Part shown: piece after piece, positions 1 through 64,000 of the stretch
Layout of the letters: each line of letters opens with the position of its first letter
How positions within the stretch are numbered: position 1 is the first letter of the stretch
DNA from: Dyella tabacisoli
Lineage (GTDB): Bacteria; Pseudomonadota; Gammaproteobacteria; Xanthomonadales; Rhodanobacteraceae
Length of the DNA stretch: 64,000 nucleotides
Assembly (NCBI RefSeq): GCF_003350925.1
Contig: NZ_KZ857180.1
Span: forward strand, 62,001 to 126,000
Direction: 5' to 3'
Program-made: the position numbers and the translations under genes
The notes under the pieces: model-generated
Seen by the model: only the letters and a program-made list of their open reading frames with translations
Told to the model about the DNA's origin: nothing
Database searches by the model: none

Positions 1-440
1 GCATCGATAAAGGCCGGCCGGCAATCGGGGTAGCCCGAATAGTCGACGGCATTGACGCCGCACCAGATATCACTGGAACCGAGTACCTCCGCCCAACCGA
101 GCGCAATCGACAGCATGATGGTGTTGCGCGCCGGCACATAGGTCACCGGAATAGCATCGGCACTGGCGTTTTGATCGGTATCGAGCGGCACATCCATATC
201 GGCGGTGAGCGCCGAGCCGCCGATTGAGCGCAGATCGACGCTTACCGTCTTATGCCTTGCCGCGCCAAGCAAATGCGAAACGCGTTCCGACGCTTCCAGC
301 TCGGCACTGTGGCGCTGGCCGTAGGCCACGCTCAAGGCATAAACCTCGTAACCCTGCTCGCGCGCGATGGCGATTGTGACGGCTGAATCCATGCCGCCGG
401 AGACGAGTACGACAGCTTTGCGTAGAGAGTTTTTGGACAT
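1..440 (-). CDS. queC: 7-cyano-7-deazaguanine synthase QueC (3' part outside window)
   Basis: Converts 7-carboxy-7-deazaguanine, ammonia and ATP to preQ0 in the cytoplasm, on the path to queuosine. The frame is open from the window edge to an ATG at 440. The N-terminus carries the ATP-pyrophosphatase PP-loop SGGMDS at residues 14-19, followed by [20 protein letters not shown] and a [15 protein letters not shown] stretch typical of the family. About 146 residues are visible; the C-terminus, with the expected zinc-binding cysteines, lies outside. A second in-frame ATG at 452 adds four residues; neither start has a clear Shine-Dalgarno. The gene lies just downstream of queE on the same strand, giving two consecutive steps of the pathway. 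Confidence 0.93.
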
Positions 441-545
441 GGTTGAATCCATGGTGAGTCAGGCCGGTCACCGGCCGAAAAACGCCACCGGCAACACAGG
501 CCGGCGCGCCATATGAACTCCACTCTCCGTGCCGAAGAGGGCTAT

Positions 546-1250
546 TCAGTGGCCGGCCGCGTCGTTCCATAGCAGCTTATGAAGCTGCAACTGGAAGCGC
601 ACCGGCAATTTGTCCTCGATGATCCACTCGGCCAGCTCGCGCGGCTGCACTGCACCGTGCACCGGCGAGAACAGCACCATGCAGCGTTGCTCAAGCGCAT
701 GCTCGGCGACTGCATTGCGCGCCCATTCGTAATCGGCGCGACTGGCGATCACGATCTTGATTTGATCGTGCGGCAGCAAATGATCCAGATTGGACCAGAG
801 ATTGCGCTTGGCCTCGCCCGAATCAGGTGCTTTCAGATCCATCACTTTGCGCACGCGAGGATCCACCGGCGACACATCGAGCGCACCGGAGGTTTCCAGC
901 GACACGTCGTACCCGGCATCGCACAAACGCTGCAACAGGATCAAACAACGCTTCTGCGCCAGCGGCTCGCCGCCGGTGACGCAGACATATTTGACGCCAT
1001 GGGAGGCCACCTCGGCGAGGATGTCGTCAATTGCACGCCAGTTGCCGCCGTAGAAGGAATACTCGGTGTCGCACCAGACGCAGCGCAGCGGACAACCGGT
1101 GAGACGTATGAATACCGTGCGCCAGCCGATGGCGTCGGCCTCGCCCTGGATCGAATGGAAGATTTCGGTGATGCGCAGACGCTCGGGCATGGCCTCTACC
1201 GTCATGGCCGCCGACGTGGTGGACGCCACGCTTGCGTCTTTGTCACTCAC
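546..1250 (-). CDS. queE: 7-carboxy-7-deazaguanine synthase QueE
   Basis: Radical SAM enzyme that contracts 6-carboxytetrahydropterin to 7-carboxy-7-deazaguanine, the step before QueC. The protein of 234 aa has the cluster-binding CxxxCxxC motif at Cys53, Cys57 and Cys60 (TGCPLRCVWCDTEYSF), a FHSIQGE substrate-site motif just before it, and the family motif YVCVTGGEPL. The first 15-20 residues (Ser/Ala/Thr-rich) are not conserved in the family as I know it, so initiation at the internal Met16 or Met21 is possible. It lies between cpoB (10 bp upstream) and queC, probably in one transcript. Confidence 0.93.
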   Translation of the reverse strand: MSDKDASVASTTSAAMTVEAMPERLRITEIFHSIQGEADAIGWRTVFIRLTGCPLRCVWCDTEYSFYGGNWRAIDDILAEVASHGVKYVCVTGGEPLAQKRCLILLQRLCDAGYDVSLETSGALDVSPVDPRVRKVMDLKAPDSGEAKRNLWSNLDHLLPHDQIKIVIASRADYEWARNAVAEHALEQRCMVLFSPVHGAVQPRELAEWIIEDKLPVRFQLQLHKLLWNDAAGH

Positions 1251-1260
1251 TACGACGACC

Positions 1261-2121
1261 TCAGTTACCCGGCTGCTGCACGCGGCGCAGTCGCTCCTGG
1301 GCCAGGCCGGCGGCCTTGGAACCCGGATACTTGGTGGTTACTGATTTCAGCGTGGCCTTGGCGGCGTCGGTCTGCTTCAACTCAAGTTGACTATAGCCAA
1401 CCTTGAGCAAAGCGTCAGGCACTTTGTCGCTCTGCGGAAACTGGCTGAGCAAGCGCTGGAACGTCTCCAACGCCACCGGATAATTCATCGTGGCGTAGTA
1501 AGACTCGCCGAGCCAATAAAAGGCATTCGGGGTGAGTGCGTGATCGGGATATTGCTGGATAAAACCACGGAAGCCGCGCGAAGCCTGCGCATATTCACCG
1601 CCGCGCAATGACTTGAACGCCGCATCGTAAACGGCCTGCGCACCTGCGGCATCGGCCGGAGCAGCCGTGCTGGCGGCGGTAGCGGGCTGCGCCTGATTGG
1701 CCGGCGCCTTGCCCTTGCCCGTCGCTGCCGCGGGGGTGTTCACCGCGGGGGGCGTGGCATTGGCTGCCGGATTGTTGTTGCCAGCCGCAGCGCCGGCACC
1801 TCCTTCGAGGCGACCGATACGCGAATCGAGATCCACGTACTGCGACTTGCTTTTGTCCTGGAGTCCCTGCAACTGATGCTGCAGTTCTTCGATCTGGCCC
1901 TGTAGCTGCTGCACCTGCGCCTGCAGTTGCTGCACCTGGTTGACCATGCCGATACCGCCCTGGTCTTGGTTTTGCGCCTGCTGCTCCAGCCGTGCGACAC
2001 GGTCGGCGAGACTCAGCCGGGAATCTTGGGCTGCGGCCGGAACGGCAAAAAGCATGGCGGATGCAAGAGCACCCGCCATGCCTAGCCTGGCTGCAAAACT
2101 ATTAGCCAGTCGTTTTTTCAT
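1261..2121 (-). CDS. cpoB: Tol-Pal system coordinator CpoB/YbgF
   Basis: Periplasmic protein that links Tol-Pal outer-membrane constriction to peptidoglycan synthesis by PBP1B. The 286-aa product starts with a signal peptide (MKKRLANS to PAAAQ, about 31 residues). A heptad-rich coiled coil follows (about residues 35-100, many Q/L), which is the trimerisation region, then a low-complexity Ala/Pro/Asn linker (about 100-165). The C-terminal TPR domain contains QYPDHALTPNAFYWLGESYY and a second repeat. The start was set at 2121 rather than an upstream in-frame codon because this gives the signal peptide its normal N-terminus and a TAATG overlap with the pal stop, implying translational coupling. 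Confidence 0.92.
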   Translation of the reverse strand: MKKRLANSFAARLGMAGALASAMLFAVPAAAQDSRLSLADRVARLEQQAQNQDQGGIGMVNQVQQLQAQVQQLQGQIEELQHQLQGLQDKSKSQYVDLDSRIGRLEGGAGAAAGNNNPAANATPPAVNTPAAATGKGKAPANQAQPATAASTAAPADAAGAQAVYDAAFKSLRGGEYAQASRGFRGFIQQYPDHALTPNAFYWLGESYYATMNYPVALETFQRLLSQFPQSDKVPDALLKVGYSQLELKQTDAAKATLKSVTTKYPGSKAAGLAQERLRRVQQPGN

Positions 2122-2630
2122 TACTTCGCCGTGTAAACGATCTCGACGCGACGATTCTTGCCCCAGCAATCCTCGTTGTGCTCACGGCACACCGGCTTCT
2201 CTTTGCCGTAGCTGATAACGTTCTGCTGGCTGGCCGAACCACCGGCCGACTGCAGCGCGCTGGACACGGCATTACCACGACGCTCGCCGAGGCCGAGGTT
2301 GTACTCGCGGCTACCGCGCTCGTCGGTGTTGCCTTCGAGGCGAACCTGCGAGGTCGGACGGTCCTGCAGATACTTGGCGTGGCACGCCATGATCTGCTGG
2401 AACTCCGGCTTGATTTCGGTCTTGTCGAAATCGAAGTACACGACGCGCTGACGCAGGCAAGCGTCAGTGTCGAGGTCGGCCGGGGTGTACTTGCCCGTGC
2501 CGGTGGACGGCTGGGTTACCTGGGTCTGCTCAGGAGCAGTTGTCTGCGGCTTGACTTCTTGCTTCTTTTGGCAAGCGGCCGCGCCAACGCAGAGCAGGGC
2601 GACCAGAGCGACGCGAACGGTCTTATTCAT
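2121..2630 (-). CDS. pal: Peptidoglycan-associated lipoprotein Pal
   Basis: Outer-membrane lipoprotein that binds peptidoglycan and TolB. The 169-aa product has a lipoprotein signal ending LLCVGAAAC with the lipidated Cys at position 20, a Lys/Gln/Thr/Pro linker, and a C-terminal OmpA-like domain. That domain shows VYFDFDKTEIKPE and the meso-DAP-binding loop GNTDERGSREYNLGLGERR. The gene is separated from tolB by 247 bp, so it may have its own promoter, and it overlaps cpoB by one base. The upstream leader (GGAACGTCCACCATG) resembles the leader of the pilus tip gene at 41985. Confidence 0.96.
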   Translation of the reverse strand: MNKTVRVALVALLCVGAAACQKKQEVKPQTTAPEQTQVTQPSTGTGKYTPADLDTDACLRQRVVYFDFDKTEIKPEFQQIMACHAKYLQDRPTSQVRLEGNTDERGSREYNLGLGERRGNAVSSALQSAGGSASQQNVISYGKEKPVCREHNEDCWGKNRRVEIVYTAK

Positions 2631-2877
2631 GGTGGACGTTCCTTCAAACGGGTTTGAGTTCCGACAGTCAATGACTATTGCGGTTACGGGACAGTGGTCG
2701 CCGGTGGACCGGCTGTTATTTTGACACCTTTGTCGCCGGCAATGCGCTGTCTCGCAACTGTCGGCGTTACCGGTCGCGGCGTTTTGCCACGACCGATAAA
2801 TGTGATTGCCGGCGCGCTCTCAAACACTCGCCTGGCTTATGCTGCCACGGCACCTGTGCACCGCAACACCGTATATA
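2631..2877. other. tolB-pal intergenic region
   Basis: 247 bp between the tolB stop and the pal start, with no convincing ORF. It is long for this otherwise tightly packed operon and could hold a pal-cpoB promoter; on the minus strand a TTGACT hexamer lies about 40 bp before pal, but no good -10 partner was seen. No terminator hairpin was recognised. Confidence 0.4.
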
Positions 2878-4203
2878 TCAACGCTGCCGATACGGCCCCC
2901 AGGACGGCTCACGCACATCGCCATCGGAAAGTACGAGGCGCTGACGAACCTGACCATCGGCCGAGACGGCATATAGGACACCACGACGCCCTTCGGTAGC
3001 GGCGTACAGCAGCATGCTGGCATTTGGGGCAAAGCTCGGGGACTCGTCGATTGGTCCCGGCGAGATGAAGCGCACCTGCCCACCCAGATTGCGGTCCATA
3101 ATGGCGATACGATACACGTTCCCGTTGCCCTGCACCATGGCAATCTGCTTCGCATCGTAGCTCACCGAAGCATTGAGGTTGCTCTGGCCTTCGAAGCTGA
3201 TTCGCTGGGCAGCGCCACCCGAGGCGGCCATCTGATAAATCTGCGGTCGGCCGGAGCGATCGGAGGTGAAATAGATCTGGCCATCGGAGGCCCAGAACGA
3301 CTCCGTATCGATCGCCAGATTGTTGGTCAGGCGAGTCTCCTGGCGGCCGGCCAGGTCGAGTACGAAGATCTCGGGGTTACCCACATAGGAAAGCGTCAGG
3401 GCCAGTTTGGAGCCGTCCGGCGACCACGACGGCGCACCATTGATGCCCTTGGCACGAGCCGAGACCAACTGACGCGAACCGGTGGTGATGTCCTGCACAT
3501 AGATGGCCGAATTGCCGCCCTCAAAAGAAACATAGGCGATCTTGCGACCATCCGGCGACCATACCGGCGACAGCAGCGACTCCTTCGAACGCGCCACGAC
3601 TTGCGGGTTGTAGCCATCCGAATCGGCGACCAGCAGCGAATAGGTGGTGTTATTACCCAAGCCGACCGCGGTGATGTAGGCAATGCGGGTCCAGAACGCT
3701 CCGCGCACGCCGGTGATCTTTTCATAGATCTGATCGGCGATCTGGTGCGCTACGCCACGCAGATCGCCGGCGGGCGCGGTGAACGCCTGGGCCAACATGC
3801 TCTGCTGCTTGTTGACGTCCCACAGTTCGTATTCCACCCGCACCATGCCGCCGCCGGCATCGCTGATGCGGCCGATGGTAAGGAAATCCTGCTTGAGCAA
3901 ACGCCAGGTAGCGAACTTGATGTCGGCCCCTTTGGACGGAAGCTCGACGATCTCGGTCTTGGCCAGCGAACGGAATTTGCCGGAACGGTTGAAGTCGTTG
4001 CGGATAACGTCGGCGATATCGGTAGGTAATGGTGCGCCGCCGGCCTGGGCGAAGGGCACCACCGCGATCGGGGTAGCCGTCTTGAGGCCACCGACAATGT
4101 CGACACTAAGCGACTGGGCTGCGACCGGACCGGCGAACAACGCCGTCACGGCTAGCAGGACGAGGGCGAAAGTAGAACTCACTATGCGCATGGGCTGGCT
4201 CAC
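2878..4203 (-). CDS. tolB: Tol-Pal system protein TolB
   Basis: Periplasmic beta-propeller protein that shuttles between Pal and the TolA/TolQR motor. The 441-aa product has a cleavable signal peptide (to GPVAAQ), an alpha/beta N-terminal domain (about residues 30-170), and a six-bladed propeller with repeated SPDGRKIAYVS / SPDGSKLALTLS-type blades ending EPSWGPYRQ. Start chosen: a GTG at 4203 whose GTGA overlaps the tolA stop (coupled). An ATG at 4191 is the alternative and would shorten the protein by four residues. Confidence 0.95.
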   Translation of the reverse strand: MSQPMRIVSSTFALVLLAVTALFAGPVAAQSLSVDIVGGLKTATPIAVVPFAQAGGAPLPTDIADVIRNDFNRSGKFRSLAKTEIVELPSKGADIKFATWRLLKQDFLTIGRISDAGGGMVRVEYELWDVNKQQSMLAQAFTAPAGDLRGVAHQIADQIYEKITGVRGAFWTRIAYITAVGLGNNTTYSLLVADSDGYNPQVVARSKESLLSPVWSPDGRKIAYVSFEGGNSAIYVQDITTGSRQLVSARAKGINGAPSWSPDGSKLALTLSYVGNPEIFVLDLAGRQETRLTNNLAIDTESFWASDGQIYFTSDRSGRPQIYQMAASGGAAQRISFEGQSNLNASVSYDAKQIAMVQGNGNVYRIAIMDRNLGGQVRFISPGPIDESPSFAPNASMLLYAATEGRRGVLYAVSADGQVRQRLVLSDGDVREPSWGPYRQR

Positions 4204-5150
4204 TGCGGCCTGAAGGTGAAATCAATATTGCGATTGAACACGCTCTCGAAACCTTTATAAGGCAGCGGTTGAGCGCGTAGTACGGCGTTCTCGATCGAAC
4301 GCTTGCCGGCTTCGTCGTAAGGACAACCGGGGTCGACCTTAGCGCTCATGACGTCGCCACCGACCAATTGCACGATGTGCACAACGCACGGGGTGCTGGG
4401 CATGTTATCCGGGCGCAGCCAATTCTGCGTGACCGCGTTCTGAATCGCCGCCAGGTATCGCGCCTGCAAGCTGTCCTTACCGTTGGTACCGCTTTGGCGC
4501 TGCTCAGCCGGCGGCAGATCGGCCTGGCCGTTATCCGCGGCGTTCTTCAAATCGTCGATTTGCTGTTTGGCCTGCTTGGCCTTGTTGTCCAGTTTCTTGG
4601 TCTGGGCCGAGGCTGCATCCATCTTGGCAAACAACTCATCGAGCTTTTTCTTGTCTTCCTCTTTCTTTTTGGCGGCCTGGGCGTCGATCTCGGACTGGCG
4701 CTGGCGCTGCTTCTCTTCTTGCTCGCGCTTGGCGTCCGCGGCTTTCTGCAGACCTTCCTCAGCCACCCTCTCCTGCTCCTTGATATCGGGATGCTCGGGC
4801 GGCGGTGGCAGGGTTTTGATCTTGGGGGTTTCTTCCTGCGGCGGGGTCGGCGGCGGCACCGCCGGCGGGGGCGGTGTGCTGTCCGGCACCGGCTTGGTCT
4901 TCACCGGCTTCGGCGGCGGGCTGCCGGTGGGGCCGATCAAGGTCGCCTCGATGATCTCGCCCGGCAGCTCCAAAGGCTTGGCGCAGGCAATCGGGTTCCA
5001 ACTGGCGGGCAGATGGAGGGTCTCGAACATTTTTTCGTAGGACGAGCACGGCACGATCGCCAGGGCCAGAAAGCCCACGATGCCTAAATGCAGGACGGCG
5101 GCAAGGACAACGGCCTTGGGTGTCCCCTCAGTCCCCTTACGGTCGTCCAT
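4200..5150 (-). CDS. tolA: Tol-Pal system protein TolA
   Basis: Inner-membrane protein that spans the periplasm and couples TolQR energy to Pal and TolB. Domain order: one N-terminal membrane segment (about residues 15-35, VVLAAVLHLGIVGFLALAIV); a Pro-rich stretch (PPPKPVKTKPVP, PPPPAVPPPTPPQ); a long Lys/Glu/Gln/Ala-rich helical domain II (about 110-215); and a globular C-terminal domain (about 225-316, YLAAIQNAVTQNWLRPDN ... SIENAVLRAQPLPYKGF) with a cysteine pair. Start placed at the ATG at 5150 (MDDRKGTE), which overlaps the tolR stop by 14 bp; an in-frame Met five residues upstream is less likely. The low-complexity domain makes overall similarity weak, but context and architecture are decisive. 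Confidence 0.93.
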   Translation of the reverse strand: MDDRKGTEGTPKAVVLAAVLHLGIVGFLALAIVPCSSYEKMFETLHLPASWNPIACAKPLELPGEIIEATLIGPTGSPPPKPVKTKPVPDSTPPPPAVPPPTPPQEETPKIKTLPPPPEHPDIKEQERVAEEGLQKAADAKREQEEKQRQRQSEIDAQAAKKKEEDKKKLDELFAKMDAASAQTKKLDNKAKQAKQQIDDLKNAADNGQADLPPAEQRQSGTNGKDSLQARYLAAIQNAVTQNWLRPDNMPSTPCVVHIVQLVGGDVMSAKVDPGCPYDEAGKRSIENAVLRAQPLPYKGFESVFNRNIDFTFRPQ

Positions 5151-5598
5151 TCTTCGCGCCCGCATCCGCCTGACCCGGCTGACTCATCAGGCCGACCTTG
5201 GCCACACCCGCCTGTTGCAGCTCAGCCAGCACCTGGTAGACACCATCGTATTTGCCGTCGCGGTCGCCGGCCACCAGCACGCTGACGTCGGGGTTCGCTT
5301 TCACAAACGCACCGACCTTGGTCTTCATGCCCTCGGCGTCGATCGGCTCCTTCGGCGCAGTGCCCAGGGTCAGAAACAACTGCCCGTTCTGACCGACCGA
5401 GACGATGACGGGCTCTTTCTTGTCATGCATCGACTTGGCATTGGCCTGCGGCAGATTCACGTCCACGTTCGAGTTCATCATCGGCGTGGTGACCATGAAG
5501 ATAATCAGCAGCACCAGCATCACGTCGATATAGGGAACGACATTGATCTCGGATTTGAGCTTGAAGCGCTTGGCACGCCTGGAGTGTTGAATGGCCAT
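5137..5598 (-). CDS. tolR: Tol-Pal system protein TolR
   Basis: ExbD/TolR-family stator component of the proton-driven TolQR motor. The 153-aa product has a short cytoplasmic N-terminus, one membrane segment with the essential acidic residue (INVVPYIDVMLVLLIIFMV; Asp in YIDVML), and a periplasmic domain with FVKANPDVSVLVAGDRDGKYD. It starts 8 bp after the tolQ stop. Confidence 0.95.
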   Translation of the reverse strand: MAIQHSRRAKRFKLKSEINVVPYIDVMLVLLIIFMVTTPMMNSNVDVNLPQANAKSMHDKKEPVIVSVGQNGQLFLTLGTAPKEPIDAEGMKTKVGAFVKANPDVSVLVAGDRDGKYDGVYQVLAELQQAGVAKVGLMSQPGQADAGAKNGRP

Positions 5599-5606
5599 GG
5601 CTATGC

Positions 5607-6296
5607 TCAGCTAGCCGCGTCTTCGGTTTGGATCTGACGCTGCAGCACGGAGGAGAACTCCTCCTGGAACACGTCGTAATGCGAGGCGATGCGCTCGACC
5701 TTGTTGGCGTAGCGGTTATAGGCCCACACCGCCGGGATCGCGGCAAACAGACCCATTGCGGTGGCGATCAGCGCTTCTGAAATGTGCGGCGCGACCACGG
5801 CGATGGTGACGTCTTTCATTTCGCCCAGGCCCTGGAACGCCCCCATGATGCCCCACACGGTGCCGAACAGGCCCACATAAGGGCTGATCGAACCGACGTT
5901 GGCGAGAAACTCCAGATTGCGCTCCAGTGCGCCGATTTCGCGGGTGCCGGCTACGCGCATGGCACGCTCGGAACCTTCGATGACGATGCGCATGTCATGC
6001 ACTTTGCGCTGGCGCTGGCGGGCGAACTCGCGGAAGCCGGATTCGAACACGTTCTCCATACCGCCATTGGCGGCGCCGCGATTGCTGACTTCGCGGAACA
6101 ACTGGGCCAGATCGGCACCTGACCAGAAGCGCTCTTCGAACGCCTCGGCATTTTCCGTCGCGGCCTTTAGCTGCGAATACTTGCGGATGATGATGACCCA
6201 CGACAGAAAGGAGAACACCAGCAGCAAGATCAGCACCAGCAGCACAGGTACGCTCGCTTCTGCGACCAGCTTAAAAATGTTCAGTCCACCGTTCAT
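5607..6296 (-). CDS. tolQ: Tol-Pal system protein TolQ
   Basis: MotA/TolQ/ExbB-family inner-membrane protein forming the proton channel with TolR. The 229-aa product has three predicted membrane segments: about residues 15-37, and two in the C-terminal half around SPYVGLFGTVWGIMGAF and ALIATAMGLFAAIPAVWAYN, the family hallmark. It is the first tol gene after ybgC, with a 46-bp gap and a GGAG-like ribosome site in the leader. Confidence 0.95.
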   Translation of the reverse strand: MNGGLNIFKLVAEASVPVLLVLILLLVFSFLSWVIIIRKYSQLKAATENAEAFEERFWSGADLAQLFREVSNRGAANGGMENVFESGFREFARQRQRKVHDMRIVIEGSERAMRVAGTREIGALERNLEFLANVGSISPYVGLFGTVWGIMGAFQGLGEMKDVTIAVVAPHISEALIATAMGLFAAIPAVWAYNRYANKVERIASHYDVFQEEFSSVLQRQIQTEDAAS

Positions 6297-6342
6297 GGCT
6301 TGGGGGTTCTCCGCCGGGGTTGAGAGTTATAAGTAAGTAGAT

Positions 6343-6771
6343 TTAGGAATCGAGACCGGGAAAGAGCCCGGCCGGAATCTGTGCCGGGCGCATGCGGCTG
6401 ACGTCTACACAGGCCACGCGCACTTGCGCGCGAATCAACTGCGTGCCATCGGCCCGACTGATCGTCTGGGTGAACAGGATACTGGCTGCACGACGGTCTT
6501 TGACTGCTACCGTCACCGACAGTTCATCATCCAGCAGGGCCGCCTTGAGGAAATCGATCTGCATTTCACGCACCAGAAAGGCCAGCCCGGTGCGCTCTTT
6601 GAACGTCGATTGGTCAATACCCAGGCCACGCAGCCACTCACTGCGCGCGCGCTCCATAAAGCGCAAATAGCTGGCGTGATAGACCACGCCGCCGGCATCG
6701 GTATCCTCCCAGTACACGCGAACCGGCCAGCGGAACACGTCCTGGGCGTGACTCGGCGAGATGTCAGCCAT
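6343..6771 (-). CDS. ybgC: Acyl-CoA thioesterase YbgC
   Basis: Hot-dog-fold thioesterase usually found at the head of tol-pal operons. The N-terminal half carries the active-site signature [19 protein letters not shown] followed by [15 protein letters not shown]. Start chosen at ATG 6771 (MADISPSH); an in-frame Met four residues upstream exists. The start overlaps the ruvB stop by 8 bp, so ruvB and ybgC are probably coupled. Length (142 aa) is normal. Confidence 0.93.
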
Positions 6772-7813
6772 CGATACTTCCATCGGTAAACAGATCGCCC
6801 GGCTGCGTCTGTCGCGGCGGCGGGGTCAGGCCCAGGTGGCGCCAGCCCTTGGCGCTGGCCATGCGGCCACGCGCGCTACGCACCAGATAGCCTTGCTGGA
6901 TCAGATAAGGCTCGACGACATCTTCGAGCGTGCCACGATCTTCGCTGAGCGCTGCGGCAAGTGATTCCACGCCTACCGGACCGCCGTCGAAGTTCTCGAT
7001 GATGACCGTGAGCAGGCGTCGATCCAGTTCGTCGAAGCCCTGGGCATCGACCTTGACCATATCCATCGCCGCCTGCGCGACCGCGCGGGTAATTTGTCCA
7101 TCGGCGCGCACCTCGGCGTAATCGCGCACCCGGCGCAATAACCGGTTGGCGATACGCGGCGTACCGCGCGAGCGGCGGGCGATCTCTTGCGCGCCCTCCA
7201 GCTCACAGGAGATACCGAGAATGCGCGCAGCCCGGCGCACGATCTCGGTCAGCTCATCGGGCGTATAAAACTCCAACCGCTGCACAATGCCGAAACGGTC
7301 GCGCAATGGCGCGGTAAGCATGCCGGCTCGGGTGGTCGCACCGATCAGGGTAAACGGCGGCAAATCGAGCTTGATCGAACGCGCGGCGGGACCTTCGCCG
7401 ATCATGATGTCGATCTGGAAGTCCTCCATCGCCGGGTAGAGCACCTCCTCCACCACCGGCGAGAGTCGATGAATTTCATCGACGAACAGCACGTCGCGCG
7501 CTTCGAGATTGGTCAGCAGCGCGGCCAGATCCCCTGCCCGCTCCAACACCGGGCCTGAAGTAGAGCGCACGTTGACGCCCAATTCATTGGCAATGACATG
7601 ACTCAACGTCGTCTTGCCCAAGCCCGGCGGCCCGAAGATCAGCACATGATCCAGCGCACCACCACGCCGTTTGGCCGCCTCGATATAAATCGACATCTGC
7701 TCGCGCACCGCCTGCTGACCGAGATATTCGGCGAGCCGCCGGGGACGGATCGAAGCCTCTAAAGCCTCGTCGTCGAGCTGCGTGGCGGCGGTGATAATGC
7801 GGTGTTCGGTCAT
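6764..7813 (-). CDS. ruvB: Holliday junction branch-migration helicase RuvB
   Basis: AAA+ motor that drives branch migration with RuvA. The 349-aa protein has Walker [12 protein letters not shown] at residues 61-71, Walker [11 protein letters not shown], sensor [18 protein letters not shown], and a C-terminal winged-helix domain ([18 protein letters not shown]). The start is the ATG at 7813 (MTEHRIIT). The frame stays open a further 51 codons upstream, but those codons are a translation of the GGGGAAC repeat (repeated FPVPRSP) and are not protein. The repeat element separates ruvB from kup and ruvA. Confidence 0.96.
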
Positions 7814-7835
7814 GCCGCGAATTATGGCAGGAACA

Positions 7836-8044
7836 GGGGAACGGGGAACGGGGAACGGGGAACGGGGAACGGGGAACGGGGAACGGGGAACGGGGAACGG
7901 GGAACGGGGAACGGGGAACGGGGAAAAGCCTAAAAAGCAGAAGCAAAAAAGCAAGAACAAAAACAAAGAAAGATCAAAAAAGAGCGCGACTCTGCAATAT
8001 CCCCTCGAACGTCATGTTCCCCGTTCCCTGTTCCCCATTCCCCG
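7836..8044 (+). repeat. GGGGAAC-array hairpin element, copy A
   Basis: Thirteen tandem GGGGAAC units (7836-7926). An A-rich spacer follows (AAAAGCCTAAAAAGCAG..., to about 8010), then a right arm rich in GTTCCC/ATTCCCC (about 8012-8044) that is complementary to the array. On the plus strand the array is a run of four-G tracts with 3-nt loops, a canonical G-quadruplex pattern. It fills the gap between the kup stop (TAG, 8047-8049) and the ruvB start; the right arm ends about 3 bp from the kup stop. Confidence 0.95.
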
Positions 8045-8046
8045 CC

Positions 8047-9948
8047 CTAAATTTCCACCTGCGCCCCAAGCTCAATCAACCGATTGCCTGGAATCTGGAA
8101 GAACGCCGTCGCCGGCAGCGCATTGCGCGCCATAAAAGCGAACAATTTGTCGCGCCATAGCGCCATACCGGGCCGGCGTGCATCGGCAATGATGGTTTCG
8201 CGCGACAGGAAAAAGGTGGTGTCCATCAGATCGAAACCGAGTCCGGTACGCGCGCACTGGGTAAGCGCCAACGGGATATTCGGGTCTTCGGCAAAGCCAA
8301 AGCGCAGCGCGAGCCCATAGAAACCGCCATCCATCGGGGTAATCGTGATGCGCTCGTCGGCCTCGGCCACCGGCGTCTCCAGTATCTCCACCGTCAGCAA
8401 TACATTGCGCTCGTGCAGCACTTTGTTGTGCTTGAGGTTGTGCAGCAGCGCGTGCGGCACCGCATTCTGATTGGCCGTGAGGAATACGGCCGTACCCGGC
8501 ACGCTAAGCGGCGGATGTTCGCGGATGTTATGGATGAACGGCGCCAACGCCAAGCCGGACTGCTTGATCTCGCGCACGACTAACTCGCGACCACGGCGCC
8601 AGGTCGTCATCACGATGAAAATGGCGACGCCAAGCACCAGCGGGAACCAGCCGCCATATTCGACCTTGATGAGGTTGGCACCCAAGAACGACAGATCGAT
8701 CGTAAGCAACAGTACACCGGCCACAATCACCACCGGGCGACTCCAACCCCACTGACGACGCGCCACCAGCAAGGCCAGGATGGTGGTAATGGTCATCGTG
8801 CCGGTCACCGCAATACCGTAGGCCGCGCTGAGGGCGTCGGAGCTGCCGAAGTGCAACACCGACGCCAGCACCATAATCAACAAGAAGCTATTGACCCACG
8901 GCACGAAAATCTGCCCGGACATCTCTCGTGAGGTATGCACCACCGGCATGCGCATGGAGTACCCCAGCGCCATCGCCTCGCGGGTCATCGAGAAAGCGCC
9001 CGAAATCACTGCCTGCGAAGCAATCACCGTGGCCAGACAAGCCAGGCCGATCATCGGATACAACAGAGGCGCCGGCACCAGTTTAAAGAAGGGGCTATCG
9101 ATCGCCTCGGGATGCGCCAGCAACAAGGCGCCCTGGCCGAAGTAATTCAATACCAACGCCGGCAATACAAAACTGAACCACGCCAGGCGTATGGGCTTTT
9201 TGCCGAAATGGCCCATGTCGGCATACAGCGCTTCGGCGCCGGTCAACGCCAGCACCACGCCACCCAAGGCAATAAACGCCTTCATGCCGTGGGCGGAAAA
9301 AAACCTGACCCCATACATCGGATCGAGCGCATACAACACCTGCGGATTGCGCAGAATCTGCTGCACGCCGAGCAGGGCAATCACGATAAACCAGATCACC
9401 ATCACCGGGCCGAACAGCCGCCCCACTCGCTCGGTGCCATGGCGTTGCAAAGCAAACAACAGGAACAGGATCACCACCGTGATCGGCACCACCCAAGGCT
9501 GCAGATTGGGCGCGGCCACTTTTACGCCCTCTACCGCCGACAGCACGGAAATCGCCGGGGTAATCACTCCATCGCCATAGAACAAAGCGGCGCCGAAAAT
9601 ACCGATGATCGCCAGTATCCAGCGCGAACGCGGCTCGCCGCGCACACTGCGCAGCGCAAGCGCCAGCAGCGCCATGATGCCGCCCTCGCCCTTGTTGTCG
9701 GCACGCATGATGAACACCACGTACTTCAACGACACCACGATGATCTGTGCCCAGAAAATCAGCGAGAGCACACCAAAGATGCTCTCCGGCGTGGGCTTCA
9801 TGCCATCGTGGCTCAACGTGGTCTGCAAGGTATACAGCGGACTCGTGCCGATATCGCCGTAAACCACACCGATGGCGCCTAACGACAACGCAGCGAGGCG
9901 GCGCTTGGTTTCAGCGTCGCTCATGCCGCTCAAAATGCCCTGATTCAC
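8047..9948 (-). CDS. kup: Low-affinity potassium transporter Kup
   Basis: K+/H+ symporter of the Kup/HAK/KT family in the inner membrane. The N-terminal signature is GAIGVVYGDIGTSPLYTL, followed by about twelve hydrophobic segments (to about residue 450) and a cytoplasmic C-terminal domain. The 633 aa length is typical. The first codon here is GTG at 9948; an internal ATG at 9924 (MSDAETKRR) is an equally good start. The gene sits between ruvA (3-bp gap) and ruvB, which as far as I know is a common arrangement in xanthomonads; its link to recombination is positional only. Confidence 0.95.
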   Translation of the reverse strand: MNQGILSGMSDAETKRRLAALSLGAIGVVYGDIGTSPLYTLQTTLSHDGMKPTPESIFGVLSLIFWAQIIVVSLKYVVFIMRADNKGEGGIMALLALALRSVRGEPRSRWILAIIGIFGAALFYGDGVITPAISVLSAVEGVKVAAPNLQPWVVPITVVILFLLFALQRHGTERVGRLFGPVMVIWFIVIALLGVQQILRNPQVLYALDPMYGVRFFSAHGMKAFIALGGVVLALTGAEALYADMGHFGKKPIRLAWFSFVLPALVLNYFGQGALLLAHPEAIDSPFFKLVPAPLLYPMIGLACLATVIASQAVISGAFSMTREAMALGYSMRMPVVHTSREMSGQIFVPWVNSFLLIMVLASVLHFGSSDALSAAYGIAVTGTMTITTILALLVARRQWGWSRPVVIVAGVLLLTIDLSFLGANLIKVEYGGWFPLVLGVAIFIVMTTWRRGRELVVREIKQSGLALAPFIHNIREHPPLSVPGTAVFLTANQNAVPHALLHNLKHNKVLHERNVLLTVEILETPVAEADERITITPMDGGFYGLALRFGFAEDPNIPLALTQCARTGLGFDLMDTTFFLSRETIIADARRPGMALWRDKLFAFMARNALPATAFFQIPGNRLIELGAQVEI

Positions 9949-9951
9949 GGC

Positions 9952-10551
9952 TTAAGCCCCTAGTGCGGCGCGTAGCGCCTTGCGGATGATGGATTCGGCA
10001 CTGTCACCTTCAGCGGCGACCTTTTGCACCAAACGCGTAACTTCGACGGGTTTGTAACCGAGTTGCTGCAAGGCCACGGTGGCCTCGCCGGCGGGATCGA
10101 GCGGCGCGCCAGCCGGCCGGCCCAAGGAACTGCTCAAGTTTACGCCCAGCCCCTCGATGCGATCGCGCAATTCGATCACGATACGCTCGGCCGTCTTCTT
10201 GCCGATACCGGGAATCTTGGTCAGCGCAACCACATCGCCGGCATGTACCAGGCGCGCGAAGTCGGCCGTGGACACCCCCGACAACACCGACAGCGCGATC
10301 TTCGCGCCGATGCCGCTGATCTTGAGCAGATTTCGAAACAGCGCCCGCTCGGACTCATGCATAAAGCCGTATAGGGCGACGCTGTCTTCCTTCACCGCAT
10401 AGTGGGTGAGCAGAATCACTTCTTTGCCCGTGCCGGGCAGGTCGTAGATGGTCGACATCGGCGCTTCCAGCTCGTAGCCGACGCCCCCCACCTCGATCAA
10501 CAGCCATGGCGGCTGCTTGGAAACCAGGATGCCGCGCAATCGGCCAATCAT
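9952..10551 (-). CDS. ruvA: Holliday junction branch-migration protein RuvA
   Basis: Tetrameric junction-binding protein that recruits RuvB. N-terminal OB-fold domain ([28 protein letters not shown]), two helix-hairpin-helix motifs ([18 protein letters not shown] and [19 protein letters not shown]), and a C-terminal UBA-like domain III. The start ATG at 10551 overlaps the ruvC stop as ATGA; a Met five codons upstream lies inside ruvC and is less likely. Length 199 aa is normal. Confidence 0.96.
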
Positions 10552-11246
10552 CGTCGCCTTCTCCATGCGGTACGCGGAATACCCACGCGCGCCAGGCTGG
10601 CACGGGTGTGCGCATGCGCCACGGCTACCGCGAGCGCATCGGCGGCATCCGCTTGCAGTGGGCCTTTCAGGCCAAGCAATACGCCCATCATGTGCTGCAC
10701 TTGAGTCTTATCGCCCCTGCCGCTACCCACCACGGCTTGTTTCACTTCGGTCGCCGCGTATTCGTGCACGGCAATTCCCTGACTGACCACCGCACAAATC
10801 GCAGCGCCTCGCGCCTGTCCTAATTTCAAAGCCGAATCGGGATTGCGCGCCATAAATACACGCTCAATACCGCACTCGTCTGGCTGATGCGTGGCGATGA
10901 TGGCACATAGCTCGTCGAAGATCCGCTTGAGACGCAAGGGAAAGCTGGCCTCGCCCGATACCACCAGCCCAACATGAAAAACATGTGACAGCTTACCGCC
11001 GGCATCGACATCGATGATGCCGACACCGGTGCGCTGACTGCCCGGATCAATACCGAGGATGCGCGTGGAACCGGCAATCTTTGCGCTGGAAAGCGGTATC
11101 GAGACATCGAGAACCGCTGACGCCGCCTTGACCGGCCCGGCCTTTCGGCTGGAGCGTGGCGAACCGGTGCCGGCCTCATCGATAGCCGATTCGCCATGGC
11201 CCGGCACCACGCCCTCCGACGCTTTAACGCCTCGTCTCTTAATCAT
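10548..11246 (-). CDS. ruvC: Crossover junction endodeoxyribonuclease RuvC, with long N-terminal extension
   Basis: Resolves Holliday junctions together with RuvAB. The RNase-H-like domain begins at [20 protein letters not shown] (catalytic Asp67 in this numbering) and contains [12 protein letters not shown] and a C-terminal [14 protein letters not shown] with the last acidic residues. In the family the protein usually starts one to three residues before RILGIDPG. Here that position reads TCC-ACG-CGC and there is no ATG/GTG/TTG near it. The only upstream starts are GTG at residues 13 and 14 and ATG at 11246, giving a 48-61 residue Ala/Ser/Gly-rich extension. The ATG overlaps the yebC stop by 8 bp. 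Confidence 0.92.
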
Positions 11247-11961
11247 TCAACACGGCGTTGTGATAAACCTCGCTCACATCGTCAAGCCCATCGAGCTTTT
11301 CGAGGAGGTCTTCCAGCGTTTCGAGTGCATCTTCGGGTACCGCAACCCGGTTATCTGGACGCATCACCACGCCGGCATGCTCCGCATGCAGACCCGCCTT
11401 GGTCAGGGCCTGCTGCACCGCTTCGAAATGCTCCGGCGCGCACAGCACCGTGCTCTCGTCGTTTTCATTGACGACATCGTCGGCGCCGGCATCCAGCGCG
11501 GCCTCCAGCACTTTCTCTTCCGCGGCGGCATCGCCACCGGTGGCAAACACCAGCTCGCCGCAACGCTTGAATTGGAAAGCCACCGAGCCACTGGTGCCCA
11601 GGTTGCCGCCGTGTTTGGTCAGCGCCGAGCGCACATCGGCCACGGTGCGCACGGAGTTGTCGGTGAAGCACTCGATAATCAGGGCGATGCCGGCCGGTCC
11701 GTAGCCTTCGTAACGCAACTCCTCCATGTTGGCGCCGCCGTCGGCGCCCGAGCCACGCTTGATCGCGCGCTCGATGGTGTCCTTGGTCATGTTCGCCGAC
11801 AAAGCCTTGTCGACCGCCGCGCGAAGACGCGGATTGGTGGCCGGATCGGCCACGCCGGCGCGCGTCGCCACCGTAATCTCGCGAATCAGCTTCGTGAACA
11901 CCTTGGCGCGCTTGGCGTCCTCGGCATTCTTGCGACCTTCGATGGAAGGACCTCTACCCAT
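11239..11961 (-). CDS. yebC: YebC/PmpR-family protein (TACO1 family)
   Basis: Conserved cytoplasmic protein described as a DNA-binding regulator and more recently as a translation factor for difficult sequences; which applies here is not shown by the sequence. The 240-aa product has the standard N-terminus ([29 protein letters not shown]), the motif [28 protein letters not shown], and [14 protein letters not shown]. It is the first gene of the yebC-ruvC-ruvA unit, with repeat element B in its upstream region. Confidence 0.95.
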
Positions 11962-12032
11962 AAGTAATTCCTGCGGCTGGCCGGACGGACGAACCGGGAA
12001 TTTTAGCTGCTACACGCTACGGGGTGGCAACC

Positions 12033-12229
12033 GGGGAACGGGGAACGGGGAACGGGGAACGGGGAACGGGGAACGGGGAACGGGGAACGGGGAACGGGGA
12101 ACGGGGAAAAGCCTAAAAAGCAAAAACGAAAAAGCAAGAGCAAAACCAAAGAAAGATCAAAAAAGAACGCGGAGCCACAACATCCCCCCAAACTTCACGT
12201 TCCCCGTTCCCCACTCCCCGTTCCCTGCT
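12033..12229 (+). repeat. GGGGAAC-array hairpin element, copy B
   Basis: Eleven tandem GGGGAAC units (12033-12109), then the A-rich spacer (AAAAGCCTAAAAAGC... to about 12190) and the GTTCCCC right arm (about 12198-12229). It has the same orientation and internal order as copies A, C, D and E. The right arm overlaps the end of the hydrolase gene that stops at 12195, so part of the element is translated. Confidence 0.95.
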
Positions 12230-12854
12230 TATCAAACCTCCCCTGCCGCAGAAACTGCGCAATCTGCCGCGCGGTCTCGGGGGAAAACAGCAGGCCGGTG
12301 TGATTGGCCTCGACCTGGCAGTGATCGGTCAGCCCAGGCAGGCGGGTTTCGGCCACCGCGACGGTACCGTCGTGCTCACCCTCGAACTGCCCTAACACCA
12401 CGCCCAGCCCGATCGGCAAGCGGCCAGCGATAACACCAACCTCGCGCGGACCACGCCATTGCTCGAATCCGTGTTCAAGCAAGGCTCGGTTATATCCCAG
12501 CAATACCCCGCCGCCGCGCCCCATACCGGCAAGCCGACGAGCTGCCGCACTGCCTTGCAGCGGCGAGCCGAGACAGACAATGCGCCCCGCCGGCAGGTCT
12601 TCCTCTTGCTCGCAGGCACGTAGCGCCAGCAAGCCGCCCAGGCTATGCCCGACCAGGTGCACGGATTGATCGGGCTGGGCCAATTCGCGCATGCGGGCAT
12701 GCAATTGACCCAGAATGCGCTGCTGCGTCGCCGCCACGCTTAAATAATCGAAGCGATGTACCCGAAAGCCAGCTTCCATCAGGCGTCGATGTAGCATGAC
12801 CAGCGCAAAACCGCGCATCCAAAGGCCGTGCAGAAGAATCACGTGGTCGGACAT
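12195..12854 (-). CDS. Alpha/beta-hydrolase (lipase/esterase-like)
   Basis: Predicted cytoplasmic serine hydrolase of 219 aa; substrate unknown. An N-terminal strand leads into the oxyanion motif HVILLHGLWM, and the nucleophile elbow is GHSLGG (VHLVGHSLGGLLALRA). A GEHDGTVAV segment could supply the acid and a VEANHTG segment the catalytic His. No signal peptide was seen. The last residues (QGTGSGERGT) are encoded by the right arm of repeat element B, which also supplies the stop codon, so the native C-terminus was probably altered. It is transcribed towards yebC. Confidence 0.85.
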   Translation of the reverse strand: MSDHVILLHGLWMRGFALVMLHRRLMEAGFRVHRFDYLSVAATQQRILGQLHARMRELAQPDQSVHLVGHSLGGLLALRACEQEEDLPAGRIVCLGSPLQGSAAARRLAGMGRGGGVLLGYNRALLEHGFEQWRGPREVGVIAGRLPIGLGVVLGQFEGEHDGTVAVAETRLPGLTDHCQVEANHTGLLFSPETARQIAQFLRQGRFDKQGTGSGERGT

Positions 12855-12883
12855 GGGCCGCCGAAATCATAAAGAAGCAAAAT

Positions 12884-12909
12884 CCCCTCCCCTGCTTGCA
12901 GAGGAGGGC
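12884..12909. repeat. Fragment of C-rich/G-rich hairpin repeat
   Basis: Short palindromic fragment (CCCCTCCCCTGCTTGCAGAG followed by GAGGG) between the hydrolase start and the aspS stop. It matches one arm of the longer copies at 18700, 37206 and 62790. The rest of the 139-bp gap shows nothing further. Confidence 0.7.
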
Positions 12910-12993
12910 TAAGGATGGGCGAATACATGCAGCAAGGCCGCCCTATCCAGGCCACCCCTTAGAAACTAAAGAGGTGGAGAAACCAAGGGCAAC

Positions 12994-14766
12994 TTACACG
13001 GTGCCGGCTTTTTCAATCGCCACTTGCACGTGCAATTCTTTCAACTGCGCCGCGGCGATGGGCGAAGGGGCGTCGGTCATCAAGTCTTGCGCACTGGTCG
13101 TCTTGGGGAAGGCGATCACGTCACGAATCGACTCGGTCCCCGCCATCAACGCAGCGATGCGATCGATACCGAACGCCAAGCCACCATGCGGCGGTGCGCC
13201 GAATTTCAACGCCTTGAGCAGAAAGCCGAATTTCGCCTCGGCCTCTTCGGCACCGATGCCGAGCAACTCGAACACCGCGCTCTGCATTTCCGGTCGATGG
13301 ATACGGATAGAGCCACCACCGATTTCGTTGCCGTTGAGCACCATGTCGTAGCCACGGCTGACGGCGGTCGCCGCGTTCGCCCGCAGATCGTCGATGTCAT
13401 CGACATTGGGCGCGGTAAAGGGGTGATGCAGGGCAACGTAACGCTGCGCCTCATCGTCGTACTCGAACATCGGGAAATCAGTGACCCACAGCGGCTTCCA
13501 GCTATTTTCCACCAGCCCGCGATCCTTGCCGACCTTGATGCGCAAGGCGCCCATAAAGTCGGTAACCGTCTTCCAGCGACCCGCGCCGAAGAACAGCATG
13601 TCGCCGCTCTGCGCCCCGGTGGCTTTGAGGACACCCTCCAGCGCCGCATCGTCGAGAAATTTAGCCACCGGCGAATTGATGCCCTCGCGCCCTTTGGCCA
13701 GATCGTCGATACGCAGCCAGGCCAGGCCTTTGGCACCGTACTTGGCCACGTATTCGGTGAGCAGGTCGATCTCTTTGCGGGTCAGCGTGCTGCCGCCCGG
13801 TACACGCAACGCCGCTACGCGGCCGGCGGGATCATTCGCCGGCTCGGCAAACACCTTGAACTCGACATGCTTCACCGCATCGGCGATATCGATAAGCTCC
13901 AGCGCGATGCGCAAGTCGGGCTTATCCGAACCATAGCGACGCATCGCCTCGGCCCAGGTCATGCGTGGGAACGCGGCATCCAGCTCAACGCCCTGCACTT
14001 CTTTGAATACATGGCGGATCAGCTCTTCGACGAAATCCTGCACGTCGCGCTCTTCGACAAAGGCGAACTCAAGATCGAGCTGGGTGAATTCCGGCTGGCG
14101 ATCCGCGCGCAGATCTTCATCGCGAAAACAGCGGGCGATCTGATAGTAGCGATCAAAACCGGCCATCATCAGGATCTGCTTGAACAACTGCGGCGACTGC
14201 GGCAGCGCATAGAACTGGCCCGGATGCACGCGGCTTGGCACCAGGTAATCGCGAGCACCTTCGGGCGTGGCCTTGGTGAGAATCGGCGTTTCGATGTCCT
14301 GAAAACCGCGCGCGTCGAGATAACGACGCAGCGCCTGCACCAGATGGATGCGTGTACGCAACATGCGCTGCATCTCGGGACGGCGCAGATCGAGGTAGCG
14401 GTAAGTCATCCGCATATCCTCGTTGGGGTTCTCATGCTGTGCGAATGGCAGATCCTTCGCCGCATTGAGAATCTCGATCTTGTCGGCGACCAACTCCACC
14501 GTACCGGTCTTGAGCTTGTCGTTTACCGAAAGACGCTTGCGGATCGTGCCGGTGACGCGCAGGCAATACTCATTACCGATCTCGCCGGCCACCGCGAACG
14601 CCCCGGCGTTCTCGCGATCGACCACCACCTGGGCAAGCCCCTCATGGTCGCGCAAATCGACAAAAGCCACGTGGCTCTGCAAACGAAGGGTATTGACCCA
14701 GCCGCACAGGGTAACGGTCTGGTCGACCAGCGACTCGTCAATGAGGCCGCAGAAATGCGTGCGCAT
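12994..14766 (-). CDS. aspS: Aspartate-tRNA ligase
   Basis: Class II aminoacyl-tRNA synthetase charging tRNA-Asp. The 590-aa bacterial type has an N-terminal OB anticodon-binding domain (about residues 1-105, CGWVNTLR... [16 protein letters not shown]), motif 1 around [13 protein letters not shown], the flipping-loop region [16 protein letters not shown], motif 2 [21 protein letters not shown], the bacterial insertion domain, and motif 3 [12 protein letters not shown] near the C-terminus. The 659-aa frame on the opposite strand (13024-15003) is an antisense shadow. The gene probably shares a transcript with the upstream DUF3011 and FmdB genes. Confidence 0.97.
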
Positions 14767-14891
14767 GCGCTTGAAACTCCGGGCCGCTCAGGCGGCATAA
14801 GACATGGAAAGACCCGGAATCTTAACACTCCAGCCCGCCGGCACAGCGGCCAGCGGGCTGTCTGTCAAACATGTTGCTACCGGTGGGCGGC

Positions 14892-15485
14892 TTACCAGCG
14901 GCGATCGACCGCGAAGTCGGCGCGGCAACCGTTATCCACCCAGATACCGTCACGGCGCCAACCCCAGCTACTGCCTTCATCGCAGTCCGCGCTCGAGACC
15001 TGACGTACCAGGCGCACGTCGCCCCTGCCGATATCCATCCGGCAGAACTGATAGCGGCCACCGGAACTCTCGCAGCGCACGACATTATTCTGACCGCCCT
15101 GACCACCCCAACCGCCGCCCTGCCCTGGGCGCCAGCCGCCGCGATCGTCATCGTCGCCCCGGCCAGGACGCCAGCCGCCGCCCCAACCGTCGCGGCGACG
15201 CCCGTCTGACTGCACGAAATTGCCGCGGCAACCGTTTTTGACCCAGACGCTGTAGGGGTCCGTACCCCAACTCTCGCCTTCGGTACAACTGGAGCTGGAT
15301 AGCTGCTGGGACAGTTCAGAGTATCGCCACGGCACCCTGCAACGACTACCGCGGTTGTCATTGCTGGCGCAATACACCGAACCGTCGCCGCCGATGGTCT
15401 GCGCCTGAGCGGTCTGTGTTGCGATACCGAAGCCAACGGCGGCAACCACAACTGCCAACCATAAAACCCTGCCTGTCACGATCAT
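14892..15485 (-). CDS. Secreted DUF3011-type cysteine-containing protein
   Basis: Exported protein of unknown function, 197 aa. It has a clear Sec signal peptide (to TAQAQ, about residue 29), then two similar modules. The first runs YCASNDNRGSRCRV ... GTDPYSVWVKNGCRGNF and the second RCESSGGRYQFCRMD ... GWRRDGIWVDNGCRADF. They are separated by a Gly/Trp/Arg/Asp-rich linker (GGWRPGRGDDDDRGGW). Each module has three to four cysteines, suggesting disulphides in the periplasm. The repeated W(V)NGCRxxF signature matches my memory of the DUF3011 family in xanthomonads. It lies 125 bp upstream of aspS. Confidence 0.75.
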   Translation of the reverse strand: MIVTGRVLWLAVVVAAVGFGIATQTAQAQTIGGDGSVYCASNDNRGSRCRVPWRYSELSQQLSSSSCTEGESWGTDPYSVWVKNGCRGNFVQSDGRRRDGWGGGWRPGRGDDDDRGGWRPGQGGGWGGQGGQNNVVRCESSGGRYQFCRMDIGRGDVRLVRQVSSADCDEGSSWGWRRDGIWVDNGCRADFAVDRRW

Positions 15486-15637
15486 CGAATCGCTCCCTGT
15501 GTTGATGGTGGCGTCACGCTAACGCGGACATGCCCAACCGAGATTGAATATCTTACGATGCGATCGACAAATATTGCGCATGGTTGATCCGCGTTCAGCC
15601 TGCCTTGGCCCGACCATCCGGCGGCCCTGGCACGACC

Positions 15638-15943
15638 TCAATCGGATGAGGTCGGTGCAGGCGCCGGGCTGCTGGCTGCCGGTTTGCTGTCGCCCGCCGG
15701 GGCGGCCGCCGCAGGCGCCGGGCTGGCGGCCTCGCCAGCAAGGTTGCGCTTCTTGTCGCCGTCTTTCTTGAAGTCCGTCTCGTACCAGCCGCTGCCGGCA
15801 AGCCGGAACGAAGGCGCGCTCAGTTTGCGTTGCACGCGCGGCGCGGCGCATTGCGGGCAAGTCTCGGGATCGGGGTCGGACAGCTTCTGCAGACGGTCGA
15901 AACGATGACCGCAGCCGCTGCATTCGAATTCGTAAATAGGCAT
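15638..15943 (-). CDS. FmdB-family zinc-ribbon protein
   Basis: Small putative regulatory protein (101 aa). The N-terminal zinc ribbon is MPIYEFECSGCGHRFDRLQK with a second pair CPQC, giving four cysteines, followed by KLSAPSFRLAGSGWYETDFK, the usual FmdB continuation. The C-terminal 40 residues are Ala/Pro/Ser-rich. Start chosen at the ATG at 15943 (MPIYEF), matching family members; a codon two residues upstream is in frame. FmdB genes commonly lie near aspS in related genomes. Function is unproven. Confidence 0.88.
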   Translation of the reverse strand: MPIYEFECSGCGHRFDRLQKLSDPDPETCPQCAAPRVQRKLSAPSFRLAGSGWYETDFKKDGDKKRNLAGEAASPAPAAAAPAGDSKPAASSPAPAPTSSD

Positions 15944-16136
15944 AACCACTCCAAGTGAAACCAGGGCCGGCCAGGCCGGCAGCCCGTCATTATCGAGCCC
16001 ACCGGCCAGTTTTCAATGGTGACCACCGTAATCGGCGGCGGCGATGAGCATGGCGCACGTTCTTCGTATACCTATGAGGCGCTCGCGCTGGCACAAGGGC
16101 CGGCACAAGGTAACGCACGCGCACATGCCAGCGCAC

Positions 16137-16184
16137 GGACGTCTAAACGTCTAGTTGACTTTGACGGCAAGCACGATCTAGCCT
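16137..16184 (+). promoter_or_regulatory. Candidate promoter with tandem 8-bp operator-like boxes
   Basis: Three consecutive 8-mers GGACGTCT-AAACGTCT-AGTTGACT (16137-16160); the first two differ by one base each from the MetJ box AGACGTCT. A possible promoter overlaps them: -35 TTGACT (16155-16160) and -10 TAGCCT (16179-16184) with an 18-bp spacer. It lies 37 bp before the TonB receptor start. Assignment to MetJ is only a resemblance; no metJ gene is in this window. Confidence 0.3.
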
Positions 16185-16220
16185 GCAATCGCTGCATTGC
16201 AGCATCACCGGGGAGAATAC

Positions 16221-18671
16221 ATGCAAAAGTCATCCAGCAAGACCGCCTCGACGCGGCTCGTCAATACTGCTTTATTCACAGCCATCCTGTTGACGCTTTC
16301 TACCGGCCACGCCAGCGCGCAAAGCAGTACACCGTCCGCCGCTGACAAGGCCAAGAACCTGAGCGCCGTGATCGTTACCGGCACACGGGCAGACAATCGC
16401 ACCGAAAGCAGTTCGTTGACGCCGATTGACGTCGTGTCGAACCAAGCCTTGCAGCAGACCGGCACCAATGAGTTGACCACCGCCCTGGCGCGGCTCATCC
16501 CCTCCCTGACCTTCCCCCGCCCTGCGGCGGCAGATACCGCCGACTCCCAACGGCCGGCGCAGTTGCGCGGCCTGTCGCCCGACCAGGTGCTGGTGCTAGT
16601 GGACGGCAAGCGCTGGCATCCGGGCGCCATCATCCTGACCAACGGCGTACTCGGGCGCGGTTCGCAAGCGGTGGATTTGAACACCATCCCGATCGCCGCG
16701 ATCGACCATATCGAAGTACTGCGTGACGGCGCTTCGGCACAGTACGGCTCCGATGCCATCGCCGGTGTCATCAATATCGTGCTGAAGAAAGGTGCCCAGG
16801 GCGGCGCCGTCGAAATCACCGGCGGGCAATATTCCGCCGGCGACGGCCGGCAATGGCAAGGTTCGGCCAACTTCGGCATTCCGCTGAATGATGACCGAGG
16901 CTGGCTGCGCCTCACCGTGCAGAATGGCAACCAGGACTACAGCAATCGTGCCGGCGTCAACCGCACCCGCCCGGCCGACGGTGTAACACAGCGCTTTGGC
17001 GATCCGGCCGTGCACGATCGCAATCTGTTTCTCAATGCGCAGTACGACATCACCCCTGGCGTACAGCTCTACGCGTTTGGCCACTACGGTCATCGCGACA
17101 GCACCTCGCCGGCGTTTTTCCGCAACCTGTCCAATAGCAACTCCGTGCCATCGATCTATCCCCATGGCTATCTGCCATTGGAGAACTCCGATGCGACGGA
17201 CCAGTCACTCGTACTCGGGCTGCGCGGCAAGACCGACGGTTGGCGCTGGGACGTCAGCGCCAACTACGGCGGCAATCGCGTGTCATACGACACCTTCAAC
17301 AGCGTCAATCGCGCCTGGCTGAAAGATTTCGGCTCAAGCCCAACCCGCTTCCACGACGGCATTCTGTCTGCCGCACAGCAATCGTTCGATATCGACATCG
17401 TCAAAGAATTGTCGGTGGGCTGGCTGCCTAACCCAGTGACGCTTGCCTTCGGCACCGAATACCTGCGCCAGAGCTACCGCATCAAGGCCGGTGACCCGAC
17501 CTCGTATTACACCGGCACCTCGGGAGTCTCCGGCGGCGCCCAAGGTTTTGGCGGCTACCAGCCGATCAATGCCGGCTCACACGCCCGACATGACGTCGCC
17601 GAGTATCTCAGCCTGGAAACCAATCTCACCGATCGCCTCGGTACGTCAGTGGCGGTTCGCCACGAAAATTATTCCGACTTCGGCAGCACCACCTCGGGCT
17701 CGCTCGCCGGACGCTTCGATTTCACCGATCGCATCGCGGTGCGCGCCAGTGCATCCACCGGCTTTCGCGCACCCTCGCTAGCACAGCAGTTTTATTCGTA
17801 TACCTCATCGCTCTACTACGGCGCAGGCAACTCGTTGGGCCTACCGCCCGGCATTTACAACACCGGCCTGGTCTCGGCCAACAGCACGGTCGGCCGCCTG
17901 CTCGGCGCACAAGCGTTGAAGCCGGAGAAATCGCATAACTACACCGTGGGCCTGGTATGGAACCCGATCGACCCGCTGAGCTTGAGTGCTGACCTCTATC
18001 AGATCCAGATCGACAACCGCATTACGTTGTCCAGCAATCTCGCGACCACCTCCACGGCCGTCCAAAACTATCTGGCCGCCAATGGCGTCACCAATACCAA
18101 CTACAGCGGCATCGCCTACTTCACCAATGCGGTGAATACGCGCACGCGCGGCATCGACCTGGTCGGAAGCTATCGTTTCGATTTCGGCCATGCCGGCACG
18201 CTGCAGACCACCCTCAGTTACAACTACAACAAAAACAAAGTCACCGAAGTCAAACCCAACCCCGCGGTACTCAACTCGCTGGGCCTGAATTTGAAACGCA
18301 TCGATCGTCGCGATCAGTACGGCCTGCTCGCCGACACCACGCCACGCAGCAAGCTGATTCTCAATGGGCTCTACAACATCGATCATTGGAGCGTGAACGG
18401 CACGCTGACCCGCTACGGCAAGTTCACCAGCTACAACTCCACCAGTGCCGCTTTCGACCAGACCTTCAGCAGCAAATGGCTGCTTGATCTGGCGCTGAGC
18501 TACAACCTGGATCGCTGGAGCTTTACGGTGGGCGCGGACAACGTATTCAACACCTACCCCGACAAAGCCATCGCCGCCAACGACAACAACGGCACCCTGC
18601 CCTACTCGGTGTTCTCGCCATTTGGATTCAATGGTGCGTACGTGTACGGGAAAGTGGCTTATCGCTGGTAG
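16221..18671 (+). CDS. TonB-dependent outer-membrane receptor (paralogue 1)
   Basis: Outer-membrane active transporter, substrate unknown. The 816-aa product begins with a signal peptide (to HASAQ), then a TonB-box-like AVIVTGTRADNRT, a plug domain (about residues 45-170, RGLSPDQVLVLVDGKRWH, YGSDAIAGVINIVLK), and a 22-strand-type barrel ending in a terminal aromatic residue (GKVAYRW). The start ATG at 16221 follows GGGGAGAATAC. It is closely related along its whole length to the receptor at 30391, e.g. IPIAAIDHIEVLRDGA and GFRAPSLAQQ in both. The two flank the B12 operon, but nothing in the sequence shows that they carry B12; the B12 receptor is btuB. Confidence 0.93.
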   Translation: MQKSSSKTASTRLVNTALFTAILLTLSTGHASAQSSTPSAADKAKNLSAVIVTGTRADNRTESSSLTPIDVVSNQALQQTGTNELTTALARLIPSLTFPRPAAADTADSQRPAQLRGLSPDQVLVLVDGKRWHPGAIILTNGVLGRGSQAVDLNTIPIAAIDHIEVLRDGASAQYGSDAIAGVINIVLKKGAQGGAVEITGGQYSAGDGRQWQGSANFGIPLNDDRGWLRLTVQNGNQDYSNRAGVNRTRPADGVTQRFGDPAVHDRNLFLNAQYDITPGVQLYAFGHYGHRDSTSPAFFRNLSNSNSVPSIYPHGYLPLENSDATDQSLVLGLRGKTDGWRWDVSANYGGNRVSYDTFNSVNRAWLKDFGSSPTRFHDGILSAAQQSFDIDIVKELSVGWLPNPVTLAFGTEYLRQSYRIKAGDPTSYYTGTSGVSGGAQGFGGYQPINAGSHARHDVAEYLSLETNLTDRLGTSVAVRHENYSDFGSTTSGSLAGRFDFTDRIAVRASASTGFRAPSLAQQFYSYTSSLYYGAGNSLGLPPGIYNTGLVSANSTVGRLLGAQALKPEKSHNYTVGLVWNPIDPLSLSADLYQIQIDNRITLSSNLATTSTAVQNYLAANGVTNTNYSGIAYFTNAVNTRTRGIDLVGSYRFDFGHAGTLQTTLSYNYNKNKVTEVKPNPAVLNSLGLNLKRIDRRDQYGLLADTTPRSKLILNGLYNIDHWSVNGTLTRYGKFTSYNSTSAAFDQTFSSKWLLDLALSYNLDRWSFTVGADNVFNTYPDKAIAANDNNGTLPYSVFSPFGFNGAYVYGKVAYRW

Positions 18672-18699
18672 GACTCGGTAGCAGCTTGTCGCCAGGCTG

Positions 18700-18811
18700 C
18701 CCCCCCCCCTCCCAGCCTCCCCCTACGATCGAAGGGAGTCCCTTTTCGGGACAAGCAGGGGGAGGAGCCAAGCACCCTCCCCTGCTTGTAGGGGGAGGGC
18801 TGGGGAGGGGT
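18700..18811. repeat. C-rich/G-rich hairpin repeat
   Basis: Two nested inverted repeats: CCCTCCCAGCCTCCCCCTAC ... GCAGGGGGAGG, and CCCTCCCCTGCTTGTAGGGG followed by GAGGGCTGGGGAGGGG. An inner stem is formed by GGGAGTCCCTTTTCGGGAC. It lies between the convergent TonB receptor and cobS 3' ends, where it could act as a bidirectional terminator. The same module occurs inverted at 37206-37331. Confidence 0.8.
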
Positions 18812-18840
18812 ACAACCTAGCGACGACGCTAGTCACGCCA

Positions 18841-19566
18841 CTAAACGTTCACCGTCAGCGCGATCAGCACCACCACCTCGACCAACTCAGTCAGTGCGCC
18901 GCAGGTATCGCCCGTCATCCCACCCAGGCGCTTGCGGCAGGCATGGCGCCAGCCGGCGAAGACCACCAGCGCGCACAGCAAGGCCAAACCACCACGCCAG
19001 CCAAACGCAACGCAAACAGCAGCGGCAAACAGCAATCCCATGATGCACGCCGCACGCGGGGCATCGACCAAACCACTACCGAGTCCACCACTGCGCACGT
19101 ACGGCACGCTCAAAAAAGCCAGGGTCAAAGCGCCTCGTGCCAACAGCGGCGCCAACAGCAACGCGCTCCAATGCGGTGTGGCCATGCTCGCCAACGCGGC
19201 AAATTTGGTCAGCAGCAACAGGATCAGTGCGGCGACACCCGCAGGCCCGCAGCGGGGATCCTTCATGATCGTCAGCGTGCGTTCGCGATCGCCAAGCCCA
19301 CCCACCCAGGCATCGGCACTGTCGGCAAGACCATCCAGATGCAAGCCACCCGTGGAAACTACCCACGCCGTCAACAGCACTGCCGCCGACAACATCGGCG
19401 GCCAGCCGTGCACCAGCCAGGCGAGGCCGCACAGCCACGCACCAAGCAGCAGCCCGACCAGCGGATACCACGCCAACGAAGCCGATTGCGCACGCGCATC
19501 GTCGAACGTCGATACCGGCACCGGCAAACGGGTGAGGAAACCGATCGCTGCAAACAGGCCGCGCAT
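18841..19566 (-). CDS. cobS: Adenosylcobinamide-GDP ribazoletransferase CobS
   Basis: Integral membrane enzyme joining adenosylcobinamide-GDP and alpha-ribazole (phosphate), the last assembly step of cobalamin. The 241-aa product starts [18 protein letters not shown] and has the conserved GLHLDGLADSADAWVGG (metal-binding Asp residues) and KDPRCGPAGVAALILLL, with 6-7 hydrophobic segments. The start at 19566 shares one base with the cobC stop (TAATG); upstream in-frame codons were rejected as cobC antiphase sequence. It is the last gene of the operon. Confidence 0.95.
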   Translation of the reverse strand: MRGLFAAIGFLTRLPVPVSTFDDARAQSASLAWYPLVGLLLGAWLCGLAWLVHGWPPMLSAAVLLTAWVVSTGGLHLDGLADSADAWVGGLGDRERTLTIMKDPRCGPAGVAALILLLLTKFAALASMATPHWSALLLAPLLARGALTLAFLSVPYVRSGGLGSGLVDAPRAACIMGLLFAAAVCVAFGWRGGLALLCALVVFAGWRHACRKRLGGMTGDTCGALTELVEVVVLIALTVNV

Positions 19567-20156
19567 TATGCCGGCATGCTGTCGGCGATAACGGTGGCCG
19601 GCCAACTTATTCGATGTATCGATGCGTGATGCACCTCGATACTGGCCATATCGCCGTAGGGACGGCCTTCGACGAGGCAACGAAGCAGGCGAATCGCACC
19701 GCCATGGGTAACCACCAGCACCCGTCGCGTGCCGGCTTTGGTGACGATGTCGTCCAGTGCCGCGCTTAGACGCGCACGAAATGCGTTAAAGGTTTCCGCA
19801 CCCGGTGGCGGGTTTGCTACCGGATCGGCCCAGAAACGGCCAAGCTCACCACCGGATTCTTCTGCCAGCGTTTCAATCGGCACACCTTGCCACTCGCCAA
19901 AATGGTATTCGGCCAGCCGGGAGTCCAGCGTTAACGGCAGTCCACGTGCGCTAGCCAGCTCCTGAGCGAATAATGCACAACGCTGCAGCGAAGAGGACAC
20001 GATCAACTCCCAGTCGTCACGCTCTTGCACCGCTGCACGCAATTGCATCCAGCCGATGTCAAGCAACGCATCATCGAGTTGGCCGCGATAACTGCGCTGC
20101 CCCGTGTCGCCGTGGCGCAGCAAGTCGATCACAGTGCCCTCTCCATGCGTACTCAT
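19566..20156 (-). CDS. cobC: Alpha-ribazole phosphatase-like histidine phosphatase (CobC)
   Basis: Histidine phosphatase of 196 aa, expected to dephosphorylate alpha-ribazole-5'-phosphate or adenosylcobalamin-5'-phosphate in nucleotide-loop assembly. The phosphohistidine motif is [10 protein letters not shown] near the N-terminus, followed by [28 protein letters not shown] and [11 protein letters not shown] with the second catalytic His. Context between cobT and cobS supports the role. It overlaps cobT by 4 bp and cobS by 1 bp. Confidence 0.9.
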
Positions 20157-21199
20157 GCCGTCGATACTCCAGCCTGTGCAAACGTAGCCATTTGATTGTG
20201 CAGCACGCAGGCCAGCCGCAACAGCGGCACTGCTGTAGCCGCGCCACTGGCCTCACCCAGCCGCATGCCAAGATCCAGCAAAGGCGTGGCGGCCAAGGCA
20301 TCCAGCACAATGCGGTGGCCGCGCTCTTGCGAACAATGCGCGAACAACAAGCCTTCACGCACACTGGGATTGATGCGCACCGCCGCCAGGGCCGCTACCG
20401 TGGTGATAAAACCATCGACCAGCACCGGCATGCCTAGCTGCGCCGCCGCAATATAGGCACCGGTCAATGCGGCGATCTCGAAGCCACCCAGGCAACGCAG
20501 TTGCTCCACCGCATCATTTGCGTCAGCGTGCAAGGCGAGGCCACGCGCGATCACCGCGCTTTTATGTGCGATACCTGCGCTGTCGAGCCCGGTACCGGCA
20601 CCGGTCAATCGATCTGGCGTTTCGCCCAGCAAGGCACAGGCCAGCGCCGTGGCCGAGGTGGTGTTGGCAATACCCATTTCGCCGCCGACAAATAACTGCG
20701 CACCCGATGCATGTGCCGCCCGAACGCTGTCGGCACCTGCCGTGAAGGCCGCATCAAGCTGGGCGACACTCATGGCGGCCTGCTGGCAGAAATCCGCCGT
20801 CGTGGCCGCGATGATGGCGCGGCGTACTTCCGGCAGCTCGCCAGGATCATTCACCGTGCCAAGGTTGACCACCTCCAGCGTCGCGCCAAGCGCGCGCGCC
20901 AATACGCTGATCGCCGCACCGCCATGGGCAAAGTTACGCAGCATTTCGCCCGTCACTGCCTGCGGAAACGCCGATACATTCTGCGCAGCGACCCCGTGAT
21001 CGCCGGCGAACACACTGATCCAAACGTGCTCGACACTCGGCTGCGCAACCCGCTGTAAAGCCGCCAGTCGTATCGCCACCGATTCCAGCATGCCAAGCGA
21101 GCCAGGCGGCTTGGTCAATTGCGCCTGATGCTCACGCGCCGCCGTTTCAAAACCAGCATCGATCGGCTGGCAGGTTTGATACAACCATTCACGACTCAT
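20153..21199 (-). CDS. cobT: Nicotinate-nucleotide-dimethylbenzimidazole phosphoribosyltransferase CobT
   Basis: Activates the lower-ligand base by transferring phosphoribose from nicotinate mononucleotide, giving alpha-ribazole phosphate. The 348-aa product shows [30 protein letters not shown], the [17 protein letters not shown] glycine-rich region, [11 protein letters not shown], and a C-terminal [13 protein letters not shown]. The start is ATG 21199 (TGATG with the cobU stop) or GTG 21202 (GTGA). Confidence 0.95.
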
Positions 21200-21717
21200 C
21201 ACAGTGTTCCTTTGAGAATCAACGGCAAACCCGCGGCAACAAACAACACCCGCTCACAAGCCCCCGCAAGCGCCTGATGCAAACGGCCAGCCTCGTCGAC
21301 AAAACGACGACTCAGCTCACCCAACGGCACAATACCAAGACCCACTTCATTACTGACCAGGATGATCTCACCCGGTAACTCAGCGAGACATTCAAGCAAT
21401 GCCGTGCGCTCACGCTCAAAGCGATGCGCATCGACATCGCCAAGCAAATTACTCAGCCACAACGTCAGACAATCGACCAACACGCAACGATCCGCACCCG
21501 CATACGCACGCAAGGTATCGGCCAACGCCAACGACTCCTCCACACAAAGCCATTGCGACGGACGACGCGCACGATGATGCGCGATACGCGCAGCCATCTC
21601 CGCATCACCCGCCTGTGCCGTAGCGACATAAACCACCTCACGCCTCGACTCACCGGCAAGACGCTCCGCCAAAGCACTCTTACCCGAACGCGCACCACCA
21701 AGAATCAGGCTACGCAT
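21199..21717 (-). CDS. cobU: Adenosylcobinamide kinase / adenosylcobinamide-phosphate guanylyltransferase CobU
   Basis: Bifunctional enzyme that phosphorylates adenosylcobinamide and transfers GMP to it. The 172-aa protein has the P-loop [13 protein letters not shown] at residues 7-19, [21 protein letters not shown] containing the guanylylated His region, [14 protein letters not shown] (Walker B-like), and [10 protein letters not shown]. It is separated from cbiP by a 367-bp repeat region, the only break in the cob gene chain, but is likely still in the same transcript. Confidence 0.95.
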
Positions 21718-21769
21718 AAAAACGTCACTCCACGCATAGTTTTCTCCGCCCTACAGCGACGCTCAACGC

Positions 21770-22084
21770 ACCGCTCTTGATTTTGACCTTGCCCTTGATC
21801 TCGGCTCTTGGGGCCCCTGTGCGTCGGTGAGGGTCGGACGACAAGGCCCGCAGGGGCATCGACATGGATGTCGATGCCTTTTCGCCAGGGCAGGAAGCCC
21901 TGTCGAAAAGCCCGGCCGAACCTCACGTACCCGAAGGGCGACTCACCGGGGTGGCCTTCTCTTTGGTTACTTTCTCTTGGCCACTCAAGAGAAAGTAACT
22001 CGGACCCCGGCAGGGGTTCGAAAGCCCGCTGCAAGCGAACCAAGTCGCGACAACTCAAATCAAGAACAAGAGCAAGAGCCCCCC
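21770..22084. repeat. Xanthomonad-type intergenic repeat inside the cob operon
   Basis: About 315 bp with several stems (e.g. CGACATGGATGTCG, CTTTCTCTTGG...CAAGAGAAAG, GGGGCC/GGCCCC) and pieces that translate in one frame to YFLLATQEKVTR. I recognise that stretch from many spurious ORFs in xanthomonad genomes. The 3' end (about 22085-22125) is a CCCTCTCCCCC/GGGAGAGGG hairpin that overlaps the end of cbiP. No gene is supported. Confidence 0.7.
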
Positions 22085-23590
22085 TCACCCCAACCCTCTC
22101 CCCCGAGCTACGCTCATGGGAGAGGGAGCAAAGTCCACCCCCAATAATTTCCACAACGCCCCCGTATCCAAATGCACCTCAACCGCATCCGCCAACCGCT
22201 CAATACTAGCCTCGCGCAACGCACACATATCCAACGACACCGCATCGCGCACACCAGCCCAGCGCAACAACGCGACCAGCGCCTGCGGCTCATCGAACAA
22301 ACCATGCAGATAACTGCCAAGCACGCATCCATCGGCCGATAACGCACCATCCTGGCGCCCATCCGCCAACACGCACGACGGCATCGCCAACGCCGGGCCA
22401 TTGCTGACGCCACAGTGGATTTCGTAACCGCGCACGCACGCATCGGCAAAGGCCAACCGGCCATGCACCTGGTGCAATTGCTTGCCCGCCTGCAGCGTGG
22501 TTTCCAGATCGAGCCAGCCCAAACCGCTACTTGAGCCCGGCTCGCCCTCGATACCGAGTGGGTCATGCACCGCGCGGCCAAGCATTTGCAGCCCGCCACA
22601 AATGCCGATCAACTTACCGCCGTAACGCAAATGCCGCGCTATCGCCGCCTCCCAACCGTGGTCGCGCAGCCAGGCCAGATCCGCGCGGGTGGACTTGGAG
22701 CCCGGCAGCACGATCAGATCGCATGGCGGCGGTGTTTCGCCTGGGCCGATAAAACGCAACGCAACCTGCGGATGCGCGCGCAGCGCATCGAAGTCGGTGT
22801 GGTTACTGATACGCGGCAACGCAGGCACTACCACGCGCAGTTGCGCATCGGGCTTCGCCTCGATACCGCGCGGCAGCGCATCCTCGGCTTCCAGTTGCAG
22901 GCCATGCAGGTAAGGCAATACCCCGAGCACCGGCTTGCCGGTCTCGCGTTCCAGCCAATCCAGGCCCGGCTGCAGCAACGCGATATCGCCGCGAAAACGG
23001 TTGATGACGAAACCGGCGACACGTTCGCGCTCGCTCGCGGACAGCAAGGCCAACGTACCCACCAGATGAGCGAATACGCCGCCACGGTCGATATCGGCGA
23101 TCAACAGCACCGGGCAATCCACCGCTTCGGCATAACCCATGTTGGCGATATCGCGATCACGCAGATTGATCTCGGCGGGACTGCCAGCACCTTCGACAAT
23201 CACCGCCTGATAAGTCGCCACCAGACGCTGATGCGAAGCCAGCACGGCATCGAACGCGATACGTTTGTAGTCGTGGTAATCGCGCGCATTCATATCGCCG
23301 ATGGGATGGCCATGCACAATCACTTGCGCACCCGTATCGGTATTAGGCTTGAGCAACACCGGATTGAAATCGGTGTGAGCCGGCACGCCAGCCGCTTGCG
23401 CCTGTACGGCCTGCGCGCGACCGATCTCGCCGCCGTCGATCGTCACCGCCGAATTCAATGCCATGTTTTGCGGTTTGAACGGCGCCACCGTCACACCGTA
23501 CCGATGCAGCCAACGGCACAACGCGGTAACCAGGGCGCTCTTGCCGGCGTCGGACGTGCAGCCTTGCACCATCAGCACACGGCCACTCAT
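22085..23590 (-). CDS. cbiP: Cobyric acid synthase CbiP (CobQ)
   Basis: Glutamine-dependent amidation of adenosylcobyrinic acid a,c-diamide at b, d, e and g. The 501-aa product has the N-terminal dethiobiotin-synthetase-like ATPase ([53 protein letters not shown]) and a C-terminal type 1 amidotransferase domain with the nucleophile Cys in [10 protein letters not shown] and a late His in GSYLHGLFD. The start ATG overlaps the cobD stop (ATGA). The final dozen residues ([13 protein letters not shown]) are encoded by a CTCTCCC/GGGAGAG hairpin repeat and are probably not native. Confidence 0.95.
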
Positions 23591-24585
23591 AAGCGCACCC
23601 TCGCCAGCGTGATCTCGCCCAACGCATTGTCGAGCCGGTCGAACGCCGCATCGTCGCCGGGCAGACCGAAACGCAGGCTTGCCGGCGATGCGAACAAGCG
23701 CGTAAGAATGCCGCGAGCAGCGAGTGCCTCATGCCATGCAGCGGCGCGCTCATTGCTGCACCACTGAAAGAATGCGCAGCCGGCGGTTGGTATCAGCCCG
23801 TGTCCGCTGAGCAATAAGGCGAGCCGCTTGCTGCATGCTTGCAGGCGGGCGCGCATCTGCTCGTGCCAGGCACGATCGGCCAAGGCGAGTTTCAACACGT
23901 GCCGGCTCGGCCCACTCAAGGTCCACGGACCAAGGCGCTCGCGCAATGCGTGCAATAACGATGGCACGGCACAGACAAAGCCTGCGCGAGCACCCGCCAA
24001 GCCGAAAAATTTGCCGACCGAACGCAGCACGATCAAACCCTCGCGCTCGCTATGCATGCATAGACTGTGTTCGGGGGTGGCATCGATAAATGCTTCGTCG
24101 ACGATCAACCAACCGCCGCGCGCAGCCAGTTCGCCATGCAACTGCAGCAGCGTGGCGACATCGAAGCGATCGCCGGCGGGATTATTCGGATGAATCAGCA
24201 CAATCACGTCGTAATGCTTTGCCTGCGCAAACAGTACCGCCGCCGAGCGGGATTCGACCTGGTGCCCCGCCCGCTGCCATGCATGCGCATGCTCGGCATA
24301 GCCGGGGGCAAGAATGCCGACGCACGATGGCGCGCATAACTCGGGCAAAGCCTGGATCGCCGCCTGCGAGCCGGCCACCGGCAGCAAGTACGGCGCCCCG
24401 TAATAGCTGCGCGCGACGTCGATCAACTCATCGTCGTCTTCGGGCAATCGATGCCATGCGCTGGCCGGAATAGAGGGTGCCGGCCAGGCGAACGGGCTGA
24501 TGCCGGTCGATAGATCCAGCCACTGTTCGGCTGCGATGCCAAAGCGCTGCGCTGCGCGCCGTAACCTGCCGCCGTGTTCAAGCAT
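23587..24585 (-). CDS. cobD: Threonine-phosphate decarboxylase CobD (CobC-type)
   Basis: PLP enzyme making (R)-1-aminopropan-2-ol O-phosphate, the linker of the nucleotide loop. Fold-type I aminotransferase-like, 332 aa: N-terminus [16 protein letters not shown], then [26 protein letters not shown], and the PLP-lysine region [17 protein letters not shown]. Start chosen at ATG 24585 because it matches family N-termini; an in-frame ATG at 24600 is possible. The cbiB stop (24578) lies inside this gene, so the two overlap by 8 bp. Confidence 0.92.
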
Positions 24586-25498
24586 GTGCGCCTCCGCCAA
24601 CGATCCATGCCAGCAGTATCACCAGCACAAGCCACAGCACGACGGCGTGCCGCACCAGCCGCAGCGCGCGCGTGATCGAACCGGCATCAGGCATCGCGCC
24701 CTCGCCGAGTTCGGGCCGCGCCTCCCACACCCCGTGATAAGGCGCCGCACCACCCAGCTTCACCCGCAAGGCACCGGCACCAGCCGCCATCACCGGGCCG
24801 GCATTCGGGCTGTCCCATTGCGGCGCCTGCCGGCGCCAGCAGCGCAGCGCGCATGCCGTATGGCCGAGCACGGCGTAGCTCAACGCGGTCAACCGCGCGG
24901 GCACAAAATTAAGCACGTCGTCGATCCGCGCCGCTGCCCAGCCAAAGCGCTCATAGCGCGGCGTGCGATAGCCCCACATGGCATCGAGCGTATTAGCGAG
25001 CCGGTACAGCACGGCGCCCGGCGCACCGAGCAAGGCAAACCAGAACAGCGCACCGAACACCGCATCGCTGCCGTTCTCCAACACCGATTCGGTCGCCGCC
25101 GCAGCGACCTGACTGGCATCAAGCAAGGCGGTATCGCGACTGACCATGCGGCCTACGCTCGCACGAGCCACATCGAGATCACCGGCCGCCAATGCATCCG
25201 CGACAGGCTGGGCGTGCTCACCAAGACTTCGGTGGCCGATCGCCAGATACAAGGCAACCACACTGCAAGTCCACCACAACCACCACGTCGCCATGGACAG
25301 TACCCACCACGTCAGCGCGACCAGCGGCAACACCGCAAGGCACCACGCACCCAGGCCAGCCAGGCGCCGATCAGCATGCAACCGCATCTCGATCGTGCCT
25401 GCCAGCTTTCCGAACATCACCAGCGGATGCGCGCGCCGCGGCTCACCTAAAGCGCTATCGAGCAGCACGGCGGCGAGCATGGCGAGCGCGCTGCTCAC
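24578..25498 (-). CDS. cbiB: Adenosylcobinamide-phosphate synthase CbiB
   Basis: Membrane enzyme attaching the aminopropanol (phosphate) side chain to adenosylcobyric acid. The 306-aa product has 4-5 hydrophobic segments, an early [21 protein letters not shown], the core [27 protein letters not shown] (shown in pieces: [21 protein letters not shown]), and [14 protein letters not shown]. The start is GTG at 25498, whose GTGA overlaps the cbiA stop. The frame is open 151 codons further upstream, but that is antiphase cbiA sequence. Confidence 0.94.
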
Positions 25499-26814
25499 GG
25501 CAGAAACAACCCCTGTGCCGCAGCCGGGTTCGACGGAAAATAAAGATGCATGAAGCTCGCCGTCATGCGCTGCCGGCGATAGATGCCCTCGCTGCTCGGC
25601 CCTTTGTCGGGGTTGACGGCCAAAACCAGCGGCGTCGATGCGATCTCGGCGCGCGCGTAATGGAAGGTATGCCCACGCAAGCCACCTTCGGGAAGCTCGA
25701 CCGACTGCATACCGATCGCACTCAGCCGCGCCTGCATCTCTGCCCTGCCCGACAACAGACCGGCCATTGGAAACGCGACGCCGTCCTGACCAGCCAATGT
25801 ATCCAGCGCAAACAGCATGCCGCCGCATTCGGCGAGCAAGGGCTTGCCGGCATCGACATGCGCATGTAGCGCCGCGTGCAGTGCCGTGTGCTGCGACAGC
25901 TTTTGCAGATGCAGCTCCGGGTAGCCACCGGGCAACCACACCGCATCGCAAACCGGTAATGTATCGCCGGCCAGCGGCGAGAAGAATTGCAATTGCGCAC
26001 CAGCGGCGCGCAATACGTCCAGATTGGCCGGATACACAAAGCAGAACGCCGCGTCGCGCGCGACTGCAATACGCAGGCCCTGAAGCTGTGGTGTCGATGG
26101 CGCCACGGCCTCAGCCGCGAAGCGCACCGGCGGCGGCAACGTCGCCTCGGCATGGGTGGCCCAGGCATCGGCCAGCGCATCGAGCCGTGCATCGATATCG
26201 CTTAACTCAGCGGCGGCGACCAGACCCAGATGACGCTCCGGCAGAGCCAGCGACGCGTCGCGCGGTAACGCGCCCAGCCAATGCAGATCCGGCGGCAAGC
26301 TTTCGGCCAGCAATTGGGCGTGATACGCGCTGCCGATACGGTTGGCCGCCACGCCGTGTACCTGTAAACCCTCGCGATAGCGCGCAAGCCCGGTCGCAAG
26401 CGCGCCAAAGGTCTGCGCCATCGCCGAGCCGTCGATGACCGCCAATACCGGCAAGCCCAATCGCTGCGCCAGATCGGCACTCGACATACTGCCGTCGAAC
26501 AAGCCCATCACGCCTTCGACCAGAATCAGGTCGGCGTCGCCCGCTGCCTGGTAAAGACGCGCACGCACATCGGCCTCGCCGCCCATCCACAGATCGAGCT
26601 GATAGACCGGATGACCGCTGGCCCGCTCCAGCACCATCGGATCGAGAAAATCCGGGCCGGTCTTGAACACCCGAACGCGCCGCCCCTGCCGCGTATGCCA
26701 CCGCGCCAAGGCAGCGGTCACACTGGTCTTGCCCTGCCCCGAGGCCGGCGCGGAAACCAGCAAGGCCGGGCAATCACGCGCTGAAGAATCAGGCGCCAGC
26801 GCATCGAGCGTCAC
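25495..26814 (-). CDS. cbiA: Cobyrinate a,c-diamide synthase CbiA (CobB)
   Basis: Glutamine- and ATP-dependent amidation of carboxylates a and c of cobyrinic (or hydrogenobyrinic) acid. The 439-aa product has the P-loop [50 protein letters not shown], and a C-terminal class I amidotransferase domain with the nucleophile in [11 protein letters not shown] and a His in [11 protein letters not shown]. It starts at GTG 26814, overlapping the cobO stop (GTGA). Corrin-ring genes are not in this window, so its substrate must come from outside this operon. Confidence 0.94.
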
Positions 26815-27431
26815 AATTCGATGCCTTTCTGCGCTTTGATGCCGGCCTGAAACGCGTGCTTGACCACGCGCATCTCGGTCACCGTATCGGCCACGTCGAT
26901 CAGCCCATCGGGTGCGCCACGGCCGGTGATGACTACATGCTGGTTCGGCGGTCGTGCCGCTAGCGCCGTCAGCACTTGCTCAAGCTGCACATACTGCTGC
27001 ACCAGCGCGATATTCAACTCGTCGAGCAGTACAAAGTCGTATTCGGGATCGGCCAGCATACCGGCGGCGACCTGCCATGCCGCCTGCGCCGCGGCAATAT
27101 CGCGAGCCTTGTCCTGCGTCTCCCAAGTAAAGCCCTCGCCCATCACGTGATAGGCCAGCTCGTCATCGAAGCGGCGAAAAAAGGCCTCTTCGCCGGTCGA
27201 GAAACTGCCCTTGATGAACTGCACTACGCCACAGCGAAAACCGTGCCCCAAGGAGCGCGCCAACATGCCGAAGCCGGACGAACTCTTGCCCTTGCCATTG
27301 CCGGTATTGACCACCAGCACACCGCGCTCGATGGTGGCGCGGGCGATCTTGCGATCGACCAGCTCCTTCTTTCGCTGCATGCGCTCGCGGTGGCGCTCTT
27401 CGGCTGTCATGGGTTCGCGCTGATCGTTCAT
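26811..27431 (-). CDS. cobO: Corrinoid adenosyltransferase CobO (BtuR/CobA type)
   Basis: Transfers the 5'-deoxyadenosyl group from ATP to cob(I)alamin or other corrinoids. The 206-aa product has a basic N-terminus (EERHRERMQRKKELVDRKI), the P-loop NTGNGKGKSSSGFGMLAR, VVQFIKGSFSTGEEAFFRRF, a Walker B-like FVLLDELNIAL and VITGRGAPDGLIDVADTVTEM. The start ATG at 27431 (MNDQREPM) overlaps the upstream gene's stop as ATGA. The longer frame upstream is antiphase sequence of that gene. Confidence 0.95.
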   Translation of the reverse strand: MNDQREPMTAEERHRERMQRKKELVDRKIARATIERGVLVVNTGNGKGKSSSGFGMLARSLGHGFRCGVVQFIKGSFSTGEEAFFRRFDDELAYHVMGEGFTWETQDKARDIAAAQAAWQVAAGMLADPEYDFVLLDELNIALVQQYVQLEQVLTALAARPPNQHVVITGRGAPDGLIDVADTVTEMRVVKHAFQAGIKAQKGIEL

Positions 27432-28006
27432 GCCTGTACTCCTTGATGTGTGTGCGACTGCATCAGCCAACCAAGCAACTTGTGCAGCACGAGCGCCGCG
27501 CCGATATAGCTCAGCGTAGTACGTACGAACAACGGCCCCCACTGCCACAGCCGCGCGACGTACTCGCTGACATGCGGTGCGGCATAGCGGCCACCGAACC
27601 AGTAAAACGCCCCGTTGGAAATCGCGAACGACAAGGTGGCCGCAAGCAAGGCCACGCCGAATGCGCCGATCAGCGAGCCGGCGCTACCCTGCAGGTGCGC
27701 AGCGTATTGCCGACCGGCATACCACAGCACCGCATAGGCCGGCAGCAAAAAGCTATAAGCCACCGTGACGCAAAAATCGCTGACTCCGGCATAGCTGATC
27801 GACACCCAGTCCAGCACCACCGCAAGCGCCATGAATACACCGAACAGCAGATGGCGACGCAAATACAGGCCACCCAGAAAAAACACCGCCATCGAGGCAT
27901 CCGGCAAATGCAGCACATCGCCAAAATGCTTGAACCGAGTGGCGAGCATCCATACAAGCAGCGCGACAAACACTGCAATGGCACTGGGACGGGACAATGG
28001 TTTCAT
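27428..28006 (-). CDS. btuM: BtuM-like predicted vitamin B12 inner-membrane transporter
   Basis: Hydrophobic 192-aa protein with about six predicted membrane segments (around residues 8-22, 38-50, 55-72, 78-95, 110-130, 155-180). It matches what I know of BtuM, the solitary ECF-S-type B12 transporter of Gram-negative bacteria: the size is right, it sits between btuB and cobO under a cobalamin riboswitch, and it has a motif-like LPDASMAVFFLGGLYLR. A cysteine at position 79 (GVSDFCVTVAY) lies where BtuM of Thiobacillus denitrificans has the cobalt-ligating Cys80. No ECF energising components are visible. The family call is from memory, not a search. It overlaps cobO by 4 bp and begins 49 bp after btuB. 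Confidence 0.65.
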   Translation of the reverse strand: MKPLSRPSAIAVFVALLVWMLATRFKHFGDVLHLPDASMAVFFLGGLYLRRHLLFGVFMALAVVLDWVSISYAGVSDFCVTVAYSFLLPAYAVLWYAGRQYAAHLQGSAGSLIGAFGVALLAATLSFAISNGAFYWFGGRYAAPHVSEYVARLWQWGPLFVRTTLSYIGAALVLHKLLGWLMQSHTHQGVQA

Positions 28007-28055
28007 CGCGCTGATCTCATGATGGAATGACTCGTGACGGTGTACACATCAATAC

Positions 28056-29930
28056 TTACTGTGCGGGCTGATAACGCAAAGTAAGCATGTAGTTGCGTCC
28101 GGGCTGGTTGTAATAAGCCGCGGTTTCGTAGTGCTTGTTGAACACGTTGTTGGCGCTCAATTGCAGGCGCCAGTCTTTGTGCATGGCGTAAGTGACACGC
28201 AGATCGGTAAGCGCATAGCCGCCAAGCCGGTAGTTATTGGCGAGATCGTCATAACGATCGCCGGCGACATAGATGCTGCCGCCAAAACTCAGATCGCCCA
28301 TCTGCCGGTCGGCATCGATACGCCCGCTTTGCTTCGCCCGGCGCGGCAACCAGTTGCTGTGATAACTGCCGTTGGTTTCGTTACGCGGATCAAGCCAGGT
28401 TGCCGTGCCGCTCACATTCCATTCGGCGACTGTCGTATGCGCCGTAGCCTCGACGCCACGAATGCGTGCCCGCTCGATATTGTTCGCCGACCCATACGGA
28501 TACAGCGGCGGGTTGGGCGTGTTGTCGTACGCAATGAGGTCGTTGATCTTGTTCTGGAACGCATTCAGCGACCAACCGCCCCAGCTATGCGTGCCGCGCA
28601 GCCCGAGTTCGAAACTGCGCGAGCTTTCCGGCCGCAAGGTCGATTTGCCGTAGTAAGGGTAATAAAGCTCGTTGAACGTCGGCGCCTTGAATGCGGTGCC
28701 GTAGCTGGCCGTCAGTCGCAGCTCTTGAGTGAAATCCCAGCCCCACAACAGGCTGCCGGTGTTCTTGCCACCGAACTGGCTATTGTCGTCGCGGCGTACG
28801 CTCGCCTGTAGCGACTGGCTGCCAAAAGTCTGCTGCCATTGACCGAACCAACCACGATTGACGCGGTGATCGACCACATACGTGGTGTTGCTTTGCACCT
28901 TGTCGCCCTGCACGTCGAAACCAAGGCTGTACAAGCCGCCACCCGCACCGATGTCGGCCTGCAACGAACCAAGGTTGCGGCGTGTATTGAAGGTGCTGGT
29001 GTAGACGTTATTGAGATAGTTGTCGCTCAGATCCACGCTCTGGGCCAGGCTCAGGGTGAAGGTCAGCGCCTTGGACGGCTTGTAATGTACGCGCGTGCCT
29101 GCCACCTGCGACACCGAGTCGGAGCTGTTGCTGCTGGTGCCGTCGTATTTGTTGTGCGCCTCGGTGCGAAACACTCGCGCATCGGCGTCCCAGGCATCGC
29201 TGAAACGATAGCCGCCCTGCAACGACAACGAGTTATTGCGGTAGCCATCGCGATCGGGCTCATAGGTGTAGCAGCCACCACCATTGGGAAACGGCTTACC
29301 ACGGCAGGCATTAATGCCCTGGGTCTGGTCGTGCGAAGCCTCTAGCGAATACCAGGCTTGCGCCGTACGCCCGGCCACACCGGCCGAACCGCGCAAGGTG
29401 TCGTAGCTGCCGACGCCAAAGCTGAAATTCGGCACGAAGGCCCCTGCCGGGCGGCGAGTAAAGATCTGGATCACGCCACCGATGGCCTCCGAACCGTAGA
29501 GGCTGGAAAACGGTCCGCGCACGATCTCGATGCGCTCGATCTGTTCTACCGGAATGTCCTGGATCGCCGGAAGGCCAAGCGTGGCCGAACCGATCTTGAT
29601 GCCGTCGACCAGCACCAGCACATGATCGGCTTCGCTGCCGCGCAGAAACAGCGACGTCGGCTTGCCCGGACCGCCGTTATTGGCGATCGACATACCCGGC
29701 GTACCGCGCAGCAGATCCTGCACCGACGACGGCTGTAAGCGTTCGATATCGCTACGGTCGATCACCGTGATCGCCGCCAGCGTGCTCGACTGGGTCTGCT
29801 CGGTACGGGTGGCCGTAACGACGACGCTGGTGAGGTCGTTCGCCGCGTCTGCGGCAAACGCAGGGGCAAACACGGACAACAAAGCCACCGCCAACGCGGA
29901 TCGGCGGACCAACAAAACATGAGAATGCAC
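28056..29930 (-). CDS. btuB: Vitamin B12 outer-membrane receptor BtuB
   Basis: TonB-dependent importer of cobalamins. The 624-aa product has a signal peptide ending PAFAADA, a TonB-box region TSVVVTATRTEQ, a plug with DLLRGTPGMSIANNGGPGK, LFLRGSEADHVLVLVDGIKIGS and GPFSSLYGSEAIGGVIQIFTR, and a barrel ending RNYMLTLRYQPAQ. Start chosen: GTG at 29930, preceded at 7 nt by AGGAG. The frame extends 34 codons upstream through the riboswitch expression platform, which would give no signal peptide at the N-terminus. It is the first gene of the riboswitch-controlled operon. Confidence 0.95.
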   Translation of the reverse strand: MHSHVLLVRRSALAVALLSVFAPAFAADAANDLTSVVVTATRTEQTQSSTLAAITVIDRSDIERLQPSSVQDLLRGTPGMSIANNGGPGKPTSLFLRGSEADHVLVLVDGIKIGSATLGLPAIQDIPVEQIERIEIVRGPFSSLYGSEAIGGVIQIFTRRPAGAFVPNFSFGVGSYDTLRGSAGVAGRTAQAWYSLEASHDQTQGINACRGKPFPNGGGCYTYEPDRDGYRNNSLSLQGGYRFSDAWDADARVFRTEAHNKYDGTSSNSSDSVSQVAGTRVHYKPSKALTFTLSLAQSVDLSDNYLNNVYTSTFNTRRNLGSLQADIGAGGGLYSLGFDVQGDKVQSNTTYVVDHRVNRGWFGQWQQTFGSQSLQASVRRDDNSQFGGKNTGSLLWGWDFTQELRLTASYGTAFKAPTFNELYYPYYGKSTLRPESSRSFELGLRGTHSWGGWSLNAFQNKINDLIAYDNTPNPPLYPYGSANNIERARIRGVEATAHTTVAEWNVSGTATWLDPRNETNGSYHSNWLPRRAKQSGRIDADRQMGDLSFGGSIYVAGDRYDDLANNYRLGGYALTDLRVTYAMHKDWRLQLSANNVFNKHYETAAYYNQPGRNYMLTLRYQPAQ

Positions 29931-29939
29931 TGCAACGCT

Positions 29940-29975
29940 CCTTCGCCGCGCCAGCCCCGCGCGGTGTCGTGATAT
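29940..29975 (-). promoter_or_regulatory. Possible riboswitch expression-platform hairpin over the btuB ribosome site
   Basis: On the minus strand CCGCGC-GGGGCTG-GCGCGG is followed almost at once by AAGGAG, the btuB ribosome-binding site, and the GTG start. A stem this close to the site could control translation in response to the riboswitch about 85 nt upstream. The competing base pairing was not folded. Confidence 0.4.
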
Positions 29976-30057
29976 CGGGACAAGCGGAAGGAGACGTGGC
30001 GCCGGTGTGCCATGCACACAGCCCCATGACATGGCCCGCCGCCTGTCTGGTTAAGCC

Positions 30058-30245
30058 TCAAGGCCGGTCTCCGGGCTTGCGAGCGAAGGCCGTGGCCTCC
30101 CCGGTCAGCGCCTTCCCATGCACGCGGTGCACAGTGGCTTCATGCTGATCGTCTGCTCGCCTACCGTTGCGGGGGCAGCTCCGGAATTGCCATGCATGCA
30201 TGGCGCACCGGATTCCCGTTTCAACCGCCGACACAACGCCGGCAG
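30058..30245 (-). ncRNA. Cobalamin riboswitch
   Basis: All the conserved blocks of the cobalamin aptamer occur in order on the minus strand: GGGAATCCGGTGCG, GAGCTGCCCCCGCAACGGTA, GAAGCCACTGTG, TGGGAAGGCG and the B12 box AAGCCCGGAGACCGGCC. It lies 128 nt upstream of the btuB start and in the opposite direction from the TonB receptor at 30391. Binding of adenosylcobalamin is expected to repress btuB and the downstream cob genes. Confidence 0.96.
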
Positions 30246-30390
30246 TCACCTCAGGCTGCGCGAATCTTAGCAGCACCGCGATCTTTCGTTGACGCTGCCG
30301 CCGGGTTTCAATAGCTTGGCAGCGGGGAAGTCACGGGGTGATAACGCGAAACACGCGTATTTCGGCTATCGGGATTGGGGAGAAAACTTG

Positions 30391-32841
30391 ATGAGCAAGC
30401 GATACCAGGGCCGTACTGTGCCTGTCTGGTGCCTGTCGTTATTCGGAGGTTCTGCGCTGTTCGCCGCCGCAAGCGGCCTGGCCCAGACGGCGCCCACCGA
30501 GCAGCCGCCATCGACCAGCAACGCCAAGCAACTGCAGTCGGTGGTGGTTACCGGTACCCGTGCCAGCAACCGTACGGTGGCCGAGTCACTGTCACCGATC
30601 GATGTACTGAGCCCGGCCGACCTGCAATCCAGCGGTAATACCGACATCGCCAGCGCGCTGGGCCGTTTGCTGCCTTCGCTGGATTTTCCGCGGCCGGCGA
30701 TCAACGACGGTAACGACGCGCTGCGCCCGGCGACACTGCGCGGGCTGTCCCCCGACCATGTCCTGGTGCTGGTGGACGGCAAGCGCTATCACACCAGCTC
30801 CCTGGTCAACTACAACCCCTCGGTCGGCCGTGGCTCGGCACCGGTGGATCTCAATTCGATTCCGATCGCCGCCATCGATCATATCGAAGTGCTGCGCGAC
30901 GGCGCCGCCGCACAGTACGGCTCCGATGCCATCGCCGGCGTCATCAATATCGTGCTCAAGCACGGTGGCAGCGGCGGCCAGGTCACCGCCAGCGGCGGCG
31001 TCATGGACAAAGGCGACGGCGCGCAAAACGGCTTGGAAGCCTCGCTCGGCGTGCCGCTGGGCAAGGACGGCGACCTTGGCTGGTGGCGCGTGGCGCTGAA
31101 TTACCAGAGCGCGATGAAAACCAATCGCGCCGAATACGGCCTGCAAGACCCGGCCAGCAATGGCGGCGTGGAGTACCAGCGCTACGGCGACCCAGGCGTG
31201 AAAACCTTGCAGGCGCTGACCAATTTCAGTTTCGTGCTGGCGCCGAAAGTGGATTTATACGGCTATATCAATATGAGCCGGCGCAACGTCGACTCCAATG
31301 GTTATTACCGTACCGCCGGCTCCGGCCGCAACGTGCCGGCGATCTATCCGAACGGCTACCTGCCGCATATCGTCAACGCCACCAACGATGTCGCCGCCGT
31401 GCTCGGCGTCAAGGGCATCAGCGATGGCGGCTGGCATTGGGATGTGTCGGGCAACTACGGCGTCAATCGTCTCAACTTCGACGTCCGCAACAGCCTGAAT
31501 GTCGCGCTGTACAACACCCTCGGCTACACGCCCACGCAGTTTCATGTCGGCAAGTTCCGCACCACCCAGGGTGTGTTTAATCTCGACGTCAGCAAAGAGG
31601 TCGAGGGCTGGCTGCCCAATGCGCTCAACGTCGCCTTCGGCGCGGAATATCGCCGCGACGGCTACAACATCTATCCCGGCGACCCGAGTTCTTATTACGG
31701 CGACCCGGCCGGCGCCTTCCCCACCGGCTCACAGGTGTATCCGGGCCTGACCCCGCAGGTCAGCGGCAACTTCAGCCGCAACAGCAAAGCGGCCTACCTC
31801 GATCTGGAAACCGACCTCAGCAGCAAACTTTCCGTGGGCCTGGCCGGTCGCTACGAAAACTATAGCGACGCCGGCTCCACCCGCTCCGGCAAGCTGTCTG
31901 CGCGCTACCAGTTCACCGATACCTTTGCCTTGCGCGGCACCGCGTCCAACGGCTTTCGCGCGCCATCGCTGGCACAGCAGAACTACGAGTCGGTGGTGTC
32001 GATCATCCAGAACCAGCAGCTAGTGCAGGTAGGCACTTACCGCACCGCCTCACCCGAAGCCATCGCCTTGGGCGCCAAGCAGCTTAAACCGGAGAAATCG
32101 AGCAACTACAGCATCGGCGCGGTGTGGCAGCCGACCAATGATTTCAACGCCGTACTCGATCTCTACCAGATCCGCATCTGGCACCAGATCCTCTACTCCG
32201 ACCAGATCGACCTGATCGACAACCCGGCGCTGTTTGCCTATTTCAACTCGGTCGTGCCCAACAGCCAGGTCAGCGCGGCGCAGTATTTCGCCAATGCCGC
32301 CACCACCCGCACGCGCGGTGCCGACCTGGTCACCAACTACCGGATGGACTTGGGCGACTACGGCAACCTGCGCCTCAACCTCGGCGCCAACTACAACCAC
32401 ACCAAGGTGCTCAACGTTATCGCACCGCCGCACCAGTTGACCGACCACGTGCCGGGCATCCAACTGTTCGGCCGTGCCAGTCAGGGCATCCTCACCGCGG
32501 CCACCCCGCGCACCAAATACATCATCGGCGGCGACTGGCTTTATCGCGGTTTCGACCTGCACACCAATCTGACCCGCTACGGCGCGATCGAACGCCTCGG
32601 CGATACGCCGGCCGGCGACCAGCATTTCTCCGCCCGCTGGCTGTTGGATATGTCGCTCAGCTACAAGCTGCAAGATTGGTCGTTTACCGTGGGCGGCGAC
32701 AACATCACCAACCAGTACCCCACCCGCGTCACCCCGAACAACGCCTACGACTACTACAACGGCGAAATCCCCTACTCGCCGCTGTCGCCGTTCGGTTTCA
32801 ACGGCCGCTATTGGTACGCGAAGGTGAGCTATCACTGGTGA
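30391..32841 (+). CDS. TonB-dependent outer-membrane receptor (paralogue 2)
   Basis: Outer-membrane transporter of 816 aa, substrate unknown. It has a signal peptide (to SGLAQ), a TonB-box-like SVVVTGTRASNRT, a plug with RGLSPDHVLVLVDGKRYH and YGSDAIAGVINIVLKHGG, and a barrel ending YWYAKVSYHW. The start ATG at 30391 is preceded by GGGGAGAAAACTTG; the 34 codons upstream in frame lack the features of a signal peptide. It has exactly the same length as the receptor at 16221 and is clearly its paralogue. It is divergent from btuB and followed by a strong terminator. Confidence 0.93.
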   Translation: MSKRYQGRTVPVWCLSLFGGSALFAAASGLAQTAPTEQPPSTSNAKQLQSVVVTGTRASNRTVAESLSPIDVLSPADLQSSGNTDIASALGRLLPSLDFPRPAINDGNDALRPATLRGLSPDHVLVLVDGKRYHTSSLVNYNPSVGRGSAPVDLNSIPIAAIDHIEVLRDGAAAQYGSDAIAGVINIVLKHGGSGGQVTASGGVMDKGDGAQNGLEASLGVPLGKDGDLGWWRVALNYQSAMKTNRAEYGLQDPASNGGVEYQRYGDPGVKTLQALTNFSFVLAPKVDLYGYINMSRRNVDSNGYYRTAGSGRNVPAIYPNGYLPHIVNATNDVAAVLGVKGISDGGWHWDVSGNYGVNRLNFDVRNSLNVALYNTLGYTPTQFHVGKFRTTQGVFNLDVSKEVEGWLPNALNVAFGAEYRRDGYNIYPGDPSSYYGDPAGAFPTGSQVYPGLTPQVSGNFSRNSKAAYLDLETDLSSKLSVGLAGRYENYSDAGSTRSGKLSARYQFTDTFALRGTASNGFRAPSLAQQNYESVVSIIQNQQLVQVGTYRTASPEAIALGAKQLKPEKSSNYSIGAVWQPTNDFNAVLDLYQIRIWHQILYSDQIDLIDNPALFAYFNSVVPNSQVSAAQYFANAATTRTRGADLVTNYRMDLGDYGNLRLNLGANYNHTKVLNVIAPPHQLTDHVPGIQLFGRASQGILTAATPRTKYIIGGDWLYRGFDLHTNLTRYGAIERLGDTPAGDQHFSARWLLDMSLSYKLQDWSFTVGGDNITNQYPTRVTPNNAYDYYNGEIPYSPLSPFGFNGRYWYAKVSYHW

Positions 32842-32849
32842 GTAAATAA

Positions 32850-32881
32850 AACCACCCGGCCTAGCGCCGGGTGGTTTTTTT
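32850..32881 (+). terminator. Rho-independent terminator after TonB receptor
   Basis: Perfect 10-bp stem ACCACCCGGC / GCCGGGTGGT with a 4-nt loop followed by seven T, 9 bp after the receptor stop codon. Confidence 0.93.
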
Positions 32882-32885
32882 CATG

Positions 32886-33450
32886 GTGCGTAGGTTGGGG
32901 TGAGCGCAAGCGAACCCCAACGTTGCGCCACGTTGGGCGTCACCGCGAACCCCGACATTACGCAACGTTGGGCATCACTTCGTTCAGCCCAACCTACGGA
33001 GCCAAGATCCATAGCCACGGTCGTGAGAGATCTAGTGTTGCTCTGAAAGCGCTACGACCGGCGTCCGTACAATGTCTACGCAGGGCCGAAACCGAACGTT
33101 ACGGTCTTGCCGTGCGTAGGTTGGGGTGAGCGCAAGCGAACCCCAACGTTGCGCCACGTTGGGTGTCGCCGCGAACCCCGCCATTACGCAACGTTGGGCA
33201 TCACTTTGTTCAGCCCAACCTACGGAGCCAAGATCCATAGCCACGGTCGTGAGAGATCTAGTGTTGCTCTGAAAGCGCTACGACCGGCGTCCGTACAATG
33301 TCTACGCAGGGCCGAAACCGAACGTTACGGTCTTGCCGTGCGTAGGTTGGGGTGAGCGCAAGCGAACCCCAACGTTGCGCCACGTTGGGTGTCACCGCGA
33401 ACCCCAACATTACGCAACGTTGGGCATCACTTTGTTCAGCCCAACCTACG
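32886..33450. repeat. 226-bp tandem repeat containing IR-bounded MITE-like units
   Basis: Two and a half copies of a 226-bp unit starting at 32886, 33112 and 33338. Each unit holds a segment of about 113 bp bounded by inverted CGTAGGTTGGG / CCCAACCTACG, then a 113-bp spacer (GAGCCAAGATCCATAGCCAC ... GGTCTTGCC); the third copy lacks the spacer. The spacers of units 1 and 2 look identical, so duplication is recent. Inside, CCCAACGTTGCGCCACGTTGGG forms smaller hairpins. It fills the space between the receptor terminator and the clpB stop; no gene is supported. Confidence 0.93.
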
Positions 33451-33456
33451 CAGACT

Positions 33457-36039
<2,583 letters not shown>

Positions 36040-36091
36040 GGGCATATCTCCGCTTGAAGGGGGTTGGCGAGCCTGCCGCCACTGGGCAGAG

Positions 36092-36119
36092 AGATGCGGA
36101 CGTGGGCCAGGGATTCAAG
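36092..36119 (-). promoter_or_regulatory. Sigma-32-like heat-shock promoter for clpB
   Basis: On the minus strand CTTGAAT is followed, 13 bp later, by CCGCATCT, close to the heat-shock consensus CTTGAAA-N13-14-CCCATNT. The predicted transcription start would be about 40-45 nt before the clpB start. The -35 element ends only a few bases from the GGGGAAC array of element C. Confidence 0.65.
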
Positions 36120-36122
36120 CTT

Positions 36123-36352
36123 GGGAACGGGGAACGGGGAACGGGGAACGGGGAACGGGGAACGGGGAACGGGGAACGGGGAACGGGGAACGGGGAACGG
36201 GGAACGGGGAACGGGGAACGGGGAACGGGGAAAAGCCTAAAAAGCAGAAGCGAAAAAGCAAGAGAAAAACAAAGACAAAGTCAAAAAGAACGCGGATCTG
36301 CCATATCCCTCCAAACTTCATGTTCCCCGTTCCCCATCCCCCATTCCCCGCT
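36123..36352 (+). repeat. GGGGAAC-array hairpin element, copy C (longest array)
   Basis: One degenerate and fifteen perfect GGGGAAC units (36123-36233), A-rich spacer (AAAAGCCTAAAAAGCAGAAG..., to about 36310), right arm with GTTCCCCGTTCCCC and ATTCCCCG (about 36320-36352). It lies between the clpB promoter and the pgeF stop, and the right arm ends about 7 bp from that stop. Same orientation as the other copies. Confidence 0.95.
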
Positions 36353-36358
36353 CTCAAC

Positions 36359-37102
36359 TCACTCCAACCAGATCAAACTGGCAAACCGACCGCTGCGAGC
36401 CCCTTCGCGGCGATAGGAATAGAAGCGGGGATCAGTGAAGGTATCGAAACCGCCGCCATAGATATGCTTGACGCCTACGGCGCTGAGGCGGCGTTTGGCC
36501 AGGGTCGCCAGATCGCAACGCCAATGTTTGGCGCGCGTGGGCTCGAAACAACCGGCAGCCTCGGCATCGTGATTGACGAAGGCGTTGCGCACCTCTTCGC
36601 CCACCTCGTAGGAGGCTGCCCCTATGCACGGCCCCAGCCAAGCCAGCAAACGCGACGCCGGCGTTTGCATTTGCTCGATGGTCGCCTCCAGCACGCCGGC
36701 GGCCAAGCCACGCCAGCCGGCATGGGCGACACCGATCTCACGACCGTCATCGGTGCAGAAAAACACCGGCAAGCAATCAGCGGTGAGAATGGACAGCACC
36801 GTACCGGGCAAATGCGATACCGCGGCATCGGCTTGCGGTTCATCCGCACTGGGCAATGGCCCCAGCTCGGCCACCATGGTGCCGTGCACCTGATGCAGCC
36901 AACGCGGTGCGGCCGGCAACGCCAAAGCTTGTTGCAAGGCGCCACGGTTGGCAGCTACGACATCGGCGATATCACCGCTGCGCAGGCCAAGATTGAAGCG
37001 TTCAAACGGCGCCGCCGACACTCCCGGCCCCATGCGCGTACTTACCGCCGCACGAACCTGTCGCGGAGCGGGCCAATCGGGGAACAGCCAGGCGTCGGTC
37101 AT
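36359..37102 (-). CDS. pgeF: PgeF/YfiH-family laccase-domain protein
   Basis: Family described as a polyphenol oxidase-like / purine nucleoside phosphorylase and, in E. coli, as a peptidoglycan amino-acid editing factor; which activity dominates here is unknown. The 247-aa product has the zinc-site signature spread over three motifs: LHQVHGT (His), ILTADCLPVFF (Cys) and GVAHAGWRGL (His). It lies next to rluD, an order common in gammaproteobacteria. Confidence 0.9.
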   Translation of the reverse strand: MTDAWLFPDWPAPRQVRAAVSTRMGPGVSAAPFERFNLGLRSGDIADVVAANRGALQQALALPAAPRWLHQVHGTMVAELGPLPSADEPQADAAVSHLPGTVLSILTADCLPVFFCTDDGREIGVAHAGWRGLAAGVLEATIEQMQTPASRLLAWLGPCIGAASYEVGEEVRNAFVNHDAEAAGCFEPTRAKHWRCDLATLAKRRLSAVGVKHIYGGGFDTFTDPRFYSYRREGARSGRFASLIWLE

Positions 37103-37205
37103 AGGAGCTGATACAGGGAGTGGGGATGGGGTGCAGGCATAGCGTGGCAGTGCAAGCTTGCGGTTCTATTCCGTCACGCTCCGTTGACTACCTTAGCAAG
37201 AACGC

Positions 37206-37331
37206 ACCCTCTCCCAACCTCCCCCTGCGCGCGGGGGGGAGTAAAGCAAAAGCTCGCCTCAGTCAGCTCCCTCCCCTGCTTGTCCCGGAAAAGGGACTCC
37301 CTTCGGTCGCAGGGAGGGTTGGGGAGGGGTG
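37206..37331. repeat. C-rich/G-rich hairpin repeat (inverted relative to 18700 copy)
   Basis: Contains CCCTCTCCCAACCTCCCCCT, CTCCCTCCCCTGCTTGTCCC, the inner stem GGGACTCCCTTCGGTCGCAG and GGAGGGTTGGGGAGGGG. The inner GGGAGTCCCTTTT/GGGACAAGCAGG module is the reverse complement of the one at 18700-18811. It sits between rluD (3' end) and pgeF (5' end) and may terminate rluD transcripts. Confidence 0.8.
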
Positions 37332-37345
37332 CCGGCGGCCCCTAA

Positions 37346-38320
37346 TTAATAGTGATCCACGCCATGCATCGCCAGATCGGCCCGCAGCGCCTCGATCAGC
37401 GCCAGTTGGTCGGCGGGGCGCTCGGCCGTGAAGACCAAGGGCTCATGACTGACCGGATGCTCGAACGCCAGTCGCTCGGCATGCAGGGCCTGTCGACGAA
37501 AACCACGCAAAGCGGCGATCAGCTCCGGCGTGGCGCCTTTGGGCAGCTTCAAGCCACCGCCGTAAAGCGGATCGCCGACCAGGGGATGGCCGATATGCGC
37601 CAGATGGACACGAATCTGGTGGGTGCGGCCGGTCTCCAGGCTGCATTGAAGCAGGCTATGCCCACGAAAGCGCTCGCGCAGCCGGTAATGGGTCACCGCG
37701 TGCTTGCCGTCCTCCTCGTCGCGCACGGCCTGGCGCAGGCGATCGCCCATGTGCCGGCCAATCGCCGCGTCCACCGTGCCACCGGCGACCATGGTGCCCA
37801 GCACTACCGCCTCATATTGGCGCTCGACATCGTGACGCGACAGCATGTCGACCAGGGCCGTATGTGCCGCCAGCGTCTTGGCTACCACCATCAGGCCGGA
37901 GGTGTCTTTGTCCAGCCGGTGCACGATGCCGCCGCGCGGCAGCTCGGCCAGCTTGGGGTCGTGATGCAGCAAGGCGTTCAGCAAAGTACCCGCGGCATTG
38001 CCGGCGCCTGGGTGCACGACCAGTCCGGCTGGCTTGTTCAGCACCAGCACGTAGTCGTCTTCATGCACGATATCGAGCTCGATCGCCTCGGGGGCCAGCT
38101 CAACCTCAAGCTCCAGCTCGACCTCCAGCCGCACCTGCTCGCCACCGCGCAGCAAGTGCCGGGGCGTTGCCGGGGCGCCGTCCAAGGTCACCGCCCCGGC
38201 CTTCACCCAGGCGGTAAGGCGCGAACGTGAATAATCGGGGAACATCTCGGCCAAAGCCTGGTCGAAACGCCGACCTGCAGCCGAGAGGGGTACTTCGGCC
38301 TCATGACGAATGGTGGTCAT
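37346..38320 (-). CDS. rluD: 23S rRNA pseudouridine synthase RluD
   Basis: Forms pseudouridines in helix 69 of 23S rRNA (E. coli positions 1911, 1915, 1917). The 324-aa product has an N-terminal S4-like RNA-binding domain (about residues 15-75, [21 protein letters not shown]), and the catalytic Asp in [19 protein letters not shown], followed by [28 protein letters not shown]. It is divergent from bamD with about 70 bp between starts, a common conserved pairing. Confidence 0.95.
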
Positions 38321-38390
38321 CGGGCCGAATCCCGAGTTTCGGCGCTATCGGCTATCATCCCTTTTCGATCAAACATCTGAACCCTTTCTC

Positions 38391-39230
38391 ATGCGCGTAA
38401 CCAAGCTGTCGATTCTCAAAGTGCTCATTGTGCTCGCAATCGCCGTGTCGCTGAACGCTTGCTCGATGTTCCGCCACAAGGGCGATACCGTCGACACGAT
38501 GCCGGTAGACAAGCTCTACAACAACGCGCACGACTCATTGGAAAACGCCGACTATGCGGCCGCGACCAAGGCCTACCAGCGCTTGATCGCACGTTTCCCC
38601 TCTGGTGACTACAACGAACAGGCCCAGCTTGATCTGGCCTATTCGCAGTACAAAGACAATCAGCCGGATGACGCCTACTCGACGGTCAACCGCTTCATCA
38701 AGACCTTTCCGGCCCACAAACACGCTGATTATGCCTATTACTTGCGCGGTCTGATTAATTTCGATCGTACCGGCGGCGTCATCGAGCGTTTCGTACAGCG
38801 TAACGAGGCCCAGACCCGCCGCGACCAGGGCTTCAATTTGCAGGCCTTCGACGATTTCTCCGAGCTGACCCGCCGCTACCCCGACAGCGCCTACGCCGCC
38901 GATGCCCGCCAGCGCATGATTTACCTGCGTAACCTGTTGGCCCAGTTCGAAATCAACGTCGCCGAGTTCTATCTGCGCAACAAGGCCTATGTGGCCTCGG
39001 CAAACCGCGCACAGTACGTCATCGAGCATTATCAGCAGGCCCCGCAGAGCGGCGACGCCCTGGCTATCCTGGCCCGCAGCTACCTGGCGCTGGATCAGAA
39101 GGCCTTGGCCGACCAGACCATCAAGGTGCTGGCGCTGAACTACCCGAACCACCCCTACCTGACCGACGCCAAATGGCCGCACCATCCGTCCACGCTGCGC
39201 AAGATGATCCCGTTCTCGGGACATCATTAA
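38391..39230 (+). CDS. bamD: Outer-membrane assembly lipoprotein BamD
   Basis: Essential lipoprotein of the BAM complex that folds beta-barrel proteins, formerly ComL/YfiO. The 279-aa product starts MRVTKLSILK with a lipobox SLNAC (Cys24), then five TPR-like repeats (e.g. DSLENADYAAATKAYQRLIA, EQAQLDLAYSQYK, YPDSAYAADARQRMIYLRNL). Start chosen at ATG 38391 because it gives a proper lipoprotein signal; the frame is open 27 codons further upstream into the rluD divergent promoter region. Followed by a shared terminator. Confidence 0.95.
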   Translation: MRVTKLSILKVLIVLAIAVSLNACSMFRHKGDTVDTMPVDKLYNNAHDSLENADYAAATKAYQRLIARFPSGDYNEQAQLDLAYSQYKDNQPDDAYSTVNRFIKTFPAHKHADYAYYLRGLINFDRTGGVIERFVQRNEAQTRRDQGFNLQAFDDFSELTRRYPDSAYAADARQRMIYLRNLLAQFEINVAEFYLRNKAYVASANRAQYVIEHYQQAPQSGDALAILARSYLALDQKALADQTIKVLALNYPNHPYLTDAKWPHHPSTLRKMIPFSGHH

Positions 39231-39267
39231 GCGCCAGCTCCACGGAGCGTCGAGTTAACTGAGACAC

Positions 39268-39296
39268 AAAGGCCGGCGAGTGATCGCCGGCCTTTT
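39268..39296. terminator. Bidirectional rho-independent terminator (bamD / nadE)
   Basis: Perfect stem AAGGCCGGCGA / TCGCCGGCCTT with a GTGA loop, flanked by A-run on the left and T-run on the right, between the convergent bamD and nadE genes. Confidence 0.92.
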
Positions 39297-39304
39297 GCTT
39301 TGGC

Positions 39305-40933
39305 TTATCGCCAGCCCGAAGTGATCGGGTAACGCCTTTCCCGACCAAAGGCGCGGGTGGTCACACGCGGGCCGGGGGCGGATTGACGACGCTTGAATTC
39401 GTTCAGCAAGACCAGTCGCACCACCCGCCGCACGGTATCGGCCTGAAAACCTTGCGCGACAATCTCGGCCTGCGACTGTTCGCCCTCGATAAAACGGGCA
39501 AGAATCGCATCGAGCTCATCGTAAGGCGGCAATGAATCCTGATCGGTCTGGTTATCGCGCAGCTCCGCCGAGGGCGGCCGTTCGATCACCGCAGGCGGAA
39601 TCACCCAGCCGGCATCGCCCTGCCCGGCCTCATTGCGCCAGAGCGAGAGCTTGTACACCACCGTCTTGTAGACATCCTTCAGCGGGGCATAGGCACCGCA
39701 CATGTCGCCGTACAGCGTGGCATAGCCCACCGCCATCTCACTCTTGTTGCCCGTGGCCAACAGCAGGCGGCCATGCTTATTGCTCAGCGCCATCAGCATC
39801 ACGCCACGGGTACGCGACTGCAGATTTTCTTCGCTGGTATCGGCCGGCTTGCCGGCAAAAGCCGGGGTGAGCGCATCGATAAACGACTGGTAGGTCTGCT
39901 CGATCGAGATGACGTGGTAATCCACGCCAAGGTGTTCGGCCTGTTCGCGCGCGCCATCCAACGACAACTGCGAGGTATAGCGCGACGGCATCATCACCGC
40001 CGTGACCCGATCGGGGCCGAGGGCATCGACGGCCAGCGCCAGGGTCAGCGCCGAATCGATGCCGCCCGACAGACCCAGCAGCACGCCGCCGAAACCGTTC
40101 TTATCGATATAGTCGCGAATGCCTCGCACCAGTGCGGCATAAAGCGTTGCTTCGGCCGGTGCGGCGCTCATCTCCGGCCAGTTTTCAGCCTGCCAGGTCC
40201 GGTTGGCCGAATCGAAACTGGCCCATAGCAGCGTATCGGTGAAAGTGGGCGCGCGGGCGGCGATGCTGCCGTCGCCGTTGACCAGCAGCGTACCGCCGTC
40301 GTAGACCACCTCATCTTGACCGCCGACCAGGTTGAGATAGGCGATGGCACAGCCGGTTTCCTGCGCGCGCAGCTTCAGCGCGGCCTCGCGCCCGGCCTGT
40401 TTGGCGTCGTCCCAGGGCGAGGCGTTGATGACCATAAGCCATTCCGCACCCGCTGCCGCGGCCGCAGCGGCCGGCTCGGCCTGCCAGATGTCTTCGCAAA
40501 TCAACAAACCGACGCAGATGCCGTCGATCACAGTGACCGCGCTGGCATGGCCGGGGCGGAAATAGCGCTTGTCGTCGAATACGCCGTAATTGGGCAGCGC
40601 CTGCTTATGCGCGGTCAGCTCAATGCGGCCATCCCGCAGCAGGCTGGCGGCGTTGTAGACCTCGCCCTCGCTGTGCGGATGACCGACCAGGGCGACGACG
40701 CCATGGGTATCGGCGGCAAGCGCCTTCAGTTCGCTATCGCAGGCGGCGAGAAAGCTCGGCCGCAGCAATAAGTCTTCCGGCGGATAGCCGCTCAAGGTCA
40801 GCTCGGGAAACGCCACCAGCGCCGCACCGCCGGCGCGTGCCTGCGCGGTCAATTGACGAACCTTGCTTGCGTTAGCGGCGACAGCGCCGACCGGAAAATC
40901 GTATTGAGCCAGCGCCAAACGTAGGACAGCCAT
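39305..40933 (-). CDS. nadE: Glutamine-dependent NAD+ synthetase
   Basis: Last step of NAD synthesis, amidating deamido-NAD with glutamine. The 542-aa fusion type has an N-terminal nitrilase-like glutaminase domain with the catalytic triad motifs FPELTLSGYPPEDLL (Glu), TAHKQALPNYGVFDDKRYF (Lys) and VGLLICEDIWQ (Cys), and a C-terminal synthetase domain with the PP-loop LLGLSGGIDSALTLALAVD and ATGNKSEMAVGYATLYGD. Convergent with bamD. Confidence 0.96.
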   Translation of the reverse strand: MAVLRLALAQYDFPVGAVAANASKVRQLTAQARAGGAALVAFPELTLSGYPPEDLLLRPSFLAACDSELKALAADTHGVVALVGHPHSEGEVYNAASLLRDGRIELTAHKQALPNYGVFDDKRYFRPGHASAVTVIDGICVGLLICEDIWQAEPAAAAAAAGAEWLMVINASPWDDAKQAGREAALKLRAQETGCAIAYLNLVGGQDEVVYDGGTLLVNGDGSIAARAPTFTDTLLWASFDSANRTWQAENWPEMSAAPAEATLYAALVRGIRDYIDKNGFGGVLLGLSGGIDSALTLALAVDALGPDRVTAVMMPSRYTSQLSLDGAREQAEHLGVDYHVISIEQTYQSFIDALTPAFAGKPADTSEENLQSRTRGVMLMALSNKHGRLLLATGNKSEMAVGYATLYGDMCGAYAPLKDVYKTVVYKLSLWRNEAGQGDAGWVIPPAVIERPPSAELRDNQTDQDSLPPYDELDAILARFIEGEQSQAEIVAQGFQADTVRRVVRLVLLNEFKRRQSAPGPRVTTRAFGRERRYPITSGWR

Positions 40934-41022
40934 CGTGCGTTCTTGTGTCGGGTCGATCAGTGCTCAATGGTAGTGCATCGGGCCGCAGACAAGAGGGTGG
41001 CCCGGCGATCTTGAACCGGCTC

Positions 41023-41985
41023 TTAAAAAGCGATGGTGGCCGTGATCGTGTCGCTGTAGTTGCCCGGCATCGGCGTGGCCTGCGCCGGCACGGCCCCGTA
41101 CACGTTGATGGTTTGAATATTTCCCGAGCCGGTGCCGGTCACCATGCTGGTGCCGGCGGTGCCATCGCCCCACACAATACTGCGGGGCGCGTCGGTATAA
41201 AGCTGATAGTTGATCGCGCCACCGCCGCCTTGCCGCGGCATGGAGCGTGCCGCCACATTGCCGCTGTTGCCGCCGTTCAATGAAATCTCAAACGCATCGT
41301 TGTTGGTACAGCGCGCGGAAATCGATCCCGTGGCGGTCAGCGTGCCACTCAGTATCCCGGTGCTGCCGAAAGCGACATTGGTGGTACTGATGGTGCAGTT
41401 GTTCGTCACAGTGGCCGAGGCGGTGAACGTAAAGGTCGAGGCCGGCGTGCTGAGCGAGGCGCAGGTTGGCGAGCCGAGTAGATAGAACACGTCATTGAGC
41501 GCGGTCAGCGCACCGCTGAAATTCTGGCTATAAACCGTATTGCCGTTGGCGACGGACGGCACCGTGGGCTGATTGGCGGCAATCAATCCGTAAAACGTCA
41601 CGACCTGGTTCACCGTCGTCCCCACCAGCGGCTTGGCCAAGGTCAGCGATATCGGCGTCGTGCCGTTGGCGGTCGAACCCCATAGCAACGAATGCGCGGC
41701 GTCCTGATACAGGTCGTATTGCATGCTATTGGCGCCGTTGACCATGCTGCGCGGACTGGTGGTACCCAGATTGAGGCAAACCAAGGCCGACGGCGTCAGG
41801 CTTACCAAGGGCCAGGTACAAGTCACCGTGACCGTGCTGGTGGCGGCAACGGCGCTGAGCGCGATCGGGCTCACCGTGCCGAAATTAATACTGGTCGCCA
41901 CCGCCGAGCAGCTTTGCGCATGAGCGCGCCCGACGCCAAGCAACAGCGCGAAGCACAGCAGCAAACCGTACGCTAGACGTTTCAT
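41023..41985 (-). CDS. Two-domain spore-coat-U-type pilus tip protein (CsuE-like)
   Basis: Predicted tip adhesin of an archaic chaperone-usher pilus. The 320-aa product has a signal peptide (to AHAQ) and two SCPU domains in tandem. The first (about residues 25-170) begins CSAVATSINFGTVSP and the second (about 180-320) NCTISTTNVAFGSTGIL, ending with the donor-strand-like NYSDTITATIAF. Cysteines are spaced as in the family. Two-domain size and last place in the operon fit CsuE. The 24-bp gap to the usher contains a direct repeat of TTCATGGTGGACG/TTCACGGTGGACG. Confidence 0.85.
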   Translation of the reverse strand: MKRLAYGLLLCFALLLGVGRAHAQSCSAVATSINFGTVSPIALSAVAATSTVTVTCTWPLVSLTPSALVCLNLGTTSPRSMVNGANSMQYDLYQDAAHSLLWGSTANGTTPISLTLAKPLVGTTVNQVVTFYGLIAANQPTVPSVANGNTVYSQNFSGALTALNDVFYLLGSPTCASLSTPASTFTFTASATVTNNCTISTTNVAFGSTGILSGTLTATGSISARCTNNDAFEISLNGGNSGNVAARSMPRQGGGGAINYQLYTDAPRSIVWGDGTAGTSMVTGTGSGNIQTINVYGAVPAQATPMPGNYSDTITATIAF

Positions 41986-42009
41986 GGTGGACGTTTCACG
42001 GTGGACGCT

Positions 42010-44403
42010 TCATGGCGAATGCCCCGCTGATGCACCACAAGTCACAGGCCCGATGGTCGGCATACTGTGATCGCCCGGCGCTTGATAGGTGAAACTCAGC
42101 TCGCAATGCCCTGCCTCGCCATCGATCTGTAGATGATTCACGGCTTGCAGGCCGCTGATGAAAACCAGGCCGTCGTAACCGGTCACCGTATCTGTACCGC
42201 TTTCCAGGTGATGCACGCGTGTGCCAGGCGCCATCGGCTTGCCGGCGGCATCGTGCACAATCACCGAGGCAGCTACCTCACGGCTAATCGGGAATCGAGC
42301 AAGCACGCCCGATTGCGCCTGCGGGACCAGTTCAAGCGTGGTGGTGCCGATATGCATGTCGGCCGGCAGATTCATGCTGTCGATCGCCACTCGATTGTCT
42401 TGATAGGCATTGAGATCGGGCACCAGCAAATGACCGCCGCTGCCGGTCTTGCCGATGACGCGGTTTTCATCGAGCACCGGAATGCCCGCCACGCCGTCCG
42501 TCGACACCAGGGCAAAGCCATCGTAGATATGTCGCGCCGGCTGCACGCTGCCATCCATCCACACCAGCGAACCCTGCGCATCGAGCGATGCCGTCGTGTG
42601 CCCGTCGAGGTCCTGCACAACGCCGATAAGCTGACCGGCATCGCCCAGATATTGCAGTTGCGCCTGACGATAGTTCACGTTGGCGGCATGCCCAGCTTGC
42701 AAACCCCAGCCCCAGCCGCCGCCATAGTCCGGCGGCCGAATGGCATTGGCGTTGTAGTACGACTGACCGTTCTGCCGGCCCACCGTCGTATTGATCGAGG
42801 TGTTGTCGCCCAGCCCGATATTCACCCCTAGAAAGATGCCGCGCGAGTCATGTTTTTTGAAATCCTGAAAGGCGCTGAGGTTCAACGACAGCAGGTTGCC
42901 GAAACTCACCGCGTAGGACATCGAGCCGATGCGCGACGCCTGGCTCCCCCTGAGCTTGAAACCGATATAGCTCAATGCAAGGTTCTGGTTGCTGAAAAAG
43001 GGCAAGGTCACGGTCAGCCGATCGATCGCCGTGGGTACCGGCGCACCATCGCGCGCCGCCAGATCGCCGTAATGGCCAAAGGCGCGCGTGGTCTGCGCAT
43101 CGACCGAGAAACGCGCATGGATCATCTGATAGCCAAGGCTGACCTGAGTACCCGTCAGCCGGCCGCCGCTGGCCGCGACCGAACCATTGAGCACCCCTAC
43201 CGCGCCTACTCGCAGCAGCGCACCGCCACCGGCATTGATAAGGCCATGGGTTGCTTCGGCGTGCCCCTCGACTGTCAGCGCATCGTTGACGCCGTACCGC
43301 ATCGATCCGCTGCCGGCGGGCCTCGAGTCGTAGTCGAACGATGCCGCGCCATAATTACGGCGCAGAAACCCCGCCTCGAACGAATAACTGGAAAGGCCGC
43401 TCGCCAGCAATCGCGTATCGATATACAGCGGCAATGAGGTCGCGACAGAACGCCCGAGCGCATCGCGAGTAATCAAGGTGGCCTGACCGGCACCATTGAT
43501 GCCCGGCACACTGTTGAACACGAACGGTCCACTAGGCACGTCGGTACTGAATTGCCGCACGTTGTTGATGTAAAGATCGACCGACGAGGGCACCACAGCG
43601 GAGCCGGATAACATCGGCACTGGAAAGGTAATCAAGTCGGGGCGCAACGCGAAATTGCTGCGCCACTGAAAACCGGCCAAGCGGATCGAACGCGACCACG
43701 CCAGCGACGACGAAATCGTGTCGCCGAACTGCATCGTGCGCAGCGTGCCGGGATCGGAGCTGCTCCATGACGTGTCAAAGCGCAGATACCGATCGTCATG
43801 ACGGTAAAAGTAGGCTATGCCAGTGTTGCTGAAAACACCTGCCGGGTCGAAATAACGCTGCTCGCTCCAGATCGCCAGCCGCTCGCCTGAGTCGCTTTGG
43901 GCGAACGCATCGTAGTTGAGAACCAGCCCGCGCCCCGAGGCCGCCGTGGGTACTTTCGATAGCTGGCGCGTATCGAACGTGTAGGGTTTACGCATGCCGT
44001 CAGGCACGTTGATCTCAACCACTTGATGCGCGTCGTCGTAGTGATAACGCAAGCCGGCCATATCATCCAGCGAAACTTCGGCGGCATCGGCAATACCTAG
44101 TTTATCGGTCGCCAGGCCGATCGCATTCAGATCGCGCCCCGTCGCGTAAAGACTGCCTCTCAAGATGCGGAAACGGGAAATCAACGCGATGCGCACTCCA
44201 TTGAGAGAGACTTCGAGATAGACCTCGTACGGCTGCCGGGCCATCGCTTCAAACGACGTCGGCGTGGCGGCATGTACGCACGGCCACGCCAATAAGGTCA
44301 GCAGCGCAACACCGGCCAAGTACGGCCAGCGTGTTAATCCAAAGCACCACGCGACGATCGCCGTGCCAAGAGCATGCGATCGCTGGCGCGCGATGAGCAG
44401 CAT
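42010..44403 (-). CDS. Outer-membrane usher of archaic chaperone-usher pilus (CsuD-like)
   Basis: FimD/PapC-type pore that assembles pilus subunits. The 797-aa product has a hydrophobic N-terminal signal (to CVHAATP), an N-terminal chaperone-binding domain (EVYLEVSLNGVRIALISRF), a large beta-barrel with a plug (PMLSGSAVVPSSVDLYINNV, FVFNSVPGINGAGQATLI), and C-terminal domains ending in a CELSFTYQAPG disulphide region. The first 30 residues before the hydrophobic core are basic, so a later Met could be the true start. 11 bp from the chaperone gene. Confidence 0.93.
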   Translation of the reverse strand: MLLIARQRSHALGTAIVAWCFGLTRWPYLAGVALLTLLAWPCVHAATPTSFEAMARQPYEVYLEVSLNGVRIALISRFRILRGSLYATGRDLNAIGLATDKLGIADAAEVSLDDMAGLRYHYDDAHQVVEINVPDGMRKPYTFDTRQLSKVPTAASGRGLVLNYDAFAQSDSGERLAIWSEQRYFDPAGVFSNTGIAYFYRHDDRYLRFDTSWSSSDPGTLRTMQFGDTISSSLAWSRSIRLAGFQWRSNFALRPDLITFPVPMLSGSAVVPSSVDLYINNVRQFSTDVPSGPFVFNSVPGINGAGQATLITRDALGRSVATSLPLYIDTRLLASGLSSYSFEAGFLRRNYGAASFDYDSRPAGSGSMRYGVNDALTVEGHAEATHGLINAGGGALLRVGAVGVLNGSVAASGGRLTGTQVSLGYQMIHARFSVDAQTTRAFGHYGDLAARDGAPVPTAIDRLTVTLPFFSNQNLALSYIGFKLRGSQASRIGSMSYAVSFGNLLSLNLSAFQDFKKHDSRGIFLGVNIGLGDNTSINTTVGRQNGQSYYNANAIRPPDYGGGWGWGLQAGHAANVNYRQAQLQYLGDAGQLIGVVQDLDGHTTASLDAQGSLVWMDGSVQPARHIYDGFALVSTDGVAGIPVLDENRVIGKTGSGGHLLVPDLNAYQDNRVAIDSMNLPADMHIGTTTLELVPQAQSGVLARFPISREVAASVIVHDAAGKPMAPGTRVHHLESGTDTVTGYDGLVFISGLQAVNHLQIDGEAGHCELSFTYQAPGDHSMPTIGPVTCGASAGHSP

Positions 44404-44414
44404 GGGATGCGCGG

Positions 44415-45134
44415 CTAAAGCCGCGGATCGATGCTTACTAGCGCCTCCAGCGGGAGCGCATTGACGTAAGCGCGAAGTTTCAGCGTGCCGCGCATATCAG
44501 CGCCTTCGTCCACATCGACCTTCCATTGCCGCGTACGACCCGGCAGTGCATAGCCGAGCAAGCCTTTGCCGACGGTGTAGGTCTTGCCAGCCGCGGTAGT
44601 CAATTGCACCGTGCCGATCTGACCGCGCCGGCTACCGGTATTGCTTACGCGCAGCAGCCAGCCACGATCATCACGCAACACCTGCCATGACAGTATCGGC
44701 TGGCCCGGCGCGCCGGGCGGTTCGACGAAAACCGGCACCGAATAACGCAATCGAATATTGACGCCGTTGATGGCGGCGGTCTCCGGCGGTGGAATTTCGT
44801 CGATCAGAATCCGGTAGCTTTGCTCCGCCGTGACCGGCTGAGCATCCCGGCGAATCAAGCGCACCTGCTGCTCGCCTTGCGCCGCAATTTGCAGAATCGG
44901 CGGACTCGCCATCAGATCTTGCGTGGGTGTCAGCGCATCATCGTCGACGGATTGATCCCAGCGAAACACCCGCACCTGCCCATACAGCGGCTGCTCACCG
45001 GGATTACGCAAGGTAATGCCGTAAGCATTTTCGTTCGCGCGCAACTCGATCATGACCTGGGAAATCTGCAACGAAGCGGCATGCGCCGTTGCGCATGCCG
45101 TAATGAGCCATCCCAGGAACAGCGTGCGTCGCAT
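44415..45134 (-). CDS. Periplasmic pilus assembly chaperone (CsuC-like)
   Basis: PapD-like chaperone that holds SCPU-type subunits before delivery to the usher. The 239-aa product has a signal peptide (to AHAAS), an N-terminal Ig-like domain with ISQVMIELRANENAYGITLRN and EQSYRILIDEIPP (the conserved chaperone segment), and a second Ig domain with RVSNTGSRRGQIGTVQL. It lies between the pilin (14 bp) and the usher (11 bp). Confidence 0.93.
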   Translation of the reverse strand: MRRTLFLGWLITACATAHAASLQISQVMIELRANENAYGITLRNPGEQPLYGQVRVFRWDQSVDDDALTPTQDLMASPPILQIAAQGEQQVRLIRRDAQPVTAEQSYRILIDEIPPPETAAINGVNIRLRYSVPVFVEPPGAPGQPILSWQVLRDDRGWLLRVSNTGSRRGQIGTVQLTTAAGKTYTVGKGLLGYALPGRTRQWKVDVDEGADMRGTLKLRAYVNALPLEALVSIDPRL

Positions 45135-45148
45135 CGGCAGCCGCCGAT

Positions 45149-45673
45149 TCAGAAATACACCGTTGCGGTAACCGTCGTATCGTAAGTGTCCGGCTTGGGC
45201 GTGGTTTGCGTCGGCACCTGGCCATAAACCGTAACCGTCTGCGCCGAACCGTTGCCCGTGCCGGCCTCGGTATTGGTGCCCTGGGTATTGCCGAACAGTG
45301 TCAGGTGTCCCGAGTCCTGATACAGCTCAAACGCCACCGTGGTACCGGTATTGCCGGCGGTCGTACCCGCCATCAAACGAGCGGCGACGGTCGACCCGGC
45401 CACCGTGCCCGCATCGAGACCGATGTTATAGGGCGTGGTATTGCTGCAGGTGATCGACAACGTACTTGACTGGTTGACCGCGGCGGTCAACACGCCTGTC
45501 GTTCCGAAATTCAGCGGATTGGCGGTAATCCCGCAGTTAGCCTGCAAGGTCAGCGATACAAGAAACGTCGCGGTGGCGGTGCCATTGGAATAAACGGCGG
45601 CGTAAGCCGGCGAAAGAAGCGATCCAGTGCACAGCGTCAAGACAAGAGCGGAGCAAATCAGCTTACGCGTCAT
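45149..45673 (-). CDS. Major spore-coat-U-type pilin (CsuA/B-like)
   Basis: Predicted main subunit of the pilus, 174 aa. It has a signal peptide (to AYAAV), then one SCPU domain with ANCGITANPLNFGTTGVL, TCSNTTPYNIGLDAG and the C-terminal PDTYDTTVTATVYF. It is the first gene of the four-gene operon, consistent with highest expression. The upstream 500 bp are AT-rich compared with the rest of the window. Confidence 0.9.
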   Translation of the reverse strand: MTRKLICSALVLTLCTGSLLSPAYAAVYSNGTATATFLVSLTLQANCGITANPLNFGTTGVLTAAVNQSSTLSITCSNTTPYNIGLDAGTVAGSTVAARLMAGTTAGNTGTTVAFELYQDSGHLTLFGNTQGTNTEAGTGNGSAQTVTVYGQVPTQTTPKPDTYDTTVTATVYF

Positions 45674-46120
45674 TAGCGGTCCCCCGTAGCCTGCGGATAC
45701 GTTCTCTTTACGTTCCGATTATTGCTTTTAATGCGCCCACTCAATTTAAAGAGTCACGCGCTACAGATCTTTCTCGCATGTACCAACCATGTCAAGCACT
45801 GCCCTTAACGGTTATCCGAATGAGTTATCGAATATGCTCATTAAGCCGCATTAATTGACCTTGGTACTAATGTATAAGCGACCATCTTCACGACTCAATA
45901 ACATTTTTCATTGACAACTAATTGGCGCGTCATTTCATGCAGGGACGCAGCAGCCATCGGCGACAGTTAGCGACACCGAGATAAAAATAAGCCGCCCGGC
46001 GATCATTCGACGCGAGGCCGCAAAACCCCGTAGATCAGATGCATGTCGATGACGCCAATTTTCGGCTATCTGAAAATTGGCGCTCAACGCATCACGAGGC
46101 GCACCCAGAACGAAAGCCGC
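45674..46120. other. AT-rich intergenic region upstream of the pilus operon
   Basis: No gene is supported in this stretch between the pilin start and the sucD terminator. About 45720-45940 is markedly richer in A+T than the surroundings (e.g. TTGCTTTTAATGCGCC, AACATTTTTCATTGACAAC). It probably holds the pilus promoter and regulator sites; an H-NS/MvaT-like silencing target is possible. Near 46060 there is a small inverted repeat (CAATTTTCGGCTATCTGAAA followed by ATTGG). Confidence 0.5.
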
Positions 46121-46152
46121 AAAAAAAGGGGCCGCGAAAACGCGACCCCTTC
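46121..46152 (-). terminator. Rho-independent terminator of sucCD
   Basis: On the minus strand AAGGGGTCGCG-TTTT-CGCGGCCCCTT (one G-T pair) followed by five T, about 37 bp after the sucD stop. Confidence 0.9.
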
Positions 46153-46188
46153 AATTCGATCTATTGCGATCGCTAACTCTGGTACGGC

Positions 46189-47061
46189 TTACTTCATCAA
46201 CTTGGCGAGGGTCTTGCCCAGATCGGCAGGCGACTTCACCGTGGTGACGCCAGCCTTCTCCAGCGCGGCGAACTTGGCGGCTGCCGTGCCCTTGCCACCG
46301 GAGATGATCGCGCCGGCATGACCCATGCGCTTGCCCGGAGGCGCCGAAGCGCCGGCGATGAACGAGACCACCGGCTTTTTGACGTATTCGGCAATGAACT
46401 CGGCCGCGTCTTCCTCGGCGCTGCCGCCGATTTCGCCGACCATGATGATGCCTTCGGTCTGCGGATCGTCCTGGAACAGCTTGAGGCAGTCGATGAAGCT
46501 CAGTCCGTTGATCGGATCGCCACCGATACCGATGCAGGTGGACTGGCCCAGACCTTCGTTGGTGGTCTGGAACACAGCTTCATAAGTCAGGGTGCCCGAA
46601 CGCGACACGATGCCGACCTTGCCCGGCTTGTGAATGTGACCCGGCATGATGCCGATCTTGCACTCGCCCGGAGTGATGATGCCGGGGCAGTTCGGACCGA
46701 TCAGCACGATTTCAGGATGCTGCTGCAACACGTTTTTCACGCGCAGCATGTCGAGCACCGGGATGCCTTCGGTGATCGCCACGATTACACGAATACCCGC
46801 ATCGATCGCTTCGAGGATCGAGTCGGCCGCGAACGGCGGCGGCACGAAGATGACCGACGCATCGGCGCCCGTCTCGTCAACGGCTTCGCTCACGCTGTTG
46901 AAGACCGGCAAGCCGATGTGCTCGCTGCCGCCTTTGCCCGGAGTCACGCCGCCGACGACCTTGGTGCCGTAGTCGAGTGCCTGTTCGGCGTGGAAGGTGC
47001 CCTGCTGGCCGGTAAAGCCCTGCACGATCACCTTGGTGTTCTTATTGACCAAAACGCTCAT
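46189..47061 (-). CDS. sucD: Succinyl-CoA synthetase alpha subunit
   Basis: TCA-cycle enzyme converting succinyl-CoA to succinate with ATP/GTP formation. The 290-aa product has the CoA-binding Rossmann domain ([20 protein letters not shown]), [20 protein letters not shown], and the phosphohistidine region [20 protein letters not shown]. 11 bp downstream of sucC. Confidence 0.97.
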
Positions 47062-47072
47062 TCGATTGCTCC

Positions 47073-48236
47073 TCAGGCCTTGGCCGCAGCCACGGCTTTG
47101 TACGCCGCGTCGTTGAGATCATCAGCCGGCGTAATCGCCAGGCCGGAGTTGGCCAGCAGTTCGCGGCCCTTCTCGACATTGGTGCCCTGCAGGCGCACCA
47201 CTACGGGGATTTTCAGACCCACTTCCTTCACGGCCGCGATGATGCCTTCGGCGATCAGGTCGCAACGCACGATGCCGCCGAAGATATTGACCAGGATGGC
47301 CTTGACCTTGTCGGAGGAGAGAATCAGCTTGAACGCCTCGGTGACGCGCTCTTTGGTGGCACCGCCGCCAACGTCGAGGAAGTTGGCCGGCTCGCCGCCC
47401 GCCAGCTTGATTACGTCCATGGTGGCCATGGCCAGACCCGCGCCGTTGACCATGCAGCCGATGGTGCCGTCCATCGTCACGTAGTTGAGGTTGTGTGTGA
47501 CGGCAGCGGCTTCGGCGGCGTCTTCCTGGCTCAGGTCGCGCATGACGGCCAGGTTCGGGTGACGGAATTCAGCGTTGTCGTCGGAGTTGACCTTGCCGTC
47601 GAGGGCGGCGAGGTTGCCGTCTTCGAGAATGGCCAGCGGGTTCAGCTCGACCAGGGCCAGATCCTGCTCGTTGAAGAGCTTGTACAGGCCCAGCATGATC
47701 TTGGTCAGTTGACCGACCTGCTTGGTGTTCAGATCCATCGCGAAACCGAGCTGACGGCACTGGTACGGCTGCAGGCCTTCAACGAAGTCGATCACCACGG
47801 TGTGGATGTCTTCCGGGGTGTCCTTGGCGACCTGCTCGATGTCCACGCCGCCGTGCTTGGAGGCGATGAACGAGATGGCCTTGGTGTCGCGGTCCACCAG
47901 GATCGACAAGTACAGCTCTTTGGCGATGTTGGTGGCATCGGTGACCAGCACCAGATTCACCGGCAAGGCACGGCCGGCAGACTGGTAGGTCTCCATATTG
48001 GTGCCGAGCATGCCTTTGGCGGCAGCACGGACATCATCGAGGCTACGGCAGAACTTGACGCCGCCGGCCTTACCGCGGCCACCTGCGTGGATCTGTGCCT
48101 TGACCATCCATTGCGAACCGCCCAAATGCTTGGCGACATCGACGGCGGCGTCGGGAGAGTTGGCTACTTTGCCCGGCGGCACGGCAATACCGTACTGCGC
48201 GAACAGCTCTTTGGCCTGGTACTCGTGGAAATTCAT
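47073..48236 (-). CDS. sucC: Succinyl-CoA synthetase beta subunit
   Basis: ATP-grasp subunit that binds nucleotide and succinate. The 387-aa product begins [16 protein letters not shown], has [36 protein letters not shown] and [15 protein letters not shown]. Start chosen at ATG 48236, which gives the standard N-terminus; the open frame continues 16 codons upstream. Confidence 0.97.
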
Positions 48237-48419
48237 TCGATACCTCAGCGAACGGGGAAACGTGTCGGCCGCACGCGGATGCAAGCGGCGTGGGCGGGGG
48301 AACGGACGGCGGTTTAGCGCGCTGCCGGCAGGCAGTACACCGTGTCAGTCATGGTCCAGCACGACTAAAACCGCGTAGTACGGCCAGGCATTTTCGCGGA
48401 AGCGGGGGCTGATTGAAAG

Positions 48420-48832
48420 GGCTGGGGAACGGGGAACAGGGAACGGGGAACAAAAACGCCGCGTTCAGCCAGGGGGCGACTCACTTTGAGCGCGATGCTT
48501 AGAGCGGGATTGGGGGGAACGGGGAACGGGGAACGGGGAACGGGGAACGGGGAACGGGGAACGGGGAACGGGGAACGGGGAACGGGGAACGGGGAACGGG
48601 GAAAAGCCTAAAAAGCAAAAGCGAAAAAGCAAGAGCAAAAACAAAGAAAAATCAAAAAAGAACGCGGCGCCACAACATCCCCTCAAACTTCATGCTCCCC
48701 GTTCCCCGCTCCCCATTCCCCGCCTTCAAACCAACGAAAGATCAAAAAAAGAACGCAGCGCCGCAAGGCCCCATCAGCCTGCACGTTCCCCATTCCCCAT
48801 TCCCTATTCCCCGTTCCCCGTTCCTAATACTC
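48420..48832 (+). repeat. GGGGAAC-array hairpin element, copy D (compound)
   Basis: A short degenerate array (48423-48453), then thirteen GGGGAAC units (48512-48604), the A-rich spacer (AAAAGCCTAAAAAGCAAAAG...), a first right arm (CTCCCCGTTCCCCGCTCCCC, about 48690-48722), then a second truncated spacer and second right arm (about 48735-48832). It looks like one complete element plus the tail of another, together filling the 628-bp gap between divergent sucC and pilS. About 48240-48418 shows no other feature. Any pilS promoter must lie within or beside the repeat. Confidence 0.93.
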
Positions 48833-48864
48833 TCGCCCTTTCAGCCAGCCGAGTCCCAAGCCAG

Positions 48865-50493
48865 GTGCCTATAGCCGCGCCCCCCTCCTTTACCAGTGCC
48901 CAACCCGCCACTGAGCCGGTGCGCCATGAGCTGTTTTTTCTCAACTACTTTCGGCTGGTACAGGCGCTGATCTACTCCGCACTGGCCTTCAGCCCGACGC
49001 AGGAGTGGCCCAGGCTCAGCAATATCGGCCTCGCCCATGCGCTGGCCGTGGCTTACCTGGTGTTTGCGGCACTTACCCTGATCTTGACTCGCCGCGTCGC
49101 CTCGCGAAGCAAACTGATCGTGTCGGCCACCCTGGTGGTGGACATCATCACGGCAGTGCTGGCGGTAACGGCCATACACGACGCACGCATCGGCATCTCG
49201 ATGATGCTGGTGGTGAGCCTGAGTGCCGGCGCGCTGATCCTGCCGCTACGGCTGTCGCTGTTTTTTGCCGCACTCGCCACCCTGGGCATGCTCGGTCACT
49301 CGGCCCTTGAGTTGCCGAAGACGGATATGGATCGCGAGCTGTTGGAGTCGGGCCTGTTTGGCCTGGCTTATTTCGCCAGCACCCTGCTCTGCTATGTATT
49401 GAATCGGCAATTGCGCGCCACCGAGGCACTGGCCGAACAACGCAGCATCGACCTGGCCAATCTGTCGCAAGTCAACGAACTGATTATTCGCCGCATGAAG
49501 ACCGGGGTGTTGCTGGTCGACGACGCCAATCGCATCCATCAGATCAACGAATCGGCCTGGATGCTGCTGGGCAACCCCTCCGCCGATCAGCGCGACCTCG
49601 GCCAACTCGCCCCGGAACTCTCGCGCCGGCTGTATCACTGGATCACCTCAGGCAAGTTGAACGAAACCGCCACCCAGCTTGCCGACGGCGTGCCCGAAGT
49701 CGTGCCGCGCTTCGCCCGCCTGGCGCCCAACGATGACTCGCACGTACTGATTTTTCTCGATGACACCTCGCTGCTGTCGCGTCGCGCCGAAGAGCTGACA
49801 CTTAGCTCGCTGGGCCGGCTATCGGCCTCGATTGCGCATGAAATCCGCAACCCGCTGGCGGCGATCCGCTACTCGGCGCAACTGCTGGCCGAGTCGAGCG
49901 ACCTCGGCCTGACCGACCAGCGCATGGTCGAGATCATCAACAACCACTGCATTCGCCTCAACGACATCATCGAAAACATTTTGCAGTTGTCGCGGCGCGA
50001 ACGATCACGCCCCGAAACGCTGGACCTTGGCCGCTGGGCACACAGCTTTGCGGAGGAGTACCGCCAAGGCAACGACCTCGGCGTGGATTCGCTGCGAGTG
50101 ATTGCCGGCGAGCAACCCGTGGCCGCCGTGGCCGACCCGCAGCAACTACAACAAGTGCTATGGAACCTGGTGCAAAACGCACTGCGTTACGGCCGCCTGC
50201 CCGGCGAACCCGCGCGTGTCATGGTGGTGGCGCGGCATGGCGAACACGGCGTGCCAATCATCGAGGTGATCGACCGCGGCCCAGGCATCGCCCCCAAGGT
50301 CGCGGCACAAATCTTCGAACCGTTCTACACCACCCATGAATACGGCACCGGACTAGGCCTATATCTGGCCCGGCAGATGAGCGAGGCAAACCAGGGCTCG
50401 CTGGAATATGTCCGCGTAGCCGGTGGCGGCAGTTGCTTTCGATTGATGTTGACGCCAGCGCATCGCAGCAAGGGGATGGATGACGGGGACTAG
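48865..50493 (+). CDS. pilS: Type IV pilus sensor histidine kinase PilS
   Basis: Inner-membrane sensor that phosphorylates PilR to control pilin (pilA) transcription with sigma-54. The 542-aa product has about six hydrophobic segments in residues 25-185, a PAS-like region (about 205-310, IIRRMKTGVLLVDDANRIHQIN), the H-box IAHEIRNPLAAIRYSAQLL with phospho-acceptor His325, and a HATPase domain (WNLVQNALRYG, VIDRGPGIAP, GTGLGLYLARQM). It starts at GTG 48865. In other genomes pilR follows directly; here the partner lies at 63084. The stop codon TAG is in the degenerate start of repeat element E. Confidence 0.95.
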   Translation: MPIAAPPSFTSAQPATEPVRHELFFLNYFRLVQALIYSALAFSPTQEWPRLSNIGLAHALAVAYLVFAALTLILTRRVASRSKLIVSATLVVDIITAVLAVTAIHDARIGISMMLVVSLSAGALILPLRLSLFFAALATLGMLGHSALELPKTDMDRELLESGLFGLAYFASTLLCYVLNRQLRATEALAEQRSIDLANLSQVNELIIRRMKTGVLLVDDANRIHQINESAWMLLGNPSADQRDLGQLAPELSRRLYHWITSGKLNETATQLADGVPEVVPRFARLAPNDDSHVLIFLDDTSLLSRRAEELTLSSLGRLSASIAHEIRNPLAAIRYSAQLLAESSDLGLTDQRMVEIINNHCIRLNDIIENILQLSRRERSRPETLDLGRWAHSFAEEYRQGNDLGVDSLRVIAGEQPVAAVADPQQLQQVLWNLVQNALRYGRLPGEPARVMVVARHGEHGVPIIEVIDRGPGIAPKVAAQIFEPFYTTHEYGTGLGLYLARQMSEANQGSLEYVRVAGGGSCFRLMLTPAHRSKGMDDGD

Positions 50494-50496
50494 GGA

Positions 50497-50652
50497 GCGG
50501 GGACTAGGGAACGGGGAACGGGGAACGGGGAACGGGGAACGGCCTAAGAAGCAGGAGCAAAAAAGCAAGAGAAAAAACAAAGAAAAATCAAAAAAGAACG
50601 CGGCGCTGCAAGCACCCATCAGTCTGCATGTTCCCCATTCCCCGTTCCCCGC
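50497..50652 (+). repeat. GGGGAAC-array hairpin element, copy E (short array)
   Basis: Degenerate GGGACTAGGGAGC units followed by four perfect GGGGAAC units (to 50541), A-rich spacer (GGCCTAAGAAGCAGGAGC...), right arm (GTTCCCCATTCCCCGTTCCC, about 50630-50652). It fills the gap between the convergent ends of pilS and the LacI-type regulator; the right arm ends about 8 bp from the regulator's stop. Confidence 0.92.
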
Positions 50653-50659
50653 TCTTAAC

Positions 50660-51688
50660 TCACGTCCCCCGCACTATCAGCTCCACCGGCAACACCTCAG
50701 ACTCCACTTCCTCGCCCTTAATCAGCGCCAACACCTTGCGCGCCAACTGGGTACCGCCGGCCTGCCAATCTTGTCGCACCGAACTCAGCGGCGGCAGGAA
50801 ACTCGCCGCCAGCGGCATGTCGTCGTAACCGACCACAGCGACGTCATCCGGCACTTTGCGGCCCAGCGCGTTCAGCGCGCGAATCGCCCCCATCGCCAGC
50901 AAATCGCTACAGGCGAACACTGCGTCGAAAGGGACTTTACGTGCGGCCAACGCATCGATCGCATCCATGCCCGAGGCCAGGGTAAATTCGTCGCGGCGAA
51001 TCAGCAGCGGCTTGATCCCATGTAGTGCCAGCGCATCGACGAAACCATGCAAGCGCTCATAGATCTCGGGATGGCCGGGGTTGCCGATAAAAACCGGATT
51101 GCGTCGCCCCTGCCCCGTGAAATGCTCGGCGACGATCTGGCCGCCGGCGCGGTTATCGCTGCCGACCACTACATGGTGGTCATGATCGCCATGAGCGCCC
51201 CACACCACCATCGGCAAACCCAGCTTGTCGAAACGACGCACCGCATCCTGATGCACACCTTGACCCAACAGAATCATGCCGTCGGCGGCCTGCACCGCCG
51301 CCGCGGTAGCACCCTGCCGCGTAGTCAATAACACGCTATAACCGGCAGCGGTCAGCTCCTGCGAGATGCCACCCAGCAGGGTCAACGGGTACGGGTCGAG
51401 CATGGTGCGGTCGTTGCTCGGCTTCATCTCCACGATGACCGCCACCGTATAGCTATGGCGCAGGCGCAGGTTGCGCGCGTTGAGATTGAGCTTGTAACCG
51501 TGTTCGCGTGCGAGCGCCTGTAGCCGCTCGCGGGTGGCTTGATTGACCAGCGGGCTATCGCTGAGCGCCCGCGACACGGTGATTTTCGAGACCCCAGCGA
51601 GATCCGCCAGATCGGCCATGGTCAGGCTCGCCGATGACGCATCACGCGCACTTCGCTTGGCTGGCTGCGATTTCTGACTGCGACTCAA
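50660..51688 (-). CDS. LacI-family transcriptional regulator of the sugar locus
   Basis: Predicted sugar-responsive repressor. An N-terminal helix-turn-helix (MADLADLAGVSKITVSRALS), hinge region (NARNLRLRHSYTVAVIVEM), and a periplasmic-binding-protein-like sensor domain (DGMILLGQGVHQD, VGSDNRAGGQIVAEHFTGQG, CSDLLAMGAIRALNALGRKVPDDVAVVGYDD) over about 342 aa. The start is uncertain: TTG at 51688 gives a normal short arm before the HTH; the frame opens further to 51814, and ATG 51619 would cut into the HTH. It is divergent from the GH65 fusion gene and its likely operator lies between them. Confidence 0.9.
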   Translation of the reverse strand: MSRSQKSQPAKRSARDASSASLTMADLADLAGVSKITVSRALSDSPLVNQATRERLQALAREHGYKLNLNARNLRLRHSYTVAVIVEMKPSNDRTMLDPYPLTLLGGISQELTAAGYSVLLTTRQGATAAAVQAADGMILLGQGVHQDAVRRFDKLGLPMVVWGAHGDHDHHVVVGSDNRAGGQIVAEHFTGQGRRNPVFIGNPGHPEIYERLHGFVDALALHGIKPLLIRRDEFTLASGMDAIDALAARKVPFDAVFACSDLLAMGAIRALNALGRKVPDDVAVVGYDDMPLAASFLPPLSSVRQDWQAGGTQLARKVLALIKGEEVESEVLPVELIVRGT

Positions 51689-51906
51689 GAGCTGGCCCCG
51701 GACTATTTTCAAGATGCTGCGACACGGCGAACTGATCCGCCGCCATGGCGCGCAGTGTGTCGATTTGAGTGCGATGCGTCCAACCAGAAACGCGCCAGCC
51801 CCCTGCTTACCCATCGAGGCAGCGCTTGCCGCCGCCCTGACTCAGCCGGCAATAGCACCTCGCTTTCGCTCCAAGCCGCTCTGCCAAGCCATGCTATTAC
51901 TGCGTC

Positions 51907-51950
51907 GCAGCAAATGATATCGATATCTTGATACCGATATCATTTGCTGC
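51907..51950. promoter_or_regulatory. LacI-family operator (perfect inverted repeat)
   Basis: Perfect 16-bp arms GCAGCAAATGATATCG and CGATATCATTTGCTGC with a 12-bp centre. Inside are two LacI-type half-operators with the typical central CG: TGATATCGATATC and TGATACCGATATCA. It lies between the divergent regulator (start about 220 bp away) and the GH65 fusion gene (start 41 bp away). Confidence 0.75.
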
Positions 51951-51990
51951 CAAGCTCGCCGCCGAAACCACCTTGGATCGCCGGGAGCGC

Positions 51991-54900
51991 ATGTTGGATC
52001 ATCACGAATCAGAGTCAGTCAACGCATCGGCACCCCATGACGGCAAGCCGATCGACCCCTGGCTACTGACCCGCCATGGCATCGACCCGGCCGGCTTTGC
52101 GCAGGACGAGAGCCTGTTCGCGCTGGCCAACGGCGCACTCGGCGTGCGCGGCGGACTGGAAGAGGGCGACAGCCCCACCCAGGCCAGCTTTCTCGCCGCC
52201 GCCTGGGAGCGCACGCCGATCGAGTACCACGAGCGCTTCCCCGGCTTTGCCAGTCATACCGATACACGCATCCCAGTGGCCGACGCCACCCGTATCCAGC
52301 TACGCCTGGGCAATACGCCAGTGCGACTCGGCGAAGGGCACTGGCTGGATTTCGAGCGTGCATTAGATCTACGCAACGGCCGTTATTGCCGCCGCCTGCG
52401 TTGGCGCTCGCCAACCGGCGCGACTCTGGAGATCGAGGCCGAGCGCATCGTTAGCCTGGCCGATCCGGGCCTGCTCGCCATCCGCTATCAAGTGCGCTCC
52501 ATCGATTACCACGGGCCGATCAGCTTCGAATCCTCTATCAGCACGACCCGCGCCGCCGCCGAGCAAGGGCTGGACCCACGCATCGGCGCACGCCTGGACG
52601 GCGGCTTGAACACCGGCAACGCCCGCGCCGATGAAGCTCAAGCCTGGCTGCAGCAACAAACCACCCATAGCGGCATTCGCCTGGCCTGCGCGCAGGCCCA
52701 TGCCTGGCCGGGCTCGGAGCTGAGCTTTCGCCAGGCCCATCTCAGCGCCCATGGCGTCACCCAGACCTATGCCGGCACCCTGGCGCCGGGCCAGACGATT
52801 GCGCTGGAAAAATACGTTGCCTACGCCTGGACCCAACCAGACGGAACCGATAGCGATGGCGCCTTGCTGGCGCGCGCCGAGGCCAGCCTGTTGCGCGCGG
52901 CTCAACATGGTTACGCCACCCTGCTCGACCGCCAGACCGAGATCCTGGCCAAGCTATGGCAGGACACCGATCTGGCTATCGACGGCGATCCGCAGATCGA
53001 GCAAGCGTTGCGCTTCAATCTCTTTCACGTTTTCCAATCGAGCGGCCGCGACGGCCACAGCAGCGCCGCCGCCAAGGGGCTCACCGGCGAGGGCTACGAA
53101 GGCCATTATTTCTGGGACGCCGAAGCTTTTATGCTGCCGGCCCTGGTCAATCTAGCGCCCGAGCTGGCGCACGGCATGTTGCTCTACCGCTACCGCACGC
53201 TGGATCGCTCGCGCCGGCACGCGCGCGAGTTGAACCATCCACGCGGCGCGCTATACGCCTGGCGCACGATCAGCGGCGACGAGTGCTCGGCCTACTTCCC
53301 CGGTGGCTCGGCGCAGTACCACATCAACGCTGCCGTCGCCTGGGCCGTGCGCCTGTATGTCGATGCCAGCGGCGATCACGAATTCATGCTCAAGCACGGC
53401 GCCGAGATGCTGTTCGAGACCGCGCGCATCTGGCTCGATATCGGCCACTTCAATCCGCGTCGCGGCGGCGCTTTCTGCATCCACGAAGTCACCGGACCGG
53501 ACGAATACTCAGCCCTGGTCGACAACAATCACTACACCAACCGGATGGCCCAACGGCATCTGCGCGATGCCGCCGCAACGGCGCTCTGGATGCTCAACAG
53601 CGCCCCCGCCGCCTACGCCGCGCTATGCGCACGCATCGAACTCGGTGAGGGCGAAATCACCAAATGGCGTCGCGCTGCCGAAGCGATGTACTTGCCTGTA
53701 GACACGCGACTGGGCATTTTTCCGCAGGACGACGGCTTTCTCGATAAGCCGCGTCTGCGCCATGCCGATGGTGATGTCGATGTCGATGTCGATGTCGATC
53801 ACCAGGATGCTCACGCCAAGCGCCCGTTGTTGCTGAAGTTGCATCCGCTAAGCATTTATCGTCACCAGGTATGCAAGCAGGCCGATACCTTATTGGCCTT
53901 GATGCTGGCCGGCGAAACGGTCGATCGCGATGCCAAACGACGCAACTTCGATTACTACGAAGGCGTCACCGTGCACGACTCCACTTTGTCGGCGTCGACC
54001 TTCAGCGTCATCGCCGCTGAAATCGGTGAGGCGGCGAAAGCCTATCGCTATTTTCTAGACACCCTGCGTGTCGATCTGGACGATTTGCACGGCAATGCCG
54101 CGCACGGCGTACATATGGCGGCCATGGCCGGTAGCTGGCTGGCGCTGACCTGGGGCTTCGGTGGCCTGCGCGTCATCGATGGCCTGCCGTCACTGGCCCC
54201 GCGCCTGCCTGACGCATGGCGCGGCTATCGCTTCGGCCTGCGTTGGCGCGATGTGCAGTTGCGTGTCGCGGTCGACCGCGATGGCGTGACTTACACCTTG
54301 AGTCGCGGCATCGAACTCAATTTCCGCCATCACGGCCAGGCCAAGCATTTGCGCAGCGGCGAATCGCTGCGGCTAGCGCACAGCATGCCCGCACCCTCGC
54401 GCCACCGCCTGACGCAGCCATTGCAAGCGGTGATCTTCGACCTCGATGGCGTCATTGCCGACACCGCCGTGGCGCACGATGCCGCATGGCGGCAGCTTGC
54501 CGCCGAGATCGGCGTGCCATTCGATGACAGCCTTGGCGAGCGGCTGAAAGGCGTCGACCGCATGGGCTCGCTGGCGCTGCTGCTTGAGCGCAGTCAACAC
54601 GCTTACAGCGACGCGGAAAAAACCGCGCTGGCCGAACGAAAGAATACTTATTACAAAGCCAGGATCGCCGACATGGGTCCGCAGGATCTACTACCGGGCG
54701 CGCGCGCCGCGATCGAGTCAGCACGCCGCGCAGGTCTAAAGATCGGTCTCGCCTCGGCCAGCCGCAACGCGCCCATGTTGCTGCAGCGGCTAGGCATCAC
54801 CGAACTGTTCGATTACGTGGTCGATGCCAGCCGCATTGTCCACTCCAAACCTGATCCGGAAATTTTTCTGGCAGCGGCCAGCGGCCTTGGTATCGCGCCA

Positions 54901-55080
54901 AGCGCATGCCTGGGCGTAGAGGACGCTGCCGCAGGTATTGCCAGCCTGCGTGCCGCGGGGATGACGGCGGTAGGTGTTGGCTTGCACGAAGCACTAGCCG
55001 ATGCAGATGTGCTGTTGCCGAGCGTCGCCGCGTTCGACATCAGCATTTTCAAAACCGATTCAAACGGCGAACTGGGGTAA
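51991..55080 (+). CDS. GH65 glycoside phosphorylase fused to beta-phosphoglucomutase
   Basis: Bifunctional cytoplasmic enzyme, 1029 aa. The N-terminal part (about residues 1-785) is a GH65 disaccharide phosphorylase: N-terminal beta-sandwich, (alpha/alpha)6 barrel with GLTGEGYEGHYFWDAEAFML, catalytic acid Glu505 in TGPDEYSALVDNNHYTN, and HDSTLSASTFSVIAAEIG, the region that binds phosphate in phosphorylases. The C-terminal part (about 811-1020) is a HAD phosphomutase with nucleophile Asp817 and acid/base Asp819 (FDLDGVIAD), SASRN, HSKPDPEIFL and GVEDAAAG. Together they would turn an alpha-glucobiose plus phosphate into glucose and beta-glucose-1-phosphate, then glucose-6-phosphate. Whether the substrate is maltose, trehalose, kojibiose or nigerose is not clear. 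The start ATG follows CGGGAGCGC. Confidence 0.9.
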   Translation: MLDHHESESVNASAPHDGKPIDPWLLTRHGIDPAGFAQDESLFALANGALGVRGGLEEGDSPTQASFLAAAWERTPIEYHERFPGFASHTDTRIPVADATRIQLRLGNTPVRLGEGHWLDFERALDLRNGRYCRRLRWRSPTGATLEIEAERIVSLADPGLLAIRYQVRSIDYHGPISFESSISTTRAAAEQGLDPRIGARLDGGLNTGNARADEAQAWLQQQTTHSGIRLACAQAHAWPGSELSFRQAHLSAHGVTQTYAGTLAPGQTIALEKYVAYAWTQPDGTDSDGALLARAEASLLRAAQHGYATLLDRQTEILAKLWQDTDLAIDGDPQIEQALRFNLFHVFQSSGRDGHSSAAAKGLTGEGYEGHYFWDAEAFMLPALVNLAPELAHGMLLYRYRTLDRSRRHARELNHPRGALYAWRTISGDECSAYFPGGSAQYHINAAVAWAVRLYVDASGDHEFMLKHGAEMLFETARIWLDIGHFNPRRGGAFCIHEVTGPDEYSALVDNNHYTNRMAQRHLRDAAATALWMLNSAPAAYAALCARIELGEGEITKWRRAAEAMYLPVDTRLGIFPQDDGFLDKPRLRHADGDVDVDVDVDHQDAHAKRPLLLKLHPLSIYRHQVCKQADTLLALMLAGETVDRDAKRRNFDYYEGVTVHDSTLSASTFSVIAAEIGEAAKAYRYFLDTLRVDLDDLHGNAAHGVHMAAMAGSWLALTWGFGGLRVIDGLPSLAPRLPDAWRGYRFGLRWRDVQLRVAVDRDGVTYTLSRGIELNFRHHGQAKHLRSGESLRLAHSMPAPSRHRLTQPLQAVIFDLDGVIADTAVAHDAAWRQLAAEIGVPFDDSLGERLKGVDRMGSLALLLERSQHAYSDAEKTALAERKNTYYKARIADMGPQDLLPGARAAIESARRAGLKIGLASASRNAPMLLQRLGITELFDYVVDASRIVHSKPDPEIFLAAASGLGIAPSACLGVEDAAAGIASLRAAGMTAVGVGLHEALADADVLLPSVAAFDISIFKTDSNGELG
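53766..53799 (+). repeat. Coding (GATGTC)4 microsatellite
   Basis: Four perfect hexanucleotide units GATGTC at 53773-53796 encode alternating Asp-Val (GDVDVDVDVDH) in a surface-loop-like part of the GH65 domain. Changes of whole units keep the frame. Confidence 0.9.
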
Positions 55081-55173
55081 TCAGACCGAAGTCATCGAAC
55101 CGGGCAATCGAACCGGGGGAGTCGCCTCGCTTCATGCGGCGCGATAACAAAAACTGGGTGGGGAGTAAGGTTT

Positions 55174-57723
55174 ATGCATAACAAGTCACTGACCCGATTG
55201 ACGCTATCGGCGGCCATTGCCGCCAGCTTGATGTCTGGCGTCCTGGTCTCGCAAAACGCATCTGCGCAAGACAACACGCAAGCACAAGGCAACACCTCGA
55301 CGGCCAACAAGGGGGCGCCGCAAGCGGCTGACGCCAAGTCGACCAAAACGCTGCAAGAAGTTGTGGTGACCGGCACCCCGACCGTAGGCGGCATACGAAA
55401 AATCGACGCCAGCTTCTCGATTACCTCAGCTACTGCCGAACAGATCAAACAAGCTAACCCGAAGAGCACGGCCGATCTGCTGAAAATCGCGCCCGGCCTG
55501 TGGCCTGAATCCACCGGTGGCCAGACCGGTGCGAACGTTGAAATCGCCGGCTTCCCCGGTGGCGGCGACGCGCCGTTCTTCACCATGCAGATGATGGGTT
55601 CGCCGCTCTATGGCATGCCGACCTTATCGTTCTTCGAGCAATCGACGATTTTCCGCCTCGACGACACGATCGAGCGCGCTGAAATTCTGCAGGGCGGCCC
55701 TTCGGTCGTCTTCGGCGACGGCCAGATCGGCGCCACCGCGAACTTCATCCTCAAACAAGGCTCCGCCAAACCCACCGGCAGCGTCGGCATCACTTATGGT
55801 TCGGAGGGCTTGTGGCGCGCCGATGGCTTCTACGGCTTCAAGCTTGCTGAGGGCTGGTATGGCAGCGTCGGCGGTTTCTGGCGCACCTCCGATGGCGTGC
55901 GCTCGCCGCAATTCAAAGCCGACAAGGGCGGCCAGTTCACCGCCACCGTATCGCACGACATCGGCACCAACGGCTCGCTGATGCTGTACGCCCGCCTGCT
56001 CGACGACAAGAATCAATTCATCACGCCGATCCCCTTGATCCAGCACGGCAGCGATAAATTTTCCGCCTATCCAGGCTTCGATCCGCTGACCGACACGTAT
56101 TACTCCAAGGCCATCCAGCACGTGCATCTGGCCGGCTATCCCGGCGGCGGCACCGATGCCAATCTGGCCAACGGTCGCGGCGCGAAAATGACCTTTTTCG
56201 GCGGCAACTTCGATTACGACCTGGGCGATGGCTGGTCCATCTCCGACAAGTTTCTGCTCAACGGCGGCGACGTCGATACCAATGCGCTGTTCTCGGGATC
56301 CAATCCGGCCTCGTTGAACGACATGCTTTACAACACCCCGGCCGGTTTTGGCGGGCTGGTCCTTCCCGCTGGCGCGGCAACCGCCAACTACGTCAACGGC
56401 GGCGCGGTGGATCCCAATCAAAGCGTCATCCATCAGGGTTGGTGGTATATCCACAAACACCTGAAAAACATCAACAACGATTTCCGCCTGAGCAAAGAGC
56501 TGTTCGAAGGCAATACGCTGACCGCAGGCCTGTATCTGGCGCACTACACCGACGACGACAAATGGGCGCTGGGCAACCAGATGCTGATGAGCAATACGCC
56601 CAATGCCCGGCCGATTACGGTGACCTACAACAAGGGCGGGCAAACCTACTACGTCACCGACAATCAGGGCCTGCTCGACAATGGCGGCTACAACATCACC
56701 GAGCACGGCGTAGCCACCAACAAGGCGTTTTACCTGTCCGATTCGTGGCGCATCGACCGCTGGTTGTTCGACGCTTCCGCGCGCCTGGAAAACCAGCACG
56801 CCTCCAATCGCGTCTGCAATCTGAGCAATGTCGATCTCGATCACAACCCGCTCACGCTCTACAACAATTCGGTGCCCGTGTGTAACGGCACCTTCTCCAC
56901 CACCGACTACGACAAGACACATACCTCGTGGACAGTCGGCGCCAACTACGAGCTGGCCGACAACATGAGCGTGTACGCCCGCGTGAACAAGGGCGTGCAC
57001 TTCGGCGATTTCGACAACGCCTTGCGCGGCAATACCACCGGCAATACAGCGCCACTGCAAAAGGTGCAGAACTTCGAGGCGGGTTTCAAATATCAGTCGG
57101 ACCTGATCTACGCCGATATCAGCGTTTATCACAAACAGTTCAATGGTCTGACCTATCAACCGACCGACGGCCAGGGCGTGCCGGTAGGTAAGCAACTGCT
57201 GTACGGATCGGACTCCAAGGGCGTCAACCTCAGTGGTGCCGTGATGCCTATCGATCACCTGCGGCTGCAACTGGTCGCCAACTATCTCGATGGCCACTAC
57301 TCGCACTACACCGGCTGCATCCCGTATGTGAATTCGGTAGCCGGCAACGGCTGCGCACCGATCAACGGCGTGCAATTGCAGCGGCAGCCGAAGTTTCGCT
57401 ACATGTTTACCCCGAGCTACAAGATCCCGTTCTCCTGGGGCGATGTCACCGCTTTCGTAACCTATACGCATGTCGGCTCGCATACGCAGGATCAATCGGG
57501 CCTGCAGCAACTGGGCACCTATCACACCTGGGATTTCGGCGTGGTCGCCAATGTCGAACAGAACTGGGAGCTGCGCTTGCAAGGCACCAATATCACCAAC
57601 GAGCTGGGCCTGACCGAAAGCAACTCGCGCATTTTCGGCTCCGCCTCCGGCAGTGACGGTGTCATCCTGGCTCGGCCGCTGGAAGGTCGCGAGGTCAATT
57701 TCCAGGTCAAGTACAAGTTCTAA
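55174..57723 (+). CDS. TonB-dependent receptor for the sugar locus
   Basis: Outer-membrane importer, 849 aa, presumably for the oligosaccharide metabolised by its neighbours. It has a signal peptide (to NASAQ), a Gln/Ala/Lys-rich linker, TonB-box-like QEVVVTGTP, a plug (about 65-190, QANPKSTADLLKIAPGLWPE, AEILQGGPSVVFGDGQIGAT) and a barrel ending EVNFQVKYKF. It is not closely related to the two receptors that flank the B12 operon. Start ATG 55174 has GGGGAG upstream. It is 93 bp downstream of the GH65 fusion gene and followed by a terminator, so the genes after it need another promoter or read-through. Confidence 0.92.
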   Translation: MHNKSLTRLTLSAAIAASLMSGVLVSQNASAQDNTQAQGNTSTANKGAPQAADAKSTKTLQEVVVTGTPTVGGIRKIDASFSITSATAEQIKQANPKSTADLLKIAPGLWPESTGGQTGANVEIAGFPGGGDAPFFTMQMMGSPLYGMPTLSFFEQSTIFRLDDTIERAEILQGGPSVVFGDGQIGATANFILKQGSAKPTGSVGITYGSEGLWRADGFYGFKLAEGWYGSVGGFWRTSDGVRSPQFKADKGGQFTATVSHDIGTNGSLMLYARLLDDKNQFITPIPLIQHGSDKFSAYPGFDPLTDTYYSKAIQHVHLAGYPGGGTDANLANGRGAKMTFFGGNFDYDLGDGWSISDKFLLNGGDVDTNALFSGSNPASLNDMLYNTPAGFGGLVLPAGAATANYVNGGAVDPNQSVIHQGWWYIHKHLKNINNDFRLSKELFEGNTLTAGLYLAHYTDDDKWALGNQMLMSNTPNARPITVTYNKGGQTYYVTDNQGLLDNGGYNITEHGVATNKAFYLSDSWRIDRWLFDASARLENQHASNRVCNLSNVDLDHNPLTLYNNSVPVCNGTFSTTDYDKTHTSWTVGANYELADNMSVYARVNKGVHFGDFDNALRGNTTGNTAPLQKVQNFEAGFKYQSDLIYADISVYHKQFNGLTYQPTDGQGVPVGKQLLYGSDSKGVNLSGAVMPIDHLRLQLVANYLDGHYSHYTGCIPYVNSVAGNGCAPINGVQLQRQPKFRYMFTPSYKIPFSWGDVTAFVTYTHVGSHTQDQSGLQQLGTYHTWDFGVVANVEQNWELRLQGTNITNELGLTESNSRIFGSASGSDGVILARPLEGREVNFQVKYKF

Positions 57724-57788
57724 GTACAAGTCATGAGTACACGTTTATAAGTACGGGTTTATAAGTTACCGGGGCCCCTCCCCGACGA

Positions 57789-57833
57789 GTGGTCCAGGCC
57801 GGCTACCCTATAACGGCCTGGACCACCCTTTTT
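57789..57833 (+). terminator. Rho-independent terminator after TonB receptor
   Basis: Perfect 13-bp stem GTGGTCCAGGCCG / CGGCCTGGACCAC, 12-nt loop, then CCTTTTT. It ends 20 bp before the MFS start. Just upstream (57724-57765) three short direct repeats of the type TAAGTAC/TTATAAGT follow the receptor stop. Confidence 0.9.
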
Positions 57834-57852
57834 GTTATGCATCGAGGTGGCT

Positions 57853-59097
57853 GTGAATCGATTCCGCATGATCGCCGCGCTGGCACTGATCTATATGGTC
57901 TTCGCGATACTGCTTAACAGTGTCGGCACGGTCATCCTGCAATCCATCCACACCTTCAACATCGACAAACCGCAGGCCAGCTTGCTCGAATTGTTCAAGG
58001 ATCTGCCCATCGCGATCACCTCGTTTCTGGTCGCATCCTTTCTGCCTTTGCTGGGTTATCGACGCGCCATGATGCTGGCGCTGGCAATCGTCGGTTGCGC
58101 CTGCATGTTGATGCCGCTGTATCCGGGTTTTCATACCGCCGAGCTGCTGTTCACTTGTATCGGTATTTCGTTCGCGCTGGCCAAGGTCGGCGTGTACTCG
58201 TCGATCGGCCTGCTGACCCATGACAAGACCGAGCACAGCCGGCTCACCAACACCATCGAAGGGCTGTTCATGCTCGGGGTAATGATCAGCGGCTGGCTGT
58301 TCAGCGCCTTCATCGATCATGACGCACCGACCAACCCCACCTGGCTGAATGTTTACTGGCTGCTTGCAGCACTGTGCGGCCTGGTCATTGTTTTGCTCGC
58401 CACCTCGCGCCTCGACGAATCGGCAGCACATAGCGGCGGCAAAAACTCGATTCGCGGCTCGCTCAACGAAATGCTGCAATTGTTTCTACGGCCGCTGGTT
58501 TACGTGTTTCTTATTTCGGCCTTTCTATACGTACTGATCGAACAAAGCTTCGGCACCTGGCTGCCCACCTTCAATAACGAGATTCTCAAACTGCCCAATG
58601 CGATGAGCATCCAGCTCGCCAGCATTCTCGCCGGCGCCACCGCACTGGGCCGCATCGGCGCAGGCCAAGTGCTGCGGCGGGTGCCCTGGCATATCCTGCT
58701 AAACCTCTGCGTCGTCGGCATGGGTTTGCTGGTGGTGCTGACCTTGCCGCTGGCACGCGATGTCGTCGCGCGTGCCGACGTGAACTGGTTCAACGCACCG
58801 GCCGCCGCTTATCTGATTCCGCTGATCGGCTTGTTGATGGCGCCGATTTATCCGGTCATCAACTCGGTGGCGCTCAGTTCGCTACCCAAACCCGCACATG
58901 CGGCGATGACCGGCCTGATCGTTATTTTCTCCGCGCTCGGCGGCACGCTAGGGTCGCGTATCACCGCGATCGTGTTTGCCAATTTCGGCGGCATCCACGC
59001 TTTTTATTTTTCGCTGGTGCCGATGTCGCTGGTGTTGATCGCACTGTTTTTCTTCAAGCGCGAAACCGATCGTGCCGGCGGCCTTACGACAAAATAG
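57853..59097 (+). CDS. MFS transporter, predicted sugar permease
   Basis: Inner-membrane major facilitator of 414 aa with about 12 hydrophobic segments. It shows GYRRAMMLALAIVGCACMLM after TM2, a central cytoplasmic loop (TSRLDESAAHSGGKNS), and IYPVINSVALSSLPKPAHA in the C-terminal half. The family resembles FucP/NanT-like sugar permeases, but the substrate cannot be read from sequence. Start chosen: GTG 57853 with GAGGTGG just upstream; the frame is open a further seven codons into the terminator. Context suggests transport of glucose or a disaccharide released by the GH65 enzymes. Confidence 0.85.
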   Translation: MNRFRMIAALALIYMVFAILLNSVGTVILQSIHTFNIDKPQASLLELFKDLPIAITSFLVASFLPLLGYRRAMMLALAIVGCACMLMPLYPGFHTAELLFTCIGISFALAKVGVYSSIGLLTHDKTEHSRLTNTIEGLFMLGVMISGWLFSAFIDHDAPTNPTWLNVYWLLAALCGLVIVLLATSRLDESAAHSGGKNSIRGSLNEMLQLFLRPLVYVFLISAFLYVLIEQSFGTWLPTFNNEILKLPNAMSIQLASILAGATALGRIGAGQVLRRVPWHILLNLCVVGMGLLVVLTLPLARDVVARADVNWFNAPAAAYLIPLIGLLMAPIYPVINSVALSSLPKPAHAAMTGLIVIFSALGGTLGSRITAIVFANFGGIHAFYFSLVPMSLVLIALFFFKRETDRAGGLTTK

Positions 59098-59165
59098 CTC
59101 CCGCCCGCGAAAGAAGCCCGGCGAGCAATGCGCCGTTGAGTAGTACGTATAGACATGGAGTTATC

Positions 59166-61412
59166 GTGAAGTTCCGTCACTTGAAATGTATTGGCCTGTG
59201 CCTGATCGCCGCCTTGGCCGCACCCGCATTCGGCCAGACCGACCCAAGCTTCCTGCTCACGGCAACCTCGAAGCATTTCGATAGCTACTTTCCCAGCTAT
59301 CTCGCCAACGGCTATTTTTCGACGATGACATCGCCGCGCGGCACCGAGGGCAATCTCGCCTATATGGTCGCCTTTATGGACTACGCCAAGGACGATATCG
59401 CCCGCCCCGCCGCGATTCCCGGTTGGAGTGAAATCGACTACAACCCCGGTGGCGGCTGGATCAATTCAACCCGCCTGGGCAAAGAGATCTTTACCGACTA
59501 CGCGCAGACACTGAACATGCGCGACGGCACCTTAAGCACCCGTTATCGTTTCGTCTATGCGAACAAATCGACCGACGTAAAAGTCACCACCTTCGTCAGT
59601 CAGGCAGCGAATCATCTTGCCGCAACCCAGCTTTCGATCACCCCGCAATTTGACGGCAGCGTGCAACTGACATTTCCGCTGCGGCTGTGGTCGGAGCATC
59701 AGCCGCGCTTCCCCATCGGCAAGATGAGCGGCGATGAGATGATCGCCGCGGTCATCGCCAGCGGGCAGAATCTGGATAACAAACCCGTACCCACGCCCGA
59801 CCGCGCCGCCGTGTGGTATCACGGCGTCACTCGCATTGTGTCCAGCGATGGCGATGCCAAGGCGTTGACACTGTCCCTCGATGGCCGTGCCGAACAGGGC
59901 CTGACCATGGCCGAGGCCGCCGCCATCAACCTGCCGGCCGACCTGGACATCGAAGACGTCAAGCTGGAGCGTGGCCCGCACCGCCTGTCGCTCAACGTCG
60001 TCGCCAAAGTAAAACAAGGCAAAACCTACACCTTCACCAAATACATCGCCGCCTCCCGGCAGAACTGGGGCGGCGATGCGAAAGAGACGCTAGCCCTGGC
60101 CAAAGCCGCGCGCGAGACCGGCTTTGCCGCCCTGCTTGCCGAGCATCAGGCCGCATGGCATGAACTATGGAAGGCCGACATCGTCGTCGAAGGCGACGCC
60201 AAGGTGCAGCAGGCGTTGCACTCGGACTTGTATTACCTGCTGTCCAACACCACCACCGGCACCGCCTGGCCGATGGGCGCCTGCGCACTCACCCCCGGTT
60301 ACGCCGGCCATGCTTTTTGGGACAGCGACTCGTGGGTGTTTCCCGCCCTGCTCTTGCTGCATCCAGAGCGCGCCAAACCGATCGTGATGTTTCGCCATCG
60401 CACTATGCAGCCCGCCCGCGAACGCGCTCGGCAGTACGCCACCAAAGGCACCATGTATCCGTGGGAGTCCGACCCCGAAACCGGTGTCGATCACACGCCG
60501 CATTTTGCCTATGGCGTGTTTCGCGAGATCCATGTCAATGCGGATATCGCCATCGCCCAATGGCAGTACTACCTCGCGACCGGCGACACCGCCTGGCTCA
60601 AACAATACGGCTGGCCGGTGATCGACGAAGTGGCGCAATTCTGGGCCAGTCGCGTTACCTACAACAAAGAAAAAGACCGCTACGAGATTCATCACGTCAC
60701 CTCGCCGGACGAAGCCTACGACGACGTGCCCAATGATTCGTTTACCAATGCCGTCGCGCGCAAGGCACTGACCATTGCGATTCAGGCATCGAAACTGGTC
60801 GGCGCCAAAGCCGACCCGCAGTGGGCCGAGATCGCCTCGAAAATATATATCCCGTTCCAGGACCAGGAGCAGCGCCATCTCGATTTCGACGCCTCGGTGC
60901 CGCACGACAAAATCACCTGGATGGGTTCGTCGCTGGCCTGGTTGATGTATCCCAATCTCGACCTGCCGATGTCGGCGCAAGTGCGCAAGAACGACTTCGA
61001 CTTTCAGCTCAACGAACTGAAAGTGCATGGCGACGACCCCAACGAAATGATGATGGTGATGCTTGCCGTCGGCGCCGCGGAATTGGGCGATGCGAAAACC
61101 GCCGGCGATTGGATACAACGCAACTTGGTCGGCTTTCTCAAACCGCCGTTCAATGTGCGCACCGAAACGGTGGCCAACAACGCCGGATACATTCTGGCCA
61201 CCTCCGCCGGCTTCGTGCAGAGTTTCGTCTACGGCCTGAGCGGCCTGCGCATCGACGAGCAAGGCCTGACCGAGGCCTATGCGCCTGCGCTGCCACCCGC
61301 ATGGCGCGCGCTCACCCTCAAGCACATCAGCTTCCGTGGCAAGCATTACGACATCCATATCGAGCGCAACGCCAGCGGCAAAGCCGTGCTGACCCGCAAG
61401 GCCCTGGACTGA
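59166..61412 (+). CDS. Secreted GH65-family glycoside hydrolase
   Basis: Predicted periplasmic or outer-membrane-facing alpha-glucosidase-type enzyme, 748 aa. Signal peptide (VKFRHLKCIGLCLIAALAAP to FGQ). The (alpha/alpha)6 catalytic domain holds GYAGHAFWDSDSWVFPALLLL, and the predicted general acid is Glu516 in TSPDEAYDDVPNDSFTN. The order resembles the bacterial GH65 hydrolases characterised as kojibiose hydrolase and the acid trehalases rather than the phosphorylases: it is exported, where phosphorolysis would lose the product. Start chosen at GTG 59166 with GGAG 5 nt upstream, giving a normal signal peptide. It lies 68 bp after the MFS gene. Confidence 0.87.
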   Translation: MKFRHLKCIGLCLIAALAAPAFGQTDPSFLLTATSKHFDSYFPSYLANGYFSTMTSPRGTEGNLAYMVAFMDYAKDDIARPAAIPGWSEIDYNPGGGWINSTRLGKEIFTDYAQTLNMRDGTLSTRYRFVYANKSTDVKVTTFVSQAANHLAATQLSITPQFDGSVQLTFPLRLWSEHQPRFPIGKMSGDEMIAAVIASGQNLDNKPVPTPDRAAVWYHGVTRIVSSDGDAKALTLSLDGRAEQGLTMAEAAAINLPADLDIEDVKLERGPHRLSLNVVAKVKQGKTYTFTKYIAASRQNWGGDAKETLALAKAARETGFAALLAEHQAAWHELWKADIVVEGDAKVQQALHSDLYYLLSNTTTGTAWPMGACALTPGYAGHAFWDSDSWVFPALLLLHPERAKPIVMFRHRTMQPARERARQYATKGTMYPWESDPETGVDHTPHFAYGVFREIHVNADIAIAQWQYYLATGDTAWLKQYGWPVIDEVAQFWASRVTYNKEKDRYEIHHVTSPDEAYDDVPNDSFTNAVARKALTIAIQASKLVGAKADPQWAEIASKIYIPFQDQEQRHLDFDASVPHDKITWMGSSLAWLMYPNLDLPMSAQVRKNDFDFQLNELKVHGDDPNEMMMVMLAVGAAELGDAKTAGDWIQRNLVGFLKPPFNVRTETVANNAGYILATSAGFVQSFVYGLSGLRIDEQGLTEAYAPALPPAWRALTLKHISFRGKHYDIHIERNASGKAVLTRKALD

Positions 61413-61475
61413 TGCGCGCCCTCGCACCGCACGGTTGAGATGTTTACGGCTTTATCCATCTGTGGAGAAATCGCC

Positions 61476-62552
61476 ATGCGCATACCCCGCCCTCGATCCC
61501 AACAGCTAATCGCCTTGTTTTGCGCAGGCTTGCTCAGTGTTGCGGCATGGGCCGATACGCCGCCTGCGCGCGTCAGCGGCAACGGCGGCGTGACCGCAAC
61601 CGATTTCAGCGCGCCCTACTCCGCCTTCGCCTCACCCGAGTCGCTCGTACGCTTTCAACAAATGATCGTCGAGAACCGCAGCGCGCCCGGCCTGGGTAGC
61701 CCGATTGAAGTCAGTCGCGCCTACTACGAGCGGATCAACGCCGATCGCGTCGAACGCATGAAAAAACTGTACCCCGTAAAGATCGCCGCACAAACCATCG
61801 GTGGTGTCCCCACCGATGTAGTGGAGCCGGCGGCGGGAATCGGCGGGGACAGCCATGAGCGAGTGCTTATCAATCTGCACGGCGGCGGCTTTCTATGGGG
61901 CGCCCATAGCGGCGGCCTGGTGGAGTCGATCCCCATCGCCAGCCTGGGCAAGATCAAGGTCGTCAGCGTCGACTACCGGCAAGGCCCCGAGTACGTTTTC
62001 CCCACCGCCAGCGACGATGTGGAAGCGGTCTACCGCGCATTGTTGAAACACTACAAAGCTAAAAACATCGGCATCTACGGCTGCTCCGCCGGCGGCTTTC
62101 TCACCGCCGAATCGGTCGCCCGATTCATCTCCAAACACCTGCCGGTACCGGGCGCCATCGGTACCTTCTGCGCCTCCTTGGTCGCCCTCGACGGCGACTC
62201 CGTCTATACCGCGCCACCACTCAATGGCGACGCCGTACCCAAGCATCCTATACAACTCACCGACCTGCCCTATTTCAAAGGCGCCAGCCCCACCGACCCA
62301 CAAGTGCTTCCCGGCGTTTCGCCGCAACTACTAGCCAAGTTTCCGCCGACCTTATTGATAAGCGGCACCCGTGACTTCTCCATGAGCTCAGTGATTCGCA
62401 GCCATGCCCTGCTGACCCAGGCCGGCGTCGATGCCGACCTGCACGTATGGGACGGCATGTGGCATTCGTTCTTCTCCGACCCCGAGCTACCAGAGTCGAA
62501 AGACGCCTACAACGTCATCGTGAAGTTCTTTGCACGGCACCTAGGTCACTGA
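61476..62552 (+). CDS. Secreted alpha/beta-hydrolase (HSL-type esterase)
   Basis: Exported serine esterase, 358 aa, substrate unknown. Signal peptide (MRIPRPRSQQLIALF to AAWADT). The HSL-family signature HGGGFLWGAHSGG forms the oxyanion hole; the nucleophile is in GCSAGG (a GxSxG motif with Cys in position 2); the acid is in ISGTRDFSMSS and the His in WDGMWHSFF. Start ATG 61476 follows GGAGAAATCGCC. Last gene of the sugar locus; it might remove acyl groups from the sugar substrate. Confidence 0.85.
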   Translation: MRIPRPRSQQLIALFCAGLLSVAAWADTPPARVSGNGGVTATDFSAPYSAFASPESLVRFQQMIVENRSAPGLGSPIEVSRAYYERINADRVERMKKLYPVKIAAQTIGGVPTDVVEPAAGIGGDSHERVLINLHGGGFLWGAHSGGLVESIPIASLGKIKVVSVDYRQGPEYVFPTASDDVEAVYRALLKHYKAKNIGIYGCSAGGFLTAESVARFISKHLPVPGAIGTFCASLVALDGDSVYTAPPLNGDAVPKHPIQLTDLPYFKGASPTDPQVLPGVSPQLLAKFPPTLLISGTRDFSMSSVIRSHALLTQAGVDADLHVWDGMWHSFFSDPELPESKDAYNVIVKFFARHLGH

Positions 62553-62570
62553 GGATGTGTTTGCCCGGTG

Positions 62571-62749
62571 CGTAGGTTGGGGTGAGCGAATGCGAACCCC
62601 AACGTTGCGCGATGCTGGGTATTACGGCGAGTCCCAAAAGCACGCATGTTGGGTATCACGGCGGATCCCAAAAGCATGCCACCTCGGGTATCACGGCGAG
62701 CCTCAACGTTACGCAACGTTGGGCATCACTTTGTTCAGCCCAACCTACG
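62571..62749. repeat. Diverged IR-bounded MITE-like repeat
   Basis: Ends CGTAGGTTGGG / CCCAACCTACG are the same as in the 32886 repeats, and part of the interior is (CCCCAACGTTGCGC, ACGCAACGTTGGGCATCACT). In between are three extra copies of a GGGTATTACGGCGAGTCCC-like unit. It begins 19 bp after the esterase stop, marking the right end of the sugar locus. Confidence 0.88.
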
Positions 62750-62789
62750 CGAGCCGTTGCCGAAGGATGAAGTGGTGGGGCAGCGTGGC

Positions 62790-62885
62790 TCCCTCCCCTG
62801 CTTGTAGGGGAGGGTTGGGGAGGGGTTGAATCTTGCGGCAAGGGTGTACCCCCTCCCAGCCTCCCCCTGCAGGCAGGGGGAGGGA
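62790..62885. repeat. C-rich/G-rich hairpin repeat
   Basis: CTCCCTCCCCTGCTTGTAGG-GGAGGGTTGGGGAGGGG followed by CCCCCTCCCAGCCTCCCCCT-GCAGGCAGGGGGAGG. Same family as at 18700 and 37206. The remaining 62886-63083 is the pilR leader; it contains a small CCCCCTGGAGGGG hairpin and no gene. Confidence 0.8.
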
Positions 62886-63083
62886 CAAAGAGGGCGCGCA
62901 TCATCTCTGGAAGCATTTCATCGCCACCGTCCTTGACGCACATCACACTTCAAGATTGAAAATTCTGGAATACCTGACTCCGCCAGACACCAGCACCCGC
63001 CCCGGCGATTGAGACACGACAGCCTTTGCCCCCTGGAGGGGCGCCGGGTATTCTTGTGAAGATTACATTTCAGCTTGAAGCGC

Positions 63084-64000
63084 ATGAGCCAACAGACCGT
63101 ACTGGTCATCGACGACGAACGCGACATTCGCGAGCTGCTTACTATCACTCTGGGCCGCATGGATCTGCGCGTGGATGCGGTAGGAACGGTGACCGAAGCT
63201 CGACGCGCACTGGCCGAACACAGTTACGACCTATGTTTTACCGATATGCGCCTGCCCGACGGTAATGGCCAGGAGGTGATCGAACTGATCGCCACCAGCC
63301 ATCCCGATACGCCGGTGGCGATGATTACCGCCTATGGCAATGTTGATGCCGCAGTGAATGCGCTCAAGGCCGGCGCTTTCGACTTTGTCTCCAAGCCGGT
63401 CGATATCCAGATGCTGCGGCAACTGGTGCGCACGGCGCTGAAGCTGGCCGAGGAAAAGCGCAGTGACCATGTCGCCGCCAAGTCCGGCGGCACGGGCGAC
63501 CGGCTGGTCGGCGATTCGCCGGCGATGCAGCAGGTTCGCTCAACCATCACCAAGCTCGCGCGCAATCAGGCGCCGGTCTATATCGCCGGCGAGTCCGGCG
63601 TGGGCAAGGAGTTAGTAGCGCGGCTGATCCACGAGCAGGGACCGCGTGCCGGCGGGCCGTTTGTGCCGGTGAACTGCGGCGCGATCCCTTCGGAGTTGAT
63701 GGAAAGCGAGTTTTTCGGTCACCGTAAAGGCAGCTTCACCGGCGCAGTAAACGATAAAGAAGGGCTGTTTCAGGCGGCCCACGGCGGCACGCTGTTTCTC
63801 GACGAAGTGGCGGAGCTGCCGCTGCACATGCAGGTGAAATTGCTGCGTGCGATCCAGGAGAAAGCGGTGCGTGCGATTGGCGGGCGCGATGAGATCCCGG
63901 TGGATGTGCGCATTCTCTCGGCCACCCACAAAAATCTTGGTGCGCTGGTCGAGCTGGGGCAGTTTCGCCAGGATTTGTTCTATCGCATCAACGTGATCGA
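63084..64000 (+). CDS. pilR: Type IV pilus response regulator PilR (5' part)
   Basis: Sigma-54-dependent activator of pilin transcription, phosphorylated by PilS. The visible 305 residues cover the receiver domain (DDE at 10-12, phospho-acceptor Asp54 in CFTDMRLPDG, Lys in FVSKPVD) and most of the AAA+ domain: Walker A GESGVGKELVARLIH, the sigma-54 loop GSFTGA (in GHRKGSFTGAVNDKEGLF, the PilR form of GAFTGA) and Walker B GGTLFLDEVAELP. It starts at ATG 63084 and runs off the window. pilS is 12.6 kb upstream on the same strand with the sugar locus in between. Confidence 0.95.
   Translation, partial: MSQQTVLVIDDERDIRELLTITLGRMDLRVDAVGTVTEARRALAEHSYDLCFTDMRLPDGNGQEVIELIATSHPDTPVAMITAYGNVDAAVNALKAGAFDFVSKPVDIQMLRQLVRTALKLAEEKRSDHVAAKSGGTGDRLVGDSPAMQQVRSTITKLARNQAPVYIAGESGVGKELVARLIHEQGPRAGGPFVPVNCGAIPSELMESEFFGHRKGSFTGAVNDKEGLFQAAHGGTLFLDEVAELPLHMQVKLLRAIQEKAVRAIGGRDEIPVDVRILSATHKNLGALVELGQFRQDLFYRINVI

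Follow-up and report, generated by a model that had tools for sequence, protein, structure and literature searches.

TonB-dependent CUT loci of Xanthomonas, for example the sucrose locus, consist of a receptor, an inner-membrane permease, a cytoplasmic enzyme and a LacI-type repressor. The closest described GH65 enzymes are the inverting alpha,alpha-trehalose phosphorylases (EC 2.4.1.64) of Thermoanaerobacter brockii and Thermobispora bispora (TbGP) and the kojibiose hydrolases FjGH65A and MmGH. According to excerpts of two papers, a GH65 with a signal peptide belongs to the branched-dextran system of Flavobacterium johnsoniae (PMC8626586, PMC10316084). A tree in the excerpted part of a 2023 review places GH65 in Gram-positives only (PMC10969515).

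Two GH65 genes, one for an exported enzyme and one for a cytoplasmic GH65-beta-phosphoglucomutase fusion, were found in one sugar-uptake cluster of the soil bacterium Dyella tabacisoli. The analysed stretch of DNA, 64,000 nt in length, is referred to as the window (Table 1). The two genes are the only PF03632 matches in the whole 5.07-Mb genome. What sets this cluster apart from the Xanthomonas sucrose locus is the GH65 fusion of phosphorylase and mutase, together with the additional GH65 that is exported. The F. johnsoniae locus is dextran-directed, and its excerpted descriptions mention no GH65 phosphorylase fusion. No description of such a locus was found in the open-licence literature among the matches listed. 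With rather more confidence than doubt, we read the locus as a LacI-controlled, TonB-dependent system of Rhodanobacteraceae in which one receptor supplies two arms, for the use of trehalose and of a trehalose-type glucoside.

Table 1. Features of the GH65 locus, in window positions
Feature	Position	Strand	Evidence
LacI-family repressor	50660..51814	-	Pfam LacI, Peripla_BP_3
Operator	51907..51950	.	16-bp perfect inverted repeat; two tandem palindromes, TGATATCGATATC at 51915 and TGATACCGATATCA at 51929
GH65 phosphorylase (predicted alpha,alpha-trehalose, inverting) + C-terminal beta-phosphoglucomutase	51991..55080	+	Pfam GH65 N/m/C + HAD
TonB-dependent outer-membrane receptor	55174..57723	+	Pfam Plug + TonB barrel
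MFS permease	57832..59097	+	Pfam MFS_1
Exported GH65 hydrolase (predicted), uncharacterised clade	59166..61412	+	Pfam GH65 N/m; signal peptide by eye
Secreted esterase, hormone-sensitive-lipase group	61440..62552	+	Pfam Abhydrolase_3, NF058650; GCSAG nucleophile motif

Cytoplasmic phosphorylase-mutase fusion

Domain identities, catalytic and phosphate-site residues, the operator and the co-occurrence of modules were read from the sequence. The GH65 N, central and C domains were all present in the fusion (Pfam), and the match to the beta-phosphoglucomutase equivalog TIGR01990 scored 232 bits (NCBIfam; cut-off 189). Numbered from ATG 51991, the fusion contains the acid Glu505, a SAY loop at 433-435, KQAD from 629 and the DxD motif of the mutase at Asp817/Asp819. 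The mutase adjoins the GH65 domain in 28/28 phosphorylase loci (tblastn). The phosphate-site Lys, first Ser and His, the acid Glu and the -1 Lys-Gln were conserved in 29/29 phosphorylases, and the second phosphate-binding Ser was Thr in all 29, a conservative change. The GH65 domains and the phosphate-site Lys/Ser/His are shared with the T. brockii enzyme and TbGP, from which the fusion differs by its beta-phosphoglucomutase, by Thr for the second Ser and by occurring in a Gram-negative, within a TonB/MFS locus.

Specificity fingerprints (TRIGPP / SAY loop) were taken from the excerpted text of PMC8537180. R392 and I394 were found in 29/29 phosphorylases and A402 in 23/29; position 402 is A, S or, once, G, the residue in the tested TbGP motif. 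T64 and P416 were assigned by hand alignment in the window phosphorylase only. Position 585 is P or H, ambiguous by one column, as the kojibiose phosphorylase reference was used without one residue near 525 and 585 was shifted by one. R392/I394/P416 are shared by the window fusion with GH65 trehalose phosphorylases, and its SAY loop is as in that of T. brockii, both according to the same excerpt. Judged by these residues, the fingerprint is that of a trehalose phosphorylase and not of the kojibiose or maltose type, and trehalose is the likely substrate. The first-pass annotation had allowed any alpha-glucobiose; for the phosphorylase, the fingerprint narrows this to trehalose.

Exported GH65

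Translation from the GTG start at 59166, preceded by GGAG, gave the acid Glu516 and the base candidate Glu667. The numbering of Glu516 and of Asp817/Asp819 in the first-pass annotation matches the two translations, and Pfam and NCBIfam agree with the LacI regulator, TonB receptor, MFS permease and secreted esterase that it named. Conservation was assessed in 48 sequences, namely the matches above 500 bits in 40 fetched loci and the window's own; GH65 matches below that score provided the controls. Residue numbers in this comparison follow the published FjGH65A, and the chain numbering differs by three. Trp391/Glu392 (PWES) and the acid and base Glu were kept in 48/48. The phosphate-site Lys and His were found in 0/48, and the second phosphate Ser position held Ser in 13/48 and Thr in 5/48, among paralogues. 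The enzyme is very likely a hydrolase. The division into hydrolase and phosphorylase, the two compartments, the fusion and the co-regulation claimed earlier are all supported.

The -1 subsite pair Lys538-Gln539 was present in 0/48 exported enzymes (47 homologues and the window's) and in 12/12 distant GH65 controls, and the +1 Thr407 in 0/48. In the excerpted text of PMC8626586, the -1 residues are conserved in GH65 and the Lys-Gln contacts with glucose are conserved in fungal trehalases. The signal peptide, the acid and base Glu, the Trp-Glu pair and the absence of the phosphate-site Lys/His are shared with FjGH65A and MmGH; the window enzyme differs from them in having neither Lys-Gln nor Thr407, and in scoring 352.8 bits with the NCBIfam kojibiose hydrolase model NF053734, whose cut-off is 800. 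The closest PDB entry in both sequence and fold was nevertheless the kojibiose hydrolase 7fe3 (FjGH65A; fold match 24% identity). PGGHG (protein glucosylgalactosylhydroxylysine glucosidase, GH65), an animal collagen enzyme, was the second-best PDB match; it resembles the exported GH65 in the YGV stretch that follows the PWES loop but, unlike it, keeps Lys-Gln-Ala-Asp. The AlphaFold model was good in the core only, with a mean pLDDT of 72.5 and several loops below 50. A simple glucobiose hydrolase, as first annotated, is not what 353 of 800 bits in the kojibiose model and 0/48 for the -1 Lys-Gln describe.

The chances are about even that the exported GH65 acts on a trehalose-based sugar. Retention of the Trp-Glu pair of the kojibiose enzymes argues for an alpha-1,2 bond and not for trehalose itself. 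Candidate substrates included acylated trehalose, 2-glucosyl-trehalose and trehalosamine; nothing decides among them, and the matches listed contained no literature lead on any of the three. No close homologue of the exported GH65 turned up outside the family when 321 class genomes (including the window's own) and 151 order genomes were searched by profile. The best 80 of 167 contigs do include metagenome assemblies assigned to Steroidobacteraceae (L142, 70%) and to Eremiobacteraeota (L097, 78%), which, if correctly binned, count against a strictly family-bound gene.

Distribution and regulation of the two arms

Both GH65 genes were found in 42 of 117 sampled family genomes, the hydrolase only in 13, the phosphorylase only in 11 and neither in 51. 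Presence required at least about 698 bits for the hydrolase and 854 bits for the phosphorylase; an exception was made for G076 and G002, where the copies are fragmented, and lower-scoring GH65 matches in G034 and G081 did not count. The pairing gave a Fisher odds ratio of 15 with a p of 1e-10, which is only indicative because the sampled genomes are related. Pairing in the family is not due to chance. The pair had been called unusual; within the family, each of the two genes is found more often paired than alone (both in 42 of 117 genomes), and 42/55 hydrolase-bearing genomes also carry the phosphorylase. Paired genes were on one contig in 41/42 genomes, 3.4-9.1 kb apart, and on two contigs in G060.

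Gene content was compared in 39 of the 40 fetched loci (20 with both genes, 11 hydrolase-only, 8 phosphorylase-only). No component was scored in L073, whose distant GH65 relative retains Lys-Gln, and the three-way counts omit this locus. Presence was scored by tblastn; ORF clustering was rejected, as antisense ORFs displaced genes in GC-rich DNA. L057, L061 and L072 stop at contig ends, so the absence of outer genes there is weak evidence. The MFS permease travels with the phosphorylase (26/28 phosphorylase loci vs 0/11 hydrolase-only loci). A close LacI copy was found in 19/20 loci with both genes and 7/8 phosphorylase-only loci; in hydrolase-only loci, LacI matches were weak (27-30%) and limited to 3/11. 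The two arms are separable: hydrolase-only loci are without MFS and LacI, and phosphorylase-only loci mostly keep both.

In the window, the LacI HTH starts at residue 65 of the ORF, so translation probably begins some 60 codons into it. An operator site (up to two mismatches) was detected in 27/28 phosphorylase loci and 0/11 hydrolase-only loci. Rearrangement has parted the arms in L051 and L052, and there one operator stands ahead of the phosphorylase and another ahead of MFS-GH65-GH65. One shared regulon for both arms is highly probable. Relatives of the TonB receptor were found in all three locus types, and the receptor tree mixes the types, with well-supported branches forcing at least four changes for hydrolase-only and at least six for phosphorylase-only loci. 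By this tree, one TonB receptor lineage serves both arms.

Divergent GH37 in relatives

A divergent GH37 enzyme lies beside the exported GH65 in many relatives and was always found in loci without the phosphorylase (11/11 hydrolase-only loci). Genome-wide counts, which guard against gaps at contig ends, were 13/13 for hydrolase-only genomes, 30/42 for both, 6/11 for phosphorylase-only and 1/51 for neither; the excess in hydrolase-only over both is slight (p 0.049 with relatedness ignored). A genome-wide search found no divergent GH37 in the window's own genome. Family membership is clear (PF01204, 318.6 bits vs a cut-off of 21 for the GH37 of L043). The catalytic Asp of ESG-(F/Y)-D was kept in 21/21 and the Glu of EKY in all 20 sequences reaching that motif. 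The excerpted text of PMC10969515 gives the trehalase motifs as PGGRFxExY(G/Y)WD(S/T)Y (motif 1) and EK(Y/F)D (motif 5), and reports trehalase as the sole GH37 activity. The signature Arg of motif 1 was replaced in 20/21, which departs from the trehalase motif, and motif 5 was EKYN in 19/20, with EKYD in L072 only. Trehalase-family proteins elsewhere in family genomes kept the Arg (5/5), and three of these (G003, G045, G079) come from genomes that also carry the divergent GH37. Naming trehalose as the substrate of the periplasmic GH37 is unsafe because the signature Arg is gone in 20/21.

Proposed function and alternatives

In the favoured two-arm reading, trehalose would be imported via the MFS permease, and the GH65 domain would convert trehalose and phosphate to glucose and beta-glucose 1-phosphate. 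The fused beta-phosphoglucomutase would then yield glucose 6-phosphate, sparing one ATP per disaccharide. In the periplasm, the exported GH65 would hydrolyse with inversion and represent a new specificity group, directed at a related trehalose-type sugar that is probably modified or extended. Substrates, transport directions, stereochemistry and ATP saving are what we infer here. As the arms occur apart, it is only the shared receptor and regulator that point to a common substrate.

The two enzymes could instead have unrelated substrates and share only repressor and receptor. The exported GH65 would then act as an alpha-1,2-glucosidase where branched glucans, glycolipids or glycoproteins carry kojibiose-type ends, and the cytoplasmic enzyme would be directed at trehalose. 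PWES and the acid/base residues are as in kojibiose hydrolase, the best matches are FjGH65A and then PGGHG, and the arms are found separately. This is nevertheless unlikely, given a score of 353 bits where the curated model for kojibiose hydrolases asks for 800, Thr407 and Lys538-Gln539 at 0/48, the one receptor family and one operator used by both arms, and the trehalase-family GH37 that accompanies the exported GH65. Alternatively, the exported GH65 could be an ordinary trehalase of the periplasm, comparable to the fungal GH65 acid trehalases and hydrolysing the same plain trehalose that the phosphorylase cleaves. This would suit the common receptor and regulon and the way in which the arms substitute for each other between genomes. 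It is made improbable by the -1 Lys-Gln, missing in 48/48 yet conserved in fungal trehalases (PMC8626586, excerpt), and by the accompanying GH37, without the signature Arg in 20/21 where trehalase-family proteins elsewhere in the family genomes keep it (5/5).

The first-pass annotation had proposed a relay between the compartments. An alpha-linked, possibly acylated oligoglucoside would lose its acyl groups and be shortened outside, and the phosphorylase inside would act on the glucobiose left over, with kojibiose, nigerose or maltose as candidates. Gene content, compartments and the common operator agree with it, but the phosphorylase fingerprint is that of trehalose and part of the loci are without the esterase. 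Nor is a strict relay required: the phosphorylase occurs without the hydrolase in 11/117 genomes and the reverse in 13/117, and a congener from which the hydrolase and most of the esterase are missing still has the phosphorylase, receptor and MFS. We therefore regard the relay as very improbable.

Within the two-arm reading, a more speculative and rather doubtful idea is that the periplasmic GH65 and GH37 each independently rebuilt the non-reducing-sugar subsite for an unrecognised disaccharide resembling trehalose, such as one whose ring is substituted or is not glucose, co-imported with trehalose by one TonB receptor. If true, GH65 would gain a new specificity, GH37 would have its first enzyme other than a trehalase, and soil would hold a new carbon source. 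The altered sugar-binding residues of the uncharacterised GH65 clade and its accompanying GH37 clade predict a new substrate. The locus offers a naturally matched GH65 phosphorylase and hydrolase in one regulon, and since relatives kept a single arm, the cost and benefit of phosphorolysis are testable side by side.

Esterase and minor neighbours

The esterase matched NF058650 at 483.7 bits against a cut-off of 410 (NCBIfam), and ATG 61476 is probably its real start. Its family membership is real; de-acylation as its role is a guess. It was present in 14/20 loci with both genes, 7/11 hydrolase-only and 3/8 phosphorylase-only loci (tblastn). Neighbours coding for 'MFS_L048_61', GH127 and GH31 were too rare for interpretation; a GH31 gene was located near the exported GH65 in 4/39 loci.

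Gene organization of the locus

The first-pass annotation had described a secreted GH65 enzyme and a cytoplasmic GH65 phosphorylase fusion accompanied by a LacI regulator, receptor, permease and esterase. This observation was accurate, and its parts are ordinary ones. The residue numbers it gave (Asp817/819 and Glu516) were recovered with the start codons listed below. No third GH65 was found, as PF03632 had no match elsewhere in the genome.

Genes and repeats of the GH65 locus in the window
Feature	Position	Orientation	Remarks
pilS	48865-50493		flank on the LacI side
CGGGGAAC tandem units	near 50495-50545		seen by eye
LacI-family gene		divergent from the five co-directional genes	between pilS and fusion
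GH65-HAD fusion	51991-55080	co-directional	first of five; ATG 51991
TonB-dependent receptor		co-directional	after fusion
MFS permease		co-directional	after receptor
Exported GH65	59166-61412	co-directional	after MFS; GTG 59166
Secreted esterase		co-directional	last of five, after exported GH65
GGTATCACGGCGAGCC-type repeated stretches	62560-62740		between esterase and pilR; seen by eye
pilR-like response regulator	from 63075 (63075-64000 in window)		name read from sequence, without family search

A pilS or pilR homologue was present on a flank in 21 of the 28 fetched phosphorylase loci (both in 13) and in 0 of 11 fetched hydrolase-only loci, making this a recurrent insertion site for the phosphorylase-bearing form.

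The cytoplasmic fusion

By eye, no signal peptide was apparent on the fusion. The closest PDB sequences were maltose and kojibiose phosphorylases for the GH65 part and beta-phosphoglucomutases for the C-terminal domain. Alignment with kojibiose and maltose phosphorylases showed that the phosphate-site Lys, first Ser and His were kept in 29/29 phosphorylase sequences, while the second Ser was Thr in all 29. The acid Glu and the -1 Lys-Gln were each likewise present in 29/29.

De Beul et al. (PMC8537180) give a specificity fingerprint at positions 64/392/394/402/416/585, with KV(M/F)NES for maltose, EEAPxx for kojibiose, DQGQDE for a trehalose 6-phosphate enzyme and TRIGPP for the verified trehalose phosphorylase of Thermobispora bispora (TbGP); the T. 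brockii trehalose phosphorylase has the loop SAY. The window fusion has R392, I394 and A402, the last within SAY; hand alignment puts T at position 64 and P at 416, and 585 reads as P or H. It thus has the SAY loop in common with the T. brockii enzyme and R392/I394 with TbGP, but A at 402 where TbGP has G. R392 and I394 were found in 29/29 homologues, and position 402 was A in 23, S in 5 and G in 1. We take the fusion for a putative trehalose phosphorylase with its own mutase attached. Since the only PF01204 match in the genome (G000:C3:29044-29646) was weak, 67.9 bits to the C-terminal part of the profile, the fusion may be the main trehalose route of this organism, as judged against PF01204 trehalases.

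The exported GH65 enzyme

The closest solved-structure sequence to the exported enzyme was the kojibiose hydrolase FjGH65A (E 1.2e-76), followed by human PGGHG, a protein glucosylgalactosylhydroxylysine glucosidase. An AlphaFold model agreed, with 7fe3 as best fold (TM 0.70/0.80, 24% identity). Named close relatives were mostly from Rhodanobacter, Dyella, Frateuria, Fulvimonas, Rudaea, Oleiagrimonas and Mizugakiibacter among the best 80 of 167 matches, which by inference puts the window in Rhodanobacteraceae.

Forty-eight exported sequences, 47 from fetched loci and the window's own, were aligned. All 48 have both catalytic residues (acid and base Glu), together with the FWD motif and the Trp-Glu pair seen in kojibiose enzymes. 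The phosphate-site Lys was replaced by Cys in 48/48, the His was kept in 0/48 and the first Ser was Asn in 43/48; the second Ser position held Ser in 13/48 and Thr in 5/48, these among second paralogues. This pattern is close to that of the GH65 hydrolase studied by Nakamura et al. (PMC8626586). There, the -1 Lys-Gln is reported as conserved in FjGH65A, two phosphorylases and eukaryotic hydrolases; unlike FjGH65A, the exported enzymes lack it (0/48). They have HDKITWMGSS at this place, or DSWGGSS and shorter forms in the second paralogue. As a control, 12/12 distant GH65 proteins (11 loci outside the family, one inside) kept the Lys-Gln. The NCBIfam kojibiose hydrolase model scored 353 bits, below its cut-off of 800. 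On these grounds we call the exported enzyme a probable GH65 hydrolase of unassigned specificity. We rate this arm as carrying an apparently rebuilt, unexplained binding site.

The divergent GH37 neighbour

In relatives, a GH37 gene neighbours the locus. It belongs to PF01204 (318.6 bits), with a fungal neutral trehalase as closest PDB match. PMC10969515 lists GH37 trehalase signature motifs, including PGGRF and motif 5. The PGGRF Arg was F, Q, M or A in 20/21 neighbour copies, and motif 5 ended in Asn instead of Asp in 19/20 copies reaching it; the catalytic Asp and Glu were retained. PGGRF was kept in 5/5 trehalase-family proteins examined elsewhere in the family genomes, three of them from genomes also holding the divergent GH37. 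We take the PGGRF Arg to be a -1 residue of the sugar-binding site. Two unrelated, predicted periplasmic enzymes of one locus thus each appear to have lost a signature residue of sugar binding. This paired loss is the oddest finding of the analysis, and on it rests the suggestion of a possible novel trehalose-like substrate.

Regulation and modules

The gap between LacI and the fusion holds a 16-bp perfect inverted repeat that contains two TGATAYCGATATCA-type sites spaced 14 bases apart. A 13-base form matched ten times in the window at up to two mismatches (1.1 expected), and both exact matches were in this gap. Of the 28 phosphorylase loci, 27 had a 14-base site (up to two mismatches) ahead of the fusion; the exception, L077, has no close LacI. 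The site was found in 0 of 11 exported-only loci. In L051 and L052, where rearrangement has parted the arms, the site lies before the fusion and again between LacI and MFS-GH65-GH65, so that one regulator for both arms is well supported.

Among 117 sampled Rhodanobacteraceae genomes, 55 had the exported enzyme (18 with two copies), 53 the phosphorylase and 42 both; 41 of these 42 pairs were on one contig, all at most 9.1 kb apart. Forty loci were fetched, 39 with at least one of the enzymes.

Neighbouring genes by locus class
Class	n	LacI	Receptor	MFS	GH37	Esterase
Both	20	19	20	19	9	14
Exported-only	11	three weak matches (27-30%, different gene)	11	0	11	7
Phosphorylase-only	8	8 (one at 27%)	7	7	1	3

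From these counts, LacI, MFS and the fusion form one module; a second consists of the exported GH65, with GH37 more loosely attached. By whole genome, GH37 occurred in 13/13 exported-only, 30/42 both, 6/11 phosphorylase-only and 1/51 other genomes; its excess in exported-only over both was slight (p 0.049). The three classes were intermixed in a receptor tree of 37 rows, where the sister pairs L078/L044 and L080/L060 differ in presence of the exported enzyme. The congener G002 lacks the exported GH65 and about 280 residues of the esterase, of which only the final portion remains after MFS; its phosphorylase arm is retained, with a receptor only 40% identical.

Compartments and co-occurrence suggest that the sugar would enter through the receptor and then MFS for phosphorolysis inside or, alternatively to MFS import, would be hydrolysed in the periplasm; the substrates of both arms are predicted from residues. 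The strict relay first proposed, periplasmic splitting followed by phosphorolysis of the remaining disaccharide, could operate where both arms are present, but single-arm genomes do not require it.

In L051 and L052, a GH127-family enzyme (PF07944) also lies between LacI and the fusion and is flanked on each side by LacI-type operators. Eleven of the 39 loci, every one of them carrying the exported GH65, encode a TPR protein that ends in a 2OG-Fe(II) oxygenase domain (PF13759) (L046, L047, L048, L049, L050, L055, L057, L059, L068, L069 and L070).
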